The notes under the pieces were generated by a model. The model searched no databases, was not told the origin of the DNA, and saw only the letters and a program-made list of their open reading frames with translations. A stretch of 64,000 nt of DNA, from the NCBI RefSeq assembly GCF_007474545.1, contig NZ_VKOG01000002.1:248001-312000 (forward strand), read 5' to 3'. The stretch is from Chryseobacterium binzhouense (lineage in GTDB: Bacteria > Bacteroidota > Bacteroidia > Flavobacteriales > Weeksellaceae). The position numbers and the translations under genes were made by a program. Of the stretch, positions 1 to 64,000 are shown in pieces. Each line of letters opens with the position of its first letter. Positions within the stretch are counted from its first letter, which is position 1.

Positions 1-60
1 TGGGCTTTTGCCATCGATAAAAGCAAGGGTGATTTTTTGTTGTGATGTACCAGTTTCCAT
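1..60 (-). CDS. Partial CDS, N-terminal 20 residues of an unidentified protein
   Basis: An ATG at 60 on the minus strand opens a frame without stops to the window edge; it begins METGTSQQKITLAFIDGKSP. It lies downstream of the tra operon in the same direction, where CTnDOT-type elements carry accessory transfer genes. Twenty residues are too few to assign a family. The start is supported only by the open frame and its position after a leader with a hairpin. Confidence 0.45.
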   Translation of the reverse strand, partial: METGTSQQKITLAFIDGKSP

Positions 61-158
61 ATTTATTCTCGTATCAAATTAATGGATTGCCTGCACAAAA
101 AAGAAGCGTAGGCAACTACAACTTATCGATACTGAGGCACTGGTATACCCGACAACGA

Positions 159-200
159 ATAAGCGAGCGCCCACGCCTAGCGTGAGCGTTCCTACTTATT
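159..200. repeat. Imperfect hairpin in a gene-free stretch
   Basis: Positions 168-176 and 180-188 form a 9-bp stem with one G-T pair around a 3-nt loop. Outer words AATAAG (159-164) and CTTATT (195-200) can extend it. It sits about 100 nt upstream of the partial gene at 60 and downstream of the gene ending at 360, so it could be a leader structure. Apart from this and the terminator at 301-337 I see nothing in 61-359. Confidence 0.4.
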
Positions 201-300
201 GTCTTGTTGTCTTATTTTACTAAGTAAATATACTAAAGTCGTTTTAATTGATTAGCATTCTCTCTATAATTGTAACCCTTATCAATCTTTATCTCTTTTA

Positions 301-337
301 AAAACAAAAAATCGGATAACCTTTTAGATATCCGATT
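301..337 (-). terminator. Intrinsic terminator of the 360-623 gene
   Basis: A 9-bp perfect stem (310-318 with 329-337, AATCGGATA/TATCCGATT) is followed on the minus strand by a T-rich tract (complement of 301-310). It begins about 23 nt after the stop codon of the small membrane protein gene. Confidence 0.75.
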
Positions 338-359
338 CTCCTAAAAATGTAATTAGAAA

Positions 360-623
360 TTATTTTTGATTTGATTGCTCTGTTTTTATTGCCTTTTTTT
401 CACGAGAGTAAACCCACACTGACAACAGCCCGAAAATAATCAGTGCATAAGCTATCCATTTACCAACTCGTTCAAGAAACTTAATGGTGACCTGCTTTTC
501 ATAAGACGAAAAGCCCTCTGCACCAGAGTGACTTCTTCTATAAAACTTTCTTCGGTTAATCCAGTAACGGAGTGCCAAACCTGCAACTAAAGATATTATC
601 CCTATAACCAATGAAGAAATCAT
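360..623 (-). CDS. Small hypothetical membrane protein of the ICE
   Basis: This 87-residue protein has two hydrophobic segments, at about residues 3-18 and 56-72. They flank a basic stretch (NRRKFYRR), and the tail is polar and charged. No enzyme motif is visible and I do not recognise a characterised family. It follows traQ in the same direction but is separated from it by a strong terminator (690-724) and has its own terminator, so it is probably a separate transcription unit. A role near the conjugation machinery is only an inference from position. Confidence 0.6.
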   Translation of the reverse strand: MISSLVIGIISLVAGLALRYWINRRKFYRRSHSGAEGFSSYEKQVTIKFLERVGKWIAYALIIFGLLSVWVYSREKKAIKTEQSNQK

Positions 624-689
624 AACAAAATCACTTTAAATTCACATTTTAAATTTACAAAATAATTTTCCCACTCATTATCCTAAAAA

Positions 690-724
690 AGAAATCCTGC
701 CTTTTTATGACAGGATTTCTTTTT
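690..724 (-). terminator. Terminator after traQ
   Basis: A perfect 9-bp stem GAAATCCTG (691-699) / CAGGATTTC (711-719) is flanked by A-rich and T-rich sequence on both sides, so it can work in either direction. On the minus strand it directly follows the traQ stop and probably ends the long tra transcript. Confidence 0.8.
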
Positions 725-728
725 CTTT

Positions 729-1178
729 TTAATCACTACTATTGAACTGAAAACTCAATTGTTTTTCGTTCCCAAAACTATCCGAAATCCAAACGTCAAA
801 GGATTGTGAAACTGCTGAAGTTGAAGTATAATACAATCGAAATTGTTCCGATGCCAAAGGATACAAATCATTCGGAAGATACGGAGGCTCATTATAATAC
901 TGCAAAGTACCTTGTCCGTCGAATTGGAAGTAGCGTAGGAAATATTGTGTGTTGCTGTAATTTCCTGTACGCTGTATGGTAATGCGTATCTCAACGGTCT
1001 GCCCATTGGTAACATCTTTAGGCACTGGCATTACATTGACCTCGAAAGGAAAATCGTTCTTTATTTCGAGTTCATCATCTTTGCTACAAGATACCAAAGT
1101 AACCGAAGCTGTAAAGATTGCCAATAGTACATATATCGCTAGTAATCCTATTCTGAATTTATTAAATATTGCTATCAT
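729..1178 (-). CDS. traQ: Conjugative transposon protein TraQ (DUF3872 family)
   Basis: The 149-residue protein matches the TraQ/DUF3872 family of Bacteroidota conjugative transposons. An N-terminal hydrophobic segment ends in a lipobox-like LVSC (Cys31), suggesting a lipoprotein. The rest looks like a beta-rich extracytoplasmic domain. It lies 11 nt after traO in the same operon. In CTnDOT a TraP gene sits between traO and traQ, and none is present here. The role in pilus or channel assembly is inferred from family membership. Confidence 0.8.
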   Translation of the reverse strand: MIAIFNKFRIGLLAIYVLLAIFTASVTLVSCSKDDELEIKNDFPFEVNVMPVPKDVTNGQTVEIRITIQRTGNYSNTQYFLRYFQFDGQGTLQYYNEPPYLPNDLYPLASEQFRLYYTSTSAVSQSFDVWISDSFGNEKQLSFQFNSSD

Positions 1179-1189
1179 CGTTTTATGTT

Positions 1190-1750
1190 TTAAAAGTTAA
1201 ACCTTAATCCCACACCTGCGGACAGTCGGAACTGTCGCAAATCTGTACTCCATAACACTTTGGTACGCCCTTGCAAAACCAATACAAATCTGTCAGACAG
1301 GTACGTTTCAAAGGTCAGGCGACCACCGGCACCGTAAATGAAATTATCCTCACTCATTATTTTCGCACCATCATACAGCATCGTTTCGCCACGGTTGATG
1401 TTTTCGTAACCAACAACACCTGTTATCCCGGCATTTAGCGTGATATTCTTACGGGCATCACCTAATAAAAAGAAACTGTAACCTCCTTCTGCCGTATAGG
1501 TTTCCTGCGGTATACGGAGGTCTTTATAATCGTGGTATTGATGCGTGTATTCCAACGCCCAAAGCTGATAGTTACCGTTTTTGCCGTTTACGGTCATTGC
1601 TACATTGATGTAATAATCGTTGCTGATTTTATCATCAGACAAAATGCCTGTGCTTATCTCCAAACCTTTTTGTTTAGGTAGCATTCTTTGTGCCTGTGTT
1701 ACTGTAATGGTCATAAAGAGCAACATCACGGTGTAGATATATTTTTTCAT
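1190..1750 (-). CDS. traO: Conjugal transfer protein TraO
   Basis: This 186-residue protein has a signal peptide (MKKYIYTVMLLFMTITVTQA). The body is beta-rich and ends in Phe (GLRFNF), like outer-membrane beta-barrel proteins. Length and position between traN and traQ fit TraO of Bacteroidota ICEs. It probably acts in the outer membrane as part of the mating apparatus. It begins 21 nt after traN in the same operon. Confidence 0.85.
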   Translation of the reverse strand: MKKYIYTVMLLFMTITVTQAQRMLPKQKGLEISTGILSDDKISNDYYINVAMTVNGKNGNYQLWALEYTHQYHDYKDLRIPQETYTAEGGYSFFLLGDARKNITLNAGITGVVGYENINRGETMLYDGAKIMSEDNFIYGAGGRLTFETYLSDRFVLVLQGRTKVLWSTDLRQFRLSAGVGLRFNF

Positions 1751-1771
1751 TGTAATTGCTTTAAAAGGTTA

Positions 1772-2674
1772 TTAAAATTTCAGGTGCATATCATTGATTA
1801 CACGGGCTTTGATCAAGTCCGAATTTTCCACCTGAAGCGTTTGGTGTCGTCCGCCGTTTTTCTCAAAGATTTCAATCAGCAACACCTTATTGTCGGCAAT
1901 GGTAAACTGGTCTAACAGAAAAACATTTTGCTCGGTAGATTGTCCGTTTATTCCGTCTTCCAAAGGCTTATAAGTGCGAAGCGGTATCATAGGTCGTTCC
2001 TGTACTACGGTACGTTTGGCTACCTTTTTGTCTACTACCTTGAAATTGATAAAATCAATATTGAACGGTACATTGCTTTTGTTTCGTAATTCTGTATGGA
2101 AATAGTATTTCCCGTTGTGGATATAGATACCTTTCAGGATAAACTGAATACCAAAGCTCTTTGCCCCGATGTGTTTTACAATACGCTTATCTTTCTTGTA
2201 AATGGTTTCCAATAACAAGCCAGCCAAAGACGGAGAATTGTTGCCCAATTCTTCAAACAGCACATCGTTTCCATTGGATTTATCTACAGCTTTTTGCATT
2301 GTTAGCAGGTCGTAGCTCAACGCTACCGGGTAAGAACTGTAATATACATTGAAAGAGTAAAAACGACCATCATTGGTAATGACGGAAAAGTTGGTTTCGG
2401 CTTCAAAATTCCGAACCGATGCTTTTACACGCAATACGTTTTCTGCATCTTCTGCTTTTCCAGCAATCAGGTACTCACTTCCCAAATCCACATAACGAAT
2501 TGCGGTAGGGAAAATCAAATGTGAAGTTTTATCGTAGGTAACTTCCATACGATAAGGTTCTATCTTGCCCATTGCAAGCGGTGTTTTTGTATTTGCACTA
2601 TCCTGTGCAAAAGAGGTTACGGCAAAGCCGATAGTCAGGGCAACCGCCCAAAAGGTTTTAAAAAGATTTTTCAT
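1772..2674 (-). CDS. traN: Conjugative transposon protein TraN (VirB9-like)
   Basis: The 300-residue exported protein has a signal peptide ending near FAVTSFAQ. Family length and gene order identify it as TraN, thought to be the VirB9-like component of the type IV secretion outer-membrane core complex together with TraM (VirB10-like) and TraO. A beta-rich body and an ALSYDLL-type region are visible. It lies 24 nt downstream of traM. Confidence rests on the overall family look and synteny rather than a single catalytic motif. Confidence 0.85.
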   Translation of the reverse strand: MKNLFKTFWAVALTIGFAVTSFAQDSANTKTPLAMGKIEPYRMEVTYDKTSHLIFPTAIRYVDLGSEYLIAGKAEDAENVLRVKASVRNFEAETNFSVITNDGRFYSFNVYYSSYPVALSYDLLTMQKAVDKSNGNDVLFEELGNNSPSLAGLLLETIYKKDKRIVKHIGAKSFGIQFILKGIYIHNGKYYFHTELRNKSNVPFNIDFINFKVVDKKVAKRTVVQERPMIPLRTYKPLEDGINGQSTEQNVFLLDQFTIADNKVLLIEIFEKNGGRHQTLQVENSDLIKARVINDMHLKF

Positions 2675-2698
2675 TATTTTATTTATTTGAGTTCAACA

Positions 2699-4051
2699 TT
2701 ATTGTTTGGAAACGAGAAAGACCTGATGACCTGCCTTTAAGGTAACTTTTGGCGTTCGTACTTTCTTGGCGAAATAGCCCGAAATTCCTTGCACTACACC
2801 ACGGCTCAAATCGGCAGCAACTTGTTGTCCGGCATTCTGCGTGAGCATAAGACTTGTCCCTGATTGCTGACTCATGTTGCCAGCCATTTCAGTAAGGGCG
2901 TTCATTTCGGGAGAATATGGAACATACAGGCCTTGTTGTCCGTCTATATCATAGATAGTGATATCAACCGGAATGATATTACCTTCCAGTTCAACAGAGG
3001 TAATTTTAAGCTGTAAACGTCCGCTTTGAAACTTGGCATTAGCGGTTACAATCGTTCCCTGCGGAATAGTACGACTTGGTGTTTTTGCTGGTTCTAATAA
3101 TCGCAAACGAACACCCGTTTCGCCAACCACTGTCTGCGCATCGTGTACACAGGCTTTGATACTGTTTTTGGGCTGTACTACTTGTTCGGTAGTACCTGCG
3201 GTATAAAACCCTCTGTTTCGAGTTTCACTCCAATTTTCCAAAAACTCACTATCTGTAGGCTCCCGATATAAAGCAGATACGGTATTCTTCCTTGCAGCAG
3301 TAAATGATACAAAATGCTCTTTTTTACTAGCACCCGAAACCACTGAAGTGGTACCATTTGTTGCGGGTACAGGTTGTTCTGCTGTGTTGGGATTCGTATT
3401 TGTCGGGAGATATTTTGCCGCCATCTGGTAAGATTTTTCCATTAATGCAATCTGGTCATCTACGGTTGTAGGCTTTGGCATATCTCTATCGGCTAGTTGT
3501 TCTTTCAACTCGTCCAATTGCTTGCGAAGCTCCATTGTTTCCGAATTGTTGTCCTGATAGAAATTGTCCAATGTGCTTTGTGCATTTCGATAGCTGTTTA
3601 ATGCAAGACTACTGTTTCTTCCCGAATTTCTACTACCACCTCCATAGCCGGTGCTTTCATCATCATCTTCGGTAAATTCATCCGCAGGTTCTTTCTTGTC
3701 ATCTGTGTTCCAATAATCTGAAAGCGTTGCCAAACCATTACGTTTCTCCTGTTCTTTGCGTTCCAGCATTTCAAGTTCATACGCCTTGCCTTTGTCGGCA
3801 GGCATTCCTGCTCCGGTAGCTTGTGGAACGGCATCGTTCAGCCCGATGTTTTCGATTTCCTTTTTGTCTTCCGACGGTTTGAAAATTAAATACATACAAC
3901 CAACGAAAACAATACCCATCAAACCAAAAATCAAAGGTTTTTTAAGCTTTTTCATTTTATTCTCGTTACCGTTTTGCAGTAAATCGGCGGTTTTTTTCGG
4001 GTTACCCTCTGTTACCCGAACAGCCGACTTTTTGTTCTCATTTTCTTTCAT
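2699..4051 (-). CDS. traM: Conjugative transposon protein TraM (VirB10-like)
   Basis: The 450-residue protein has a short cytoplasmic N-terminus, one membrane segment at about residues 38-60, a long Ser/Asn/Glu-rich linker with a coiled-coil-like stretch (about 175-195) and a conserved C-terminal domain starting near residue 290. This bitopic layout and gene order match TraM, the VirB10-like channel protein spanning the periplasm. Its start overlaps the traL end by 14 nt, implying translational coupling. Confidence 0.88.
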   Translation of the reverse strand: MKENENKKSAVRVTEGNPKKTADLLQNGNENKMKKLKKPLIFGLMGIVFVGCMYLIFKPSEDKKEIENIGLNDAVPQATGAGMPADKGKAYELEMLERKEQEKRNGLATLSDYWNTDDKKEPADEFTEDDDESTGYGGGSRNSGRNSSLALNSYRNAQSTLDNFYQDNNSETMELRKQLDELKEQLADRDMPKPTTVDDQIALMEKSYQMAAKYLPTNTNPNTAEQPVPATNGTTSVVSGASKKEHFVSFTAARKNTVSALYREPTDSEFLENWSETRNRGFYTAGTTEQVVQPKNSIKACVHDAQTVVGETGVRLRLLEPAKTPSRTIPQGTIVTANAKFQSGRLQLKITSVELEGNIIPVDITIYDIDGQQGLYVPYSPEMNALTEMAGNMSQQSGTSLMLTQNAGQQVAADLSRGVVQGISGYFAKKVRTPKVTLKAGHQVFLVSKQ

Positions 4052-4325
4052 AAATCTGATTTTTTAAAATTGTTGATAATGTGTCCTGCAACGTTGCAGG
4101 ACTTTCGTTCTTTTTAAGGACAGGGTTTTCAATATGCTCTATCTGCATATCATTTTTTGAATTGCTTGTATCGTACCATACTTTGGCAACAACGCCTACA
4201 GTAACCAGCAGATAGCCAATAAAGAAGTACAGCGTGTATAGGTGTTGCTTCCTCAATGGTAGAGCCCTCCAACGGTCGTCCAGCTTGTCAAAAAACCTCT
4301 CCATATTTTCCCTGATTTTTTTCAT
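4038..4325 (-). CDS. traL: TraL-type small membrane protein (DUF3989)
   Basis: This 95-residue protein has one central transmembrane segment (about residues 28-48, LYTLYFFIGYLLVTVGVVAK) with a basic N-terminal part. It matches the DUF3989 family found as TraL between traK and traM in Bacteroidota conjugative transposons. It overlaps traM by 14 nt and lies 10 nt after traK. The molecular function is unknown; it is presumed to be an inner-membrane part of the transfer channel. Confidence 0.8.
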   Translation of the reverse strand: MKKIRENMERFFDKLDDRWRALPLRKQHLYTLYFFIGYLLVTVGVVAKVWYDTSNSKNDMQIEHIENPVLKKNESPATLQDTLSTILKNQIYERK

Positions 4326-4335
4326 ATATCCTGTT

Positions 4336-4959
4336 TTAGCGTTCGATGACCTCTATATCCTTGTTCTCTACCACCGCAAATTTTTCGATGTTAAAACCTT
4401 GTGGATTGTTGTCGGAACGAACGGAGTTTACGAGATAGCAGGAAGTAACCAGATTACGACGTGTTACATTACTAGACCTTATGATGAACTGCTTTGCGTA
4501 GGTACGCACCGCATATGGATAACTGTCAAAGTTGCACACGACACTATCCACCTCTATGCGTTGCTGTACATTACCCGAAATGATACGGCTGTAGTAACCT
4601 TTTTCCGATAGGTCTTTGTAATAATCGAAAGCACTTTTATCGGCAAGATTGAATGCCCTGCTCATATTGCTCTCGATTGCATTCTTATCTGGAGCAAGGG
4701 TAAAGAACAGCTCGTGAAAACGCCTTACGTGTTCCCGAGCCTCAACAGGTCGGTTAATATTGGCATCTTGCGACAGGGCAAGCATTAAGGATTTACCGTT
4801 ATCCAGTACATAGATTTTTTGGCGTTGCTCATCGGCAAAGCTGTAGGATTTCCATACGGCATATCCTACAATACCAATACAGAGAACTGCAAATACTATG
4901 GCATACAAACGTATCTGCCTAAAGCTGTTTTCTATATTTCTTAAAGTTTTAAATTCCAT
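4336..4959 (-). CDS. traK: Conjugative transposon protein TraK (VirB8-like)
   Basis: The 207-residue bitopic protein has a short cytoplasmic N-terminus, a membrane helix at about residues 18-36 and a periplasmic domain. The phrase NIENSFRQIRLYAIVFA is typical of TraK. It is thought to be the VirB8-like assembly factor of the type IV secretion system. It lies between traJ and traL in the expected order. Confidence 0.87.
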   Translation of the reverse strand: MEFKTLRNIENSFRQIRLYAIVFAVLCIGIVGYAVWKSYSFADEQRQKIYVLDNGKSLMLALSQDANINRPVEAREHVRRFHELFFTLAPDKNAIESNMSRAFNLADKSAFDYYKDLSEKGYYSRIISGNVQQRIEVDSVVCNFDSYPYAVRTYAKQFIIRSSNVTRRNLVTSCYLVNSVRSDNNPQGFNIEKFAVVENKDIEVIER

Positions 4960-4979
4960 TTTTAACTGATTTAATTATT

Positions 4980-5975
4980 TTATTTTCCCATTAATTTTCC
5001 ACCGATATTTCCTGCTGCTGAACCAGCTCCTGCACCTGCAATATTTCCAGTTTTCATAGCTGCTTGGTTTACGTTGCGTGTAAAGTTTCCTGCACCTCCG
5101 GCTTGGATTACCCATCCTGTAACTGTTGGTATAGTGAAGTATCCGATAATGCCGATAATCATAAAAATGATGTACACTGTATTGCTCGTATCGGGTATAT
5201 AAGTTGGGTCTGCTAGCATAGCTATATCCCGTTCTAATATGAGGGATTGTATTCTTGCCAGCATAGAGCTGAACAAATCCGAAACGGGAAGCCAGAGATA
5301 TACACTGACATACCTGGTGATCCATTGTGTGAGCGTGGACTGAAAACCGTCCCATACGGAGATGGCAAAAGCAATTGGACCAAGAATGCTTAAAACAATC
5401 AGGAAGAACGTTCGGATAGTATCGATGACTAAAGCCGCAGCTTGGAATAGTATTTCAAGTAGGTTACGAAACCAATCTTTGATAGCTTTTTCGATCTTGT
5501 AAGCTTGTCTGTCCATATACATTCCTGCCATTGTTCCAATATCCGATGGCGACCAACCCAGTTCCTCCAGCTTTTTATCAAACTCTTCGTCCGATACCAT
5601 ATAGGCTGTTTCGGGGTTTCTGACCATTGCTTCATATTCCAATTGGTCTTTCTGCTGTTGTAGCTTGTTCAGATCAAGTACCTGGTCTTCGAGTATTTGA
5701 TGGGTTCCTGTTACAACAGGACTTAATACCGCATTAATGGTTCCCAACACAATAGTTGGGAAAAACATAATACAGAGTCCTAAGGCAAATGGGCGAAGTA
5801 ATGGGAAAACATCAATAGGTTCGGCACGACTTAAAGCCTGCCAAACCTTTAATGCTACATAGAACAAAGCTCCCAATCCTGCCAAACCTTTCGCAACCGC
5901 AGCCATATCACCTGCAAGAGGCATCATATCATCGTATAGCGAACGCAGAAGTTCGTGAAGATTATCCCATTCCAT
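4980..5975 (-). CDS. traJ: Conjugative transposon protein TraJ (VirB6/TrbL-like)
   Basis: The 331-residue polytopic membrane protein has hydrophobic segments near residues 30-50, 65-90, 170-205 and 255-290, and a Gly/Ala-rich C-terminus. It starts MEWDNLHELLRSLYDDMMPL, a typical TraJ N-terminus. It probably forms part of the inner-membrane channel. The start lies 3 nt after the traI stop, consistent with coupled translation. Confidence 0.88.
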   Translation of the reverse strand: MEWDNLHELLRSLYDDMMPLAGDMAAVAKGLAGLGALFYVALKVWQALSRAEPIDVFPLLRPFALGLCIMFFPTIVLGTINAVLSPVVTGTHQILEDQVLDLNKLQQQKDQLEYEAMVRNPETAYMVSDEEFDKKLEELGWSPSDIGTMAGMYMDRQAYKIEKAIKDWFRNLLEILFQAAALVIDTIRTFFLIVLSILGPIAFAISVWDGFQSTLTQWITRYVSVYLWLPVSDLFSSMLARIQSLILERDIAMLADPTYIPDTSNTVYIIFMIIGIIGYFTIPTVTGWVIQAGGAGNFTRNVNQAAMKTGNIAGAGAGSAAGNIGGKLMGK

Positions 5976-5978
5976 AAT

Positions 5979-6611
5979 TTACCAGTATTTTTGGTTAGAA
6001 GTTCCGTACAGATCAAGCACTCTTTTAGCATCATTTTTCTTTTTTGCTCTCAGGTAACTTACTGATATGTTCTTATTGGTGTAATAGCGTACAAGGCTGT
6101 GGTATTCTTTTACTTCTTTGTACACACGATCAATAATATCCATACGCTCTTTGTCATTCAGTGAAAGACTTGATGCACTGATGATCTGTTTCAATTCCTT
6201 TAGCAGTTCAGTACTTTCATTCAGCAGTGCTGAATACCCGTTACCAATGGCTACTAATTCATTTGGTTTGAAATTCGGATCGTTCATCATCTTACCGAAA
6301 TTGGTCACATACATTTCGGACACATCGCCCACCAGTAAAACTGTTTGTTGCACCTTACGTGCATCTTTTACAAGGTTGTTGATAGCTTGCAGTTTATCGT
6401 AGTATTCCTTGCCTTGTTTGTACACTTTTTCAACCTCTTTGAAGTTCTTTACGACATTGCTTACCGTAGAGGAAGTCTGTACAATTTCGTTCGCACTGTT
6501 GAGGATACCTGATGCTAAATTTGCGGGGTCAGTCACGACAAATTGAGCTTTTGCTGACGGTGCTACGACAAACATGATTGCCGTGAGCATCATTAAAAAT
6601 ATTTTTTTCAT
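5979..6611 (-). CDS. traI: TraI-type transfer protein (DUF4141)
   Basis: This 210-residue exported protein has a signal peptide (cleavage probably after SAKA), a long helical body and an aromatic C-terminus (NQKYW). It matches the DUF4141 family called TraI in CTnDOT-type elements and resembles VirB5-like periplasmic proteins in layout. It begins 27 nt after the downstream exon of traG, so after splicing it follows traG directly. Confidence 0.85.
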   Translation of the reverse strand: MKKIFLMMLTAIMFVVAPSAKAQFVVTDPANLASGILNSANEIVQTSSTVSNVVKNFKEVEKVYKQGKEYYDKLQAINNLVKDARKVQQTVLLVGDVSEMYVTNFGKMMNDPNFKPNELVAIGNGYSALLNESTELLKELKQIISASSLSLNDKERMDIIDRVYKEVKEYHSLVRYYTNKNISVSYLRAKKKNDAKRVLDLYGTSNQKYW

Positions 6612-6638
6612 TGTCTTGAAATTTTTGATTGTTAATTA

Positions 6639-6761
6639 CTATTGATTTAAGTTGTCGCGCCTTTGCATAGCGATATGCTTAATTGCGAGTTCCACGTTAC
6701 CGCCCAGTTCGGAAGCGAGCTGCATCACTTCCATTTTTTCGGTTTCTTCTGTCGTATAAGC
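6639..6761 (-). CDS. traG: traG exon 2: C-terminal 40 residues of the TraG ATPase
   Basis: Reading the minus strand from 6761 gives AYTTEETEKMEVMQLASELG and on to a TAG stop at 6639. This is the expected TraG C-terminus, placed on the far side of the group II intron. Joining it in frame to exon 1, which ends at 9248 with GAA TAT TTG (EYL), gives an 833-residue protein of normal family length. The piece has no start codon of its own and cannot be translated without splicing. Confidence 0.85.
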   Translation of the reverse strand, partial: AYTTEETEKMEVMQLASELGGNVELAIKHIAMQRRDNLNQ

Positions 6762-6823
6762 GTAGGATAAGGACCCGGCGCCTTGCCATATTGACTATGG
6801 TAGGTTTCCAAGAACTCTCCCCC

Positions 6824-6857
6824 GAACCGTACGTACCTGTCTCCAGGTATACGGCTC
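6824..6857 (-). ncRNA. Group II intron domain V
   Basis: The 34-nt minus-strand sequence starts GAGCCGTATACC and ends GGTACGTACGGTTC. It forms the typical domain V hairpin with the catalytic AGC triad near its 5' end and a GAGA tetraloop. It lies 14 nt after the RT stop codon. Confidence 0.9.
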
Positions 6858-6870
6858 TCCATCAATTTAT

Positions 6871-8745
6871 TCAGTCTAACTTGCCTGCGTGTATCTTATC
6901 GTGGCATTTTGAGCATACTGCCAAGGTTTTTCTTCTCCTTGCACTCATTCGTTTTTCCCAGTCTTGCTTACCTTTCAGGTCTTTCAATTTGCGTATATGG
7001 TGCATTTCCAATTTCTCGTTGGCACCGCATAATTCGCATTTCTGGTTTTGCAACCTTGTTATAAGGCTGTTTCTTCCTCCTGTAATGGTAACCGTGACAG
7101 GTAAACTATCCACGTAAGCACCACGGGCAGCTTTTTGGCGTTTGAAACCCTCTTTGTAAAAGCGTCTGTACATTATATCTCCTTTCCTGTTGTTGTAGGG
7201 AATGGAAAACACTCCGTTGATACATCTTTTAGTCTTTTCCTGACTGATTGAAGTTTGGTATTTCAGTGCATACGTTTTGTACATACTGTACTCCAAGATG
7301 TAAGAAAATGACTGGACAAACGAGCTGTTGTTGGCAATTGAGTAATAATTGTAAAAGCCCCGTATTTCAGCGTTGTACTGACTGATGATTTCTAAGTCAT
7401 CCAAGTCTTTCATGAAATAGCGTGAGCGTGGTTTCCAAACTTCTGTGCCTTTTTCATTTACCAGTTTCATGGCATTATAGCTCAGTAGCTTTTTCTTCAT
7501 CACGTCTGCTGTGACACGGAGTACAATCTTATCTCCGAAACATCTTACGGTTCTACCGTGCTTATCTCTCTTGGATTCATCGGAGTTTCGCACGGAGACA
7601 TCAAAGCCTAAGAATTTGGCTGGTTTCTTAGCATTAGTCACCAAGGTTTTTTCATCAGACAGTTCAAGTTTCAGCTTTTCATCAAGGTAAACCTTGATGT
7701 CTTCCTTTATCTTTTTGCAGTCTTCTTTGCTACCTATGACCCCGATAAGAAAATCGTCCGCATATCTAACGTATTTTAACTTTCTGAAACTGCCATCCAT
7801 CTTGTCATAAGCTGGATATTTGTTTCTTTCCTGTCTCAACTCTTTGATGTACTTAATCATCTGCTCTCTGACAGTTTCGTCTGTCTCACATTTGAGTTTC
7901 TTGGCCAAGCGGTATCGTCTCTGTTCGTGTACCCTGTACTGGCGTGTTGCCGTAGTTCTTTTACCCTTATCGAAGTCCTTGATATAATCCTTGACATATT
8001 TATCGAGTTTATCAAGGTAAATGTTGGCAAGGATGGGGCTTACAATCCCACCTTGCGGTGTGCCACTGTATGTTTTGTGGTACACCCAATCTTCAATATA
8101 CCCTGCATTGAGGAACTTTCGTATCAACCGAATGAGCCTGTCGTCAGCGATACGCTCCTTTAGAATACCAATCAATATTTCGTGATTGATATTGTCGAAG
8201 AAGCCTTTTATATCGCCCTCGATGAACCACCGTACAGCAGTGAATGACTGTTGGACGCTTAATAGGGCTGTGTGACAGCTTCTATTGGGTCGGAACCCAT
8301 GTGAAGTATGCTCAAAGCTACCCTCATAAATTGCTTCCAATATCATTCTGATAACCTCCTGCACTAATTTGTCATCAAAAGATGGTATACCAAGCGGACG
8401 TTTCTTCCCGTTCTTTTTCGGAATGTATGTCCTCTTGGATGGGTTTGGCTGATAGGTCTCGTTTCGCAACGATGCAATCAGCCTTTCAATGCGGGATATA
8501 CTCATTCCGTCGATGGTCTTTCCATCAACTCCTGCTGTCATATTGCCTACTTTACTGTAGATTTTCTGATAGGCGATAAAGTACATCTCTTCATTGAACA
8601 GAACCTTGTACAGCCTTTCGAACTTATAGTCCGTGTTTCTGCTGTGCCTTATTAGACTGTTCAATACTTTTTCTGGATTTCTCATAATGTCTCTCACATT
8701 TTCCGTTAATCGTATTAAACTAAATTGACTGTCTCCCTTCGCCAT
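6871..8745 (-). CDS. ltrA: Group II intron reverse transcriptase/maturase with HNH endonuclease
   Basis: The 624-residue intron-encoded protein promotes splicing and retrohoming. The reverse transcriptase domain spans about residues 60-400, with GIPSFDDKLVQEVIRMIL, HGFRPNRSCHTAL and the catalytic YADD near residue 328. A maturase X region follows. The C-terminal HNH domain (about 575-620) has CxxC, MHHIRKLKDLKG and CxxCH zinc and metal ligands. All catalytic motifs appear intact. The start ATG at 8745 is preceded by a purine-rich AGGGGAAAG. Other RT classes such as retrons or DGRs are excluded by domain V and the maturase region. Confidence 0.93.
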   Translation of the reverse strand: MAKGDSQFSLIRLTENVRDIMRNPEKVLNSLIRHSRNTDYKFERLYKVLFNEEMYFIAYQKIYSKVGNMTAGVDGKTIDGMSISRIERLIASLRNETYQPNPSKRTYIPKKNGKKRPLGIPSFDDKLVQEVIRMILEAIYEGSFEHTSHGFRPNRSCHTALLSVQQSFTAVRWFIEGDIKGFFDNINHEILIGILKERIADDRLIRLIRKFLNAGYIEDWVYHKTYSGTPQGGIVSPILANIYLDKLDKYVKDYIKDFDKGKRTTATRQYRVHEQRRYRLAKKLKCETDETVREQMIKYIKELRQERNKYPAYDKMDGSFRKLKYVRYADDFLIGVIGSKEDCKKIKEDIKVYLDEKLKLELSDEKTLVTNAKKPAKFLGFDVSVRNSDESKRDKHGRTVRCFGDKIVLRVTADVMKKKLLSYNAMKLVNEKGTEVWKPRSRYFMKDLDDLEIISQYNAEIRGFYNYYSIANNSSFVQSFSYILEYSMYKTYALKYQTSISQEKTKRCINGVFSIPYNNRKGDIMYRRFYKEGFKRQKAARGAYVDSLPVTVTITGGRNSLITRLQNQKCELCGANEKLEMHHIRKLKDLKGKQDWEKRMSARRRKTLAVCSKCHDKIHAGKLD

Positions 8746-9235
8746 GTACAGGGCTTTCCCCTGCTCGGACTACTACGGAGACTCCGTTGCCGTATCGGAT
8801 ATTCAGGAGCTTTTTCCATAGCCACGCCTGTGGCATTCCGACTTAGGCAATCCCCATTTAGACATATAGCAACTATTGGCACGTTAGATTGTCGGATGCG
8901 ATGTTCGCCCTTTTCTGCTTATTGCAGTTACGTTGTGGTCTGTTTATGCTATCACTACTACCTGTCATTAGGATATTACCACAAAGTGACGTTGGTAACT
9001 GTCTTCCGTCACTGCCTAAGAACTGACCGTTCGGACTGTCGTTCAATCAATCAAGACTTCATCCTTATATCTAACTTTTCAACTCGCCATTCAGTCGCAA
9101 CACGACAATTAGTTGACTTATGGCTTTTCCGACATGCTACACTCCCCGTCGGGTTTCCCGTTCGGATAAGTCGGCTGTTGATGGGCGTTATAAACACTTG
9201 CCCAGTGGTTGCCAAACCACATTCACTATATGCCC

Positions 9236-11626
9236 TTATGGGCGCACCAAATATTCTTCAAGGCTTACTTCCGTTGCGTACACTGCCGAGTGTGTTCCGC
9301 CCAATCCAATCCAAACTTCCTTGTACAAGCGACTGGCATCGTTGTTCATATTGATGGAGAGAACCTGTGCTTTTTCTTTCTCAGTAAGCCCCAGCATTGC
9401 CTGTATATCATCAAATTTGTTCATATACTTACGCTGGTCGAGCAGGATTTTGCAATCGGAATTGTTGATGATACTCTCTTTCACAATCGGAGATTGGATA
9501 ATATCATCTACCTCCTGTGTTACGACTATGGCTTCGCCAAAAAACTTTCTAACCGTTTTAAAGAGATACTTTATGTATTCAGCCATTCCTTCCTTTGCGA
9601 TTGCTTTCCAAGCCTCCTCAATCAGTATCAGTTTGCGAATACCTTTCAGTCTTCGCATCTTGTTGATGAATACCTCCATAATGATAATGGTAACTATTGG
9701 AAAGAGGATTTTGTGGTCTTTAATCGCATCAATTTCAAACACGATAAAGCGTTTGGATAAAAGGTCTAACTGCTTGTCCGAGTTCAGCAGATAGTCATAC
9801 TCGCCACCTTTATAATAAGGTTCTAAAACATTGAGGAAATTGGCTATATCAAAGTCTTTTTCACGAACCTGTTTTTCTTCGAGTACCTTGCGGTAATCTC
9901 CTTTCACATATTCGTAAAAGCCATTGAACGATGGGAAAAAGCCCTCGCTTTTTATTCGGTCGATATAACCTGAAACCGCATTGGAAAGAGCAACTTCCTC
10001 TGACCTTGTAGGCGGTTCATCGTCACGTTTCCAAAGCGTGAGTATCAAAGTCTTGATACTCTCACGCTTTTCAATGTCGAACACACCATCATCGGTGTAA
10101 AATGGATTAAAGGCAATCGGGTTATCTTCGGTATAAGTGAAGTAAACACCGTCTTCGCCTTTAGTCTTTCCTTTGATTAATTCGCACAACCCCTGATAGG
10201 AGTTACCTGTATCTACCAGCAGTACGTGAGCACCTTGCTCGTAGTATTGCCTAACCATGTGATTGGTAAAAAAAGATTTACCAGAACCTGACGGACCAAG
10301 AATAAACTTGTTCCGGTTCGTGATAATGCCACGCTTCATTGGCAAATCCGAAATATCCAAATGAATAGGTTTTCCTGTAAGCCTGTCAGCCATCTTGATA
10401 CCAAATGGCGATGGTGAATTGTGATAATTGGTTTCTTCGGTAAAGAAACATAAGGCTGGCTCAATAAAAGTGTAAAAACTTTCCTCGCTCGGAAAATCAC
10501 CTGCATTGCCTGGCATTCCTGCCCAATACAGGGTAGCTACATCAGTTGTATTGTGGCGTGGCTTGCATTCCATTAATGCTAATGCACTACCGCAATCGTT
10601 TTTCAATTGTTTGAGTTCCACAGGATCTTCCGACCAAGCCATAATGTTGAAGTGTGAACGAACTGAAGAAAGTCCGAAGGAATGGGCTTCGTTCAGGTAC
10701 TTTTCAATCCATTCTTTGTTGATTTGGTTGGCACGGCTGTACCGAGCCAGTGAGTGCATATTCCTTGCTGACTTCTCAAACTTTTGCAGGTTATCTTCGC
10801 TATTATCTAAAAACAGGTATTGGTTGTAGATGTGGTTACAGCTCAACAATAATCCCACAGGTGCAGCGAAGGATAAACGACAGTCGCTTCGATCAGTGGA
10901 AAGTTTTTCAAATCGGGTATCCGCCGAAACGGTTGCAGGCAGGTCGTCTGTATCGGACAAGGTATGCAGGGACAACCTTTTGTTTCCAATACGGACTTCT
11001 TCAGCACTGAGTGCTATATCCTGCATTGCCGTTCCGTTTTCTCTTGACAGCGTTAGGTATTGTTCCAGCAATCCCTGTGTTTCGTCCGTACCAATGATAT
11101 CGTCTTCAGTCAAACGTCGCAGGCTTATAAAGCCGCTATCGTTCACAATACGCTCAAACTGAGCCACCACTTCCATAAATCGGTGTATCGTTTCTTTATT
11201 GATTTCCTTTGGAATAAGCGTACCCTTACAAAGCGAACTGAAATTACTTTGCATATGCATTCTATTCTTGGTCGTCTTGGTTAGAAACAGATAGCAATAA
11301 TGGTTTAGGAATGGTCGCTCGTTAAAATGACGTTGGTAGGATTTTGACAGAAAACTTTGGTCTTCCTGTGCCAGATCGGGAGCGTAGTTTTCTTTGATGT
11401 ACCAATCCTGTTTATGAATGACTGTAAAGTCTGGCAAGGTTTTGATTGCCTTGTGCCAAGCGGAATGGATAGCCTCGTATTCTGCCGACGCAACGGTAAA
11501 CAGTTCTGGCAACCGTACTTCAAAACAGGCGGTAATGTCTGCATCTTTAGAAAGAATGCAGTTGTTCTCTATTGCTAGCAAAGGAAATTTGTTTTCCAAT
11601 GTGGCTGTCTTAGCTACATTTCTCAT
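9236..11626 (-). CDS. traG: traG exon 1: VirB4-like conjugation ATPase, interrupted by intron
   Basis: TraG is the VirB4-like cytoplasmic ATPase powering the transfer channel. The unspliced frame encodes 796 residues and stops at 9236 inside the intron; the true exon ends at 9248 (residue 793, EEYL). Walker A is GPSGSGKSFF near residue 448 and Walker B LILIEEAWKAI near residue 675. The start overlaps the traF stop (ATGA). The last 40 residues are encoded at 6639-6761. Without splicing the product ends in three intron-encoded residues (VRP) and lacks its C-terminus. Confidence is high for function and fairly high for the split. Confidence 0.92.
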   Translation of the reverse strand: MRNVAKTATLENKFPLLAIENNCILSKDADITACFEVRLPELFTVASAEYEAIHSAWHKAIKTLPDFTVIHKQDWYIKENYAPDLAQEDQSFLSKSYQRHFNERPFLNHYCYLFLTKTTKNRMHMQSNFSSLCKGTLIPKEINKETIHRFMEVVAQFERIVNDSGFISLRRLTEDDIIGTDETQGLLEQYLTLSRENGTAMQDIALSAEEVRIGNKRLSLHTLSDTDDLPATVSADTRFEKLSTDRSDCRLSFAAPVGLLLSCNHIYNQYLFLDNSEDNLQKFEKSARNMHSLARYSRANQINKEWIEKYLNEAHSFGLSSVRSHFNIMAWSEDPVELKQLKNDCGSALALMECKPRHNTTDVATLYWAGMPGNAGDFPSEESFYTFIEPALCFFTEETNYHNSPSPFGIKMADRLTGKPIHLDISDLPMKRGIITNRNKFILGPSGSGKSFFTNHMVRQYYEQGAHVLLVDTGNSYQGLCELIKGKTKGEDGVYFTYTEDNPIAFNPFYTDDGVFDIEKRESIKTLILTLWKRDDEPPTRSEEVALSNAVSGYIDRIKSEGFFPSFNGFYEYVKGDYRKVLEEKQVREKDFDIANFLNVLEPYYKGGEYDYLLNSDKQLDLLSKRFIVFEIDAIKDHKILFPIVTIIIMEVFINKMRRLKGIRKLILIEEAWKAIAKEGMAEYIKYLFKTVRKFFGEAIVVTQEVDDIIQSPIVKESIINNSDCKILLDQRKYMNKFDDIQAMLGLTEKEKAQVLSINMNNDASRLYKEVWIGLGGTHSAVYATEVSLEEYLVRP

Positions 11627-11952
11627 ACGGTTTTGGGTTTAGGAGTGAATCTTAAATACCTGTGTACAGGCTTGCGACAGATTATGTAGCGAGGATGCCT
11701 TTTTATGGCTCCCAACTTCATCAGTCCGTGTTCGCCATATTTCCTGTTCAGTGAAAAAGTCTGCCATACGATGAGTGAAGCACCTCCGGTTCCGAGTAAT
11801 AGACAGATGTAAGAATTTACACCTGCCATATACATTATCATCACGAAGATTAAGGTACCGAGCAATCCACCTACGAAGATGAAAAGGTACTGTGCTTTCA
11901 ATCCCTTAAATTCTACCGTTCTTCCGATGCCTTTGTTGATATTGTAATTCAT
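11623..11952 (-). CDS. traF: TraF-type transfer protein (DUF4133)
   Basis: This 109-residue protein starts MNYNINKGIGRTVEFKGLKA, the standard TraF N-terminus. Two hydrophobic segments follow, the layout of VirB3-like proteins. A longer frame to 12027 exists, but the upstream 25 residues overlap traE and do not look like the family, so I chose the ATG at 11952. It overlaps traG by 4 nt. Confidence 0.87.
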   Translation of the reverse strand: MNYNINKGIGRTVEFKGLKAQYLFIFVGGLLGTLIFVMIMYMAGVNSYICLLLGTGGASLIVWQTFSLNRKYGEHGLMKLGAIKRHPRYIICRKPVHRYLRFTPKPKTV

Positions 11953-11963
11953 AAGGCAAAAGA

Positions 11964-12245
11964 TTAAAGAAAGAATGAACGTAGAATAGTAGCCGCTACA
12001 ATCAGGAAGATACACGCACCGAACCATGAAGCTGCCGTCTTCGAAGTATCGGGGTCGCCACTACTGAATTTGTTGTACACCTTAACGCCTCCGATAAGCC
12101 CAACCACCGCACCGATGGCGTAAATTAATTGGGTTGCGGGGTCGAAATAACTTGTTACCATTTGGGTAGCTTCGTTGATCCCAGCCGAACCATTTCCCTG
12201 TGCGAAAGAACCAATTCCTGACAACATCGCTACGGTTGCCAGCAA
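11964..12245 (-). CDS. traE: TraE-type transfer protein (DUF4134)
   Basis: The small exported membrane protein matches DUF4134/TraE: a signal segment to GSFAQG, then two hydrophobic helices separated by NKFSSGDPDTSK, resembling VirB2-type pilin layout. The first conventional start is TTG at 12245. The open frame continues upstream as ATT AAG GAA AAA CAA AGA AAA AAA GTT, adding a basic KEKQRKK stretch that a signal peptide needs. The real start may therefore be the ATT at 12272 or depend on a sequence variant. It is the first gene of the leftward block after the island. Confidence 0.85.
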   Translation of the reverse strand: MLATVAMLSGIGSFAQGNGSAGINEATQMVTSYFDPATQLIYAIGAVVGLIGGVKVYNKFSSGDPDTSKTAASWFGACIFLIVAATILRSFFL

Positions 12246-12323
12246 AACTTTTTTTCTTTGTTTTTCCTTAATTGAAACACATTAATTTGTTTTTGTTATC
12301 CCACACCTTGCGGGCTTTCGGGA

Positions 12324-12395
12324 CAAAGATGTTTCGGAAATCAAGGGGTTATAACAAAGTGGCAGTCAAAGGAATGATTTGGCGTTGAGTGGCAT
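12324..12395 (-). promoter_or_regulatory. ICE-type promoter of the traE operon (GCCAAA/TGCCAC element)
   Basis: On the minus strand the region has GCCACTC, ACGCCAAATC and then TGCCAC (first base at 12364). CATCTTTG follows at 12331-12324, close to the Bacteroidota -7 consensus TAnnTTTG. TTTG lies exactly 37 nt after the first base of TGCCAC. The same layout recurs at 18897, 30949 and 38274, so I treat it as a shared ICE promoter module. Confidence 0.6.
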
Positions 12396-12413
12396 AAATA
12401 TTTATCAAAATAT

Positions 12414-12460
12414 TTTGATTGTAAGAAAATCTTACATACTTTTGTATGAAATTCTTACAA
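12414..12460 (+). promoter_or_regulatory. Promoter and palindromic operator of the ACP-to-AcpS operon
   Basis: A -33 TTTG (12414-12417) and a perfect -7 TACTTTTG (12437-12444) are separated by 19 nt. Between them lies the perfect palindrome TGTAAGA-AAA-TCTTACA (12420-12436). A further half-site TTCTTACA follows at 12452-12459, just before the ATG at 12463. Occupancy would block RNA polymerase, so this is a likely binding site for the XRE repressor encoded in the operon. Confidence 0.7.
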
Positions 12461-12462
12461 TC

Positions 12463-12735
12463 ATGGAAATATTAGAATTAGAAAAAGAAATAATTGAGAT
12501 TATACAAGAAGTTTGTATTCATCAAGAAGTTGAAGAAGTCGTAAGTGGAAATTTCTATCCTGGAAATTTCATTATGAGTCAAGTGTTAGTTTCCATTTTT
12601 TCTCAAATTGAGATTAAAACAGGTATTACTATACCAAATGATTGCTATATTTTCCATGATCAAAAAACGAAGAAACAATTAAATATAAAAGAGGCTGCAA
12701 CGAAGCTATTAAAATTGTCAAAAAATGAACAATAA
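12463..12735 (+). CDS. Acyl-carrier-like protein
   Basis: The 90-residue acidic helical protein aligns with acyl carrier proteins by spacing. Ser39 in IMSQVLVSIF is followed 19 residues later by Pro58 of GITIP, as Ser36 and Pro55 are in E. coli AcpP (DSL ... EIP). The Asp before the Ser is replaced by Met, so overall similarity is weak. The AcpS-type transferase at the other end of the operon supports a phosphopantetheine carrier role. The ATG at 12463 was chosen over an upstream frame because the promoter ends just before it. The start of the XRE gene overlaps its end. Confidence 0.6.
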   Translation: MEILELEKEIIEIIQEVCIHQEVEEVVSGNFYPGNFIMSQVLVSIFSQIEIKTGITIPNDCYIFHDQKTKKQLNIKEAATKLLKLSKNEQ

Positions 12736-13063
12736 GGGTACTATGACTGAAAGAGAACAAATTGCTGAAAGATTAAAAGAAGCAAGGGTTATGTCTGGCT
12801 TGTCGCAAGAAAATGCTGCAAAAATCTTACAAATACAAAGACCAGCTATTTCTGAAATAGAAAGTGGAAAACGAAAAGTAAGTGCAGAAGAGATTATTCA
12901 ATTTGCTAAGTTGTACAAAGTAAGCACTTCATGGCTTTTGTTGAAAGAGGAAAATGAATCGGCTTTAGATGAGCAAACAAAAATTGCTGCAAGGGAATTG
13001 GGGAAAATGGATGAATCCGACAGAAAGAAGCTATTAGAAATCTTAAGAATACTTCCGAAATAA
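12725..13063 (+). CDS. XRE-family transcriptional repressor
   Basis: This 112-residue protein has a helix-turn-helix at about residues 12-65 (SGLSQENAAKILQIQRPAIS, then EIESGKRKVSAEEI) and a charged C-terminal tail that could interact with a protease. It overlaps the carrier-protein gene and is followed at once by an ImmA/IrrE gene, the known repressor-antirepressor arrangement of mobile elements. Translation may instead start at the Met at 12743. It probably binds the palindrome at 12420-12436 and represses its own operon. Confidence 0.88.
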   Translation: MNNKGTMTEREQIAERLKEARVMSGLSQENAAKILQIQRPAISEIESGKRKVSAEEIIQFAKLYKVSTSWLLLKEENESALDEQTKIAARELGKMDESDRKKLLEILRILPK

Positions 13064-13924
13064 ATGAATGAGTTATATACAAGTGCTATCCGAAAAGCAA
13101 GTGAAACAAGACTAAAATTAGGGCTCAGTTTATATGAGGCTATAAACATCTACGATGTTTGTTCTAAATTAAACATAGATGTACAATTCGTTGATATTAA
13201 TATGGAAGGTCTTTATGTAAATAATATCATTATGAACAATACAAGCCAACCCAAAATTATAATTTCACGTCTACGTCCGTTCCCAAGAAGAATTTTTACT
13301 TGCGGACATGAATTAGGTCATCATGTTTTTAACCATGGATTAAAATTAGATATTCTTACAGACGAAAATGACAACTCAAATTACAAAAGTGATGATGAGA
13401 AATTAGTTGATGCATTTTCTGCTCATTTGTTAATGCCAATTGCTTGTGTACAATCAGAGTTCAAAAAAAGAAAGCTTGATTTTAATACCGCAAGAGAAAT
13501 TGATTATTATATAGTTAGTTCTGTATTAGGGGTTGGATATCAAACGTTAATTACACATTGTAAAGTCAATATGTTAATGAATGAATATAAATACATGGAA
13601 TTATCTAAACATACACCTTCCAAAATATTCAAAAAGCATTTTGGCAACGTTGAAGAAAAAGCATATTTCAAGATTATTGATTTTAAAACAAATAATCAAC
13701 CTATTGATTTAGAAGTTTCAAACTACTTAGTTATTCCTTCTGATTTAGAAGTTGATAATAACTATTTAGAAAAGATAAAAAGCACAGAAGTTGGGACACT
13801 ATATTTAGCGAAAAAATCTGGAATATCTTCCATTTATTCAACAAGTGGTGAAACCAGTTGCTTTGTGAGAATCCAACCACAGAACTATATTGGTTTTGCG
13901 GAATATAGACATTTAGAAAACTAA
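13064..13924 (+). CDS. ImmA/IrrE-family metallopeptidase
   Basis: The 286-residue protein carries the zinc-peptidase motif HELGHH (FTCGHELGHHVFNHG, about residue 85) and a downstream DAFSAHLLMP segment, both typical of ImmA/IrrE proteases. Members cleave or inactivate the neighbouring XRE repressor in response to damage signals. The C-terminal part (about 190-286) is additional and may sense a ligand. The ATG follows the repressor stop without a gap, so the two are coupled. Confidence 0.88.
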   Translation: MNELYTSAIRKASETRLKLGLSLYEAINIYDVCSKLNIDVQFVDINMEGLYVNNIIMNNTSQPKIIISRLRPFPRRIFTCGHELGHHVFNHGLKLDILTDENDNSNYKSDDEKLVDAFSAHLLMPIACVQSEFKKRKLDFNTAREIDYYIVSSVLGVGYQTLITHCKVNMLMNEYKYMELSKHTPSKIFKKHFGNVEEKAYFKIIDFKTNNQPIDLEVSNYLVIPSDLEVDNNYLEKIKSTEVGTLYLAKKSGISSIYSTSGETSCFVRIQPQNYIGFAEYRHLEN

Positions 13925-13928
13925 TAAA

Positions 13929-14672
13929 ATGAATATACCAGTACTAATAGAAGAGAATAATTTATCGAAAGCATGGTGTAAAGTGTTACAACATATAATC
14001 GATAACTCGGGTAATGAAATTACACCATTAGTTTTGACTTTATCTGATTTTGACGAGGATAACACTATAAAAAACGAATTGAACAAAGATTTGGCAGAAC
14101 ACCAACTAGATTCAATTGATATTGTTTCTGAAACAATATTTCCACAATCTTTATATCTGTTTAACAAAAGTAACCGGCAAGAGTTGTTTAGATTGTATTT
14201 AGAAAACGTTTTACCAAGACTAAAGAAAATTGATAAGCGAAACAGTGCAGGAACTTATTTTGAACGCCTTATAGCATTTGGAGACAGTAAAAAGAATCAA
14301 TTAGAAATAATAATTGATTCTTTAAGTGAAGACTCTAAAATAAAACGTCGCTCGAAATCACAAGCTGCTATTTTTGACCCATTAAAAGACCATAAAAATG
14401 GCGTATTCCAGAGTTTTCCTTGTTTACAACATGTTTCATTCTATAAATCAGAAAATGGAGGATTAATAATAAATAGCTTTTATGCTATGCAGTATTTGTA
14501 TCAGAGAGCTTATGGAAACTGGTTAGGGTTAATCAATCTTGGAAAGTTTGTAGCACAGCAAGCTGGATTAGAATTGGAACGATTTAATTGTTTTGTTGGA
14601 GTTGAAAAATTAGACCATTTAACAAAAGCTCAAGCAAAAGGATTAATAATTAAAATGAAGGTAGAAAACTAA
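13929..14672 (+). CDS. Thymidylate-synthase-like protein with altered substrate pocket
   Basis: The 247-residue protein shows the thymidylate synthase C-terminal order. An Arg pair (IKRRSKSQAAIFDP, residues 139-151) is followed by a catalytic-type Cys165 in FQSFPCLQHVSF, equivalent to LPPCH. QRAYGNWLGLINLGKFVAQQ (192-211) matches QRSxDxFLGxPFNxxxY. The Cys and Arg are kept, but the dUMP-contacting Ser and Asp of RSxD are replaced. This suggests one-carbon or similar chemistry on a different pyrimidine. The assignment is mine from motif alignment by eye. It lies 4 nt after the ImmA gene and overlaps the next start by 1 nt. Confidence 0.62.
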   Translation: MNIPVLIEENNLSKAWCKVLQHIIDNSGNEITPLVLTLSDFDEDNTIKNELNKDLAEHQLDSIDIVSETIFPQSLYLFNKSNRQELFRLYLENVLPRLKKIDKRNSAGTYFERLIAFGDSKKNQLEIIIDSLSEDSKIKRRSKSQAAIFDPLKDHKNGVFQSFPCLQHVSFYKSENGGLIINSFYAMQYLYQRAYGNWLGLINLGKFVAQQAGLELERFNCFVGVEKLDHLTKAQAKGLIIKMKVEN

Positions 14673-15706
14673 TGAGTACAATAGCTAAAAAGCAGAACAC
14701 TTTTACAATATATAAGCCATTATTACCTGCTAAAACAACAGAGGTATTTGATAGCTATTGGAGGTTTGCGGTATTACGACAAGATGTTTTTTTTAGTCGA
14801 ATACAAGGGGATAAATATCCTTGGACAAACGACCCCATTTTATCTAAACATAAATTTACAAATGCTTACAGGGCTTCGGATAGAGTAAGTCAGTATTTAA
14901 TTAAGGAAGTTATTTACAATGATGATTATTCTAACTCACCCGATGAAGTTCTTTTTAGAATACTGTTGTTCAAATTGTTTAACAAAATTGACACATGGGA
15001 ATTGCTAAAAAAAAATATTGGAGACTTAAATTATGAAGAATTTGATTTTAAAAGGTATGATAAAGTTCTAAGTAAGGCTTTCGCAGAAAAGAAGACAATC
15101 TATTCAGCAGCATATATAATGCCTTCTGTAAGGCAATTTGGCTACGAGCGAAAACACTCAAATCATTTAAAATTGATAGATTATATCTTGAAAAAAGACA
15201 CTTCTATACAACTTATGGATTGTAACAAAATGCAACAAGCATTTGACATTGTTAAAAGTTTTCCGGGATTAGGCGATTTTTTAGCGTATCAAATTTTAAT
15301 TGACATTAATTACTCTAATATAATTGATTTTTCAGAATCAGAATTTGTAGTACCTGGCCCTGGAGCTTTAGGTGGAATAAGTAAATGCTTTGCTAATACA
15401 GGAGGGTTAAGCAATGTTGAAATCATTAAACTAATGACCGATAGGCAGGAAATGGAATTTGAAAGATTACAGTTAGATTTCAAAACACTTTGGGGAAGGC
15501 GATTACAACTGATAGATTGTCAAAATTTATTTTGTGAAGTAGATAAGTATGCAAGAGTAAAACATCCTGATATAAAAGGCAATAGTGATAGAGTAAGGAT
15601 TAAGCAAGTGTACAAACTTAACTCTAAACCTATTGACTATTGGTTTCCTCCAAAATGGGGAATTAACGAAAACATTATTTCTGATTTAAAGAATAAAATA
15701 CTATGA
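14672..15706 (+). CDS. 5-hmdU DNA kinase helical-domain / thymine pyrophosphorylase-like protein
   Basis: The 344-residue protein contains SYWRFAVLRQDVFFSRIQG, YPWTNDPILSKHKFTNAYRA, a helix-hairpin-helix-like SFPGLGDFLAYQIL and LQLIDCQNLFCEVDKYARV. I recognise these as the HMUDK_hel family, annotated as 5-hmdU DNA kinase helical domain or alpha-glutamyl/putrescinyl-thymine pyrophosphorylase. In phages such proteins are predicted to act on hydroxymethyl-pyrimidine bases during hypermodification. No separate P-loop kinase domain is present. Its neighbours fit a base-modification pathway. It overlaps the next gene by 4 nt. Confidence 0.72.
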   Translation: MSTIAKKQNTFTIYKPLLPAKTTEVFDSYWRFAVLRQDVFFSRIQGDKYPWTNDPILSKHKFTNAYRASDRVSQYLIKEVIYNDDYSNSPDEVLFRILLFKLFNKIDTWELLKKNIGDLNYEEFDFKRYDKVLSKAFAEKKTIYSAAYIMPSVRQFGYERKHSNHLKLIDYILKKDTSIQLMDCNKMQQAFDIVKSFPGLGDFLAYQILIDINYSNIIDFSESEFVVPGPGALGGISKCFANTGGLSNVEIIKLMTDRQEMEFERLQLDFKTLWGRRLQLIDCQNLFCEVDKYARVKHPDIKGNSDRVRIKQVYKLNSKPIDYWFPPKWGINENIISDLKNKIL

Positions 15707-16287
15707 TAAAACAAATTAAGAAAAAGTTTTTTGACGACAACTATATATCTGGGGAGCAAATCCCTAGATATTTTAACGTGTCATTTAAAGAAGTAGGAAA
15801 TGACCAAAAGAACGAAGTAAGAGTAATTTTTAATGGAACTGAACAACTTGGAGATGTTATTAATGACAACTCTTATAAAAATGATTACTATCGTTATCAT
15901 GATATATTTCATTATTCGTTTGCCGCTCTATTGGGATGGTCTCCATGTACAAGAGCCATGATGAAAAGAAAACGAAAAAGTAACACTTTGGTTGATGAAA
16001 TAGAAGACGGTGCAAGAGCCACAATTACGGAGGAAGCAATTTCTATGATTATATTTAATGAAGCAAAAAGAAAGAATTTTTTTAAAGGAAAATCAAAAGT
16101 ATCAAAAACTACTTTGAGAATAATTAAAGAAATGACAGAGAATTTTGAAGTAAGCGTTCGTACCTCTGAAGAATGGGAATATGCCATATTACAATCTTAT
16201 GCTGCTTTTAGATTTCTGATATCAAATCAGGGCGGTCTTATAGAATTTGATACAGCAAATAGAAAATTAAAACATATTTCATTTTAG
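15703..16287 (+). CDS. MazG-like (nucleotide pyrophosphohydrolase-like) helical protein
   Basis: This 194-residue mostly helical protein has YRYHDIFHYSFAALLGWSP, a basic TRAMMKRKRKS, and VDEIEDGARATITEEAISMI. I recall this layout from proteins annotated as MazG-like nucleotide pyrophosphohydrolases. The acidic cluster DE-ED-EE could bind Mg, while the HD pair in YHDIFH could instead indicate an HD-type hydrolase. A house-cleaning or activating role on a modified nucleotide fits the operon. The exact reaction is unknown. Confidence 0.55.
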   Translation: MIKQIKKKFFDDNYISGEQIPRYFNVSFKEVGNDQKNEVRVIFNGTEQLGDVINDNSYKNDYYRYHDIFHYSFAALLGWSPCTRAMMKRKRKSNTLVDEIEDGARATITEEAISMIIFNEAKRKNFFKGKSKVSKTTLRIIKEMTENFEVSVRTSEEWEYAILQSYAAFRFLISNQGGLIEFDTANRKLKHISF

Positions 16288-16289
16288 TA

Positions 16290-16664
16290 ATGATTATTTC
16301 AATTGGCTGTGATATAGTAGAACATACTGTTTCACGAAAGTTAGATTGGGAAAATAATAGAGCTATACAATCTAGAATCTTTTCTAATAGGGAGTTAGAC
16401 CTCTGTCCAGCAAAAGGAACACTACAATTTCTTTCGGGTAGATTTGCGGCAAAGGAGGCTATTCTAAAATGCTTGTTTACAGGTATGGAAGACGGAATTG
16501 CTTTAACCGATATTGAAATATTAAAAGAAGATGCAGGAAGACCAAATATAATCTTATCAGGTACTCCACTACACCTATCTATATCTTTAGGGATTAAGAA
16601 CTGGCATGTTAGTATAAGCCATTCTTCTTCTTTCTCTCAGGCTTTTGTTATTGCTGAAGGATAA
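16290..16664 (+). CDS. acpS: AcpS-type 4'-phosphopantetheinyl transferase
   Basis: The 124-residue protein has the AcpS signatures GCDIVEH (residues 6-12, Mg-binding Asp), FLSGRFAAKEAILK (about 47-60) and WHVSISHSSSFSQAFV near the C-terminus. It should transfer phosphopantetheine from CoA to a carrier-protein Ser, most plausibly Ser39 of the small protein opening this operon. A dedicated AcpS in a mobile island implies the carrier is not served by the host enzyme. It is the last gene of the operon, 2 nt after the MazG-like gene, and converges on traD with a 6-nt gap. Confidence 0.88.
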   Translation: MIISIGCDIVEHTVSRKLDWENNRAIQSRIFSNRELDLCPAKGTLQFLSGRFAAKEAILKCLFTGMEDGIALTDIEILKEDAGRPNIILSGTPLHLSISLGIKNWHVSISHSSSFSQAFVIAEG

Positions 16665-16670
16665 AAATCC

Positions 16671-17306
16671 TTACACAAACTCCCCAATGTCAAAATCATT
16701 CAAATCACTTTTCCGCAAAGTGGAAGAACTGGCATCCGTTTCAGAAATGATTGTGCTATCCAAAAGCTCGGCAATTTTTCTGGATGCACCGTCTATGGAA
16801 TTTTCCAGTAGACTGAATAATTCGGTTCCCTGTATTTTCTGAACTATAGCTATCGCTGTTTCCTTTTGGGCTGTTTCCAACTTTTCTTTTTGGAGCAATA
16901 CCCCCACGGAGCTTAGTTCTTCAAAAGTAACCCCTTGGGCTAAACCATTATTGCCACCGGATATTCCATACCTTTTCCATTCTTCTTCCTCTTCCTCAAA
17001 ATCAGGCGTATTACTAAAAACCTTATCCAGCTCTTCCTGCGGAATTTGAATACCTAAGTTTTCATTCTCGTCGTATTCTATGTCTAAATTATCAGGATTA
17101 AAATTTGGTTCCTCCACTTGGCGATCAGTGGCGGTGTTTGGCACTAATTGGCTTCTTATAGATTTCGGTTGTCCCATTATATCTGGATGATTAGGATTGA
17201 CTTTTTCCTGTTTCGGCTTTTGCTCCGACCTCTTTTTGATAACAATCTTATCATGCAACAATAGCCCAATGACTATCAGCAGGCATATTACAATTAATGT
17301 TTCCAT
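16671..17306 (-). CDS. traD: Conjugal transfer protein TraD-like
   Basis: This 211-residue protein has an N-terminal membrane helix (residues 3-17), a basic stretch, a long acidic low-complexity region (residues 60-115) and a helical C-terminus. Position after traA and traB matches the TraD-type protein of CTnDOT-like elements. No catalytic motif is visible. It lies 5 nt after traB. The island genes converge on its 3' end, which marks the left-hand tra block boundary. Confidence 0.7.
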   Translation of the reverse strand: METLIVICLLIVIGLLLHDKIVIKKRSEQKPKQEKVNPNHPDIMGQPKSIRSQLVPNTATDRQVEEPNFNPDNLDIEYDENENLGIQIPQEELDKVFSNTPDFEEEEEEWKRYGISGGNNGLAQGVTFEELSSVGVLLQKEKLETAQKETAIAIVQKIQGTELFSLLENSIDGASRKIAELLDSTIISETDASSSTLRKSDLNDFDIGEFV

Positions 17307-17311
17307 AACTA

Positions 17312-17749
17312 TTAAATCGGTTTATACTTTTCGTTATAGCTCTTGGTAATCTGTTCGGCAAATTCCTGAAAATGATAATCCAGTAAGTTGTCCAAATAAG
17401 CATAAATAGTAATCTTATCTTCGCCAATCACCTGTATGATGCGTGTCAATTTTTCATGAAATTCTGGTCTGATATAAACTGTTTTTCCGTCACGGGCATT
17501 GGTGTCTGATTTCTTAAAAAATGTACTTTCGTAATCTACTTCAGAATTTCTCTTACTACGGATCTTATCCCTGACAGCCTGTTTCTCCTGTGATAGTTCC
17601 TTTGGCTTAACGACCTCCGTTTCGGTTATTTTTGGTTCAGGTTCCGGTGGAAGCTGTAACCCTTCTTTCTTTACACCGTCAACCATCAGATTCATCATTA
17701 ACTCCTCGTCAATATCAGGAGTAATTTTTTTCTTATTATCTTTTTCCAT
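17312..17749 (-). CDS. traB: DUF3408-family transfer protein (TraB-like)
   Basis: The 145-residue protein has an acidic, proline-rich N-terminal half and a C-terminal ribbon-helix-helix-like region (GKTVYIRPEFHEKLTRIIQV), typical of DUF3408 proteins next to the ParA-like TraA. It may bind DNA as a ParB-like partner. It lies 5 nt after traA and 5 nt before traD. Confidence 0.78.
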   Translation of the reverse strand: MEKDNKKKITPDIDEELMMNLMVDGVKKEGLQLPPEPEPKITETEVVKPKELSQEKQAVRDKIRSKRNSEVDYESTFFKKSDTNARDGKTVYIRPEFHEKLTRIIQVIGEDKITIYAYLDNLLDYHFQEFAEQITKSYNEKYKPI

Positions 17750-17754
17750 AGGGA

Positions 17755-18522
17755 TTATAATTGAATGATTTTTAAAAATTCGTTCATAAAAAGGTCTAGT
17801 TGGCAGGCGTTCATCAACCTTTCGTCCGGAGGCATCAGCGTTGAGCGAAAAATAGCTTTGCTGCTCACTTCGCTTTCTTTGCGAAAGCGTGTGCTGTTTT
17901 TGACTTGGCTTTGCATCAGACTAAATCCCAAATCATTGATAAGGTTGTTATACACATCGTATAAAGGTGTGCTCTCCCTGCCATCAACCTGGTTCCAGAA
18001 CAGGTTGATCGTTTTTATGGAAGTTTCACCTTTTTTCATAATCACATCTTGCAAGAGCTGTGTGAAAACGAGCGTGCTTTCCATTACTACACGATCTGCC
18101 GTGATTGGCGTAAAAATGTGGTGCATTCCCGCCAATGCTTTCAGAATACCCGGCGTGTTTACCGTTCCCGGAAGGTCAAAAAATACAGCATCAATTGAAA
18201 CCGGAGAAGCCTCAACAAATTCGTTGGCTGCTTCCAGTACGCTATCCGCTCTGTGTTGAATAATCTCGTACGCCTTTTTGTTTATAGTGGTAAACTGTTT
18301 GTACGCCAACTTTTTCAAAGCCTCGTTTTCCATTACCATTTTCAAATCACGCTCTTTCATTTTCAACAGGCTATGCTGTGGAAAATCTGCATCAAATACA
18401 GCTACATTGTAACCCAAACGATAATGCAGGATGCTTGCCGCAAGTGTTGTGAACGTACTCTTACCTACACCGCCTTTTTGAGAAGAAAAGGCGATAAAAA
18501 CTGTTTTGTGTTTTGCATTCAT
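17755..18522 (-). CDS. traA: ParA-family ATPase TraA
   Basis: The 255-residue ATPase has a deviant Walker A motif SSQKGGVGKSTFTT (about residues 13-26), a Walker A'-like VAVFDADFPQHS, and VFFDLPGT as Walker B. ParA proteins segregate or position DNA; in Bacteroidota ICEs the gene is named TraA. It opens the traA-traB-traD transcript. A 330-nt leader full of AGGTA-type words lies upstream and may contain its DNA site. Confidence 0.88.
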   Translation of the reverse strand: MNAKHKTVFIAFSSQKGGVGKSTFTTLAASILHYRLGYNVAVFDADFPQHSLLKMKERDLKMVMENEALKKLAYKQFTTINKKAYEIIQHRADSVLEAANEFVEASPVSIDAVFFDLPGTVNTPGILKALAGMHHIFTPITADRVVMESTLVFTQLLQDVIMKKGETSIKTINLFWNQVDGRESTPLYDVYNNLINDLGFSLMQSQVKNSTRFRKESEVSSKAIFRSTLMPPDERLMNACQLDLFMNEFLKIIQL

Positions 18523-18540
18523 CTTTTTAACTTTTTTTAA

Positions 18541-18850
18541 ATTATTTATATACTCATTTACGTAGGTGCCTATGTTTGCAGTCTGCTACATATTTATCTC
18601 TGCATATAGGTATGTTTCTCAATACAGATATATTTAGACAGGCATTTATGCACCTAAACACATACCTCTGTAGGTGTGCAGGTAAGTAAGTTTGTATCGA
18701 AAAACCTACTTACTGATATGCCTGCATCTCTACAGATAGAATTACACAGATAGGTATCTGAAGATGTACTTTCCTATGTACTTGTTTTTTTATCTATCTA
18801 CCTCGATAGTTATATACTTAGCTTGTTACGTGCATAACTATTTATGCAGG
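18541..18850. repeat. AGGT/ACCT-rich leader tract upstream of traA
   Basis: About 310 nt without a gene contain ten AGGT or ACCT words in contexts such as GTAGGTG, ATAGGTAT, GCAGGTAAG, ATACCTC and CTACCTC. There is an inverted pair GTAAGTA (18682-18688) / TACTTAC (18707-18713). The tract lies between the traA start and its inferred promoter. It could be a ParA/ParB-type centromere, an operator array or a structured leader. The repeats are short and irregular, so the function is uncertain. Confidence 0.4.
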
Positions 18851-18856
18851 TCGGTA

Positions 18857-18935
18857 CAAATAAAAAGAGATAAATAAGCAGTTCCTTCAATGTGGCAGTT
18901 TTTGGCGTTCAAAGGCAGTTTTTGGCACTGTGTCA
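18857..18935 (-). promoter_or_regulatory. ICE-type promoter of the traA operon
   Basis: On the minus strand TGCCAAAAACTGCC and CGCCAAAAACTGCCAC are tandem copies of the ICE element. The first base of the last TGCCAC is at 18897, and TTTG lies exactly 37 nt later (18860-18857, TTTATTTG). Spacing equals that at the other three ICE promoters. The leader to the traA start would be about 330 nt. Confidence 0.55.
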
Positions 18936-19028
18936 CAGTACAATGCTTTCAAAAACAAGCCTTTACTTTGTGTAATGATTTTTATTAACGGATTTATGCA
19001 AAAGTCTTTTGACATATCAGGTGGCAAC

Positions 19029-19160
19029 GGGAACGGCAACAAGCCGTTTTTCCCTGTTACATTCAATCCGACCCGTAGGGCGGATTATTGTGTTCATCAG
19101 AACACGGCAAGTTGTGTTTTAAGGCACTCGAAACCGAGTTAGTGCCTAAAACAACTTGCC
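19029..19160. other. oriT: Candidate oriT: four consecutive hairpins upstream of mobA
   Basis: Four inverted repeats lie in 132 nt: AACGGC/GCCGTT (19032-19048, with outer GGGA/TCCC), ATCCG-CCC/GGG-CGGAT (19066-19085), GTGTTC/GAACAC (19090-19105), and a large imperfect one at 19106-19160 (GGCAAGTTG...AGGCACT paired with AGTGCCT...ACTTGCC). They end about 65 nt before the relaxosome gene mobA and sit between divergent traA and mob genes, the usual place for oriT. No nick site can be named. Confidence 0.5.
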
Positions 19161-19224
19161 CTGCCGGGAGCTAAAAAACACTCTCCGAAGTCGAGGTTTT
19201 GTGTAGATTAAAAATGGATTAGTG

Positions 19225-19662
19225 ATGAACGACAACAGTAACAAAAAACAGAATAAGGGCGGACGGATACCTAAGACCGACCCAAGCATCCACCGCCACG
19301 TTTTCCGTCTTACAGACGAAGAAAATGCCAAACTTTTATCGCTTTTTGAAGCATCGGGAATGTCCAATAAAGCAAAGTTTATCATTTCCCTGCTGTTCAG
19401 TAAGGAAATGAAATCGGTCAAAATTGACAAAGGAACGGTTGATTTTTATATGCGACTTACTTCTTTTCACAGCCAATTCCGTTCTGTGGGTGTGAACTAT
19501 AATCAGATTGTGAAGCTGTTGTACCGTCATTTTTCCGAGAAAAAGGCGGCGGCATTTCTCTATAAATTGGAAAAACAGACGGCTGAAATGGCGGTGTTAT
19601 GCCAAAAAATCATTCAGATAAGTGAGGAATTTGAAGCAAAATATCTGAAAAAACAGCCTTAG
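19225..19662 (+). CDS. mobA: Mobilisation protein MobA (relaxosome accessory)
   Basis: The 145-residue basic protein begins MNDNSNKKQNKGGRIPKTDP and has a ribbon-helix-helix-like core (HRHVFRLTDEENAKLLSLFE, then SNKAKFIISLLF) followed by a helical MobC-like region (VGVNYNQIVKLL). Such proteins bind oriT and recruit the relaxase. A GTG one codon upstream is an alternative start. It is 2 nt upstream of the relaxase gene mobB. Confidence 0.82.
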   Translation: MNDNSNKKQNKGGRIPKTDPSIHRHVFRLTDEENAKLLSLFEASGMSNKAKFIISLLFSKEMKSVKIDKGTVDFYMRLTSFHSQFRSVGVNYNQIVKLLYRHFSEKKAAAFLYKLEKQTAEMAVLCQKIIQISEEFEAKYLKKQP

Positions 19663-19664
19663 AA

Positions 19665-20936
19665 ATGATAGCAAAGATTGGTAGAAGTAGAAATTTATAC
19701 GGTGCATTGGCTTACAATCAGCTCAAAGTGGAGAATGAAAACGGACTGATTTTGTTCGCCAATAAGATAATTGAAACCGCTAACGGTCATTATTCCGTTG
19801 CACAATTAGCCCAATCTTTTGCTCCTTACCTTATAGCCAACCGCAATACAGAAAAGCATACGGTGCATATTTCGCTCAATCCGAACCCGAAAGACAAGGT
19901 TAGTGATGACAAGTTTAGGGAAATGGCAGAGGAATATATGAGGGAAATGGGTTACGGCGAACAGCCTTTTGTTGTGTTTAAACATACCGATATTGACCGC
20001 AGCCATATCCATATCGTATCGGTTTGCGTGGACGAAGAGGGCAAAAAGATTTCGGATAAGTTCGAGAAAATGCGGTCTATGAATGTATGCCGTGAACTTG
20101 AAAGGAAATACAGATTGATACCAGCAACAGACAAAGAACATAAACAAAATGATAAGGTATTCCGTCCAGTGGATTATCGGGCTGGCGATGTGAAAAGTCA
20201 GATAGCTTCGGTAGTACGACACCTGCCTAACTATTATCAATATCAAACTTTGGGAGAATACAATGCTTTGCTTTCCCTGTTCAATGTTACGACCGAAAAA
20301 GTGGAAGGCGAATTGCAGGGAAAACCACAGCAAGGTTTATTATACATTCCGTTAAATAAAAAAGGCGAAAGAACTGGACACCCGTTTAAGGCTTCGTTGT
20401 TTGGAAAAAATGCAGGATTTCCAGCTTTGGAATTACATTTTGCGAAATGCAAAACGGCTTTGAAAGGCAATCCAATCCAAAAGACTTTACAATCCGCAGT
20501 TACCATTGCCCTGAAATCAACAAGCGATGAGCAGGCTTTTAAAAAGCAATTAGCTGAACAGGGCATTAACGTAGTGGTGCGTAGAAATGATGCTGGGCGT
20601 ATTTACGGAATGACTTTCATAGACCATAATTCTAAAACGGTTTGGAACGGTTCACGTTTGGGCAAGGAACTTTCTGCCAATGTCTTTAATAATTATTGGA
20701 ACAATAACATCAAACCAGAAATTAAAGAACCTGTTTTACAGCAACCCAAGCTACCCACATCAAATGATACGGATATTCCTGCGGAAGAACCACACCATTT
20801 GTTTGACTTTTTAACTACGGAAAAACACGAAGACGGTTTGATTGAAGCATTAGGCGGTTTATTGCCCGAAGCCCAGAGCGAAGATTACGAAGAACAGGAC
20901 TTTGCTAACAAGATGAGAAAGAAAAGGAGAAAATAA
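19665..20936 (+). CDS. mobB: Relaxase MobB
   Basis: This 423-residue protein carries a relaxase/mobilisation nuclease domain in its first 250 residues. Conserved pieces are HTVHISLNPNPKDKVSDDKF, GYGEQPFVVFKHTDIDRSH and the metal-binding HIHIVSVCVDEEGKKIS. An N-terminal Tyr-containing segment (NLYGALAYN) may supply the nicking Tyr. The C-terminal half is poorly conserved and charged. It nicks oriT and pilots the strand. The next ICE gene, mobC, is 2 kb away because of an inserted cassette. Confidence 0.88.
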   Translation: MIAKIGRSRNLYGALAYNQLKVENENGLILFANKIIETANGHYSVAQLAQSFAPYLIANRNTEKHTVHISLNPNPKDKVSDDKFREMAEEYMREMGYGEQPFVVFKHTDIDRSHIHIVSVCVDEEGKKISDKFEKMRSMNVCRELERKYRLIPATDKEHKQNDKVFRPVDYRAGDVKSQIASVVRHLPNYYQYQTLGEYNALLSLFNVTTEKVEGELQGKPQQGLLYIPLNKKGERTGHPFKASLFGKNAGFPALELHFAKCKTALKGNPIQKTLQSAVTIALKSTSDEQAFKKQLAEQGINVVVRRNDAGRIYGMTFIDHNSKTVWNGSRLGKELSANVFNNYWNNNIKPEIKEPVLQQPKLPTSNDTDIPAEEPHHLFDFLTTEKHEDGLIEALGGLLPEAQSEDYEEQDFANKMRKKRRK

Positions 20937-20953
20937 AAAAAATAGCATACTTT

Positions 20954-21289
20954 TTATTTCTTGACAATTAATAGCTCTTTACCCCAATCATTCAGTTTCC
21001 AAAGTACATCTACTAATTTTTCCCCAAGTGGTGTAAGTGAATACTCAACACGAGGTGGAAGTTCATTAAATATTTTCTTGGTTAAAATTCCGTCTTGTTC
21101 CAGTTCCTTTAAATGCTGATTTAAAACACGCCTGTCCACTTTTGCAATACCTCTTAACATTTCACTTGGACGTTTTTCGCCTTCATTTATTCGCCATACG
21201 ATAGGGATTTTCCATTTTCCGCTGATAGCATTTACAGCAAATTCCAATGGACAAATTTTTTCTTCTATCGCTCGTTCCTTTGTTTTCAT
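20954..21289 (-). CDS. HxlR-family transcriptional regulator
   Basis: The 111-residue winged-helix protein has ICPLEFAVNAISGKWKIPIV with a conserved Cys near the N-terminus, then EMLRGIAKVDRRVLNQHLKE and LPPRVEYSLTPLGEKL, all typical of HxlR regulators. These often respond to aldehydes, disulfide or oxidative stress. I chose the ATG at 21289; an upstream TTG at 21319 is less likely. It is divergent from the peroxiredoxin-like gene and may control it through TCCCATAGGGA in the shared intergenic region. Confidence 0.85.
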   Translation of the reverse strand: MKTKERAIEEKICPLEFAVNAISGKWKIPIVWRINEGEKRPSEMLRGIAKVDRRVLNQHLKELEQDGILTKKIFNELPPRVEYSLTPLGEKLVDVLWKLNDWGKELLIVKK

Positions 21290-21381
21290 AAAATTGACTT
21301 TTTTATCCCATAGGGACAATTATATGCGGTATTGTAGTTATGAATTTACTTTCAAAACTTTGCAAAAATATAAAATAAGAT

Positions 21382-22020
21382 ATGAAAAATTTAGAACAAC
21401 AGATTAACGAACTAAATGAAAATTTAGCAAAACAACTTCCGACAGAAGTTTTAGAGGTATTCGGTAAATCTATTCAGGATTTGAAAGCTAAAAATATGGA
21501 AGATAGCAGTATCAGCGTAGGCGATAAGTTTCCAGATTTTAGTCTGCCAAATACGAGCGATAAGACCGTAGCGTTAAAAGAGCTTTTACAAAACGGAAAA
21601 GTGATAATAGCTTTTTTTCGTGGCAGTTGGTGTCCTTATTGCAATCTTGAACTGAAAGCATTGCAGGATAATTTGAAACAGATTACAGGTAAAAATGTAA
21701 CGCTCATTGCTGTTTCCCCTCAAACGTCCGATTATAGCGAAGAACTCAAAATCAATCACCATTTAGAATTTGAATTATTGACAGATAAAAACAATGCTTT
21801 GGCTAAACAGCTTGGTATTACGTTTGAACTTCAAAACTATGTAATTCCGACTTATAGCAGTTTGGGTATAGAGCTGTCAGAATACAACGAGAATAATAAT
21901 AACGAATTGCCTGTTCCTGCCGTTTTTGTGATAGATACAAATAGTAGCATTGTCTATAAATTTGTTGATACCAACTATATGAACAGGATAAATATACAAG
22001 AACTGATAGAGCAATTATGA
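21382..22020 (+). CDS. Peroxiredoxin-like (AhpC/TSA-type) thiol protein
   Basis: The 212-residue thioredoxin-fold protein has VGDKFPDFSLPNTSDKTVAL and the redox motif FFRGSWCPYCNLELKAL (Cys84 and Cys87). This is the peroxiredoxin-like family with a CxxC active site. It probably reduces peroxides or thiols. It lies just downstream of an HxlR divergent promoter and overlaps the AlkD-like gene by 4 nt, so the two are co-translated. Confidence 0.83.
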   Translation: MKNLEQQINELNENLAKQLPTEVLEVFGKSIQDLKAKNMEDSSISVGDKFPDFSLPNTSDKTVALKELLQNGKVIIAFFRGSWCPYCNLELKALQDNLKQITGKNVTLIAVSPQTSDYSEELKINHHLEFELLTDKNNALAKQLGITFELQNYVIPTYSSLGIELSEYNENNNNELPVPAVFVIDTNSSIVYKFVDTNYMNRINIQELIEQL

Positions 22021-22823
22021 ACGAAGTAAAACGAAAAGGAGCAAGAAGCACAAAGGATATTCCGGCAGAAATATTGGCACAGCTTAATTCTGGAGAAATC
22101 GAAACAGCTAACCTCGTAGAGTGGTTAGCTGTTGATCAGCGTCTGTTACTAAAAAATTTGCTTACAGAAAATCAACGAACAGATTATCTGAAACCAATTC
22201 TGAACAAAATCGACCAACTGAAAAAGCAAACTGTAAATACAATAAACGAAGCTATCGGAACAGGAATTTTTGAGCAAACAATACAGCATAATGATAGTGA
22301 TTTCTTAACCGTATTATCTCACCACAAAGCCGATTTAGTTCGCTGTTGGGCAACTTACACCATTGGCAAAAATGAAAAGTTGAACATTGCAGAAACACTC
22401 AAACAAATTCAACCTTTTTCAGCAGATAAACATTTTGGAGTAAGGGAAATAGCTTGGTTAGCTGTACGAGCTAAAATTTCTCAAAACCTTACCCAAAGCA
22501 TTCAAATTCTTTCGGAGTGGACATCAAACGAAGATGAAAAGATCAGAAGATTTACTACCGAAGCAACAAGACCATGTGGAGTATGGTGCGAACACATCGA
22601 AGAATTAAAGCAAAATCCCGATTTGGGACTGCCAATATTAGAAGCCTTAAAATCCGACAAATCAAAATACGTGCAAGATAGTGTAGGTAATTGGCTCAAT
22701 GACGCAAGTAAAACCCACCCCGATTTTGTAAAGGCACTTTGCAAGCGGTGGGAAAAAGAAAGTGAAACAAAGGAAACGATTTACATTCTAAAAAAAGCAT
22801 TGCGGACTATCAATAAGCCGTAA
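22017..22823 (+). CDS. AlkD-like DNA alkylation repair protein
   Basis: The 268-residue all-helical HEAT-like protein has FGVREIAWLAVRAK, RRFTTEATRPCGVW and YVQDSVGNWLNDASKTHP, the typical order of AlkD-type DNA glycosylases. Members excise N3- and N7-alkylpurines. Pairing with a peroxiredoxin-like enzyme and HxlR suggests a small stress cassette carried between mobB and mobC. Confidence 0.78.
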   Translation: MNEVKRKGARSTKDIPAEILAQLNSGEIETANLVEWLAVDQRLLLKNLLTENQRTDYLKPILNKIDQLKKQTVNTINEAIGTGIFEQTIQHNDSDFLTVLSHHKADLVRCWATYTIGKNEKLNIAETLKQIQPFSADKHFGVREIAWLAVRAKISQNLTQSIQILSEWTSNEDEKIRRFTTEATRPCGVWCEHIEELKQNPDLGLPILEALKSDKSKYVQDSVGNWLNDASKTHPDFVKALCKRWEKESETKETIYILKKALRTINKP

Positions 22824-22937
22824 ATATTATTAATTTGGTTCAGCCAAACACCGCCACGCACCGCCATAGAATGCCAGATTCTAATAACCACTCGGCACAG
22901 CCCTTAAATTCACGCCCGAACATTAAAACTCAAAATA

Positions 22938-24935
22938 ATGCAAGGAGAAGACGATTTAAGAGGGCTTGCCAAGATAATGGCTTTTATGCGAGCAGTAAGC
23001 ATCATTATAGTATTGATGCATTTGTATTGGTTTTGCTACGGTTTCTTTATAGAACGTGGCTGTACGTTAGAAGTCATCAACGAAATATTAAGCAATTTTC
23101 AGCGAACGGTAGGGCTGTTTTCGAATACCTTATATACCAAAGTATTTGCTTTGGTTTTGTTGTCTTTAAGCTGTTTGGGTACTAAGGGCGTTAAAAACGA
23201 AAAGATAACCTGGACTAAAATCTATGTGGCTTTAGCTATCGGTTTTATCCTTTTCTTCCTGAACTTTCCATTATTAAAGCTACCACTGAACACTGCTACA
23301 TTTCTGTATATCCTTACCACAAGTTTAGGTTATATCGGCTTAATGGTAGCCGGAGTATGGATGAGCCGTTTGCTTCGCACCAATTTAATGGAAGATGTTT
23401 TCAATAATGAAAATGAGAGTTTTCAGCAGGAAACAAAGTTGATGGAAAATGAGTATTCTGTCAATCTACCCACCAAGTTTTATTACAAAAATAAATGGAA
23501 TAACGGTTGGATAAATATCGTAAACCCGTTTAGGGCAACGATTGTGTTGGGGACACCGGGTTCGGGTAAATCGTATGCTATTGTAAACAATTACATTAAA
23601 CAGCAGATTGAGAAAGGCTTCTCCATGTACATTTACGATTTCAAGTTTGACGATCTTTCTACCATTGCCTATAATCATTTGCTGAAGCATCGAGACAAGT
23701 ATAAAATTCAGCCGAAATTCTACGTGATAAATTTCGACGACCCACGTAAGAGTCACCGTTGCAATCCACTCAATCCCGACTTTATGACGGACATTTCAGA
23801 TGCTTATGAAGCAGCTTACACGATAATGCTGAATCTTAACAGATCGTGGATCCAGAAGCAAGGGGATTTCTTCGTGGAAAGTCCGATTATCTTACTAGCT
23901 GCCATTATCTGGTATCTAAAAATATATGAGGATGGCAAGTATTGCACTTTTCCCCACGCCATAGAATTGCTGAATAAAAAGTATTCGGATGTATTCACAA
24001 TTCTTACCTCATATCCTGATTTAGAAAATTACTTATCACCCTTTATGGATGCGTGGCAAGGTGGAGCACAAGACCAATTACAAGGGCAGATCGCATCGGC
24101 AAAAATCCCTTTGTCAAGAATGATCAGTCCACAACTATATTGGGTAATGACTGGCGATGATTTTTCACTGGATATCAACAATCCGAAAGAACCAAAGATT
24201 TTATGTGTTGGGAACAATCCTGACCGTCAAAATATTTACTCCGCAGCATTGGGTTTATATAATTCAAGAATTGTAAAACTCATCAATAAAAAAGGACAAT
24301 TGAAAAGTTCAGTTATCATAGACGAGCTGCCTACCATTTATTTCAGAGGGTTGGATAATTTGATTGCAACAGCTCGTAGTAATAAGGTAGCAGTTTGCCT
24401 AGGATTTCAGGATTTCTCACAATTAATACGTGATTATGGAGATAAGGAAGCTAAAGTGATTCAAAACACAGTCGGCAATATTTTTAGCGGACAAGTTGTA
24501 GGAGAAACGGCAAAAAGTCTTTCGGAACGTTTCGGGAAGGTTCTACAAAAAAGGCAGAGTTTAACCATCAACAGAAATGATAAATCTACTTCTATTTCAA
24601 CTCAGTTAGATAGTTTAATACCGGCATCTAAAATATCGACGCTAACACAAGGGATGTTTGTAGGAGCAATTTCAGACAATTTTGATGAACGTATTGAACA
24701 GAAAATATTTCACTGTGAAATCGTAGTAGATAATGACAAAGTAGCTTCCGAAACTAAAGCCTATCAAAAAATACCGCAGATTTTATCTTTCACAGATAAG
24801 AACGGTACAAATAATATGAAACAAGAGATTGAAAAAAACTATCGGCAGATAAAATCAGACGTAGTTCATATAATTGAAAGTGAATTGGAGCGAATTAAAA
24901 ACGATCCAGATTTGCAGTATTTGGTGCAAGAGTGA
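22938..24935 (+). CDS. mobC: Type IV coupling protein MobC (VirD4/TraG-like)
   Basis: This 665-residue membrane ATPase couples the relaxosome to the channel. Membrane helices are at about residues 17-38, 65-80, 92-112 and 118-140. Walker A is LGTPGSGKSYA near residue 204 and Walker B SSVIIDELPT near residue 457. A cassette separates it from mobA and mobB. A strong terminator follows. The upstream gap (22824-22937) contains GCCAAACACCGCCAC, similar to the ICE promoter element but without a matching -7 box. Confidence 0.9.
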   Translation: MQGEDDLRGLAKIMAFMRAVSIIIVLMHLYWFCYGFFIERGCTLEVINEILSNFQRTVGLFSNTLYTKVFALVLLSLSCLGTKGVKNEKITWTKIYVALAIGFILFFLNFPLLKLPLNTATFLYILTTSLGYIGLMVAGVWMSRLLRTNLMEDVFNNENESFQQETKLMENEYSVNLPTKFYYKNKWNNGWINIVNPFRATIVLGTPGSGKSYAIVNNYIKQQIEKGFSMYIYDFKFDDLSTIAYNHLLKHRDKYKIQPKFYVINFDDPRKSHRCNPLNPDFMTDISDAYEAAYTIMLNLNRSWIQKQGDFFVESPIILLAAIIWYLKIYEDGKYCTFPHAIELLNKKYSDVFTILTSYPDLENYLSPFMDAWQGGAQDQLQGQIASAKIPLSRMISPQLYWVMTGDDFSLDINNPKEPKILCVGNNPDRQNIYSAALGLYNSRIVKLINKKGQLKSSVIIDELPTIYFRGLDNLIATARSNKVAVCLGFQDFSQLIRDYGDKEAKVIQNTVGNIFSGQVVGETAKSLSERFGKVLQKRQSLTINRNDKSTSISTQLDSLIPASKISTLTQGMFVGAISDNFDERIEQKIFHCEIVVDNDKVASETKAYQKIPQILSFTDKNGTNNMKQEIEKNYRQIKSDVVHIIESELERIKNDPDLQYLVQE

Positions 24936-24936
24936 T

Positions 24937-24973
24937 AAAATAAAAGGAAGATGTTAGATCTCCCTTTTATTTT
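24937..24973. terminator. Bidirectional terminator between mobC and the methylase-helicase
   Basis: A 16-bp stem with one mismatch (24937-24952 with 24958-24973), containing AAAATAAAAGG and CCTTTTATTTT, surrounds a 5-nt loop. The A/T-rich flanks serve as T-tracts in both directions, as expected between convergent genes. Confidence 0.82.
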
Positions 24974-24990
24974 GCCCGTATACTATGTTA

Positions 24991-27900
24991 CTAAAATATA
25001 CTACGAGGTATATGAATACCTTTTGTCCGTATAATGCCTTCCTGAAATTTTGGAGTTTCTTTCTGCTTTTCCACTTGCTCCAGAGCATCTGCTTTTTTAT
25101 CTGGCGAAAGGGATAATTGTATCTTCCGGTCAATGCCCGCTAATTCGGTTTTTAGTTCGTTTAACCGCTTCTCTTTAGGCCAAGTACCATTAACAACCTC
25201 CTGAAGTATCGGTATATTTTTTTGGAACTCTGCCATATGTTCCTGTTCTTTTTTGATATAAGTTGGCAATTTTTCCAATGCCCTTAGAAAGTTCAGCGAA
25301 GCTGTTTCAGGTTCTTTAGCCATTACACCATTGTTGAAAGTGTATTTAATATTTCCCTCACCCTGTATAAAAAAACGGTTATGTTTTTCAACAAGACTGC
25401 TACTGTCTTTTTGTGTCATTTCAGTTTTAACCAAAAGCTGAAAACCATAAAGGCTGCCGATTTCTTTATAGTCACCACCTGTATGGGCTTTGTCCGCCAA
25501 TTCATTGAGTTTCGCTCCAATCTGTTTTACATTTGAGGTTGGCGGCAGGTCGGTCAGTTGAATTGCATTGACAACTGTACCGTCCTGTTTTTTCTGAATA
25601 CGTCCTTGAAGGTTAGTCCAATCAAGGCTCATCCTGTCAAAGCGGGATTGAGCTTTACCCAGTTCTGCCGTAAAATCTTCCAGCTTGTATTTCGCACTTG
25701 ATTTGGAACGGTTAAACGCCTGTTTTTCGCTTTCCAATCCTGCAATCTGTTTTTCTACTTTGGCTTTATCCAACAGGTCAGTATTTCCCGAAAGAATTGC
25801 TACATATTCTGAGAAATTCATTCCCGATTTTTCGTCCATACTGCCCTCATCAATAGTACGTTTACCGAGATTATTGGATTTTAATTGGTCGATAAATAAC
25901 TGTTTATTGAACAACAGATTAAACTTATAACTATCTAGTGATTTTTCAACGGCATAGATAACTACATCTACTTTATTATCGGCAAAGAACTTGGCAATCT
26001 CATTGCCTTTGCGGATTGCTCGACCATCACGTTGGGCAAGGTCACTTGGTCGCCAAGGTGTGTCCAGATGATGAATGGCAACAGCTCTTTTCTGTGCATT
26101 GACACCTGTACCGAGCATACTTGTTGAGCCGAATAACACACGGATTTTGCCCTCATTCATTCCTTTAATCAGTTCCTTACGTTGGTTGTCCGTTTTTGCT
26201 TCCTGTATAAAGCGTACTTCGTTTGCAGGTATACCGTGGTCTTCCACGAGTTTGCGTCTAATTTCGGAATACACATTCCATTCATTAGGCTTATACGTTC
26301 CCAAATCCGAGAACACGAACTGCGTTCCTTTCTGTGCGTTGAATTTGTTGTAATATTTGGCAATATTACCTGCACAATGTGAAGCCTTGCTATCGGGATG
26401 GTCTTTGTAAGCTCCGCTTACCATTTGCATATCTAATGACATCTTACGGGCATAGTCCGTAGCAATCAGCATCTTTGCTTTTTCTTCTGTTGGAGATAAG
26501 GGCGGTCTTCCCAACAAGACTGCATTTCCTGTTTTGGCAAATTCCATCAGTTTTTTAATAAATACATCCTGGTCGGGAGTTGGTGGAATGTTATACAGGA
26601 TTTCATTTTTTACAGGTCGGTCGATACCAATATCCTTTGCAGTACGATAATCTGTAATTTCCGAATAGAACTGTGCAAGCTCTGGTACTTTGATAAAGTA
26701 GCGGAAACGTTCTTTTGCCACGATATTATTGGCAACCGAAAACTCATAGTCAGTCGTTTTTCGGGCATAGATTGCAGCCCAAGCATCAAAACAGTTAATG
26801 CCTTGTTTTTCCAATGCTCGTGGTCGCAGGTATTTGAACAGGAGGTACAATTCCGTTAATGAATTGCTGATAGTCGTTCCCGAAAGAAAGGTTGCCCCCA
26901 TATCCGCATCGGTACGATCCTGTATGGTTCGGATAGCAAACAATAGGTTCAGAGCTTTTTGGCTACCGTCCGCGTTACCCAATCCCGCTACACGACTGTG
27001 ACGGGTGTTGAACATCAGGTTTTTAAACTGATGGCTCTCGTCGATAAATAAATGGTCTATGCCCATCATTTTAAAATCGACAATATCATCTTTGCGATTT
27101 TCAATATCGTGCTGTAAAGTCTTTAGCTTTACTTCGAGGTTTTCTTTCCGTTTAATGGACCCGGCAAGCATACCTCTTGTTACTTCAGCTCCCTGCGACT
27201 GCATCGCATCGAGGTTTCGCTCCACATTATCCAATTCTATTTCGAGGATTTCCTTTTGAATTTCTGGCGATTGCGGTATCATACCGAATTGGTCGTGTGT
27301 TAAAATCACACAGTCCCAATCGTTGTTTTTAATATCTCCGAAAATTCGCAGGCGTTTTTGCGGTGTAAAATCTTCTTTGCCCGGAAAGAGGATTTTAGCG
27401 TGCGGATAGGCAGTGCGATAGGCTTCGGCGATTTCGTGCACATTACTTTTCAGCCCGATTATCATTGGTTTATGAGCAAGTCCCAAACGCTTCATTTCCT
27501 GTGCTGCCGTACACATTATCAATGTTTTTCCTGTACCTACTTCGTGATCGCAGATAGCACCGTTATTGAGTTTAATCATCAATACGGCATCTTTTTGACT
27601 TCCGTACAGGTCTTCAATGCCCAATGCTTTACGGTCTAATCCCGGAAACTCCTGATGGCTTCCATCATAGTTTGGGCGAACAAAACAATTAAACTTATCA
27701 TTGTATTGGTCGGTTAGCCTTTTTTTAAACTCATTGCTCTGTGCGTGTAACCAATCGGTAAAAGCGGTACGTATTTCGTCAATCTTAGTGTTTGCCATCT
27801 GTATGGCTTCCATATCCTTTACTTTGACTTCCTTGCCGTCTATTTCGACTTTTTTGGTGATATCGGGCGTCGTATTGACAAGAGCGTGTTTGAGCAGAGC

Positions 27901-30450
27901 AACGCCATCAAACGTCCTGCTTTCAGCCTTTACCGCATATTTTACCCATATATTTTGATTGCCCCGATTACAGATTACGGAAAAATCATCGGAACTGTCG
28001 GAATAATGGATATTCACTTCCGCATCGAACAGGTGTGAAGCAAATTTGGCATAAATACCTGTGGGTATCCAGCGTTCACCAAGGTTAAAGTCCAGTTCCT
28101 CAAATTCGATACGTCTTGGTCGGGCTTCTTCCAATACCATAAGGCTGTGCTTTGCTTCGGTATCTTCGGGATTGCTTTCTACATATTCTATTATTTCCTG
28201 TGCTTTTTCTACCACGTTACCGGCTATCCAGCGTTCGGAAATTTCGTATTCACTTTGCAGGGGATTATAAAAAATACGACCGTGCAGAGCATCTTTCAAG
28301 GCATCTGCAGACATACTGCTGATTTCGGACATATAGTCCAAATCAACACTTCCGTATTTATTCAATGAGGATGCTAATGCTTCTTCGGGATTATCGGTTG
28401 CTAATGTTGTCGTGGAAAAACTTACAGGATGGCTGAAAATATCCGCTTTATGGATAACACTCCCTTTTACACGCTCCAAATAAGGGATTTCTTTTCCGGC
28501 ACTATCCGTCTTAATCAGCTTGATATTATCGGCACTGTTCAGACTACCGTACCTTTTTACAAAAGCATCGTACAGTTGGTTTAAATTTTCTCTTTCTGCC
28601 TTATGTTCGGTTTGTAGTTCCGCTTCTTTATTGTAAAGCTGTTGGTAAATATCACGTACTCCGATATACGCTTCGGCTCTTGCTTTCTGTAAAGAAGGTA
28701 ATTGCAATGGGTAGAACATTGCAGTTTTATCCACTTTATCTACTTCCTGTAAATGACCTACCCAACCATTATCAACCACAAGGCAATCGTTACGATGGAA
28801 CGATTGCAATTCGCCACTATACGGAGCAGGCTTAGGAATGGCTGCAAGAACAGGTACGGAAATAGCTGGTTTATCAGCCTGGTCATTTCCGTTAGACTGC
28901 GAAAATAAATCGCGAATAATTTCCTGTTTTGTTCCGTTGGGTGGAACGATTCTATTGACCGAGCCATTGGAAACTGAAGGCGTATAAGGTTGCTGCATTG
29001 CTGAACTGAACAGGTCGATTTGGCGACCAATGTTAGCCCGTTGTTTTTTGGTAGTTTGCTTTTTAGATTTCGTTGCTTTCTTTGGTGGAGTTAAAACCGC
29101 TATGTTTTCATCATCATTTTCAAACAGGTCGAAAATGCTTAACTGTTTTAATTCCTGCGGACTTTCCAGTATGATGGCTGATTGTGTTAAACGATGTTGT
29201 TCCGGCTGAATGATTTCACGCTCTTGAATTTCACGTTCAATAACTGGAGGTGTAACAATGGGCTGTGTCGGAATTTGAACAATAGGTTCATCATTCCGTT
29301 TTTCTTTGTACAAAGACAAGTTTAAATGCTTTCCAAAATCATCGGAAAGCATCTGTTCAAGGCTATTTGCAATGCCCTCAACACCCTTGTTGTGTGTATA
29401 GATTAAAGCAGGTTGCCCGTAAGGGTCGGTAGCTACTTTCCAATGTGTATGTACAATTTGTCCACTTTTATCTAACAAAGCATTGCTTGGCGTACCGTAG
29501 CCTGTTTTCGTACTTTGGCAAAATAAATCTTCTCTTTCGGTCAGACCTTGTTTTGCTGTGTTCCTTTGCAGGATAATCAAATCGCTTCCTACTTCTGTAC
29601 CTGCATATTCTGTAAACAGATTGTTGGGCAGACGGATAGCTGCAACCAGGTTATTATCCTGCATCAACGCCCTGCGTATGGGTTCGTTCTTTGGGCTGTT
29701 AAGTATGCCTTGCGAAGTGATATAAGCCAATATACCGCCATCACGGAGCATATCAGCACCTTTCAGAAAAAAGTAATTGTGTATGCTTCGGGCAGCCTGA
29801 ACCTTTGCACTGTCCTTACTTCGGGAATAGGAAAGGTCGAATACAGAAGTATCGCCGAACGGGATGTTACTGGCAATTACATCATAGCTGTTTTGCTCCC
29901 TTTCAGGTATTTCCTCGAACCCGCTTATACGGATATTGCTTTCGGGGTAAAACTGTTTTAAAATCTTACCTGTAAGCAAATCCTTTTCATAAGCGGTAAC
30001 ACTCGCTTTTTGGTTTTCATAAAAGGACTGTATAAATGAGCCAATACCTGCGGAGGGTTCGAGAAATTTCTGAATGTTCAGACCGCTATCACGCAAGGTT
30101 GTGGAAATAGCATCTATAACCTGTGGCGGTGTATAAAAAGCCGTTAGTACAGAACTTTTCATACTATCCACATACCTGCGATATTGCTTATCGTCTTGGG
30201 AATTTTCTTTGAGTAGTTGGTGGAGTTCCTGCGTAGGCAGGAAAAGGTCGTGTTCCGTTTTTCTCCAATTATTGATGTCTATTTCGTTCTCTACGGGGTT
30301 CAGAACGAATTTAAGACCGCCAAATCCGCTGTATTGCATCATTAGCAGTCTTTCGCCTACGGTGGCTTGACGGTTCTCCTTTTCCAGTTTAAAAGCAATT
30401 CGCAGGGCATCAATGTTCTGTTGGAGATGTTGGCGTTTACTGAAGCCCAT
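24991..30450 (-). CDS. Giant N6-methylase-like / SF2 helicase fusion of the ICE
   Basis: The 1819-residue protein has an N-terminal methyltransferase-like domain ([11 protein letters not shown] near 135; SNIPFGD near 195 in place of NPPF). A middle region follows, then an SF2 helicase: Walker [17 protein letters not shown] near 970, DESH box [11 protein letters not shown] near 1136, SGTTISNS near 1185 and motif [16 protein letters not shown] near 1478. The C-terminus is coiled-coil rich. Such proteins are common in Bacteroidota ICEs and may protect incoming DNA from restriction. It overlaps the DUF1896 gene by 14 nt. Confidence 0.88.
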
Positions 30451-30874
30451 TTTCCTCTATCCATATTGCGATGGTTCCGGTCAGTTCGGTATAGAGCAGG
30501 TCAAACTCTGTGTCATATGTGAAATCATCGGTTAGCTCATATCTTTCGAAAACAGGCTCACACACAGGAAACATTTTCAGGGCGAACGGTCGCAGTTCCT
30601 CGTCTGCCATTATGGTATCAAACTCATTGCACACGACTTGAAACACGGTATCAAACTTGGAAAAATGCAGGTTTTCAAACAGGATATAATTCGCTATTTC
30701 GCTGCACTGCTCAATAGTATTTCCCGAACTGAAAGCACCCTCATAGGCATTTGCTGCCCACGATGCACGTTGCTCGATAAATTTTTTATCATTCGCCTTT
30801 TCGGGGAAGCTATTGTTTAATAATTCTTGCAGTCGTAATCTGAAATACGAGAGGTCTTTTTGCTGTATATTCAT
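30437..30874 (-). CDS. DUF1896-family protein
   Basis: The protein starts [20 protein letters not shown] and continues with [18 protein letters not shown], the DUF1896 pattern found before the methylase-helicase in these ICEs. Function is unknown. The frame opens ten codons earlier at 30904. The inferred -7 box (30909-30916) would place the transcription start at or inside that codon, so I chose the ATG at 30874 (145 residues). Confidence 0.8.
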
Positions 30875-30908
30875 ACTATACTTTTTATTTAGAATTTTGC
30901 TCAATGCC

Positions 30909-30980
30909 TAAAATTATAGTAGCAGATAAGTTCCTTTGCAGAAGTGGTAGGCTTTGGCTTTGAGAGGCGGGATTTGGCGT
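30909..30980 (-). promoter_or_regulatory. ICE-type promoter of the DUF1896/methylase-helicase operon
   Basis: On the minus strand ACGCCAAATC and AAGCCAAAG precede TACCAC (first base 30949). TAATTTTA (30916-30909) is the -7 box, with its TTTA exactly 37 nt after that base. It is the third copy of the ICE promoter layout. Confidence 0.55.
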
Positions 30981-31011
30981 GACCTCGTAAAATACCAGAG
31001 GAATTAATTTG

Positions 31012-31019
31012 TATTTTTG
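31012..31019 (+). promoter_or_regulatory. -7 box of the PLD-like gene pair
   Basis: TATTTTTG matches TAnnTTTG and lies 58 nt before the ATG at 31078. It is divergent from the DUF1896 promoter. A -33 element is not clear. Confidence 0.45.
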
Positions 31020-31077
31020 AACTGAGAATCTGAATATATATCAGAGGAAATGCTTATAACCGAACAACATAACGATC

Positions 31078-32361
31078 ATGTTTGAAATTAGTCATAGAAC
31101 AGAAGTGGTAAAATGTCCAAATCCTTCCTGTCCAAGAAATATCCAATTGTCAATTGGTAAAGTACCGGGCGGTGTTAACGATAGTGGAGGGTGGATATTG
31201 CAGTGTGATAACTGTGGTACAAAGTTTCCTTATAAGGTAAAGAATCCGGACGATTATTCTTCAGTCAAATCTGGAGCAAAGATTTTAGATTCTTGGGATA
31301 ATGATGTTCCAGAGTCAAAAATAATGACGTTAAAAAAACATGACTTAGATAGTTTCCCTGAAGATTTTAGTTTCGACAACTTACTATTTGTTCAAACGGG
31401 AGAATATGAAAAACCTACTTTTAGCGATATTGAAGAAAATATCTTTTTCTGTCCGGGATGCAAAACACACCTTGAACCAATCCTATATGCTCAACTTTCT
31501 GATAAGTTACCCTCGATAAACAAGTCAATAAATTCATACTTAAACTATTACCTCAAAGGAAGAGCTGGAAACCCGGACAGTATCATTGTTGTAGTAGATT
31601 ATCAATGCTCTTGCGGATTTAACACGAAAGGAGTTTTATATAAGGACTTTATAGAAAGGGAATTGCCTATAGAGGAAGAGCATCAACTGATACTGATAGA
31701 TGTGATAGGTGCAGATTTGGAGTTCACAATAGATGGCGTTTACGATAGGGATGATTGCTTGTCAATTCTTCAGAAGCTATTAATAAGATGGCAGGTTTAC
31801 TACAATAAAGTTTTTTTAGCAGTTCCCTTTATTGGTTTTGACTTTAAGAATAGCGAAGCACAACGTGTTGAGCTTTGGAATTGGATACTAAAAAACACAA
31901 TTCCGCATAAAACAACCTTGCTAACGAGAAAAGCGACCCTTACATCTTTCCTTGAAGGTTCGGCTAATACAGGTATGGACATTAATGTTCTTAAAGATTA
32001 CGGACTTTTAAATCCAACTGTAGATGAACTAACTGATAAGAAGGCTTTGTTCAAACGTGATTTTCATGCAAAATTCTATGCGGGTTTTGATAGAAAAAAC
32101 GCTGAGGTCTTAGTAGGTTCCTTTAATATCCACGAGGGAACTTATGTGGAAAACATTCACTTTAAGTCGTATGATTTTGGTGACTTTTTCAAAAAGTATA
32201 TTCTCAAAATGAATATTATTTTCGATCCTAGAATTATAGACGAGGAAGGTGAATTTCTATTGATTAGCGAACATGAGGACCGGAAAGAATTTATTGCGAA
32301 AGTCGAAAACTATACAACTTCGAGGCGTGAAAAGATTTACGAATTGATTAATCCAAAGTGA
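31078..32361 (+). CDS. Zinc-ribbon protein with C-terminal phospholipase-D-like motif
   Basis: The 427-residue protein has two zinc-ribbon-like Cys sets: CPNPSCP with CDNCG in residues 14-46, and CPGC with CSCGF at about residues 126-182. A C-terminal FHAKFYAGFDRKNAEVLVGS plus FNIHEG resembles the HxK...GSxxN motif of PLD-type nucleases (about residues 330-355). Only one such motif is visible, so an active enzyme would need to dimerise. I do not recognise a named family. It is probably cotranscribed with the following gene (52-nt gap). The pair interrupts the ICE backbone. Confidence 0.5.
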   Translation: MFEISHRTEVVKCPNPSCPRNIQLSIGKVPGGVNDSGGWILQCDNCGTKFPYKVKNPDDYSSVKSGAKILDSWDNDVPESKIMTLKKHDLDSFPEDFSFDNLLFVQTGEYEKPTFSDIEENIFFCPGCKTHLEPILYAQLSDKLPSINKSINSYLNYYLKGRAGNPDSIIVVVDYQCSCGFNTKGVLYKDFIERELPIEEEHQLILIDVIGADLEFTIDGVYDRDDCLSILQKLLIRWQVYYNKVFLAVPFIGFDFKNSEAQRVELWNWILKNTIPHKTTLLTRKATLTSFLEGSANTGMDINVLKDYGLLNPTVDELTDKKALFKRDFHAKFYAGFDRKNAEVLVGSFNIHEGTYVENIHFKSYDFGDFFKKYILKMNIIFDPRIIDEEGEFLLISEHEDRKEFIAKVENYTTSRREKIYELINPK

Positions 32362-32413
32362 ATTATACTGATAGAAAATAGTAAGAAAAACTAACCAAAT
32401 AAATCGAGAAACT

Positions 32414-33751
32414 ATGTATGGAATTACCCATAAGATAAATGATCCAGGTTTATATCTACTTAGTGATATAGTCGAGGAACAGTTGAACACACATGAAAAA
32501 ACATTAGCCGCTACACCAGCGGAGAATAAAGAAATAATCGCTCAATTGGAATATGCGATTTCAATATACCGGGGTGAGCTGGAAAAATTCAAACAGGAAA
32601 TTGAGGATCAGAAAAAGGAAAGATTTCAATTCTCTGTTGAAGAGATTTATGCCATGTATGGTCAATACGAACGAAAATTCATCAGTATTGAGTTCCACAA
32701 ATACAGCGAATCAGCGCAAAAATATGGACGTAACATTTCGGGTATTATATTGTATGGAAAGGCAGAACGTGAAGCACTGGAGCAAGTCATTAAATCCGGG
32801 AATGTGCCCCGAACAAATGGCCTTGTAAAATTTGACTCCACAGATGAGCATTTATCAAAGGAACAGCAAGAACAACTAAAGAATGAAGGATTCATTAGCG
32901 GTGATATTTATGAAGTTTTAGCTACGAATCTTCCTGCCCCAAAAGCCTTCGGACAAGTCGGCAAGAAAGAAATACCAAACACAATTGAAATAAAAATGGA
33001 CCCCACAGGATTTGATGTGAACCGATCAAATCATTGGCTGTTAGGACAAAAGATTAAAAGTGGATATCCGCTAACTGATGATGAATGGGCTAAGTTTTGC
33101 GGTCTATCATTTTACTTAGAACCTGAATCAGCGAACTTGGATATTATAAAGAATAAAGGATTTTCAGAAGATGGAAATAAAACCTATTTATCTCGTTTTT
33201 TTGAGTTGGAAGCTAAATTATACGCCAAAGATATTTCTGCGGAAGAAATACTGGAGTTTAATGAGTTTTTGAAGGAGCGTAAAGCTGTGCGTATTGAAGC
33301 TGTCGTCAAAGAAATTAAGCGTTCTACCAATAAGACTTTAGAAAAGTTCAAAGAAGAATACCCGGAAATTTACAAGGCTCTTGAAATTTCCAGGATTGAG
33401 TTTGACAATGAAACTTTGGCTTATCATAACGTTGTTAAGCCTATCTATTGGGATTACGAAGGGTTTCTTCACATCTATCTGCGTCATTGTGATGAATTAG
33501 CCATCGAAGGCCACTTTGAGAATAAAACGAAATTTCAGTATTCTTATAAGGACATAAGGCGTATTCTAAAAATCGCCATTGAGAACCTCTTACCACAAAT
33601 AAACGACAGGCTATCGCAAGGCAAGGATTTCAGAATTTTCGGGGACAAATCGCTATACTTTAACGGCAATCACTATTCCTTGCATGTTTTGGGAAGTGGC
33701 AGGATTGCAGCTTTTCATCCTTTGGAGAATCCCCAAGAGGAGGCTAAGTAA
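32414..33751 (+). CDS. Unrecognised 445-residue protein
   Basis: The protein has a helical, coiled-coil-like first part (residues 20-70), a central region with no motif I know, a charged helical stretch (about 280-330) and a C-terminal domain with GFLHIYLRHCDE and FNGNHYSLHVLGSGRIAAFHP. The conserved His residues near the end recall small ribonuclease-type toxin domains, but this is a weak impression. It follows the PLD-like gene and is convergent with the ORF6N gene. Confidence 0.4.
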   Translation: MYGITHKINDPGLYLLSDIVEEQLNTHEKTLAATPAENKEIIAQLEYAISIYRGELEKFKQEIEDQKKERFQFSVEEIYAMYGQYERKFISIEFHKYSESAQKYGRNISGIILYGKAEREALEQVIKSGNVPRTNGLVKFDSTDEHLSKEQQEQLKNEGFISGDIYEVLATNLPAPKAFGQVGKKEIPNTIEIKMDPTGFDVNRSNHWLLGQKIKSGYPLTDDEWAKFCGLSFYLEPESANLDIIKNKGFSEDGNKTYLSRFFELEAKLYAKDISAEEILEFNEFLKERKAVRIEAVVKEIKRSTNKTLEKFKEEYPEIYKALEISRIEFDNETLAYHNVVKPIYWDYEGFLHIYLRHCDELAIEGHFENKTKFQYSYKDIRRILKIAIENLLPQINDRLSQGKDFRIFGDKSLYFNGNHYSLHVLGSGRIAAFHPLENPQEEAK

Positions 33752-33757
33752 ACTAAT

Positions 33758-34638
33758 TTATAAACCGTTCAGAAATTGTAACATATTAGCGACCTCAATA
33801 TCCATTCTTGAAAAGGCAAACCATTTTTTGCCCAGATCTTTAAGTGATGCTCCGATATGGTAAAGCTCCGTATTGTCAATAATCAAAAATCGGTCGTGTG
33901 CATCAGAGAAAATCTCAACTTCAATTGGAGGATATTGGTTGTTATACCGTTGTAAATCCAATTGGAGCTGATTGTTGATGCTTTTGGTATAGATTTTTAC
34001 CGTTACAGTATCCTTGCGTTTGCTCAACAAGGTCAGTACCGTATCGTCCACATAATTATCAAGCAGGATAATGGAGCTTTCAGCACTTCGGATAATATCA
34101 GAAACAAAGGTATAGGCATCGAAAATTTGTCCGTTGTAAAAGATACCTTTTTCGCTGTGGAGCTTGTCGTTTTCCAAAGCCTTAAAGATTTCCTCAAATT
34201 TTTGATCGGCTTGTAATTGCTTCAATTCAATCTTATCCAAACGATGAAATAAAGAGGCGTTACTGATTAGCATTCTTCTCATTTCTACGAAAGCTTCCAT
34301 AATTTCAACGCTCACTTTAATAGCAATATGTGAACGGAGTATAGCAGATGCCATGCAATACCTTGTTCGGTAAAAGCATAAGGTAGATAACGTCTTCCAC
34401 CATAGTTTAAACTTGAGGTTCCAATTTGGAACCTCAAGTTTTCAAATTCCTCATCTGTCAATTGAAAGCAAAATGAAATAGGAAACCTTTCCATATTTCT
34501 TTTTACCGCTTTGTTGAGGTTCTTTGTTTCCACTTGGTATAAGGAAGCGAGGTCTCTATCCAGCATCACTTGCTTTCCACGTATGGAATAAATCAGGCTC
34601 TTGATTTCCGTTGTGCTAATGGTAGGTTTGTTTTCCAT
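33758..34638 (-). pseudogene. ORF6N-domain protein with PLD-like C-terminus, frameshifted
   Basis: Two overlapping frames make one gene. Frame one (from 34638) gives the ORF6N domain ([20 protein letters not shown] ... YAFTEQGIA), then shifts. The other frame (ending 33758) continues with [20 protein letters not shown] and a PLD-like HDRFLIID ... HIGASLKDLGKKWFAFS. The usual family sequence EQG(I/V)AM is broken by loss of one A near 34355. ORF6N proteins are regulators or DNA-binding proteins of mobile elements. The start overlaps the topB stop (TAATG). A sequencing error could produce the same picture. Confidence 0.75.
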
Positions 34639-36722
34639 TACTTTTTGTAACTTTTGTTTTTTTCAAATTCAAAAGAGGTTTTGTATTCTTCATCCAATAT
34701 GATAAAGGCATCGAATTTCTTTCCTGACTTGCTTTTCATTCCTTTGATGAGAGAAGTTTTGCCTTTACTGATAAGGCTTTCAATATCAGTTATGCCGATT
34801 TGTACGCCACACACATTACGGAACTGTATCCAATTACAAACTTCATCAGGACACTTTACAATTTTATCCCGTATGATGAGTTGCTGGCTTTTACATTTCG
34901 GGCAATTCAGTTTAGGCAGGTTGTTTTGAGCAATGGAAGTTTGCAGGAGTTCGTCTGTTATGGACTTCGCATAGATTTCCATTTCTCTCAAAAACACTCT
35001 TGCATCAACTTCGTTGTTTTCAATTTTCTGTAAAGCCAATTCCCATTCGGCAGTCATTATTACATCTGCAATTTTACGTTCTTTAACCAATTCGTAAACC
35101 TGTAATCCTTTCTCCGTTGGGATCAAGGATTTCTTTTCTCTTTCAATATAATTACGGGTAAACAGGGTTTCAATTATTGCCGCCCTTGTAGCAGGCGTAC
35201 CGATACCGATATTTTGCAGGGCTTTCCTTTCTTCTTCATTTTCGATTTCCTTTCCTGCATTTTCCATTGCCGACAATAGCCCGGCTTCTGTATAAAGTAC
35301 GGGCGGTTTGGTTTTCTTTTCCAAGCAAACAACTTCTTTAATTTTCAGCTCATTGCCTTTTTTCAGTTCGGGCAAGTTTTGTATTGGTTCGGCATCATCG
35401 TCCGAGAAATTACCTTTTATGGAACGCCATCCTGCCTCTAATATCTTACAGCCTTTCAGTATAAAATCGTAATGTGATGCTTCCAGTACTATATCCGTAA
35501 CTTCTTTTATACAGGCTTGTGAAATGGCTTCGAGCAATCGAAAGGCAATCATATTGTACACCTTTGTTTCATAGGCACTAAGGGCAGATGGAATTTTGTC
35601 AGTTATCAGTAACCCGTGATGGTCTGTTACACGCAAATCGTTTACGATACGTTTATTAAACCGACCCCATTTTAATTTTGATACCGCTTGCTTAAATTGT
35701 TCATTATCCTGTAATGCTCTTACAAGGTTGGGAATTTCAGTCCACATATCTTCAGGAATGTATTTACTTCCGGTACGGGGATAGGTAATAAATTTTTGCT
35801 CGTAAAGGCTTTGGGCAATATTGAGCGTTTGCTCGGCAGACAGGTTAAGTTTTTTATTAGCTTCTTTCTGCAAACCTGTAAGGTCAAATAATAAGGGTGA
35901 TTGCTCCGTTACGTTCTTGCTTTCCGCCGACACAACAATTGCAGTTCTCTGTCTTTGGATCAACTTCAAAGCATCTTCGGCAAACTTTTGTTCGTCCCAT
36001 TTCTTTTTAGAGATACTTTTGAAATCAATACTGTCTTTGTTGTGTGATAGCTGAATTTGCCAATATTTCTTAACAGAGAAATTTTTGTTTTCCAGATAGC
36101 GTTTGCAAATCAAGGCCAATGTAGGTGTTTGCACTCTGCCCAGCGAATAAATACCATTGCCTGCCGAGATACTTAGTGCCTGTGTAGCATTGATGCCCAC
36201 CAGCCAGTCAGCACGGCTTCTGCCTTGTGCTGCCTGAAACAATCCGTCAAATGCTACACCATCTTTTAGGTTGTCAAAACCCTGTTTAATGGCTTTTTCA
36301 GTTAATGAACTAATCCAAAGCCGTTCAAATGGTTTCTTGCATTTCAGGTGTTCATAAATATAGCGAAAGATGAGTTCGCCCTCACGTCCTGCATCGGTAG
36401 CAACGATAATACTATCGCTTTTTTTGAACAGTTCTTTAATTATATTCAGTTGCTTTAATGCTCCTGTATCGACCTCGTAGCCTTTGTCTTTTTTGACCCT
36501 GCGAACGGTTAAAACAAACGGGTTCGGGAGAATGGGCAATGAAGCCTTGTCAAATCCTGAAATCCCGTAATCTTCGGGCATTCCTAAGCCAATTAAATGA
36601 CCGAATGCCCAGGTAACAAAATAGCCATTACCTGTTAGGTAACCGTCTTTTTTATCAGATGCTCCCAATAAGCTGGCTATTTCTCTTGCTACGCTTGGTT
36701 TTTCTGCGATAACTGTTTTCAT
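34638..36722 (-). CDS. topB: DNA topoisomerase III (TopB)
   Basis: The 694-residue type IA topoisomerase has a Toprim domain at the N-terminus ([31 protein letters not shown] near residue 105), [13 protein letters not shown] near 195 and the catalytic Tyr in [12 protein letters not shown] near residue 312. A C-terminal zinc ribbon (CPKCKSQQ ... CPDEVC) follows. ICE-borne TopB probably aids DNA processing in transfer. It is cotranscribed with the DUF4099-type gene 2 nt upstream. Confidence 0.93.
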
Positions 36723-36724
36723 AA

Positions 36725-38206
36725 CTAACTTACTTTTTTACCTTTTGATTTTGCTGGAGCTTGGGGTTTTTCCTGTTGCTTTTCATTTTTTGGTCTTTGC
36801 TGTCCTTTTTGCAAAGGTTCTTTCACATTTTTGGTTGCTTCGTTGGTTTTTCCTTCAGAATTAACCGCAGTTTGTGTTTTGTGAGCTTCGGTAGGTTTTA
36901 CACGTTCCTTATATTGATTTGGGAACTCAAAATTGGTTTTTCCATCTTGCTTATTGAAAGTGATGTAACCCTGGTAGGGCTGGTCCTTTTTGTCTTTCAA
37001 CTCAATATATACGGTTTGTCCGTCTTTGAATTTGTTGTACTGCTCATCAGTCAGTTCCTTACCTCTGAAAGTTCTCGGAGCTTCGTGCGATTGCTTTTGT
37101 TGACTGGTTTGCTTATTACTTTGTTGCTTATTTTGGGATTGCTGGTTATTGTTGTTTCTGTCAAACAAAAACTCAACAAATCTTTTGTCAGCATTATACT
37201 GAACATTTGCATCAAAGGTGGTTCCCTTTGTAGAAATCATTCCCTCGATAAACAGAGGTTTCCCCTCCATTAAGGTTTGTTTTTGCACATCGTTCAGTTT
37301 TATCCCCTTTAATTCATCAGGGATTTTGATAAATTCTGTTTTTAAAGCAATCAGCTCATTGGTAAGCCTGTCCACACTGATAATGGACGGCATCATTTCT
37401 TCTGTTTTGGGATTTTTCAAATTTACCACACGCCCCATATTACCCGTATCGAGCAAGTTCTTTTTGTCTTCTTCGTTAAACTTGTGTCCAAAGAACTCAA
37501 AGTTTAAGTTGGGTTCACGTCTGATACCGTGTACTGCCGCCACGATACTTCCATCCGGTGTAGGCTGTAACGATAAACGGGCATCTGTGCGAACTACCGC
37601 ACCGCCAAGATTAACGCTAATGGGTACAAGCTCATTGGTCTTGTAACCTTTCAATAATGGTTCAAGGAGGTTCTTTTTTTCAAGGTATTCCTTACTTAAT
37701 CCGAGATTGTTCATTGTTTCCCAATCAATCTGTTCTGGCTTGAAACGGTATTCGTTTGTTTCCGGTGTTGTCTGTGTTGTTGCCATATCATTTTTATTTT
37801 CTTGTTTTTGTTCTTTTTCGGGTTCATTTTTCACCTCGTGTTTTTCCATTTCTTTTTTACCCTCCGGTGTAGGGTTATCTACCTGTTTTTGAAATTTTTT
37901 TGCCTTTTCTACAGCTTCTCCTGCCGGCACTTTAAAGAATGTGAAATTGGTAGGATCTTTTAGCTGTCTCCAAAAATTGGATAGGAAATTGGAAACGAAA
38001 TCGCCGTGTTTGTCCACACGCATAAAATCAGATTGGTTCTTTTTAGTAGGGTCAACGGTTTCCATTTTGCCGTTTTCGTCAATGCTCTTTACGGCTTGGA
38101 TTTTCATTTTTTCCTTATCCAATATTAACAGTATGTCCGACAGTTGTTCTGGTGCGTTCTGAACAGATTGCTCGGAGGTTTCCTGTTTCTTTGTTTCTTC
38201 GCTCAT
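36725..38206 (-). CDS. DUF3945/DUF4099-type ICE protein
   Basis: This 493-residue soluble, highly charged protein is typical of the gene upstream of topB in Bacteroidota ICEs. A Lys/Glu/Gln-rich linker (about residues 105-150) is followed by repeated conserved blocks such as RTFRGKELTDEQYNKFKDGQ with YIELKDKKDQPYQGYITFN. The C-terminus is basic. Function is unknown. It has its own ICE-type promoter. Confidence 0.75.
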   Translation of the reverse strand: MSEETKKQETSEQSVQNAPEQLSDILLILDKEKMKIQAVKSIDENGKMETVDPTKKNQSDFMRVDKHGDFVSNFLSNFWRQLKDPTNFTFFKVPAGEAVEKAKKFQKQVDNPTPEGKKEMEKHEVKNEPEKEQKQENKNDMATTQTTPETNEYRFKPEQIDWETMNNLGLSKEYLEKKNLLEPLLKGYKTNELVPISVNLGGAVVRTDARLSLQPTPDGSIVAAVHGIRREPNLNFEFFGHKFNEEDKKNLLDTGNMGRVVNLKNPKTEEMMPSIISVDRLTNELIALKTEFIKIPDELKGIKLNDVQKQTLMEGKPLFIEGMISTKGTTFDANVQYNADKRFVEFLFDRNNNNQQSQNKQQSNKQTSQQKQSHEAPRTFRGKELTDEQYNKFKDGQTVYIELKDKKDQPYQGYITFNKQDGKTNFEFPNQYKERVKPTEAHKTQTAVNSEGKTNEATKNVKEPLQKGQQRPKNEKQQEKPQAPAKSKGKKVS

Positions 38207-38233
38207 AATCTGAAAATTTTAAAGTTTTTATGC

Positions 38234-38305
38234 CGAAAGTAAAGGAAGTGCTTCCTGCTTAGCCTAAAGTGGCAGTCAATGGAAATGTTTGGCTTTCATT
38301 GGCGT
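38234..38305 (-). promoter_or_regulatory. ICE-type promoter of the DUF4099-topB operon
   Basis: On the minus strand ACGCCAATG and AAGCCAAAC precede TGCCAC (first base 38274). TACTTTCG (38241-38234) is a near-consensus -7 box whose TTCG lies exactly 37 nt after that base. The leader to the ATG at 38206 is short. Confidence 0.55.
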
Positions 38306-38311
38306 TCTGTT

Positions 38312-38593
38312 CTATTTATTAAAGCTCTCTCTGATAAACTGATGTACATCTGATAATTTATAATACAATTTCCCGCTAATCGTGTAATATGGGAGCTTCC
38401 CAATAGAGCGATAACGTTGCAGAGAACGATTACTGACTTTCAGCATTTGCAAAATATCCTGATTGTCGAGTAGTTCCTCTCCATCAATGGTATTTCGTTT
38501 CTTTTTTAAATCGTCAATATTGTCGCCCAACATATCAAATCTGTCCATGATGCGTTCCATCCACGATATAAATTCCATTCTATCAATATTCAT
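38312..38593 (-). CDS. Helix-turn-helix (excisionase/MerR-like) DNA-binding protein
   Basis: The protein starts MNIDRMEFISWMERIMDRFD and contains LLDNQDILQMLKVSNRSLQR and a wing YTISGKLYYKLSDVHQFI, the winged helix of small ICE regulators. I chose the ATG at 38593 (93 residues) because the 27 upstream residues are unlike the family and overlap the remnant 38661-38759. It probably acts with RteC in controlling excision or transfer. Confidence 0.8.
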   Translation of the reverse strand: MNIDRMEFISWMERIMDRFDMLGDNIDDLKKKRNTIDGEELLDNQDILQMLKVSNRSLQRYRSIGKLPYYTISGKLYYKLSDVHQFIRESFNK

Positions 38594-38660
38594 AGCACAT
38601 GTTTTTAAGGATTTATTTTTTTGTCTGTTTTCAGCTTTCTGCCTTTTGCCATAAGTCATC

Positions 38661-38759
38661 TTAGCTTGTATCATTCAGCCTTTGTAGATAATCAGTAATA
38701 GTATTTATCCAGTTATTAAGCTGTATCCCTGCTGCTGCTTCAATAGTTATAATTTTCAT
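38661..38759 (-). pseudogene. Truncated N-terminus of an ICE helix-turn-helix gene
   Basis: From the ATG at 38759 the frame reads MKIITIEAAAGIQLNNWINT and stops after 32 residues. From memory, the beginning looks like the longer HTH protein that usually precedes the 38312-38593 gene in these ICEs, but the HTH part is absent. It appears to be a deletion remnant, though a small functional peptide cannot be excluded. A GGCAG/TGCCAC element lies upstream. Confidence 0.5.
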
Positions 38760-38869
38760 CGCATTGCTCTTTAATGTTTACAATGCAAAATTGAGAAAGG
38801 TGGCAGTGTTTGTCTGCCAAGCCTTGCCAATTGGTTTAGCGGTTTTTTGAAAATTTTACAATTTGACGG

Positions 38870-38892
38870 AAAGCCTTATTTAATAAGGCTTT
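38870..38892. repeat. Perfect hairpin AAAGCCTTAT/ATAAGGCTTT
   Basis: A 10-bp perfect stem with a 3-nt loop lies in the 260-nt gap between rteC and the HTH genes. No clear T-tract follows, so a terminator role is uncertain. Confidence 0.5.
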
Positions 38893-38931
38893 CGTTAGAT
38901 TTTCCGATTTGAGCCATGGTAAAACAAGCCT

Positions 38932-38953
38932 ATATATGCCAATTGGCATATAT
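38932..38953. promoter_or_regulatory. 22-bp perfect palindrome, candidate operator
   Basis: ATATATGCC-AATT-GGCATATAT is a perfect palindrome, 70 nt from the 3' end of rteC and upstream of the HTH gene remnant. Perfect symmetry of this length suggests a dimeric regulator site. Confidence 0.45.
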
Positions 38954-38967
38954 GGGCAAGTGTAAAC

Positions 38968-39001
38968 ACAAAAAAGCAATACGGGATGCGTATCGCTTTT
39001 A
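38968..39001 (-). terminator. Terminator of rteC
   Basis: On the minus strand AAAAGCGATACG pairs with CGTATTGCTTTT (one mismatch) and is followed by T residues. It lies 22 nt after the rteC stop. Confidence 0.75.
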
Positions 39002-39022
39002 AACTCTTTATTGATGGGGTGT

Positions 39023-39868
39023 TTATAAGTCCTTATCCATATATTCTTCCAATGCCTGTTTCAACTGGTCTAAAAACAAGGTGCGAGAGCCTGCACGGGT
39101 TTTCATACGGTGGAATGCGTGATGCACATCGGTCAGTGGTATTCGAAACAACACTTGTGAAATAGCAGTGAGCTTCCGGATGCCTAACTTACCGTCCGAA
39201 ATAGCACCAGATGCGTATAGGGCATACGTTAGCTCAATCAAAGCATTCTTGCTGTCCGTCCAAGATAGCTCTTTAATTTCGCTGGTGCTGCTGAAAAATG
39301 TATCAGAGTTTTCTTCGGGACTGATTTTGGTTAAGAGGTAGGCATATAACAGGTCGTTGGAGAGAATACGAGCTAATTTGTAATCGTAATAGGTTGAGAA
39401 AAGCGGGTCGATTTCAAACACATAACTATTAAGCCCTTCGAGGTAATTTATCTGCCCCCGTTTAAAATATTCTTGGTCTTTATCTATTCTGCCTGAACGG
39501 TAGTATCGGTAAAAGTGGGAATTGCAGATATGTTCCCTGAACTCAATCTTCAGCTCTGTTAAATGTTTCGAGAAATAGTTGCGGTAGATTTTTCCATTAT
39601 TGACCGGGCACGAGGTTTCTATCCGGTACAGTTTATTATAGTAAATTAGCTTTCCGAGGATTTGGGGCTTAGTCATTTTAAAGAATTCAATCTCTTTTGC
39701 CTCGTTCTCAAATCCCGAACTTAACACATATTCTTTTGCCGAAACCAATAGCTCCTGAAGAAAGACCGTCATTTGAAAAGCTTCTTCAATTAGTCCCGAG
39801 CACGTGACTGAGAGTTTCCGTTCTTGCTCCTGAATTTCGCTAACAATATTGTTTATTGACTTTCTCAT
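39023..39868 (-). CDS. rteC: RteC-family regulator
   Basis: The 281-residue protein starts MRKSINNIVSEIQEQERKLS and contains IRVxSC-type FYRYYRSGRIDKDQEYFKRG, LSWTDSKNALIELTYALYAS and a C-terminal DVHHAFHRMKTRAGSRTLFL, all typical of RteC. In CTnDOT RteC activates the excision operon. I chose the ATG at 39868 over the frame opening at 39937, because the extra N-terminus is hydrophobic and unlike the family. Confidence 0.88.
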   Translation of the reverse strand: MRKSINNIVSEIQEQERKLSVTCSGLIEEAFQMTVFLQELLVSAKEYVLSSGFENEAKEIEFFKMTKPQILGKLIYYNKLYRIETSCPVNNGKIYRNYFSKHLTELKIEFREHICNSHFYRYYRSGRIDKDQEYFKRGQINYLEGLNSYVFEIDPLFSTYYDYKLARILSNDLLYAYLLTKISPEENSDTFFSSTSEIKELSWTDSKNALIELTYALYASGAISDGKLGIRKLTAISQVLFRIPLTDVHHAFHRMKTRAGSRTLFLDQLKQALEEYMDKDL

Positions 39869-40079
39869 AAAGGAAGATTTTATTATCAATATCGGTATCA
39901 CACAAATTTTACCAATAAATAGTAATTTAATAACCAATGTGTCCCTACAATGGGAAAGATTTTAATCGTTTTTCATCGGCGGTTTATCACTTAACCACCC
40001 ATAAACGATAAATACTAAATTATTAATCATAAATTTGTATTTGTGTATTTATGTAAATTAAAAACTGACTTTGTGATAT

Positions 40080-40643
40080 ATGGGGACATTGTTTATAAAA
40101 AATATGGTCTGCAACCGTTGTATTCTCGTTGTTCAGAACGAACTCGATAAGCTCGGTTTAGAGGCTAGTAATATAAAATTGGGAGAAGTTTCTCTCGTGA
40201 AAGATCTGACTACAAAAGAACGAGAAGCAATAGAAAGTGCGTTAGATCCCTTAGGTTTTCAGGTCATTGATGACAAGAAAAGTCGCATGATTGAGAAGAT
40301 AAAAAACGTTATCATTGAATTGGTACATCATCAGGACAATGACGTAAAAACAAATCTTTCCGATGTTTTAAGTGATGCATTACATAATGATTATAATTAT
40401 CTTTCTAATTTGTTTTCTGATATTGAGGGTACAACTATTGAAAAATATTTTATAGCTCAAAAAGTAGAAAAAGTGAAAGAACTTTTAGTTTATGATGAGT
40501 TATCATTAAGTGAAATTGCCGATCGCATGAACTATTCAAGTGTGGCTTATCTAAGTAATCAGTTCAAGAAGGTAACAGGTCTTACACCTAGCCATTTTAA
40601 ACAAATTCGAGAAGACAAACGTAAGCCTTTAGACGAGGTTTAA
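40080..40643 (+). CDS. HMA-AraC fusion regulator 1
   Basis: The 187-residue protein joins an N-terminal heavy-metal-associated domain (KNMVCNRCILVVQNELDKLG, metal site CNRC) to a C-terminal AraC-type double helix-turn-helix (SLSEIADRMNYSSVAYLSNQ, KKVTGLTPSHFKQIRE). The layout suggests a metal-sensing activator, probably for Cu(I). It lies 90 nt upstream of the P1B ATPase gene. Its likely target is the element found at nine promoters in this region. Confidence 0.85.
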   Translation: MGTLFIKNMVCNRCILVVQNELDKLGLEASNIKLGEVSLVKDLTTKEREAIESALDPLGFQVIDDKKSRMIEKIKNVIIELVHHQDNDVKTNLSDVLSDALHNDYNYLSNLFSDIEGTTIEKYFIAQKVEKVKELLVYDELSLSEIADRMNYSSVAYLSNQFKKVTGLTPSHFKQIREDKRKPLDEV

Positions 40644-40707
40644 GTAAATCTTACAAATCAAACCCATAATTTCACAATAAATATCTATCTATTTATTGTC
40701 AATTTTG
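40644..40707 (+). promoter_or_regulatory. Metal-regulon promoter 1 (copA)
   Basis: GTAAATCTTACAAATC begins at 40644 and TTTG of the -7 region (TCAATTTTG) begins at 40704, exactly 60 nt later. The ATG of copA is 29 nt further. Confidence 0.65.
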
Positions 40708-40732
40708 TATTGTAAAATAAAGCAATCGAAAT

Positions 40733-43144
40733 ATGGCAACAAATAAAGAAATAATTTACATACCTCTAGAGGATGTAGAAAGCGAACACTGTGCATTGAT
40801 AGTCGAAAAAGGACTAGCGCAAGTAAAAGGCGTTGAAAGTCAAAAAGTTGAAATCAATAATCGCAGAGCTGCTATTACGGTTAAGGAAGAAGAAGTAGTC
40901 GCTGATGCTGTAAATGCCATAAGAGATTTAGGTTATGGTGTACCAACAGTAAAAGCTAGTTTTCCGGTTTTGGGAATGACTTGTGCTTCATGTGCAGGTA
41001 GTGCAGAAAGTGTGGTGCGTTATGTACCTGGTGTTGTTAATTCTTCTGTAAACTTTGCTACTGGAAATCTGTCTGTTGAATATTTTCCAAATATGACAGA
41101 TGCCAATGCTATTCGAAAAGCTGTTCAAGCTGGAGGCTATGACTTGTTGATTGAAGATGAATCTAAACAACAAGAAACATTAGAAGCCATCCACGAAAAG
41201 AAATTCAAACAGTTAAAAAATAAAACCACTTGGGCGATCATTCTATCATTACCTGTAGTTGTTATAGGAATGTTCTTTATGGATATGCCTTATGCCAATG
41301 AAATTATGTTGGTATTTTCTACTCCGGTAGTGTTATGGATTGGTCGTGATTTTTTTATCAATGCCTGGAAGCAAACCAAAAACAAATCTGCTAATATGGA
41401 TACTTTAGTAGCGTTGAGCACTGGTATCGCCTATCTGTTCAGTGTTTTCAATATGGTATTTATGGATTTCTGGATGGCAAGAGGCATTCACCCCCACGTG
41501 TATTTTGAAGCTGCAGCGGTTATTATAGCCTTCATTCTTTTAGGTAAGTTATTAGAAGAAAAAGCAAAAGGAAATACTTCGACTGCTATCAAAAAATTGA
41601 TGGGATTACAGCCTAAAACCGTTATCGTCATTCAAAAAGATGGTACAGAAAAACAAACGGCTATTGAAGATGTAAATGCTGGCGATATTATTTTAGTAAA
41701 GCCAGGTGAGAAAATTGCTGTGGACGGAATGGTGATATCTGGTAACTCTTATGTAGATGAAAGTATGTTGAGTGGCGAACCCGTTCCTGTATTGAAAAAA
41801 GAGAAAGAAAAAGTATTTGCCGGAACCATCAATCAAAAAGGAAGCTTCCAATTTGAAGCCGTGAAAGTGGGTAAAGAAACTATGCTTGCACAAATCATCA
41901 GAATGGTGCAAGATGCGCAAGGTAGTAAAGCTCCAGTGCAAAAATTAGTTGATAAAATTGCAGGTATTTTCGTTCCTGTAGTAATTGGTATCGCCATTTT
42001 GACTTTCGTTTTATGGTTGATTTTAGGCGGGGACAATGGAGTTGTACAAGGTCTGTTAGCCGCCGTTACGGTATTGGTTATTGCCTGTCCTTGTGCTTTA
42101 GGATTAGCTACTCCAACTGCGATAATGGTAGGCGTTGGTAAAGGTGCAGAGAAAGGTATCTTGATTAAAGATGCTGAAAGTTTGGAATTGGCTAAAAAAG
42201 TGCAAGCTATCATTTTAGATAAAACAGGAACCATTACCGAAGGTAAGCCAGAAGTAACCGGTATTACGTGGTTGAATAATGATGATACTACTAAGAATAT
42301 TTTGTTGAGTATTGAAAAACAATCAGAGCATCCATTAGCGGAAGCGGTAGTAAAAAACTTAGAAGGTACATCAACCGTAAGTTTGAGTGGATTTGACAGT
42401 ATTACAGGTAAAGGTGCAAAAGCCGACTACAATAACGAAACTTACTATGTTGGAAACAAAAAGTTATTGTTTGAAAATAACATTAGTATTCCTACTCAGT
42501 TACAATCTCAAGCTGATGAATGGGGTAAAGAATCTAAAACGGTAATTTGGTTTGCCAATAGTAAAGAAGCACTTTCTGTAGTGGCTATTTCTGATAAAAT
42601 TAAAGAAACTTCAGTAGCCGCAATTAAAGAATTGCAAGGTATGGGTATTGATTTATACATGCTTACAGGCGATAATGAAGCAACAGCAAAAGCTATTGCT
42701 GAGCAGACTGGAATTGGTCATTATAAAGCAGAAGTATTACCACATCAGAAAGCAGAATTTGTAAAAGAACTACAGGCCCAAGGCAAAGTAGTTGCAATGG
42801 TCGGTGACGGTATCAACGATAGTACAGCTTTGGCAACAGCCGATGTAAGTATCGCAATGGGTAAAGGTTCCGATATTGCGATGGACGTAGCAAAAATGAC
42901 CATCATCTCTTCCGATTTGACTAAGATTCCACAAGCGATCAGATTGTCAAAACAAACAGTAGCTACCATCAAACAAAACTTGTTCTGGGCTTTTATTTAC
43001 AACCTTATAGGTATTCCAATTGCAGCAGGTATATTGTATCCAATTAATGGTTTCTTATTGAATCCGATGATTGCAGGAGCTGCAATGGCTTTAAGTAGTG
43101 TAAGTGTGGTGAGTAACAGCTTGCGCTTGAAGTGGAAGAAGTAA
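40733..43144 (+). CDS. copA: Cu(I)-type P1B ATPase CopA
   Basis: The 803-residue exporter has two N-terminal HMA domains. The first has SEHC instead of CxxC (about residues 17-20); the second has GMTCASC near residue 85. Membrane helices follow, with SGEP in the actuator domain, the metal-binding CPC (VIACPCALG, about residue 450), DKTGT (about 500), the HPLAEAV motif and GDGINDSTALATADV. The CPC and second HMA domain point to copper or silver export. It starts downstream of regulon promoter 1. Confidence 0.93.
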   Translation: MATNKEIIYIPLEDVESEHCALIVEKGLAQVKGVESQKVEINNRRAAITVKEEEVVADAVNAIRDLGYGVPTVKASFPVLGMTCASCAGSAESVVRYVPGVVNSSVNFATGNLSVEYFPNMTDANAIRKAVQAGGYDLLIEDESKQQETLEAIHEKKFKQLKNKTTWAIILSLPVVVIGMFFMDMPYANEIMLVFSTPVVLWIGRDFFINAWKQTKNKSANMDTLVALSTGIAYLFSVFNMVFMDFWMARGIHPHVYFEAAAVIIAFILLGKLLEEKAKGNTSTAIKKLMGLQPKTVIVIQKDGTEKQTAIEDVNAGDIILVKPGEKIAVDGMVISGNSYVDESMLSGEPVPVLKKEKEKVFAGTINQKGSFQFEAVKVGKETMLAQIIRMVQDAQGSKAPVQKLVDKIAGIFVPVVIGIAILTFVLWLILGGDNGVVQGLLAAVTVLVIACPCALGLATPTAIMVGVGKGAEKGILIKDAESLELAKKVQAIILDKTGTITEGKPEVTGITWLNNDDTTKNILLSIEKQSEHPLAEAVVKNLEGTSTVSLSGFDSITGKGAKADYNNETYYVGNKKLLFENNISIPTQLQSQADEWGKESKTVIWFANSKEALSVVAISDKIKETSVAAIKELQGMGIDLYMLTGDNEATAKAIAEQTGIGHYKAEVLPHQKAEFVKELQAQGKVVAMVGDGINDSTALATADVSIAMGKGSDIAMDVAKMTIISSDLTKIPQAIRLSKQTVATIKQNLFWAFIYNLIGIPIAAGILYPINGFLLNPMIAGAAMALSSVSVVSNSLRLKWKK

Positions 43145-43204
43145 ATCTTACAAATCAAACAAAAAATATCGAAATAGTTTAAAACGTTTTGCTGCTGATA
43201 TTTG
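43141..43204 (+). promoter_or_regulatory. Metal-regulon promoter 2 (CDF gene)
   Basis: GTAAATCTTACAAATC begins at 43141, overlapping the copA stop; TTTG begins at 43201, exactly 60 nt later. The ATG at 43232 follows 31 nt on. Confidence 0.65.
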
Positions 43205-43231
43205 CAGTAGCAAAACAATAATTATAAAAAT

Positions 43232-44173
43232 ATGGGACAAGAGCATAACCACTCGCATACCGCGAATAAACGGACATTAACCATCAGCTTGGTGATCATT
43301 ACAGTCTATATGATTGTAGAGGTTGTTGGTGGATTGATTACGAATAGTCTTGCACTATTGGCAGATGCCGGACATATGTTGAGCGATGCTATATCTTTGT
43401 TCATTGCATTAATGGCTTTTAAATTCAGTAGCAAAATAGCCGATTATGCTAAAACCTATGGATATAAACGCTTTGAAATATTGGCAGCCGTTATCAACGG
43501 TGCAACACTAATATTGATTTCTGGATATATTATCTATGAGGCTATTGAACGTTTTCAGAGTCCGCCAGAAATCCAGTCTAGTGGGATGTTGATTGTAGCA
43601 TTTATAGGATTACTGGTTAATATCTTGGTGGCCTGGATCATGATGCGTGGAGCGGATGTAAAAGAAAACCTCAATATGCGTGGTGCCTATCTGCATGTTA
43701 TCAGTGATATGCTAGGATCTGTAGGTGCAATTATCGCAGCCTTACTTATTATGTTTTTCGGATGGGGTTGGGCAGATCCTTTAGCAAGTATTATCGTCTC
43801 TATCTTGGTTTTAAGAAGTGGATATCTGGTTACCAAATCATCTGTCCATGTATTAATGGAAGGAACACCTGATAATATCGAAATTGAGAAGGTAGCAGAC
43901 GAAATTTTAAAAACCGATGGTGTCCAAGCTATCCACGATTTGCATATTTGGACAATTACAAGTGGGTTAAATGCGCTTACTTGTCACGCTGTGGTAGATG
44001 AACAAATGACAATTGGTCAAAGTGAGCTACTTCTTCGAAAAATAGAACATGAATTGGAACATTTAGGTATTAATCACGTAACTATTCAATTAGAGACACC
44101 CCAACATCAACATGATAATTCAATATTATGTAGTGTAAAAGCTGTTCCTTCAGCACATGACCATCAGCATTAA
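43232..44173 (+). CDS. Cation diffusion facilitator (CzcD-like)
   Basis: The 313-residue CDF transporter has a His-rich N-terminus (GQEHNHSHT), six membrane helices, metal-site motifs HMLSD (about residue 50) and HVISD (about 155), a cytoplasmic domain, and a His-rich C-terminus (SAHDHQH). CDF proteins export Zn, Cd or Co by proton antiport. The gene lies in the copper cluster and shares its promoter element; it probably forms an operon with the lipoprotein gene. Confidence 0.9.
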   Translation: MGQEHNHSHTANKRTLTISLVIITVYMIVEVVGGLITNSLALLADAGHMLSDAISLFIALMAFKFSSKIADYAKTYGYKRFEILAAVINGATLILISGYIIYEAIERFQSPPEIQSSGMLIVAFIGLLVNILVAWIMMRGADVKENLNMRGAYLHVISDMLGSVGAIIAALLIMFFGWGWADPLASIIVSILVLRSGYLVTKSSVHVLMEGTPDNIEIEKVADEILKTDGVQAIHDLHIWTITSGLNALTCHAVVDEQMTIGQSELLLRKIEHELEHLGINHVTIQLETPQHQHDNSILCSVKAVPSAHDHQH

Positions 44174-44230
44174 ACTTAAAAATCATTCAATAGTACTTAA
44201 ATAAGATTTAATCTTTAAAAAATAAATAAA

Positions 44231-44620
44231 ATGAAAATGAACAAATTAATGATATCGGCTTTAGCCTCTTTAGCCATTCTCTTTACTGCTTGTGGAGGTG
44301 ATACAAAAGCAGGAAAAGACGGACACGCACATACAGAAGGCGATGGACATAACCACGCTACAGAACAACAAGTTGAGAAGTCTGCCGATAAAATTGCGGC
44401 TAAAGACAGAAATGAAAAAGGTGAATTGATCGATGCCCACGGACACTTGATAACCGGTTGTCCTGGACATAAGGAAATGGTAGGATCTGAAGGCGATATG
44501 TGTCCAAAATGTGAGTATATGACGATGATTCCTATCACTTGGGATATTGCTGGGGTAGATACGGTAAGGGTAACTTCTTTACCTGATTATAATCCACCTG
44601 CAGACAAGTTGAAAAAGTAA
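44231..44620 (+). CDS. Metal-binding lipoprotein (HMBD-like)
   Basis: The 129-residue protein has a lipobox (ILFTACGG), a His-rich stretch (GHAHTEGDGHNHATE) and a C-terminal heavy-metal-binding pattern GCPGHKEMVGSEGDMCPKCE. It is likely a periplasmic or outer-membrane metal scavenger. It follows the CDF gene by 57 nt with no separate promoter element and is followed by a terminator. Confidence 0.75.
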   Translation: MKMNKLMISALASLAILFTACGGDTKAGKDGHAHTEGDGHNHATEQQVEKSADKIAAKDRNEKGELIDAHGHLITGCPGHKEMVGSEGDMCPKCEYMTMIPITWDIAGVDTVRVTSLPDYNPPADKLKK

Positions 44621-44652
44621 TCATTATAAGCTTTATTGTTATTACGTTTGCT

Positions 44653-44697
44653 AAAACGGTGGTTTCTGAAAGAGGAATTGCCGTTTTGTTTTTATTT
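44653..44697 (+). terminator. Terminator after the metal-binding lipoprotein
   Basis: AAAACGG (44653-44659) pairs with CCGTTTT (44681-44687) and is followed by GTTTTTATTTT. The remainder of the 376-nt gap to 44996 is AT-rich and contains metal-regulon promoter 3. Confidence 0.6.
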
Positions 44698-44910
44698 TAA
44701 TGATAATTATAAATGTAATAAACTGAAGTAATTATTTAAATGCAATTGTTTTTACATTTAATAGTGAGGTTGTGTTTTAAATTTTAATAACATTTTCTAA
44801 TTCAAAAAAACAGTTAAGCAAACTGATTTTTGAGATATAACCATAAGCATTTGGTCTGTATAAAAGTTTGATTTATTGTTAATTATTTTTTTTAATTTTA
44901 ACTTAAATCC

Positions 44911-44974
44911 GTAAATCTTACAAAAATTATAAAAAATGTTACAACTGTATTTTCATAAAGTAACAGTAATTTAG
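44911..44974 (+). promoter_or_regulatory. Metal-regulon promoter 3 (copper storage gene)
   Basis: GTAAATCTTACAAAAA begins at 44911. TAATTTAG, a one-mismatch -7 box, has its TTAG at 44971, exactly 60 nt later. The ATG at 44997 follows 26 nt on. Confidence 0.55.
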
Positions 44975-44996
44975 AATTTCATCTAAAAAGTTTATT

Positions 44997-45338
44997 ATGA
45001 TACAGACAAAATTCCAATCGTGTATAGAAGCCTGCCTTGACTGTGTGGCGATCTGTAACCAGTGTGCTATTGCTTGCTTAAATGAGAAAGAAGTAGCTCA
45101 TCTAAAAAAATGTATTCAACTCAATTTAGAATGTGTTGCAATTTGTCAGGCAGCAGCCAATATTCTAAGTCTTGACGGTAAATTTAGTAAAGACATTTGC
45201 AAACTTTGTATGGAAATTTGCAACGCTTGTGCTGAAGAATGTGAAAAACATGTTGCTATGGGAATGGAGCATTGTAGAGAATGTGCCGAAGCTTGTAGAA
45301 AATGTGCTCAAGCTTGTGAAGAAATGATGGCAGCATAA
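44997..45338 (+). CDS. csp: Cys-rich four-helix-bundle copper storage protein (Csp/DUF326)
   Basis: The 113-residue all-helical protein has 19 Cys in repeated CxxxC and CxxC spacings along the helices, for example CIEACLDCVAICNQCAIAC and CRECAEACRKCAQACEE. This matches cytosolic Csp proteins, which bind many Cu(I) ions inside a four-helix bundle. There is no signal peptide, so it stores cytoplasmic copper. It has its own promoter and terminator. Confidence 0.9.
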   Translation: MIQTKFQSCIEACLDCVAICNQCAIACLNEKEVAHLKKCIQLNLECVAICQAAANILSLDGKFSKDICKLCMEICNACAEECEKHVAMGMEHCRECAEACRKCAQACEEMMAA

Positions 45339-45355
45339 TCTAATAAGTATTTTTC

Positions 45356-45390
45356 GAAAAAAAAAGAGGGTATTACATCCTCTTTTTTTT
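45356..45390 (+). terminator. Terminator of the copper storage gene
   Basis: AAAAAAAGAGG pairs with CCTCTTTTTTTT across a short loop; the right arm forms the T-tract. Confidence 0.8.
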
Positions 45391-45406
45391 ATGTCTTGTA
45401 CAATCA

Positions 45407-45470
45407 GTAAATATCATAAAACTAATAAAGAAAAGTATAATGGAAAGCTTGGTTGCAATACCGAAATTTG
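45407..45470 (+). promoter_or_regulatory. Metal-regulon promoter 4 (small Cys peptide)
   Basis: GTAAATATCATAAAAC begins at 45407; GAAATTTG has its TTTG at 45467, exactly 60 nt later. It precedes the 26-residue Cys/His peptide ORF at 45504. Confidence 0.6.
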
Positions 45471-45503
45471 CAGTATAGAAGTTATAATTAAAGTAAAAAC
45501 AAA

Positions 45504-45584
45504 ATGTTGAACATTATTAATAGAATTATTTTTGGATTAACTCACTACCACAGTGAGAAATCTGATTGTTGTTGTCACTGTTGA
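45504..45584 (+). CDS. 26-residue Cys/His-rich peptide
   Basis: The ATG at 45504 opens a frame MLNIINRIIFGLTHYHSEKS followed by DCCCHC and a stop. The N-terminus is amphipathic or hydrophobic; the tail holds four Cys and a His, with HYH before it. It follows promoter 4 by 37 nt. A metal-binding micropeptide is the obvious reading. Translation is not proven, but promoter placement and composition support it. Confidence 0.55.
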   Translation: MLNIINRIIFGLTHYHSEKSDCCCHC

Positions 45585-45689
45585 GGACTATATTCAAACC
45601 CGATAATACACTTTACTTTTTCTGGGTTTGGCAAATACCAATCCAACTCAAATTGATAAACAATTTTTTAATTCTTACAAATATTAATA

Positions 45690-47045
45690 ATGAAACAAAA
45701 TATTCAAGAGAGTGCCCTTGAGACAGGTTTGTCCAATCACTCTAAAACTAAAATAAAAAAATCCCCAGCCATTGTTATTGCATTAGCATTTATCGTCTTA
45801 GTATTTGATGGCTATGATTTAGTAGTATACGGAACAATAGTAAAATCTATTCTAGCTTATGAAGCATGGGGGTTAACTACCGCTGAAACAGGCTCTATAA
45901 ATAGTCTGGCTCTTGTGGGAATGGCAATAGGGTCACTTACTGTTGGCTACCTTACAGATTTAATTGGACGTAGAAAAGTTTTAATTGGAGCAGTCACATT
46001 TTTTTCTCTCTTTATGATTGCGACGGCGTTGGCTCCTACACCGTTTCTGTTCGGGCTTTTTCGCTTTATTTCTGGTTTAGGTCTCGGTGGTGTAATCCCT
46101 ACAGCAGTAGCTACAACAGTAGAGTTTTCAAGAGCAGGGCGTAAAAATTTCAATAACGCTTTAATGTTTTCCGGTTATTCTATGGGAGGTATTTTCGCCG
46201 CATTGTTGGCTATCGGTTTAGTAGAAACAATTGGTTTCCGTGGAATGTTAGGGATCGGTGCATTGCCATTAATTACCGTTGTACCACTATTACTCTATTA
46301 TCTCCCTGAAAGTCCGGTATATTTAAGATCAAAAGGTCGCATTAGAGAAGCAGATACAATTATAGCAGAATACGGCTTAACACCCATAGAACCAACTTCG
46401 CCAATTAAAAAAGAAGTTCGGCAAGTCGAAAAAAAACGCAATCCTTTATTGGCAATCTTTACAGGTCGCTGGGCATTGATTACAATTGTGTTTTTGCTCG
46501 CAGCTATTTCTGGTCAGATTTTAATCTATGGACTTAATACGTGGTTGCCTACGTTATTAACTATTGCAGGTTATTCGGCTACTTCAGCATTAACGTTCTT
46601 GTTGGTCACGAATGCTGGAGCAGTAGCAGGTTCGCTAATTGCTTCCCCATTGGCAGACAAGTTCGGAGCAAAAAGAGTTGTTTCAGCGGCATTTGCGATG
46701 GCAGGCATTGCATTATTCCTAATGGCTCTTGGCTTTAGTACAGGAGACGGTAATGGATGGTCTATGAGCCTTACTTACCTGCTTGTAGCCGTAGTTGGTT
46801 TCGGCTCCATAGGTGCACAAATTTTGTTGAATGGCTTTATCGCTACCTATTATCCCGATGCCACTCGTGGTACAGCTTTAGGTACTATCCTTGCAGTAGG
46901 TCGTATAGGTGCAGCAGTTGCAATCATTCTTGGCGGTATTCTTATCGCATCAGAACTGTCCAACTTTGCTAATTTTGCCGTGTGGGCAATACCTGCAATT
47001 CTTGGTACTATTATCGTATTGAGCATTCCAAATAGTCAAAAGTAA
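45690..47045 (+). CDS. MFS transporter, AAHS (aromatic acid:H+ symporter) type
   Basis: The 451-residue protein has 12 predicted membrane helices, the AAHS signature FDGYDLVVYGTIVKSIL in helix 1, YLTDLIGRRKVL after helix 2 and LPESPVYLRSKGR after helix 6. Members take up benzoate-like or other aromatic acids. Its place next to reductase, OYE, KstD-like and SDR genes suggests uptake of a cyclic organic acid. It is followed by a strong terminator. Confidence 0.83.
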   Translation: MKQNIQESALETGLSNHSKTKIKKSPAIVIALAFIVLVFDGYDLVVYGTIVKSILAYEAWGLTTAETGSINSLALVGMAIGSLTVGYLTDLIGRRKVLIGAVTFFSLFMIATALAPTPFLFGLFRFISGLGLGGVIPTAVATTVEFSRAGRKNFNNALMFSGYSMGGIFAALLAIGLVETIGFRGMLGIGALPLITVVPLLLYYLPESPVYLRSKGRIREADTIIAEYGLTPIEPTSPIKKEVRQVEKKRNPLLAIFTGRWALITIVFLLAAISGQILIYGLNTWLPTLLTIAGYSATSALTFLLVTNAGAVAGSLIASPLADKFGAKRVVSAAFAMAGIALFLMALGFSTGDGNGWSMSLTYLLVAVVGFGSIGAQILLNGFIATYYPDATRGTALGTILAVGRIGAAVAIILGGILIASELSNFANFAVWAIPAILGTIIVLSIPNSQK

Positions 47046-47067
47046 CCTTATAAAATTAGAGGAACAG

Positions 47068-47100
47068 ACACCCGTTGTAATAATTACAACGGGTGTTTTG
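47068..47100 (+). terminator. Terminator of the MFS gene
   Basis: A perfect 13-bp stem (47068-47080 with 47084-47096, ACACCCGTTGTAA/TTACAACGGGTGT) with a 3-nt loop is followed by TTTTG. Confidence 0.88.
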
Positions 47101-47131
47101 CATTGCATCAACAATACAATTTTGCAATTCA

Positions 47132-47195
47132 GTAAATATCATAAATCTAAAAAGGAATTGCATAATATTTAGGATAACAATTGTGCTGAAATTTG
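47132..47195 (+). promoter_or_regulatory. Metal-regulon promoter 5 (azurin)
   Basis: GTAAATATCATAAATC begins at 47132; TTTG of GAAATTTG begins at 47192, exactly 60 nt later. The azurin ATG at 47231 follows 39 nt on. Confidence 0.65.
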
Positions 47196-47230
47196 CAGTA
47201 TCAGATAACAATTTTAAAATTACATAGAAA

Positions 47231-47740
47231 ATGAAAAAGTTAGTTTTAGGCTTGTCAGTAATCATATTTACTGCCTGTAACAACAATAAGAAAACAGAAC
47301 AAAGTGTACAGGAAAACAATCAGCCTGTATTAGAACAAACAACTGTCCCGACAGAACAAGCAAACGAAGTTGAGTTGACCATCAGTGGCGGTGATGATAT
47401 GAAATTTGATAAAACCGAACTTAAAGTAAAAGAAGGACAAACTGTAAAGCTGATTCTTAAGCATACCGGAAAAGCTCCGATTGAAGCAATGGGACATAAT
47501 GTTGTTATTCTTGCACAAGGTACAGACTTCAATGCTTTCGCTAATGCAGCAATCAACGCTAAAGATAATGGCTATATTCCAAAAGAAATGGAAAAAGCCG
47601 TTATTACCAAAACAGATATGATTGGTGGTGGACAAACTGCCGAAATTACTTTTACTGCTCCTGCAAAAGGTTCTTATGATTTTTTATGCTCTTTCCCAGG
47701 CCACTACATCTATATGAAGGGTAAGTTCATTGTAGAATAA
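47231..47740 (+). CDS. Azurin-type blue copper lipoprotein
   Basis: The 169-residue protein has a lipobox (IIFTACNN) and an Asn/Gln/Glu-rich linker, then a cupredoxin domain with type 1 copper ligands: His in MGHNVV, then Cys and His in FLCSFPGHY and Met in YMKGKF. It matches azurin, an electron carrier and periplasmic copper protein. It has its own metal-regulon promoter. Confidence 0.9.
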   Translation: MKKLVLGLSVIIFTACNNNKKTEQSVQENNQPVLEQTTVPTEQANEVELTISGGDDMKFDKTELKVKEGQTVKLILKHTGKAPIEAMGHNVVILAQGTDFNAFANAAINAKDNGYIPKEMEKAVITKTDMIGGGQTAEITFTAPAKGSYDFLCSFPGHYIYMKGKFIVE

Positions 47741-47759
47741 AATCATAATTTTAAAATCA

Positions 47760-47823
47760 GTAAAAGTCACAAATCTTACAAGGAATACCATAATAATAAG
47801 TATCAAATTAAGACGGAAATTTG
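47760..47823 (+). promoter_or_regulatory. Metal-regulon promoter 6 (HMA chaperone)
   Basis: GTAAAAGTCACAAATC begins at 47760; TTTG of GAAATTTG begins at 47820, exactly 60 nt later. The ATG at 47847 follows 27 nt on. Confidence 0.65.
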
Positions 47824-47846
47824 TTAAACATTAAAAATAAGATAAA

Positions 47847-48086
47847 ATGAAAAATTTGGAATTAAGCATACCAGACATGCAAAGTGCTCACTGCCAATCA
47901 AGAGTAAATGGAGCAATCAAAGATATTAATGGCGTTACTATTGAAAAATTAGAAGCAGGGAAACTTGCTGTTTCAATAGAGAATGATAGTGTGAAACAAG
48001 AGTTGGTCCAGGCTATTGAGAAAGCTGGCTACAAAGTAGATGGCGGAGATAGCGAAAAAACGTCAAGCTGCTCTTGCTGCGTGTAA
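47847..48086 (+). CDS. HMA-domain metallochaperone with non-canonical site
   Basis: The 79-residue protein has a ferredoxin-like HMA fold (IPDMQSAHCQSRVNGAIKDI). The usual MxCxxC is MQSAHC, so the first Cys is Ser and a His precedes the remaining Cys. A C-terminal SSCSCCV tail adds Cys ligands. The first HMA domain of CopA has the matching SEHC. It probably delivers copper to CopA or AraC-type sensors. Confidence 0.8.
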   Translation: MKNLELSIPDMQSAHCQSRVNGAIKDINGVTIEKLEAGKLAVSIENDSVKQELVQAIEKAGYKVDGGDSEKTSSCSCCV

Positions 48087-48188
48087 GTTCAATATTGCTC
48101 GGGGATTTGCTGAATATATCCCTGGGCTTTTCTCCATTTACTCTTAGGGTACCAAAACAGTGTTTCCCAATCTCTAACATAAAAAGTT

Positions 48189-48593
48189 ATGTTACATCAA
48201 TTAAAATTAGGTGACTGTTCGGATGTAATAACGAAAGTACACCGGGTAGCAGATCAGATTATTCAGACCCAATTGGATACAGGTTCATCTGCTCCGTTTG
48301 CGATTCAGATAACAAGCGAACTCAATACGGATTATCAAGAACTGAACAATCTGTTTCTTTTAAAATGTGATGTCAGCCTTGAAATTATATTTACAAAGCG
48401 AATAATTGAAAAGGTAAAAGAATTGCTGGTATATACCGAGCAAACTATCACGCAAATTGCAAAATCGTTAGGTTATAAAAAAGCTTCGGAGCTTACCGAG
48501 CAATTAAAGACCTATACAGGATTAACGTCTGCCCATTTCAAACAGATAAGAAAAAACAAGCTGGCAATTATCAGAAGACAGCAAGAAAAGTAA
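48189..48593 (+). CDS. AraC-type HTH regulator lacking the HMA domain
   Basis: This 134-residue protein resembles the C-terminal two thirds of the HMA-AraC fusions (KRIIEKVKELLVYTEQTITQ; then KTYTGLTSAHFKQIRKNK). It keeps one Cys in LGDCSDV near the N-terminus and another (LKCDVS) near residue 60, but no CxxC. It may respond to a different signal or act as a competitor at the same promoters. It lies 100 nt after the HMA chaperone gene. Confidence 0.78.
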   Translation: MLHQLKLGDCSDVITKVHRVADQIIQTQLDTGSSAPFAIQITSELNTDYQELNNLFLLKCDVSLEIIFTKRIIEKVKELLVYTEQTITQIAKSLGYKKASELTEQLKTYTGLTSAHFKQIRKNKLAIIRRQQEK

Positions 48594-48628
48594 AACGAAA
48601 TTTAATTATCAAATATCATGTTTTGATG

Positions 48629-48666
48629 AACCTCTCTTTGTGAACAACAAGTAGAGGTTTCCTTTT
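48629..48666 (+). terminator. Terminator of the short AraC gene
   Basis: AACCTCT (48629-48635) pairs with AGAGGTT (48653-48659), followed by TCCTTTT. Confidence 0.6.
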
Positions 48667-48698
48667 AAAGATAACAAAGCAGATAGAAATTATTTAAA

Positions 48699-49769
48699 AT
48701 GAAGAAATTTACGTGGCGAACCCATAAAACTGTGAAGGAAACACAGGATACTCTGACCATATACTTTGAAACAGATCAACAACAATTTTCCTACTTGCCT
48801 GGTCAGTATCTAAACATCAGATGCACCATAGATGGAGAGATAGTAATTAGGTCGTATTCATTTAGTTCCAAACCCTCAGATCCTAATCCAGCTATTACAG
48901 TAAAAAGAGTAACTGGAGGAAAAATGAGTAACTATATTTTTGAAAATGCAGACCAAATAGAAATATGGGAAATTGAAGCACCGTTTGGGAATTTTGTTTT
49001 GGAAGATACAATAGCTGGACAATCCAAAATAGTTCTTTTGGCCGGTGGTAGCGGTATCGCACCTTTATTCTCTATGCTCAATAGTATTGATAGTAGTCGT
49101 CAAATTCCCTTACTGATATACAGTAATAAAACGCCAAGTGAAACTATTTTTTATAATGAACTGGAAACTTTAGAGATAAATGAAAGTCTCGAAATATGCT
49201 ATTCCTTTACTTCCCCCGAATTTATCTCTACTAAAATCAATCATATTGCAGGACGATTCTCTCTATTGGTACTTCGTTCCATAATCAAACGACTTGTTCC
49301 TGAAATAAACGATGCCCATTACTACATTTGTGGACCTACCGGCTTAATGGATTTATATAAAAATGCCTTAACAGGACTGAATATTCCAGAAGAAAATATT
49401 CATTTGGAATATTTCGACCCAGTTCCAGTTGATGTGGGAGATTTGGAAACTGACGGTGTTGTAAAAGATGTGATTGTAAATTACTATGAGGACTACTACG
49501 AGAATGATGAAAAGCAGACCTATGAATGCACATCACTCATTGAGGTGCAGCCGAAGCAATCTCTTTTGGATGCAATGAAAGAGCATCATATCAAAGTAGC
49601 GAGTTCCTGCAAAAACGGAACCTGTGGGGCTTGTTGGGCAGTAAAAACAGATGGCGAAGTACGGATGCTCCATAATGGGGCTCTGACAGAACAGGATATT
49701 GCCGAGGGAATAATTTTATTGTGCCAAAGCTATCCGACAAATGCGGATGTATGTGTAACTGTATCGTGA
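48699..49769 (+). CDS. Ferredoxin-NAD(P)H reductase with C-terminal 2Fe-2S domain
   Basis: The 356-residue reductase has an FAD domain (RSYSFSSKP, about residue 51), an NAD(P) domain (VLLAGGSGIAPLFSML; YYICGPTGLMD) and a plant-type ferredoxin domain with CKNGTCGACWA and a later Cys in LLCQSYP. This is the layout of PaaE/HcaD-type electron donors of ring hydroxylases. No oxygenase is in the window. It may supply electrons to the OYE or KstD-like enzymes or to an outside partner. Confidence 0.85.
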   Translation: MKKFTWRTHKTVKETQDTLTIYFETDQQQFSYLPGQYLNIRCTIDGEIVIRSYSFSSKPSDPNPAITVKRVTGGKMSNYIFENADQIEIWEIEAPFGNFVLEDTIAGQSKIVLLAGGSGIAPLFSMLNSIDSSRQIPLLIYSNKTPSETIFYNELETLEINESLEICYSFTSPEFISTKINHIAGRFSLLVLRSIIKRLVPEINDAHYYICGPTGLMDLYKNALTGLNIPEENIHLEYFDPVPVDVGDLETDGVVKDVIVNYYEDYYENDEKQTYECTSLIEVQPKQSLLDAMKEHHIKVASSCKNGTCGACWAVKTDGEVRMLHNGALTEQDIAEGIILLCQSYPTNADVCVTVS

Positions 49770-49865
49770 ATAAGAAAAACGATATTGATTAAATAATATG
49801 CTGTTAAGCCTTTAATTTGATATTAAAATACTGACGACATATCGAAATAGCTAGAGATGTGCAAC

Positions 49866-50414
49866 TTACTCTTTTGTAACTACTTTAATTCCGTTCATAA
49901 GCAATTCTAATGTTCGCTCAATGGCAGATTGACCAGACATCTGAACATATGCAACTGCGCCACCTACCATTGATATTAATATCAGTAAATCTTTTTCACA
50001 ACAAAAGTCATCTCGTAATAAGTTGCTATTTTTTGCGAGTTGAATTGGTTTTTCGAAAATCTCAAACAATCTGGAAGAAGTCAAGGTTTGTTCCTGTCCG
50101 TTGATATAAGGTAAAAAGTTATGATATTCCACCCGTTGTATCAATACCTTTTTTAACAACAGATAGAATCCATTTTTGTTTTCATGCAATGCTTTAGCGT
50201 ATAAATCAAGTTGATCTAGATTGTAATGAAATACTGCCGACACAAGAGCTTCCCGATCCGGAAAATGACGATAAAAAGTCATTCTGGAAACATCAGATTC
50301 TTTGGCAATTTCAGTCAATGGAATATCTATTCCTTTCTCCATGAATAGATTCAAAGCAGTTTTTACAATTTTTACTTTATTTTGAACAGAATCGGATCTA
50401 GCTTTCAAATTCAT
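49866..50414 (-). CDS. TetR-family repressor
   Basis: The 182-residue protein has an N-terminal HTH (PLTEIAKESDVSRMTFYRHF, about residues 32-55) and a helical ligand domain. It is divergent from the OYE-KstD-SDR operon. The palindrome at 50452-50474 in between is a typical TetR operator, so it probably represses that operon and itself. Confidence 0.87.
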   Translation of the reverse strand: MNLKARSDSVQNKVKIVKTALNLFMEKGIDIPLTEIAKESDVSRMTFYRHFPDREALVSAVFHYNLDQLDLYAKALHENKNGFYLLLKKVLIQRVEYHNFLPYINGQEQTLTSSRLFEIFEKPIQLAKNSNLLRDDFCCEKDLLILISMVGGAVAYVQMSGQSAIERTLELLMNGIKVVTKE

Positions 50415-50451
50415 ATAATGATTTTAATTGGTGCAAAATTAATAATTTTTT

Positions 50452-50496
50452 AAATGTTACACTATGTAACATTTATTTGTTATTTGTTTATCTTTG
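50452..50496. promoter_or_regulatory. TetR operator and OYE promoter
   Basis: AAATGTTAC-ACTAT-GTAACATTT (50452-50474) is a perfect 9-bp-arm palindrome. TATCTTTG (50489-50496) is a full -7 box for the OYE gene at 50523. The operator covers the -33 region. Confidence 0.78.
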
Positions 50497-50522
50497 ATAA
50501 GAAACAATAACTTCAATATCCT

Positions 50523-51731
50523 ATGAATGCAATTAATCCTGATAAAGTATTTTCACCCACAAAACTAGGACCTATTATTCTTCCGAATCGGGTTATAAAA
50601 GCGGCAACTAGTGAAGGTAGAAGCCCTGACGGAAAAGTTACACAAGCATTAATAGACTTCCATGTGGGCTTTATACAAGGAGGGGTTGGTATGACAACTA
50701 TTGCCTACTGCGCTATTTCCGCAGAAGGTTTTGCAGCACCGGGAGAAATTTTGATGATTCGTGAAAATATTTCAGGCCTCAAACAATTTACGCAGGCGAT
50801 GCATAAGGCTGGCGGAAAAGCCTCCGCACAGTTAGGGCATGCCGGTCCCGTGGCCACCAAACAAATCACAGGTGTACAACCAATCGCTCCGTCAAGGTTT
50901 AGAAGTCCTTCTAGTTTTCAGGTTTGTCGTGAAATCGGCCGAGAGGAAATGAAAACCATTATCAGGCAATTTGCGGATGCCGCAGAAGTCGCTGCTGATG
51001 CCGATTTTGATGCGATCGAACTTCATTTTGGACATTTATATCTGGTATCTTCTTTTTTTAGTCCCTGGATCAACAAAAGAAAAGATGAATACGGCGGTTC
51101 TATTGAAAATCGTACACGTTTTGCAAAAGAAATCCTCCTTGCGGTAAAAGAACGGGTGAAAGACCGCCTGGCAATTATTGTTAAAATGTCTATGGATGAT
51201 GGTATTAAAAACTCAATCTGGTTAGATGAGTCCACACAAACAGCAAGAATTCTGGACGAAACAGGCGCTGTTGATGCGTTTGAGCTAACGATGGGATCTT
51301 CGGTAAAAAATCAAATGTATCTGTTCAGAGGTGAAACTGATTTAGAGGGCATGTCAAAAACACAGAAAGGAATTTTCAGATTGGGGGTAAAATGGTTTGG
51401 AAAATTAGTGTTAGGTGAATACCCGTACGAACATCTTTATATGCTTAAATCGGCTCGTCAATTCCAGACAGTAGTGAAAAATGCCCAACTGATTCTGTTG
51501 GGAGGAATTAATGATTATGCGCATTTGCAAACGGCTATGCAGGAAGGTTTTGACTTTGTTGCGATGGGAAGGGCGTTACTTCGCGAGCCTGATATCATCA
51601 ATAAATTAAAAGATAATCCGTTGGGAAGAGGAAGATGTATTCAATGCAATAAATGTATGTCCACTGTTTTTCAGACAACCAACTGTGTTTTTATACCCAA
51701 ATACGCCACTTCTTCTAAACTACCTGTATAA
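50523..51731 (+). CDS. Old yellow enzyme-like NADH:flavin oxidoreductase
   Basis: This 402-residue FMN enzyme has NRVIKAATSEGRSPDGKVTQ, an AQLGHAGP segment, and SPWINKRKDEYGGSIENRTR. A C-terminal Cys set (CIQCNKC, about residue 375) recalls the Fe-S region of dienoyl-CoA-reductase-type members, although the second domain is missing. The common HxxHGYL is HFGHLYL here. Such enzymes reduce activated C=C bonds. It is the first gene of the TetR-controlled operon. Confidence 0.85.
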   Translation: MNAINPDKVFSPTKLGPIILPNRVIKAATSEGRSPDGKVTQALIDFHVGFIQGGVGMTTIAYCAISAEGFAAPGEILMIRENISGLKQFTQAMHKAGGKASAQLGHAGPVATKQITGVQPIAPSRFRSPSSFQVCREIGREEMKTIIRQFADAAEVAADADFDAIELHFGHLYLVSSFFSPWINKRKDEYGGSIENRTRFAKEILLAVKERVKDRLAIIVKMSMDDGIKNSIWLDESTQTARILDETGAVDAFELTMGSSVKNQMYLFRGETDLEGMSKTQKGIFRLGVKWFGKLVLGEYPYEHLYMLKSARQFQTVVKNAQLILLGGINDYAHLQTAMQEGFDFVAMGRALLREPDIINKLKDNPLGRGRCIQCNKCMSTVFQTTNCVFIPKYATSSKLPV

Positions 51732-51754
51732 ATTATAATTAAAAAAGACTGAAT

Positions 51755-53446
51755 ATGAGCAAGAAAGAAATAATCCCGGGGCCAACAGCCACAGATATTA
51801 CCGTAGATTTGGTAGTTGTAGGTTCGGGAACCGGTATGGCAGCTGCACTAGCAGCCCATGAATTAGGATTAAAAGTATTAGTTATCGAAAAAACAGCTTT
51901 GGTTGGTGGCTCTACTGCACGCTCCGGTGGTGCATTTTGGATACCGGCAAATCCTGTTTTGAAACAAGATGGTTCCGATGATACATTGAAAGATGGAGAA
52001 ACATATTTAACGAATTTAGTTGGAGATAATGCTCCTAAATCCCGTTGGGAAAACTTCTTGCAAAATGGTTCAGCAGCAGTAGAAATGTTGGAGAGAACCA
52101 CGCCTATGAAATTCTTTTGGGCAAAAGGATATTCAGATTATTTCCCAGAAGTTGCAGGTGGTAAAGTCTTAGGAAGAACATGCGAATGTCGTCCTTTCAA
52201 TATGAACTTATTAGGAAAAGACACAGCAAGGTTTCGTCCCGGCCAACTTGAGGCACCTGTACCTGTACCCGTGACAGGCTACGATTACAAATGGCTCAAC
52301 TTAATGAAAAAAACACCATTTAAGTCTATACCAATTATGCTGAAAAGAGGAATTCAGGGAATTGGTGGGTTATTGATTGGAAAAAGATTAGTTGGTGGTG
52401 GCCAGGCACTGGCTTCAGGGATGTTTGCTGGTTTAATTCGCTCAGGTGTACCGGTTTGGACCAATACTTCAATTACAGAATTATTGTTTGATGGTGATAA
52501 AGTAACTGGAATAAAAGCGGTTCAAAACGGAAAATTGGTTCAGATAAATGCGACGAAAGGTGTGGTTTTGGCAGGAGGCGGATTTGATCATAATATGCTA
52601 ATGCGCCACCAATACCAATCTCCCTCTTTAAAAAATGTAAGTTTAGGCAGCGAAGGCAATACAGGTGATACCATTCTGTTAGGAGAAAAGATTGGAGCGG
52701 AAATTACCAATATGACTTCAACATGGTGGTTTCCTGCGATAGCTCCGTTAACAGAAGAAGGCGAACCACAAGTATTATTGGCAGAGCGTTCGCTTCCGGG
52801 ATCATTTTTGGTAAACTATACGGGAAAAAGGTTTATAAACGAAGCGGTGGATTATATGAGTTTTGGACAAATCGTTTTAGAACAGGAAAAGTATGGAACG
52901 CCTATAAAAGATATGTGGTTGATTTTTGATCAGAACTACAGAAATAGTTATCTGCTTGCCGGCACACTTTTTCCGGGAATGAAAATTCCACAAGAGTGGT
53001 TTGATGCAAAAATTGCTTTTACGGCTGAAAATGCATCTGAACTGGCTCAAAAAGTGGGATTACCTGTCGAAGCATTTACGGAAACATTTGGCAGGTTCAA
53101 CACCATTGCAGCTACAGGAAAAGATACCGATTTTGGAAAAGGAAACAGCGCTTACGACCGTTATTATGGAGATCCAACACAAATGCCTAATAATTGTCTT
53201 CGATCGCTTTCTGGAAAATTATATGCGGTAAAAATCGTTTTATCAGACTTGGGAACATGCGGTGGAATGATGACAAACGAACAGGGACAAGTATTGAAAA
53301 CCAATCAGACCGCTTTCCAAGGTTTGTACGCTTTGGGAAATAATGCCTCAAATATTTTTGGAAATAAATATCCCGGAGCTGGCGGAACCATCGGGCAGGG
53401 ATTGGTATTTGGTTATATTATAGCACATCACGCAGCAAAAAAATAA
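51755..53446 (+). CDS. 3-ketosteroid-1-dehydrogenase-like FAD protein
   Basis: The 563-residue protein has an FAD-binding start (VVVGSGTGMAAALAAHE), KTALVGGSTARSGGAFWIPA and a C-terminal FGNKYPGAGGTIGQGLVFGY, the characteristic blocks of KstD-type dehydrogenases including the conserved Tyr and Gly of YPGxG. It would introduce or remove a double bond next to a ring ketone. The substrate is unknown. It lies 23 nt after the OYE gene. Confidence 0.83.
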   Translation: MSKKEIIPGPTATDITVDLVVVGSGTGMAAALAAHELGLKVLVIEKTALVGGSTARSGGAFWIPANPVLKQDGSDDTLKDGETYLTNLVGDNAPKSRWENFLQNGSAAVEMLERTTPMKFFWAKGYSDYFPEVAGGKVLGRTCECRPFNMNLLGKDTARFRPGQLEAPVPVPVTGYDYKWLNLMKKTPFKSIPIMLKRGIQGIGGLLIGKRLVGGGQALASGMFAGLIRSGVPVWTNTSITELLFDGDKVTGIKAVQNGKLVQINATKGVVLAGGGFDHNMLMRHQYQSPSLKNVSLGSEGNTGDTILLGEKIGAEITNMTSTWWFPAIAPLTEEGEPQVLLAERSLPGSFLVNYTGKRFINEAVDYMSFGQIVLEQEKYGTPIKDMWLIFDQNYRNSYLLAGTLFPGMKIPQEWFDAKIAFTAENASELAQKVGLPVEAFTETFGRFNTIAATGKDTDFGKGNSAYDRYYGDPTQMPNNCLRSLSGKLYAVKIVLSDLGTCGGMMTNEQGQVLKTNQTAFQGLYALGNNASNIFGNKYPGAGGTIGQGLVFGYIIAHHAAKK

Positions 53447-53454
53447 TAAGATAT

Positions 53455-54204
53455 ATGAGACTAAATAATAAGGTAGCAATAATAACTGGGGCAGCTTCCG
53501 GAATGGGGGAAGCTATGGCTTATTCTTTTGCCAAAGAAGGAGCAAAAGTAGTAGCGACCGATATTCAAAAAGATAAATTAGAAACTATTGTACAAAAAAT
53601 CAAATCAGATGGTGGTGATGCCATTGCTCTAGTACATAACGTATCAAAACGGGAAGACTGGTTTGAAAAAGTGCTTCCAGAAACAATCAGCGTTTTTGGA
53701 AAACTGGATATTTTAATCAATAATGCTGGGATTTCAGTGGCAGTTCCTTTTGAAGATCAAACCGAAGACACCTGGAAAAAAGCATATGACATCAACATAA
53801 ACAGCGTGATGCTGGGAATGCAGGCCGCACTACCACACCTGAAAGAAAGAGGCGGGAGTATCGTGAACATTTCGTCTATTGCCGCTTTAACCGGAATGTC
53901 AGGTCCCGGAGTTTATACGGCTTCCAAAGGTGGGGTTTCAGCAATTACCAGAGCAGCCGCCGTGGATTTCGGACCTTTTGGAATTAGAGTAAATGCCATT
54001 AATCCGGGCTATATCTTAACACCTATGAGCGAGGCATTTTTGAATAGTCCAGACTATCAAGCCTATTTTTTAGGAATTATTCCGATGAAAAAATTGGGAA
54101 TGGCTGAAGATATTTCGAATGCTGCATTATTCTTGGCATCAGAGGAAGCAAAATACATTACAGGAGTAAATTTACCAGTAGATGGTGGAACAACAATCAA
54201 ATAA
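53455..54204 (+). CDS. Short-chain dehydrogenase/reductase
   Basis: The 249-residue SDR has the NAD(P)-binding TGAASGMGEAMAYSF, NNAGI, catalytic Ser in IVNISS and the YTASKGG active site. C-terminal NPGYILTPM and GVNLPVDGGTT are typical. It probably oxidises or reduces a hydroxyl or ketone on the same cyclic substrate as the OYE and KstD-like enzymes. It lies 8 nt after the latter. Confidence 0.9.
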   Translation: MRLNNKVAIITGAASGMGEAMAYSFAKEGAKVVATDIQKDKLETIVQKIKSDGGDAIALVHNVSKREDWFEKVLPETISVFGKLDILINNAGISVAVPFEDQTEDTWKKAYDININSVMLGMQAALPHLKERGGSIVNISSIAALTGMSGPGVYTASKGGVSAITRAAAVDFGPFGIRVNAINPGYILTPMSEAFLNSPDYQAYFLGIIPMKKLGMAEDISNAALFLASEEAKYITGVNLPVDGGTTIK

Positions 54205-54225
54205 TGTATCCCTATATTAATATTC

Positions 54226-54261
54226 AAAAGCCAGGTTACAACAATTTAACCTGGCTTTTTT
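54226..54261 (+). terminator. Terminator of the OYE-KstD-SDR operon
   Basis: AAAGCCAGGTTA (54227-54238) pairs with TAACCTGGCTTT (54247-54258), followed by T residues. Confidence 0.88.
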
Positions 54262-54372
54262 ATCTTCTCATTTATCAAAAAGTTATGTTAATAGTATTGT
54301 TTATTAAACAAGAACATAATTTTTTCTAATAACTTTCTATTAGGTCCTTAAATCAAATTGAAAATACAATTT

Positions 54373-54684
54373 CTACTCATTTTTAAGGGATAATTTCCTA
54401 AGCATCGCAGCACTCATTCCATCTGTATAAGCACCGTAAGCAGTGACCAAAATTCCCTTTAAGCCATCTTTTGAGGCTATTCCATAAACAGTAGATTCAT
54501 CACTGGGGTTGCTATCTCCCTCATATCGGTAGACTTGCTCAATTTCAAAGTCATCAATAGTATATTTATTGTTGCCACAAATTAAGCAGTTGTCTTCAAG
54601 ATTAAAATCTACATCGTAACCTTCCTTGCGAAGATTTTCAATCGCTACCAACACTGTGGCATATTTGTACATTACATTTGTCAT
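54373..54684 (-). CDS. Conserved hypothetical protein
   Basis: The 103-residue protein has an N-terminal helix (AIENLRKEGYDVDFNL), CLICGN, the block DDFEIEQVYRYEGDSNPSDE and YGIASKDGLKGILVTAYGAY. I recall this as a small conserved Bacteroidota family sometimes loosely labelled phosphoribosylpyrophosphate synthetase; nothing in the sequence supports that activity. It is transcribed opposite to the surrounding cargo. Confidence 0.65.
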   Translation of the reverse strand: MTNVMYKYATVLVAIENLRKEGYDVDFNLEDNCLICGNNKYTIDDFEIEQVYRYEGDSNPSDESTVYGIASKDGLKGILVTAYGAYTDGMSAAMLRKLSLKNE

Positions 54685-54726
54685 ATCATAATATTATTAA
54701 GTTACTATTATCCTATCGCTGTACTT

Positions 54727-54993
54727 TTAGAAATCCTCCTGCAACAAATCTTTTAATTTTCGGTGTTGTACGGACAAGTCAGCATACATTATTTTTAATC
54801 GGCTATTTTCTTCGTTTAAATTTACCAATTCTAAAAGGATATCGGATCTTAAATCCTTATATTTTGATTTCAATTCAAAAATATTTGTACCATATATACC
54901 ATATTTCTCAAAAAGTTCCAGACCGGTTTTACCTGCGTTATAATCTTTCAATATATCTAAAACTGGATGTTCGTTTATTTCTTTACTATTCAT
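54727..54993 (-). CDS. IS3-type OrfA-like transposase fragment
   Basis: The 88-residue protein has an HTH-like front (ILKDYNAGKTGLELFEKYGI) and a coiled-coil end (NEENSRLKIMYADLSVQHRK), the order of IS3-family OrfA proteins. No OrfB (DDE) frame follows and no terminal repeats are seen. It is probably a remnant or a domesticated regulator. Confidence 0.5.
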   Translation of the reverse strand: MNSKEINEHPVLDILKDYNAGKTGLELFEKYGIYGTNIFELKSKYKDLRSDILLELVNLNEENSRLKIMYADLSVQHRKLKDLLQEDF

Positions 54994-55098
54994 TTTAATG
55001 GATATTGTCTATTACAAAATTCGTTATGATTAATGGTACTGGATATATACTTTTCCTTGATTAGTTTATGATATTTAATGTTGTTGAATATACTTTCT

Positions 55099-55162
55099 TA
55101 AAATATCACAAAAGAAAACCGAAATATCATAAAGTCTTATTTTTAGTAAATGCTGAATTTTG
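55099..55162 (+). promoter_or_regulatory. Metal-regulon promoter 7 (HMA-AraC regulator 2)
   Basis: A weaker element (AAATATCACAAAA from 55101, aligned start 55099) lies exactly 60 nt before the TTTG at 55159 of GAATTTTG. It suggests autoregulation. The ATG at 55187 follows 28 nt on. Confidence 0.45.
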
Positions 55163-55186
55163 TTTTTTAAATATAATATAGAGCTT

Positions 55187-55750
55187 ATGACACTGTTAAT
55201 AAAAGGAATGGTGTGCAATAGATGTATGTATGTTCTTGAAAAAGAGTTAACTATTTTGGGTTTTGAAGTAGTGGATGTAAAACTAGGAGAAGCGATAATA
55301 AAAGATACAGTAGCTTTTTCGCAAAAACTGGGAGCAATCGAAGCGATGCTGAAAAGTAATGGCTTTGAATTAATGTATAATAAAAACCAAAAAGCAATAA
55401 ACAATATTAAAGAGTTGGTTGATAATGGTATTAATATGCAATTGGAAAGTGGAATACCTACAAAATTTACAGCTCTTATAAGTAATAAGTTAAACAAGAA
55501 TTACGATACACTGAGTGCATTGTTTTCTTCAGAAGAAGGAATAACACTTGAAAAGTACATTATTCACTGTAAGATTGAAAAAGTAAAAGAACTTTTGATG
55601 AATACAGAAATGTCTTTGACCGAGATTGCTAATGTATTAGGTTATAGTAGTCAGGCATACCTTTCCAATCAATTGAAAAAGCATACAGGCTTTACATCAA
55701 GCTATTTTAAACAGCTAAAGGATAGGGATAATCAAACTTTGATTCTTTAA
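55187..55750 (+). CDS. HMA-AraC fusion regulator 2
   Basis: The 187-residue protein starts MTLLIKGMVCNRCMYVLEKE, an HMA domain with the CNRC metal site, and ends with an AraC-type HTH (SLTEIANVLGYSSQAYLSNQ, KKHTGFTSSYFKQLKD). It is a paralogue of the 40080-40643 protein and precedes the RND efflux genes. I chose the ATG at 55187 because the inferred -7 box lies at 55155-55162, beyond the earlier possible start. Confidence 0.83.
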   Translation: MTLLIKGMVCNRCMYVLEKELTILGFEVVDVKLGEAIIKDTVAFSQKLGAIEAMLKSNGFELMYNKNQKAINNIKELVDNGINMQLESGIPTKFTALISNKLNKNYDTLSALFSSEEGITLEKYIIHCKIEKVKELLMNTEMSLTEIANVLGYSSQAYLSNQLKKHTGFTSSYFKQLKDRDNQTLIL

Positions 55751-55803
55751 ATCAAAAGACTGAATTATTCACGTCCTATTATTTAAGTTAAATGTAACTG
55801 TGA

Positions 55804-55836
55804 AGAGCTACTGATCATTCAGTAGCTCTTTGTTTT
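55804..55836 (+). terminator. Terminator of HMA-AraC regulator 2
   Basis: AGAGCTACTG (55804-55813) pairs perfectly with CAGTAGCTCT (55820-55829), followed by TTGTTTT. Confidence 0.87.
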
Positions 55837-55862
55837 ATGTCAATTATTGCACCTTATGAAAA

Positions 55863-55926
55863 GTAAATTTCACAACTTTTAGCGGTCATTTCGTATAGCT
55901 GTTTGTATGTTGTAAACCGACCTTTG
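55863..55926 (+). promoter_or_regulatory. Metal-regulon promoter 8 (RND operon)
   Basis: GTAAATTTCACAACTT begins at 55863; TTTG of GACCTTTG begins at 55923, exactly 60 nt later. The ATG at 55971 follows 48 nt on. Confidence 0.6.
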
Positions 55927-55970
55927 TCCCTGAAATCTAAAGTTAAAATAAACGTAACAAAATAAATGTA

Positions 55971-57044
55971 ATGATGAAAACAGGTAAAATAGGTTTACTA
56001 TTCCTTTTCCTAATAGGGATAGGTTTGATACAGAGTTGTAAACAAAAAGAAGAAAAACAATTAAAAGATGAGCCTCCGGTTGTAACAGTAGGTACGATCC
56101 AAAGTTCAGAAACAGAAGAATCTGTTGTTTATTCAGGTTCCATCGTTCCAGATAATATGACCACCGTGAGCTTCGCTGTTCCCGGAACAATCAATAATGT
56201 GAGTGTCAATGAAGGTCAAAAAGTTAGTAAAGGACAGTTTTTAGCAAGTATAGATGCTACAGAATATGAAGCGGCCTTGCAAATAGCCAATGCTACATTA
56301 GAACAGAGCGAGGATGCATTCAGAAGGTTTGATGAATTGTATAAAAAAGGAAGTTTTCCTGAAAAAGATTACATCGATATCAAAACTAAAGTTGCACAGG
56401 CACAGGCAAATAAAAAAATTAATAAAAAGCGTATTGCCGACAGCCGTTTAATGTCGCCTACTAATGGAATAATTACAGTTAAATCAGCTGAAATCGGAGG
56501 TATGGCAGCACCAGGAGTGCCGGCTTTTACAATTGTTAAAACAGATCTTGTATACGCTCAGTTTTCAGTACCGGAAAGCGAAATAGGAAACTTCAAACAA
56601 GGTATGCAGGTAGAAGTAAACATACCTACACTGCAACGCAATTTCACAGGTAAAATCACAATTATCAATCCTGTCGCTGATGAAATTTCCAAAGCATATA
56701 CTTTAAAAGTACGTCTTGACAATTCAAAAGGTGTTTTAATGCCTGGGATGATTAGCGAAGTATCTGCAGGTATTCCGGCTAAAGTTAAACAAGTACGTGT
56801 ACCACTTACAGCTATCATAAACAATGTTGATAAAATCCCTCACGTGTATGTGATAGACAAAAATAGCAATGCAAAACTGACAAGGGTTACTGTTGGTAAA
56901 ATTGCAGGCGATGAGGTTATAATAACCAACGGACTTGATGAAAATCAAACTATTATCCTTGCCGGGCAAAATAATGTAAAGGATGGGCAAAAAGTAAAAA
57001 CACAAGCAGTATCTAAAACGACATCCGCTCTAAAAACAAAATAA
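55971..57044 (+). CDS. RND efflux periplasmic adaptor (MFP) lipoprotein
   Basis: The 357-residue adaptor has a lipobox (GLIQSCKQ), biotinyl-lipoyl-like halves (VSVNEGQKVSKGQFLASIDA and SRLMSPTNGIITVKSAEIGG) and a beta-barrel part (YAQFSVPESEIGNFKQGMQV). It links the inner-membrane RND pump to TolC. No obvious metal-binding His/Met cluster is visible. First gene of a three-gene operon; the start may also be the Met at 55974. Confidence 0.9.
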   Translation: MMKTGKIGLLFLFLIGIGLIQSCKQKEEKQLKDEPPVVTVGTIQSSETEESVVYSGSIVPDNMTTVSFAVPGTINNVSVNEGQKVSKGQFLASIDATEYEAALQIANATLEQSEDAFRRFDELYKKGSFPEKDYIDIKTKVAQAQANKKINKKRIADSRLMSPTNGIITVKSAEIGGMAAPGVPAFTIVKTDLVYAQFSVPESEIGNFKQGMQVEVNIPTLQRNFTGKITIINPVADEISKAYTLKVRLDNSKGVLMPGMISEVSAGIPAKVKQVRVPLTAIINNVDKIPHVYVIDKNSNAKLTRVTVGKIAGDEVIITNGLDENQTIILAGQNNVKDGQKVKTQAVSKTTSALKTK

Positions 57045-57047
57045 TTT

Positions 57048-60000
57048 ATGAAAAGAAAGATAAACCTCATTGAAGCGGCAATGAAATTTCCACAAGTACC
57101 GATAGCGATTACCGTTATTATGGTGCTTGCAGGTCTGATTTCATTATTGACAATGCCAAGAAGTGAAGACCCGCGTATAACAGTTAGACAAGGGCTTGTC
57201 GTTGCTTTTTATCCAGGAAGTGACGAAGAACAGATGGAGAAAGAAGTAACGGATAAACTGGAACAATATCTGTTCGGTTTTGAAGAAATAAAGAAGGAAA
57301 AAACACATTCAGAAAGTAAACCTGGACAGGTTGTAATCACAGTTGAATTACAGGACTATGTCAAGGATACTAAAAAATTCTGGAATACTTTACAGCACGG
57401 TTTAGATGCCAATATGCCTTTGATACTTCCGCGAGGCGTACAAGGGCCGTATGTGAACAGTGATTTTGGTGACGTGGTGGTTCAGATGATTGCTGTGTCT
57501 GCACCAGGACGTACATATGCCGAATTGGAAAATTATCTGGATGAATTGGAAGACGGTATTAAAACGATTCCTCAAGTTTCAAAAATAAAACGTTACGGAG
57601 GTCAGAAGCAACAGATATATGTCACACTTCGTGAAGATGTATTAAAACAATATGGTTTTGGCATCAATGAAATTGCTTCCACATTGAGCCAGCAGAATGT
57701 TACGATCCCAAGTGGAGATATTGAAATTGACAAAAATCGCTTATTGATTTTTACAGATGCTCAGTACCAAAATGAAAATGAAATCGGTAATCTGATTGTA
57801 TATAGTTCTCCTCAAGGTGGTAATATCCGTTTGCAAGATATTGCCAAAATAGAACGAAGATATGAAGACCTAAAAAGTAAAATTACTGTAGCTGGTAATG
57901 ATGTAATGATGCTTACTGTAGAAATGCAACCTGGTCAGAATATTGTTGACTTAGGTAAAGCATTGACCCAAAAAGTAACAGAAGTAAAAGAAGTTTTACC
58001 TGCAGATGTACAGGTCAATACCATTGTAGATCAGCCTGCTGTAGTAGATATGAACTTAGGGCATTTCTTTATTGAGTTTGCAATTGCCATTGGAGCCGTT
58101 ATTCTGGTGGTAATGATTTTGCTTCCGTTTAGAGTAGCTACGATTTCTGCTATTGCGGCACCTGTAACCATTTTGGCGACATTTGCCATTCTGAATATGA
58201 TAGGTGTAGAAATGCACCAGGTTAGTTTAGCTGCATTGATTATTGTACTTGGAATGGTCGTCGATGATGCCATAATTGTCGTAGACAATTATATAGAAAA
58301 AGTAGATGAAAAAGTACCGTCATGGACTGCTGCCTGGCAAAGTGCAACACAGCTTATGGTTCCGATATTCACTGCGACACTTACTATTGTTCTATCATTC
58401 TTACCATTAGCATTTACACTAACAGGAATGACACGAGAGTTCGTACAATGGATACCAATTACGGTTAGCATAGCCTTGGCAGTTTCATTCTTAGTCGCGT
58501 TGTTTCTTACACCATATATGTGTTATCATTTCCTTAAAAAAGGATTGAAAAACCATGATACACAAAAACCTAAAAAACGTAATTTCTTAGATAGAATGCA
58601 GGATGGTTTCGACAGAGCTATAGAGTTCTGTATGAAATATCAGAAAACGACTTTGTTTGCAGGTCTGGCGATTTTCTTCCTTTCATTTGTAGTAGGAAGC
58701 CAAGTGAAAACCGAGTTTTTCCCAATTGTGGAAAGAAATCAGTTTAATCTTGAATTGTGGATGGACAACGGTACAAATATTCATGAAACAGAAGCAGCAG
58801 TTAAAAAGATTGAAAGGGAAATCGCAGGAGACAAGCGTATTGTTACCACAGCAAGTTTTATTGGTACAAGTTCACCACGATTTTATTCTACATATTCACC
58901 GGAAAACCCGCGAGAAAATTTTGCGCAAATATTTATCAATACAGAAAGTAATGATGCCACAAATGAAATGATAGATGAATATGTTCAAAAATTCAATAAT
59001 TTCCTGCCAAATGGATATGTCCGCGTTAGACAGTTAAGTAAAAAACAACAGCCTGCTCCGATTGAGATCCGTGTGATTGGTAAAGATATTACGCAACAGA
59101 AAAAAGTAGCCAAAGAAGTAGCTACAATACTAGAAAACACAAAAGGAGCAAACTGGGTACGTACAGATTATCAGGATGATTATGTAGGCCTTAAGGCTGT
59201 AGTAAAAGAAGATGTCGCTTTACGATTAGGTGTTACCAAAGCACAGATTGCACAGGCTTTAGGTGCTAAAATAAAAGGTTTTCCTATATCACAAATGTGG
59301 GAAGGTAACAAAGCCATAGATATACTATTGCGTACGGACGAAGCTGACAGGCAAGATCTGGATGCTTTGGGAAATATGTACATCACCTCATCATTTGGAG
59401 CTAAAGTACCTTTAAAACAAGTAGTGGATTTACAACCTTCATGGCATACGGGAGCTATTGTACACCGTAACGGATTGCGAACATTAACTGTTTCTTCTGA
59501 AGCACAATTGGGTAGAAAACCTGCTGAAGTGTTCGCCGAGGCACAACCGAAAATCGATAGCTTAGAACTACCTAAAGGAGTTAAAATTGCCTATGGAGGA
59601 GAGTATGAAGATGGTCTGGAAAGCGGTCCTAAAATGGGAAAAGCTTTTATGATAAGTTTCGTGTTGATATTCTTAGTTCTGCTATTCCAATTCAAACGAG
59701 TGGGCAAAGTGTTCATTGTACTGGCATCATTCCCATTGAGTTTACTTGGAGCGATGCTGGGATTATTTCTTACAGGTTATGAATTTGGTTTTATGGCAAT
59801 TATCGGTATTACAGCCTTATTGGGTATTGTAGTTCGAAACGGAATTATCCTTGTAGACTACGCTGATGAATTGGTGCGTGATCATGGACACACGATTAAA
59901 GAGGCAGCTCTATTAGCGGCTAAGCGAAGAATGAGACCCATTTTTCTTACTTCTATGGCAGCAGCTATTGGATTGATCCCGCTAATGTCGAGTGGTTCTC

Positions 60001-60164
60001 CTGAGTGGGGTCCAATCTCGAGTACAATATCAATAGGTATTTTAGTCTCTATGGTTACTACCTTATTTATAGTTCCGGTATTGTATAGCAGATTCGTAAA
60101 ACCGTCAAAGAAACCCTTGAATAAAGGTATACACGAGAAATATGATTTTCATCACGAAAGTTAA
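57048..60164 (+). CDS. RND efflux pump permease
   Basis: The 1038-residue pump has the two-repeat RND layout with 12 membrane helices and large periplasmic loops. The TM4 proton-relay region is VLGMVVDDAIIVVDNYIEKV, with two Asp. It looks closer to HAE-type than to CusA-type pumps, so organic compounds or metal chelates are possible substrates. The metal-regulon promoter upstream points to a metal-linked inducer. It lies 3 nt after the adaptor gene. Confidence 0.9.
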   Translation: MKRKINLIEAAMKFPQVPIAITVIMVLAGLISLLTMPRSEDPRITVRQGLVVAFYPGSDEEQMEKEVTDKLEQYLFGFEEIKKEKTHSESKPGQVVITVELQDYVKDTKKFWNTLQHGLDANMPLILPRGVQGPYVNSDFGDVVVQMIAVSAPGRTYAELENYLDELEDGIKTIPQVSKIKRYGGQKQQIYVTLREDVLKQYGFGINEIASTLSQQNVTIPSGDIEIDKNRLLIFTDAQYQNENEIGNLIVYSSPQGGNIRLQDIAKIERRYEDLKSKITVAGNDVMMLTVEMQPGQNIVDLGKALTQKVTEVKEVLPADVQVNTIVDQPAVVDMNLGHFFIEFAIAIGAVILVVMILLPFRVATISAIAAPVTILATFAILNMIGVEMHQVSLAALIIVLGMVVDDAIIVVDNYIEKVDEKVPSWTAAWQSATQLMVPIFTATLTIVLSFLPLAFTLTGMTREFVQWIPITVSIALAVSFLVALFLTPYMCYHFLKKGLKNHDTQKPKKRNFLDRMQDGFDRAIEFCMKYQKTTLFAGLAIFFLSFVVGSQVKTEFFPIVERNQFNLELWMDNGTNIHETEAAVKKIEREIAGDKRIVTTASFIGTSSPRFYSTYSPENPRENFAQIFINTESNDATNEMIDEYVQKFNNFLPNGYVRVRQLSKKQQPAPIEIRVIGKDITQQKKVAKEVATILENTKGANWVRTDYQDDYVGLKAVVKEDVALRLGVTKAQIAQALGAKIKGFPISQMWEGNKAIDILLRTDEADRQDLDALGNMYITSSFGAKVPLKQVVDLQPSWHTGAIVHRNGLRTLTVSSEAQLGRKPAEVFAEAQPKIDSLELPKGVKIAYGGEYEDGLESGPKMGKAFMISFVLIFLVLLFQFKRVGKVFIVLASFPLSLLGAMLGLFLTGYEFGFMAIIGITALLGIVVRNGIILVDYADELVRDHGHTIKEAALLAAKRRMRPIFLTSMAAAIGLIPLMSSGSPEWGPISSTISIGILVSMVTTLFIVPVLYSRFVKPSKKPLNKGIHEKYDFHHES

Positions 60165-60181
60165 TTGAAAAAAAATAAATC

Positions 60182-61480
60182 ATGTTACAAAGAAAATATA
60201 AAATATTCGTAAAAGCTTTTGTATTTGCTTTTGCTGTTTTACAGGGAACAGATAACCTGTTTGCCCAACAGCAATTAACTCTTGCAGAAAGTAAAGAACT
60301 AACCCTGAAAAACAATTACAGGATTAGTAAAGCCAAAGAAGATGTTACTGCTTCCAGATCTGAGAAACAAATATCAGACGCGACGGCAAGACCCAAAATA
60401 GATGCTTCTGCAACTGCATTTTACTTTGGTGAGCCATTAAATTCCATGCTTCCTGAGTACGGTTTCGCCCCGATGGTAAGCGTTACTCAGCCTATTTATA
60501 CAGGAGGAAAGATTAAGTACGGTAAACAAATGGCGGAAACCAATATAGAGATGAGCAATGCTCAGCAGAGATTGGTCGAAGACGATGTGTTGTTAGCTAC
60601 CGAAACTGCCTATTGGATTGTAGTACAGGCTAAAGAAGAAATAAAAATGGAGAAACAAGTTAAAAGACAGTTAGCTTCCCATTATACTTTTTTAAATAAT
60701 CAATTCCAGGCAGGTATTATTTATAAAAATGATGTGCTTCGGGCAAAAGTACTTCAAAATGAAAATGAAGCTCGATTACAGGCGGCTGAGAACAAACTAA
60801 TATTAGCCAAAAAAAGATTAATCCAGTTAACTGGAATAGAAGAACAAACGGATATTGATGTAGTTGGTTCATTGAGTGATGATGAATTTAGAAACTATGA
60901 GATGTTACAAAGCGTACAAGTAAATCGTCCTGAAGTAGACTTAGCCACAAGTGCCATAAAAATGAGTGAACTTACAAAGAATATGCTCAGAGCCGATCTA
61001 AAACCGACAGTTGGCTTATCACTTAACGGAATGGCTGCCTTTGGAAAAGAAGGTATTAATTTTGGAGATCCAACCAAAAACAGTATGCTTACTTATTTCG
61101 GAATGTTAAGCGTAAAGATTCCCGTATTCGATTGGGGAAGTAAGCGAGAGAAAGTAAAGCAACAGGAAGCTAACATACGTTCGGCAGAATATGGATTGAG
61201 AGAACTTCAAAGCCAGATTAATGTGGAGATAGAACAAGCAACACTTAACCTTCAACTGCAGGCAAACAATATAGATTTAATGCAGGCTTCACTAATTGAA
61301 GCTGATGAAAATCTAAAATTAAGTAATGATCGTTTTCAAGCAGGAACTATCACTGGAGAAGATGTATTAATAGCAGAAACACTTTGGCAGCGTGCGTATA
61401 GCAGTATGCTTGATGCAAAAGTAAGATACAAAATTGCTGAAGCTGTTTATCACAAAGCCATCGGACAAATAAAACAGTAG
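60182..61480 (+). CDS. TolC-family outer-membrane efflux protein
   Basis: The 432-residue protein has a signal peptide (cleavage after NLFAQ), two long helical repeats of the TolC type (LAESKELTLKNNYRISKAKE; ELQSQINVEIEQATLNL) and SVKIPVFDWGSKREKV. It forms the outer-membrane duct for the adaptor and pump. It is 17 nt after the pump gene and followed by a terminator. Confidence 0.9.
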   Translation: MLQRKYKIFVKAFVFAFAVLQGTDNLFAQQQLTLAESKELTLKNNYRISKAKEDVTASRSEKQISDATARPKIDASATAFYFGEPLNSMLPEYGFAPMVSVTQPIYTGGKIKYGKQMAETNIEMSNAQQRLVEDDVLLATETAYWIVVQAKEEIKMEKQVKRQLASHYTFLNNQFQAGIIYKNDVLRAKVLQNENEARLQAAENKLILAKKRLIQLTGIEEQTDIDVVGSLSDDEFRNYEMLQSVQVNRPEVDLATSAIKMSELTKNMLRADLKPTVGLSLNGMAAFGKEGINFGDPTKNSMLTYFGMLSVKIPVFDWGSKREKVKQQEANIRSAEYGLRELQSQINVEIEQATLNLQLQANNIDLMQASLIEADENLKLSNDRFQAGTITGEDVLIAETLWQRAYSSMLDAKVRYKIAEAVYHKAIGQIKQ

Positions 61481-61496
61481 TCATTAACAATATAAT

Positions 61497-61525
61497 GTAG
61501 AGGCTCAATATGCCTCTACATTTTT
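61497..61525 (+). terminator. Terminator of the RND operon
   Basis: GTAGAGGC (61497-61504) pairs with GCCTCTAC (61512-61519), followed by ATTTTT. Confidence 0.85.
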
Positions 61526-61545
61526 AAAATTGAAATTATGATAAA

Positions 61546-62115
61546 ATGATACAAGAACAGCATACTGATAACCCAAAAGGTGTATTGATGATACCGGATA
61601 TTTCAGGCTTTACAGATTTTGTTGTCAAGTCGAATATGTTTGTTGGAAAATATATAACAGAAAATCTCCTGAAAGTAATAATGGATAGTAATATTCTGTG
61701 TTTTGAAATTTCTGAAATTGAAGGCGATGCAATACTTTTCTATAAGTACCAAAACTTACCGACGTTTGAAGAGAGTTTAATGCAGATAGAGCTTATCTAC
61801 GGTAATTTTCAAAAGGAATTACAGCGCTTATCTCAACAGTTAGCAATAGAAATACCTCTTTCTTTAAAGACAATAGTCCATTACGGTGAATTTACCCAGT
61901 ACAAAATCGGAAAATTTGAGAAACTTTATGGTGCACCTGTAGTAGAAGCACACAAAATGCTTAAAAATCATATTGCAGAATATCCCCCTTATGCTTTGTT
62001 TTCAAATGCTTTTTTACAAGCCAATTTTGAGCAACCTGAACAATCAACATTAGAATACGATAATTGCGAAGACTGTAAATATTTGCCCGAAATAGGCTAC
62101 ATTCACTATTTATAA
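61546..62115 (+). CDS. DUF2652-family protein
   Basis: The 189-residue protein begins with GVLMIPDISGFTDFVVKSNM and has FEISEIEGDAILFYKYQ, LSLKTIVHYGEFTQYKIGKF and a Cys pair DNCEDC near the C-terminus. This matches DUF2652 proteins, distantly like nucleotide cyclase catalytic domains (ISGFT, GDA). Activity is unknown. It lies between the RND operon and the Fur gene. Confidence 0.75.
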   Translation: MIQEQHTDNPKGVLMIPDISGFTDFVVKSNMFVGKYITENLLKVIMDSNILCFEISEIEGDAILFYKYQNLPTFEESLMQIELIYGNFQKELQRLSQQLAIEIPLSLKTIVHYGEFTQYKIGKFEKLYGAPVVEAHKMLKNHIAEYPPYALFSNAFLQANFEQPEQSTLEYDNCEDCKYLPEIGYIHYL

Positions 62116-62126
62116 GACAGTAACCA

Positions 62127-62190
62127 GTAAATCTCGTAAATCTATCAAAGAATATTACAAGATGGAATAAAATCGACTTCTATACTTTTA
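62127..62190 (+). promoter_or_regulatory. Metal-regulon promoter 9 (fur-like gene)
   Basis: GTAAATCTCGTAAATC begins at 62127; TACTTTTA has its TTTA at 62187, exactly 60 nt later. The box position implies that translation starts at the ATG at 62229, not at the TTG at 62193. Confidence 0.6.
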
Positions 62191-62228
62191 CATTGGATTT
62201 ATTAGCTCATTTAATCCATAAAAGCAAG

Positions 62229-62678
62229 ATGAAAAGTTTAGAAGAAAGGTTAGAAAAAAGAAGTATAAAACCAACATCAGTTAGATTATTAATTTTTCAG
62301 ACAATGTCTGAATTTAAAAAAGCATTTAGCCTGACCGATTTGGAAACGGAACTAGAGACGGTAAATAAATCTACTATTTTTAGGACCTTGACCCTTTTTC
62401 ATGACAACTTACTCATTCATACGATCGATGATGGTTCCGGCTCAATGAAATATTCAATTTGTAGTGATTCATGTATGTGCAATGTAGGTGACCTACATGT
62501 ACATTTCAACTGTAACCGCTGTAAGAATACTTTTTGTCTTGAAAGTATTGCTATTCCACCGATTCAGCTGCCAGATAGTTTTTTATTGGAAAGTATAAAT
62601 TTTGTAATGAAGGGAATGTGTAATGAGTGTTCGAGATTTTTTAAGAAACAAATAACTCCAAATAAAACCGCATTTTAA
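62229..62678 (+). CDS. fur: Fur-family metalloregulator
   Basis: The protein starts MKSLEERLEKRSIKPTSVRL and has a winged helix (KKAFSLTDLETELETVNKST) and a dimerisation domain with HVHFNCNRCKNTFC and CNECSRFF zinc-site Cys pairs. It represses metal or oxidative-stress genes. I chose 62229 (149 residues) because the -7 box lies at 62183-62190. A terminator follows. Confidence 0.85.
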   Translation: MKSLEERLEKRSIKPTSVRLLIFQTMSEFKKAFSLTDLETELETVNKSTIFRTLTLFHDNLLIHTIDDGSGSMKYSICSDSCMCNVGDLHVHFNCNRCKNTFCLESIAIPPIQLPDSFLLESINFVMKGMCNECSRFFKKQITPNKTAF

Positions 62679-62708
62679 AAAACAGCCATATGTAAATATG
62701 GCTGTTTT
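62679..62708 (+). terminator. Terminator of the Fur gene
   Basis: AAAACAGCCATAT (62679-62691) pairs perfectly with ATATGGCTGTTTT (62696-62708) around a 4-nt loop; the right arm ends in T residues. Confidence 0.87.
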
Positions 62709-62773
62709 GCATTTGCAACCAGGTTCCCAAATACTACAGCTAATTTTGTTGTGTAAAAATTCATAATATAGAT

Positions 62774-63181
62774 ATGGAAAATAGATATAATAATAACTCG
62801 AAAATAAAATCAGGTTACGTAGATAACCCAGATTTTGAGGTAAAAAAAATTGAATGTGTAGTTTCTGAAAAAGAAACAATGTATACCTATACATCAATAC
62901 TTCAATCTATGTCATCACACCCTATAGCAAGAGCTATTTTTAAAGTGTTGCCATCTGTACAATTATCAGACTATAGAATTGAAAAAGTTGAAGAAATACA
63001 AGGAGGAATTAAAGGTTTTATTGATAATCATGAAGTAATTATTGGAAATCTTGAATTGATGAAATGTTACGATTTTTATTATGATGAAAGCTTGAATCAT
63101 ATCAATGAAAAGGTGATTCTTGTAATGATAGATGATAGATATACAGGCTGCTTTATAATGAAAGAGGTGTTAAATGACTAA
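62774..63181 (+). CDS. Stand-alone P1B-ATPase nucleotide-domain-like protein
   Basis: The 135-residue protein looks like the N domain of a P1B ATPase: YTSILQSMSSHPIARAIFKV contains the HP motif, and VEEIQGGIKGFIDNHEVIIG with NLELM matches the following GxGxxG...VGN region, though the second Gly is changed. There is no DKTGT, no GDG and no membrane helix. A full -7 box TAATTTTG (62741-62748) lies 25 nt upstream, so it is likely expressed. It may be a fragment or a regulator that binds ATP or metal. Confidence 0.65.
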   Translation: MENRYNNNSKIKSGYVDNPDFEVKKIECVVSEKETMYTYTSILQSMSSHPIARAIFKVLPSVQLSDYRIEKVEEIQGGIKGFIDNHEVIIGNLELMKCYDFYYDESLNHINEKVILVMIDDRYTGCFIMKEVLND

Positions 63182-63257
63182 ATTTATTTTAAATAAATTG
63201 CTAATTACATAATCTTTTATAGATTTCATTCATGAGAAAAATAACTTATTTGTTAAG

Positions 63258-63680
63258 TTGAGTGCTATTATATTTTTTGTAAGTTTGTACCGACTTATTG
63301 GATGGATTATCAATCAATTAAAGTTTAAAATTAGAGAGGTGAAAATATTTGTATTTATATTCAGTGTTTATATGTTAGGGATGTCAATACTTCCCTGCAC
63401 AGACGCTTTGTATGAATGTACAGCAAATAACAACCAGTTAGTAGAAATTGGACTATCACATGAAGATAATCATAAAACGGAACACAAAGATTTTTGTAGT
63501 CCTTTTTGTTCTTGCCAATGTTGTGGAACCATTACTGTAGCTATTTCGGATTTCAACATAACCGAAGTAGTATCCCCAAAACTTAAATTGAACGCTAAAC
63601 AAAAGGTTTCTCTTAGAAATGTAAATCTCTATTCCCAATACTCCGGGAGCATATGGCAACCGCCAAAGATTAATGTTTAA
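63258..63680 (+). CDS. DUF6660-like small Cys/His-rich exported protein
   Basis: The 140-residue frame has a signal-like segment (KIFVFIFSVYMLGMSILPC), His/Asp-rich GLSHEDNHKTEHKDF and a Cys cluster CSPFCSCQCC. This resembles the DUF6660 proteins that precede CusA/CzcA-type pumps in Bacteroidota. The start is uncertain; a GTG at 63339 would place the signal peptide at the N-terminus. It may bind metal in the periplasm. Confidence 0.65.
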   Translation: MSAIIFFVSLYRLIGWIINQLKFKIREVKIFVFIFSVYMLGMSILPCTDALYECTANNNQLVEIGLSHEDNHKTEHKDFCSPFCSCQCCGTITVAISDFNITEVVSPKLKLNAKQKVSLRNVNLYSQYSGSIWQPPKINV

Positions 63681-63753
63681 AAAGTAATTACTAGTCTTTT
63701 CTCTTGCGCTTGTGAAGAATATTTCTTCGTGTGCGTCAGTAAAAATTATTGTA

Positions 63754-63772
63754 CTATCATTTTAAATGATAG
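63754..63772. promoter_or_regulatory. Palindrome upstream of the CusA-like gene
   Basis: CTATCATTT-T-AAATGATAG is a perfect 9-bp-arm palindrome, 38 nt before the RND gene start and just upstream of a TACTTTAA -7-like box. A metalloregulator site is possible; a terminator of the preceding gene is less likely as no T-tract follows. Confidence 0.4.
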
Positions 63773-63809
63773 AAATCGTATATACTTTAAATATTAATAC
63801 TAATCAAAA

Positions 63810-64000
63810 ATGTTAGATAACATAATTAAATTCAGTATCAAGAATAAGCTCATTATTGGAGTAATGACTTTGCTGCTGATAATATGGGGCGTATGGAGTG
63901 CTACAAAACTTCCTATAGATGCCCAGCCTGATATTACAAATAATCAGGTACAAGTTATAACTCTATGTCCTACTCTAGCGGGGCAGGAAGTTGAACAATT
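63810..64000 (+). CDS. CusA/CzcA-type heavy-metal RND pump, N-terminal part
   Basis: The ATG at 63810 opens a frame to the window end (63 complete codons). It has a first membrane helix (LIIGVMTLLLIIWGVWSA) and PIDAQPDITNNQVQVIT, the strongly conserved start of CusA/CzcA heavy-metal efflux pumps. The gene continues past 64000. It extends the metal-resistance cluster to the right. Confidence 0.92.
   Translation, partial: MLDNIIKFSIKNKLIIGVMTLLLIIWGVWSATKLPIDAQPDITNNQVQVITLCPTLAGQEVEQ

Follow-up and report, generated by a model that had tools for sequence, protein, structure and literature searches.

Layout of a seven-gene island within a conjugation operon

An ORF survey of the window, i.e., the whole 64,000-nucleotide stretch of DNA analysed here, revealed seven plus-strand genes between positions 12463 and 16664, tightly packed with short overlaps or gaps (ORF starts were set mechanically by the survey scripts). 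Their order is ACP-like (acyl-carrier-protein-like), XRE, ImmA, TS-like (thymidylate-synthase-like), HMUDK_hel, MazG_C, and AcpS. Genes on both flanks are encoded on the opposite, minus strand, and the island interrupts a conjugation operon. All seven ORFs were confirmed, in agreement with an earlier note on this DNA that had described a compact seven-gene operon opposite to and inside the tra operon. The flanking genes presumably encode TraE and TraD. The features are as follows:

11964..12245, minus strand: left flanking conjugation gene (presumably TraE), edge of the cargo spot
12419..12436: operator-like palindrome 1, core TGTAAGA-AAA-TCTTACA
12437..12444, plus strand: promoter-like element TACTTTTG, fitting the Bacteroidota -7 element TAnnTTTG
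12442..12459: operator-like palindrome 2, starting 23 bp after the start of copy 1 and 89% identical to it
12463..12735, plus strand: ACP-like protein, 90 aa, carrier serine Ser39
12725..13063, plus strand: XRE repressor, CapH-like, alternative start at 12743
13064..13924, plus strand: ImmA/CapP-like metallopeptidase, containing HELGH (HExxH)
13929..14672, plus strand: TS-like protein, Cys165 invariant across the family
14672..15706, plus strand: HMUDK_hel (PF18723; by its Pfam name, the helical partner of 5-hmdU DNA kinase)
15703..16287, plus strand: MazG_C domain protein (PF18722), 194 aa, without the MazG part
16290..16664, plus strand: AcpS, holo-ACP synthase (PF01648, TIGR00516)
16671..17306, minus strand: right flanking conjugation gene (presumably TraD), edge of the cargo spot

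Pfam searches assigned XRE to HTH_3 (E = 1e-13), ImmA to Peptidase_M78 (3.4e-8), HMUDK_hel to PF18723 (2e-109), the MazG_C protein to PF18722 (6e-67), and AcpS to ACPS, PF01648 (3.7e-16). By the same searches, neither restriction enzymes nor P-loop kinase families are represented among the seven proteins; according to the ORF listing and Pfam, Tmk (thymidylate-kinase-like), DCD, and the MazG part are also missing from the island. PADLOC models yielded zero matches to the ACP-like, TS-like, HMUDK_hel, MazG_C, and AcpS proteins up to an E-value of 0.1.

The carrier protein and its holo-ACP synthase

By itself, the ACP-like protein of the window reached no Pfam family above cut-off (best E = 0.13), and PP-binding was matched by four of 63 family members. 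The family profile matched solved acyl carrier proteins at 6.5e-9, which supports the ACP-like assignment proposed previously. Ser39 is invariant (63/63 aligned rows) and is preceded by Asp in 49 of these rows and by Met in the window. Judged by these comparisons, the protein belongs to the acyl carrier proteins, with Ser39 as the predicted site of phosphopantetheine attachment. AcpS scored 79.1 bits against TIGR00516 (cut-off 59.8). An enzyme for loading the carrier is not found in the island.

A thymidylate-synthase-like protein with an altered RSxD motif

The TS-like protein matched TIGR03283 with an E-value of 3e-13, yet below the cut-off of the model, and PF00303 was matched by four of 48 family members. 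In hhalign, the family profile aligned with a phage TS (probability 88.8%, E = 2.5e-6), including the catalytic cysteine, and Pro164-Cys165 is kept in all 48 rows. Membership in the thymidylate synthase superfamily, as the earlier note had claimed, is thus upheld at the level of profile comparison. The best match among solved structures was weak (E = 0.013) and applies to CMP 5-hydroxymethylase, an enzyme with a role in a nucleoside antibiotic pathway. The RSxD motif, a diagnostic substrate motif of canonical TS and hydroxymethylases, is not intact in the family: in the hhalign alignment, RSND of that phage TS is paired with AMQY of the window, and in an alternative register, aligned by eye, Arg could correspond to Lys/Arg193 (48/48 rows), but Ser and Asp would fall on Ala194 and Gly196. 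Ordinary TS chemistry is therefore doubtful. The protein is also patchily distributed, occurring in six of 395 genomes of the phylum (Bacteroidota) and, among 98 relatives, in none apart from the genome itself. Because of the altered motif and this distribution, we rejected an ordinary role in thymidylate supply.

HMUDK_hel and MazG_C

The predicted structure of HMUDK_hel showed a modest match to a phage glycinyltransferase and to HhH glycosylases (E = 0.067, TM 0.38–0.43), and sequence comparison with the amino acid:DNA transferase (ADDT) revealed no relation. Searches for solved relatives of the phage HMUDK_hel proteins found none, and neither did a search of E. coli DNA for sequences related to a Pseudomonas HMUDK_hel. 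The idea that HMUDK_hel alone acts as a kinase was rejected, since it has no P-loop family match and is encoded by a separate gene adjoining the P-loop kinase gene in phage MP1412. Bacterial fusions comprise Tmk-HMUDK_hel (Pfam-checked in the single locus L032) and HMUDK_hel-MazG-MazG_C; Tmk-like proteins and MazG_C are near-exclusive alternatives across loci. In three loci, a UDG stands in place of HMUDK_hel (Pfam-checked in L006 only).

The 194-aa MazG_C protein consists of the MazG_C domain only. Of 36 aligned rows, 30 have a MazG part preceding this domain; the window and five others lack it, so that the former label "MazG-like" holds for the MazG_C domain and fails for the MazG part. The confident structure model of MazG_C gave no significant match to a solved structure.

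A predicted CapH/CapP-type switch and twin palindromes upstream of the carrier gene

The best PADLOC matches were capH for XRE (3.9e-14) and capP for ImmA (7.4e-16); other XRE models match the HTH of the former about as well as CapH. Upstream of the carrier gene, the two palindromes bracket the promoter-like element. In a shuffle test for a single palindrome, the window was not significant (42/200 shuffles reached its score), and of 58 loci tested in this region, 26 reached the 5% level. The operator claim is instead based on the two palindrome copies plus the promoter-like element. Of nine upstream rows from Bacteroidota, five combine palindrome and promoter-like element and four do not; among these four, L050 and L142 come from one genome, and in L143 the palindrome is present but not the element. 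Shuffles having both features numbered 0–1 per 1000 in each row, the patterns having been chosen after viewing three of the sequences. CapH/CapP similarity and this layout support the XRE/ImmA control that had been proposed earlier.

CapP is activated by single-stranded DNA, and CapH and CapP together govern adjacent immune operons, according to PMC13373217. As in that system, an XRE repressor and an ImmA-type peptidase are placed ahead of an operon; the island differs in that the carrier gene comes first. By analogy, we infer a CapH/CapP-type damage-responsive switch with predicted cleavage of the repressor.

Spread and conservation of the gene set

A genome scan yielded at least 293 confirmed HMUDK_hel relatives, of which the best 80 were taken as loci; the HMMs used for the survey started from known operons and were then iterated on the same loci. 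ACP and XRE before ImmA, followed by the TS-like gene, were found in 59 of these best 80 loci, covering 12 phylum-level groups, and the full core was missing from the other 21, which hold related genes. A stricter recheck of gene order was passed by 58 of the 59 core loci, L080 failing the distance limit because a peptidase gene intervenes. Chance clustering was rejected on this co-occurrence, and the neighbourhood check named by the earlier note revealed a fixed order elsewhere. In most cases, HMUDK_hel comes after the core, together with a Tmk-like kinase, MazG_C, or both, and AcpS and a dCTP-deaminase-like (DCD-like) protein are often present. Counted anywhere within the locus, as was done for MazG_C, AcpS, Tmk, and DCD, MazG_C occurs in 41, a Tmk-like kinase in 21, and a DCD-like ORF in 20 of the 59 core loci.

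A reciprocal survey starting from the TS-like protein found the core in five of six genomes. On plasmids, nine of 17 examined regions contain the core and eight lack it (L008, L009, L011–L013, and L017–L019); a haloarchaeal plasmid carries a variant of the gene set. Among the plasmid records with a TS-like match, 15 of 23 were typed conjugative. In three loci with the gene set (L140, L142, and L143), no match to the tra proteins of the window was found within the 15–18 kb examined.

In a comparison of pairwise distances, TS, ImmA, XRE, and ACP covary closely (rho 0.76–0.90), followed by their correlations with MazG_C (0.66–0.73), AcpS (0.57–0.69), and HMUDK_hel (0.49–0.58); these values are uncorrected for ancestry, and the choice of loci by HMUDK_hel similarity restricts the distance range of HMUDK_hel, which may by itself lower its values. 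Among the literature matches listed, the ACP-linked gene set is absent; Iyer 2013, Burroughs 2015, Lee 2018, and Lee 2022 may describe part of it.

A cargo spot with known defence systems

The ICE interval between the conjugation genes is a cargo spot whose content varies among related ICEs. In relatives, it holds Gabija, Hachiman, or type I restriction (RM) genes, and also non-defence cargo (efflux, TonB, methyltransferase, IS). Of the 59 cargo-spot ORFs, ten were checked singly with PADLOC and ten with Pfam, and the scan of all 59 covered the top 25 of 402 matching models.

Relation to phage hypermodification clusters and anti-phage domains

In the hypermodification cluster of the Pseudomonas Yuavirus MP1412, a HMUDK_hel homologue lies beside the HMUDK_HMUD1 kinase, Nmad5, TS, a radical SAM enzyme, and ADDT (gp10). 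The island has HMUDK_hel and a TS-type protein in common with this cluster, whose 5-hmdU kinase is of the P-loop type. The Salmonella Kuttervirus Mutine likewise encodes a HMUDK_hel homologue, adjoined by a gene annotated as MazG-like, for whose product no Pfam family was found. These phage pathway homologues support the link to pyrimidine or DNA modification drawn by the earlier note. The P-loop 5-hmdU kinase and ADDT of the phage pathway are missing from the seven proteins by Pfam. The radical SAM and PLP enzymes of phage thymidine hypermodification clusters are likewise absent from the island, which features a carrier protein, AcpS, XRE, and ImmA instead.

HMUDK_hel, MazG_C, and UDG variants are also co-located with TIR-Nmad2, SIR2, SLOG, or a phospholipase. 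The TIR-Nmad2 loci of Parabacteroides (L009), Gloeothece (L008), and Cupriavidus (L018) share HMUDK_hel, UDG, or MazG_C with the island, and the ACP-XRE-ImmA-TS core was not found in them. Enzyme families overlap with the domains reported for DefensePredictor, some of which were validated there as anti-phage: PMC13092281 names thymidylate synthase and 5-hydroxymethyluracil kinase among newly validated domains, and aGPT-Pplase, MazG, and MazG-C among predicted ones (TS, dNMPk, 5hmdUk, and NMAD in the legend of its Fig. 3; aGPT-Pplase, MazG, MazG-C, and UDG in the text or legend for its Fig. 6F). The term "carrier protein" has no match in the main text of that paper, and the island may overlap one of the systems drawn there.

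A candidate inducible system and its alternatives

We see about an even chance that the island encodes a mobile conflict system, inducible by DNA damage and most likely anti-phage, that combines modification of pyrimidine deoxynucleotides with a dedicated carrier protein; its chemistry and phenotype are putative. XRE would keep the promoter shut until single-stranded DNA appears in the wake of phage attack or DNA damage, whereupon ImmA would cleave XRE as CapP cleaves CapH. AcpS would attach phosphopantetheine to Ser39, dNMP/dUMP would be supplied by MazG or DCD enzymes in loci that encode them, and the TS-like enzyme would activate the pyrimidine C5 via Cys165. HMUDK_hel and a kinase partner could then work on the modified base, with the carrier arm providing or holding the group to be attached, and the altered nucleotide or DNA might halt phage replication or the cell. 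Donation of a group by the carrier to a nucleotide or to DNA is conjecture on our part.

Other readings account for parts of the data. An unlikely one is a small-molecule pathway, in which a diffusible modified nucleoside or nucleotide, perhaps a built-in antiviral nucleoside, viperin-like in effect, is made from a pyrimidine mononucleotide while the carrier holds an intermediate and DNA stays unmodified. The weak CMP 5-hydroxymethylase match (E = 0.013), kinase and pyrophosphohydrolase partners that act on nucleotides, and a carrier with its own AcpS fit such a role, but HMUDK_hel resembles DNA-acting folds, three loci have UDG in its place, and the core contains neither exporter nor loading enzyme. 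That the core is mainly a sensor-switch, its TS-like protein and carrier responding to nucleotide levels or metabolism and thereby permitting cleavage of XRE by ImmA, with HMUDK_hel, MazG_C, Tmk, and UDG as effectors, appears rather improbable: the four proteins concerned covary most in distance (rho 0.76–0.90 against 0.49–0.58 for HMUDK_hel), but this contrast carries the sampling and ancestry effects named above, and the invariant catalytic cysteine and carrier serine are what catalysis would predict.

About as improbable, or slightly more so, is nucleotide depletion, whereby MazG-, DCD-, and TS-type enzymes would drain dCTP, dUTP, or dTTP upon infection and carrier and HMUDK_hel would be regulatory. 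DCD-like ORFs (20/59), MazG_C (41/59), and the usual MazG part (30/36) speak for it; a DCD gene and the MazG part, however, are both missing from the window island, and HMUDK_hel and the invariant carrier serine are left unexplained. The earlier note had offered self-marking or anti-phage function, and of these the latter is favoured. A modification that shields the element DNA during transfer is consistent with the position inside an ICE and with the conjugative plasmids (15/23), but we consider it very unlikely: the upstream layout suggests repression, and the cargo spot varies among related ICEs. Defence is preferred because this ICE position is occupied by known defence systems in relatives, because the set also occurs on plasmids and in the three loci without a tra match within 15–18 kb, and because the seven proteins include no restriction enzyme.

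Within an inducible modification system, the phosphopantetheine arm could also be the reacting group itself, a bold variant to which we assign a low probability. The TS-like enzyme and the HMUDK_hel/kinase pair would make an activated 5-substituted pyrimidine, to which the holo-ACP thiol or a bound group would be joined. The haloarchaeal copy brings a PPTase into a lineage not known to possess bacterial fatty-acid synthesis, which argues that the arm matters even where no fatty acids are supplied. If true, a small protein or pantetheine cargo on nucleotides or DNA would act as a tag or adduct against phage DNA.

In either case, relatives of phage DNA hypermodification enzymes are found here together with a carrier protein in a bacterial operon that is mobile and apparently repressible, and no anti-phage system using acyl-carrier chemistry is among the literature matches listed. 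As the core extends over 12 phylum-level groups plus an archaeal plasmid, identification of one product would explain at least the dozens of loci found here. HMUDK_hel and MazG_C, both poorly understood as domains, could also be tested directly in this setting.

Gene content and conservation of the island

The earlier note had described a compact seven-gene operon within the conjugation genes of the ICE, and both its extent and its gene set were borne out:

12463-16664, + strand: seven overlapping or almost abutting ORFs for an ACP-like protein, XRE, ImmA, a TS-like protein, HMUDK_hel, MazG_C, and AcpS (the island)
12246-16670: interval between the two flanking genes, about 4.4 kb
24991-30450, - strand: a very long ORF (1819 aa) outside the island

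Pfam assigned the HMUDK_hel and MazG_C gene products to PF18723 (2e-109) and PF18722 (6e-67). The "MazG-like protein" held only in part, as the window copy consists of the C-terminal MazG_C domain without the MazG part. Among 36 aligned rows, the MazG part precedes MazG_C in 30 and is absent in six (window, L020, L022, L068, L093, and L095); its identity was confirmed with Pfam in loci L006, L041, L045, and L083. The MazG_C model was confident (pLDDT 93) and had no significant match among solved structures. The island contains no enzyme to load the carrier protein, and its window copy contains no kinase.

Relatives of HMUDK_hel were searched in 84,980 genomes, yielding at least 584 stretches, of which 293 were confirmed and the best 80 analyzed, with core families scored by profiles built from known operons. 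This neighborhood survey, proposed in the earlier note, recovered the complete core (ACP, XRE, ImmA, and TS-like genes) in order on one strand in 59 of the best 80 loci, with HMUDK_hel downstream on the same strand in 57 of these 59. A stricter gene-order recheck was passed by 58 of the 59 core loci; L080 failed the distance limit only. Anywhere in the 59 core loci, we found MazG_C in 41, AcpS in 33, and a papain-like peptidase in 4. The 21 non-core loci comprised 14 with HMUDK_hel alone or with MazG_C (among the families scanned), six with TS-like but part of the core missing, several of them on short contigs, and one with XRE/ImmA. Twelve phylum-level groups were represented. A reverse survey with the TS-like profile covered 395 genomes of the window's phylum and gave six with a match; five of these, including the window's own, carry the core, and one carries TS-like and MazG_C only. 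Taken together, both surveys describe a set that is conserved but patchy.

The core was present in nine and absent in eight of 17 plasmid regions fetched. Four of the nine have no added peptidase (Allocoleopsis, Nostoc, Sinorhizobium fredii, and Streptomyces). The other five include a papain-like peptidase and come from Bradyrhizobium, Rhizobium ruizarguesonis (where TS-like is divided between two ORFs), Sulfitobacter, Burkholderia, and an archaeon, Haloarcula. In L006, L010, L014, L015, L016, L023, L041, L075, L080, and L102, a gene for a papain-like C1 peptidase separates ImmA from TS-like; on the haloarchaeal plasmid L010, the order is ACP-XRE-ImmA-C1 peptidase-TS, and a PPTase, HMUDK_hel, and tmk are also present. 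Near the core operon, L051:9577-11757 and L079:505-2817 encode metallophosphoesterase-TS fusions of 727 and 771 aa. The four core families also occur on 4 of 9 contigs classed as viral (L100-L103; IMG/VR), which points to phages or prophages as possible further carriers.

Carrier protein and TS-like protein

The ACP-like family profile matched solved acyl carrier proteins at 6.5e-9. All rows (63/63) keep the attachment serine, which is preceded by Met in the window and by Asp in most rows. AcpS is encoded within the island, and the only other PF01648 match of the genome sits elsewhere. The TS-like family aligns with phage TS by profile alignment and keeps Pro-Cys in 48/48 rows. The RSxD motif of the aligned phage TS is not kept intact, and the TS-like protein therefore probably has an altered substrate or cofactor. 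Its closest solved structure is, weakly, CMP 5-hydroxymethylase (E 0.013).

HMUDK_hel and exchangeable partners

The confident HMUDK_hel model (pLDDT 95) had as its top match the phage 5-phosphomethyl-dU glycinyltransferase 8z2m (probability 0.96, E 0.067, TM 0.38-0.43), to whose family sequence comparison revealed no relation; weaker next matches include helix-hairpin-helix DNA glycosylases. In Pseudomonas phage MP1412, an HMUDK_hel homologue lies directly 3' of the P-loop 5-hmdU kinase HMUDK_HMUD1, near ADDT, radical SAM, Nmad5, and TS genes. The homologue in Salmonella phage Mutine is preceded by a gene with the annotation MazG-like, for whose product Pfam found no family. MP1412 and Mutine are kin of two phages, M6 (Pseudomonas) and ViI (Salmonella). 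Aminoethyl-type modified thymidines are reported for M6 and ViI (PMC6449724).

HMUDK_hel is fused to a thymidylate-kinase-like domain in L032 and to MazG-MazG_C in L041 and L045. Of the 59 core loci, 34 carry MazG_C without Tmk-like and 14 Tmk-like without MazG_C; seven carry both and four carry neither (Fisher p=1.4e-5). The two seem to serve the same step as alternatives, in agreement with PMC13092281, where MazG-C is labeled a "predicted nucleotide kinase." A dCTP-deaminase-like ORF occurs in 20/59 core loci, and UDG replaces HMUDK_hel in Bradyrhizobium, Sulfitobacter, and Burkholderia (Pfam-checked in L006 only). Pairwise distances of the four core families co-vary (rho 0.76-0.90), followed by MazG_C (0.66-0.73 with the core), AcpS (0.57-0.69), and, lowest, HMUDK_hel (0.49-0.58). 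As loci were chosen by HMUDK_hel similarity and ancestry was uncorrected, this pattern is no more than suggestive of a four-gene core whose base-acting partners can be exchanged.

Control region and ICE cargo spot

The best PADLOC models for XRE and ImmA were CapH and CapP. CapP is described in PMC13373217 as an ssDNA-activated peptidase that cleaves CapH in front of immune operons. Immediately 5' of the first gene, TACTTTTG lies between two closely similar 18-base palindromes at a spacing of 23 bp. Of nine upstream regions from the phylum, five have the palindrome together with a -7-like element, one genome counting twice among the negatives; a blind single-palindrome test on the window was not significant.

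The island is flanked left and right by - strand genes, presumably both conjugation genes. Homologues of the left one were found in 59/79 genomes of the genus, its own included (38-99% identity). We retrieved 20 of the closer copies (L145-L164); the right flank was not found in two stretches, and the interval was measured in 18, ranging from 388 bp (L163, no ORF ≥120 aa) to >9 kb. GajA and GajB models of Gabija each matched 4/59 interval ORFs, further defense content being Hachiman (L157), a type I methyltransferase (L154), and a PADLOC candidate (L148); with interval proteins read singly, PADLOC matched 5/10. Other contents are efflux and P-type ATPase genes, a TonB receptor, a methyltransferase, and transposase/IS genes. 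Given these varied contents, the island occupies an accessory-cargo position of a common ICE family, of which defense systems are a frequent, not exclusive, content.

Proposed function

What was observed comprises the gene set and its conservation, the families its proteins belong to, the layout of the promoter region, and the location in the cargo spot. Alongside these observations, we give roughly even chances to an inducible system, probably directed against phages, whose product is a modified pyrimidine nucleotide or base and in which the holo-carrier protein supplies or holds the added group. In such a system, ssDNA would induce the operon, phosphopantetheine would be placed on the carrier serine Ser39, the TS-like protein would carry out its reaction in pyrimidine modification, HMUDK_hel would act on 5-hydroxymethyl-type pyrimidines, and the outcome would be an anti-phage effect. 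The main doubts concern the missing carrier-loading enzyme, the altered TS motif, the lack of a window kinase, and a phenotype that we only infer.

The island's enzyme families are of a known kind, belonging to nucleotide-modification conflict systems, and for some of the domains in such systems an anti-phage effect has been shown by experiment; a thymidylate synthase and a 5-hydroxymethyluracil kinase are among the newly validated anti-phage domains in PMC13092281. The carrier-protein core was not met in our literature search, which covered the likeliest bioinformatic literature incompletely, and its unusual chemical idea is open to direct test. Regarding other arrangements, five loci (L008, Gloeothece; L009, Parabacteroides; L018, Cupriavidus; L019; and L097) lack the ACP-XRE-ImmA-TS core, with TS-like present in L019, and place HMUDK_hel or MazG_C/UDG beside TIR (by annotation), Nmad2 (Pfam in L008, L009, and L018), SIR2, SLOG (Pfam in L097), or phospholipase genes; they are apparently effector-linked cousins of the island.
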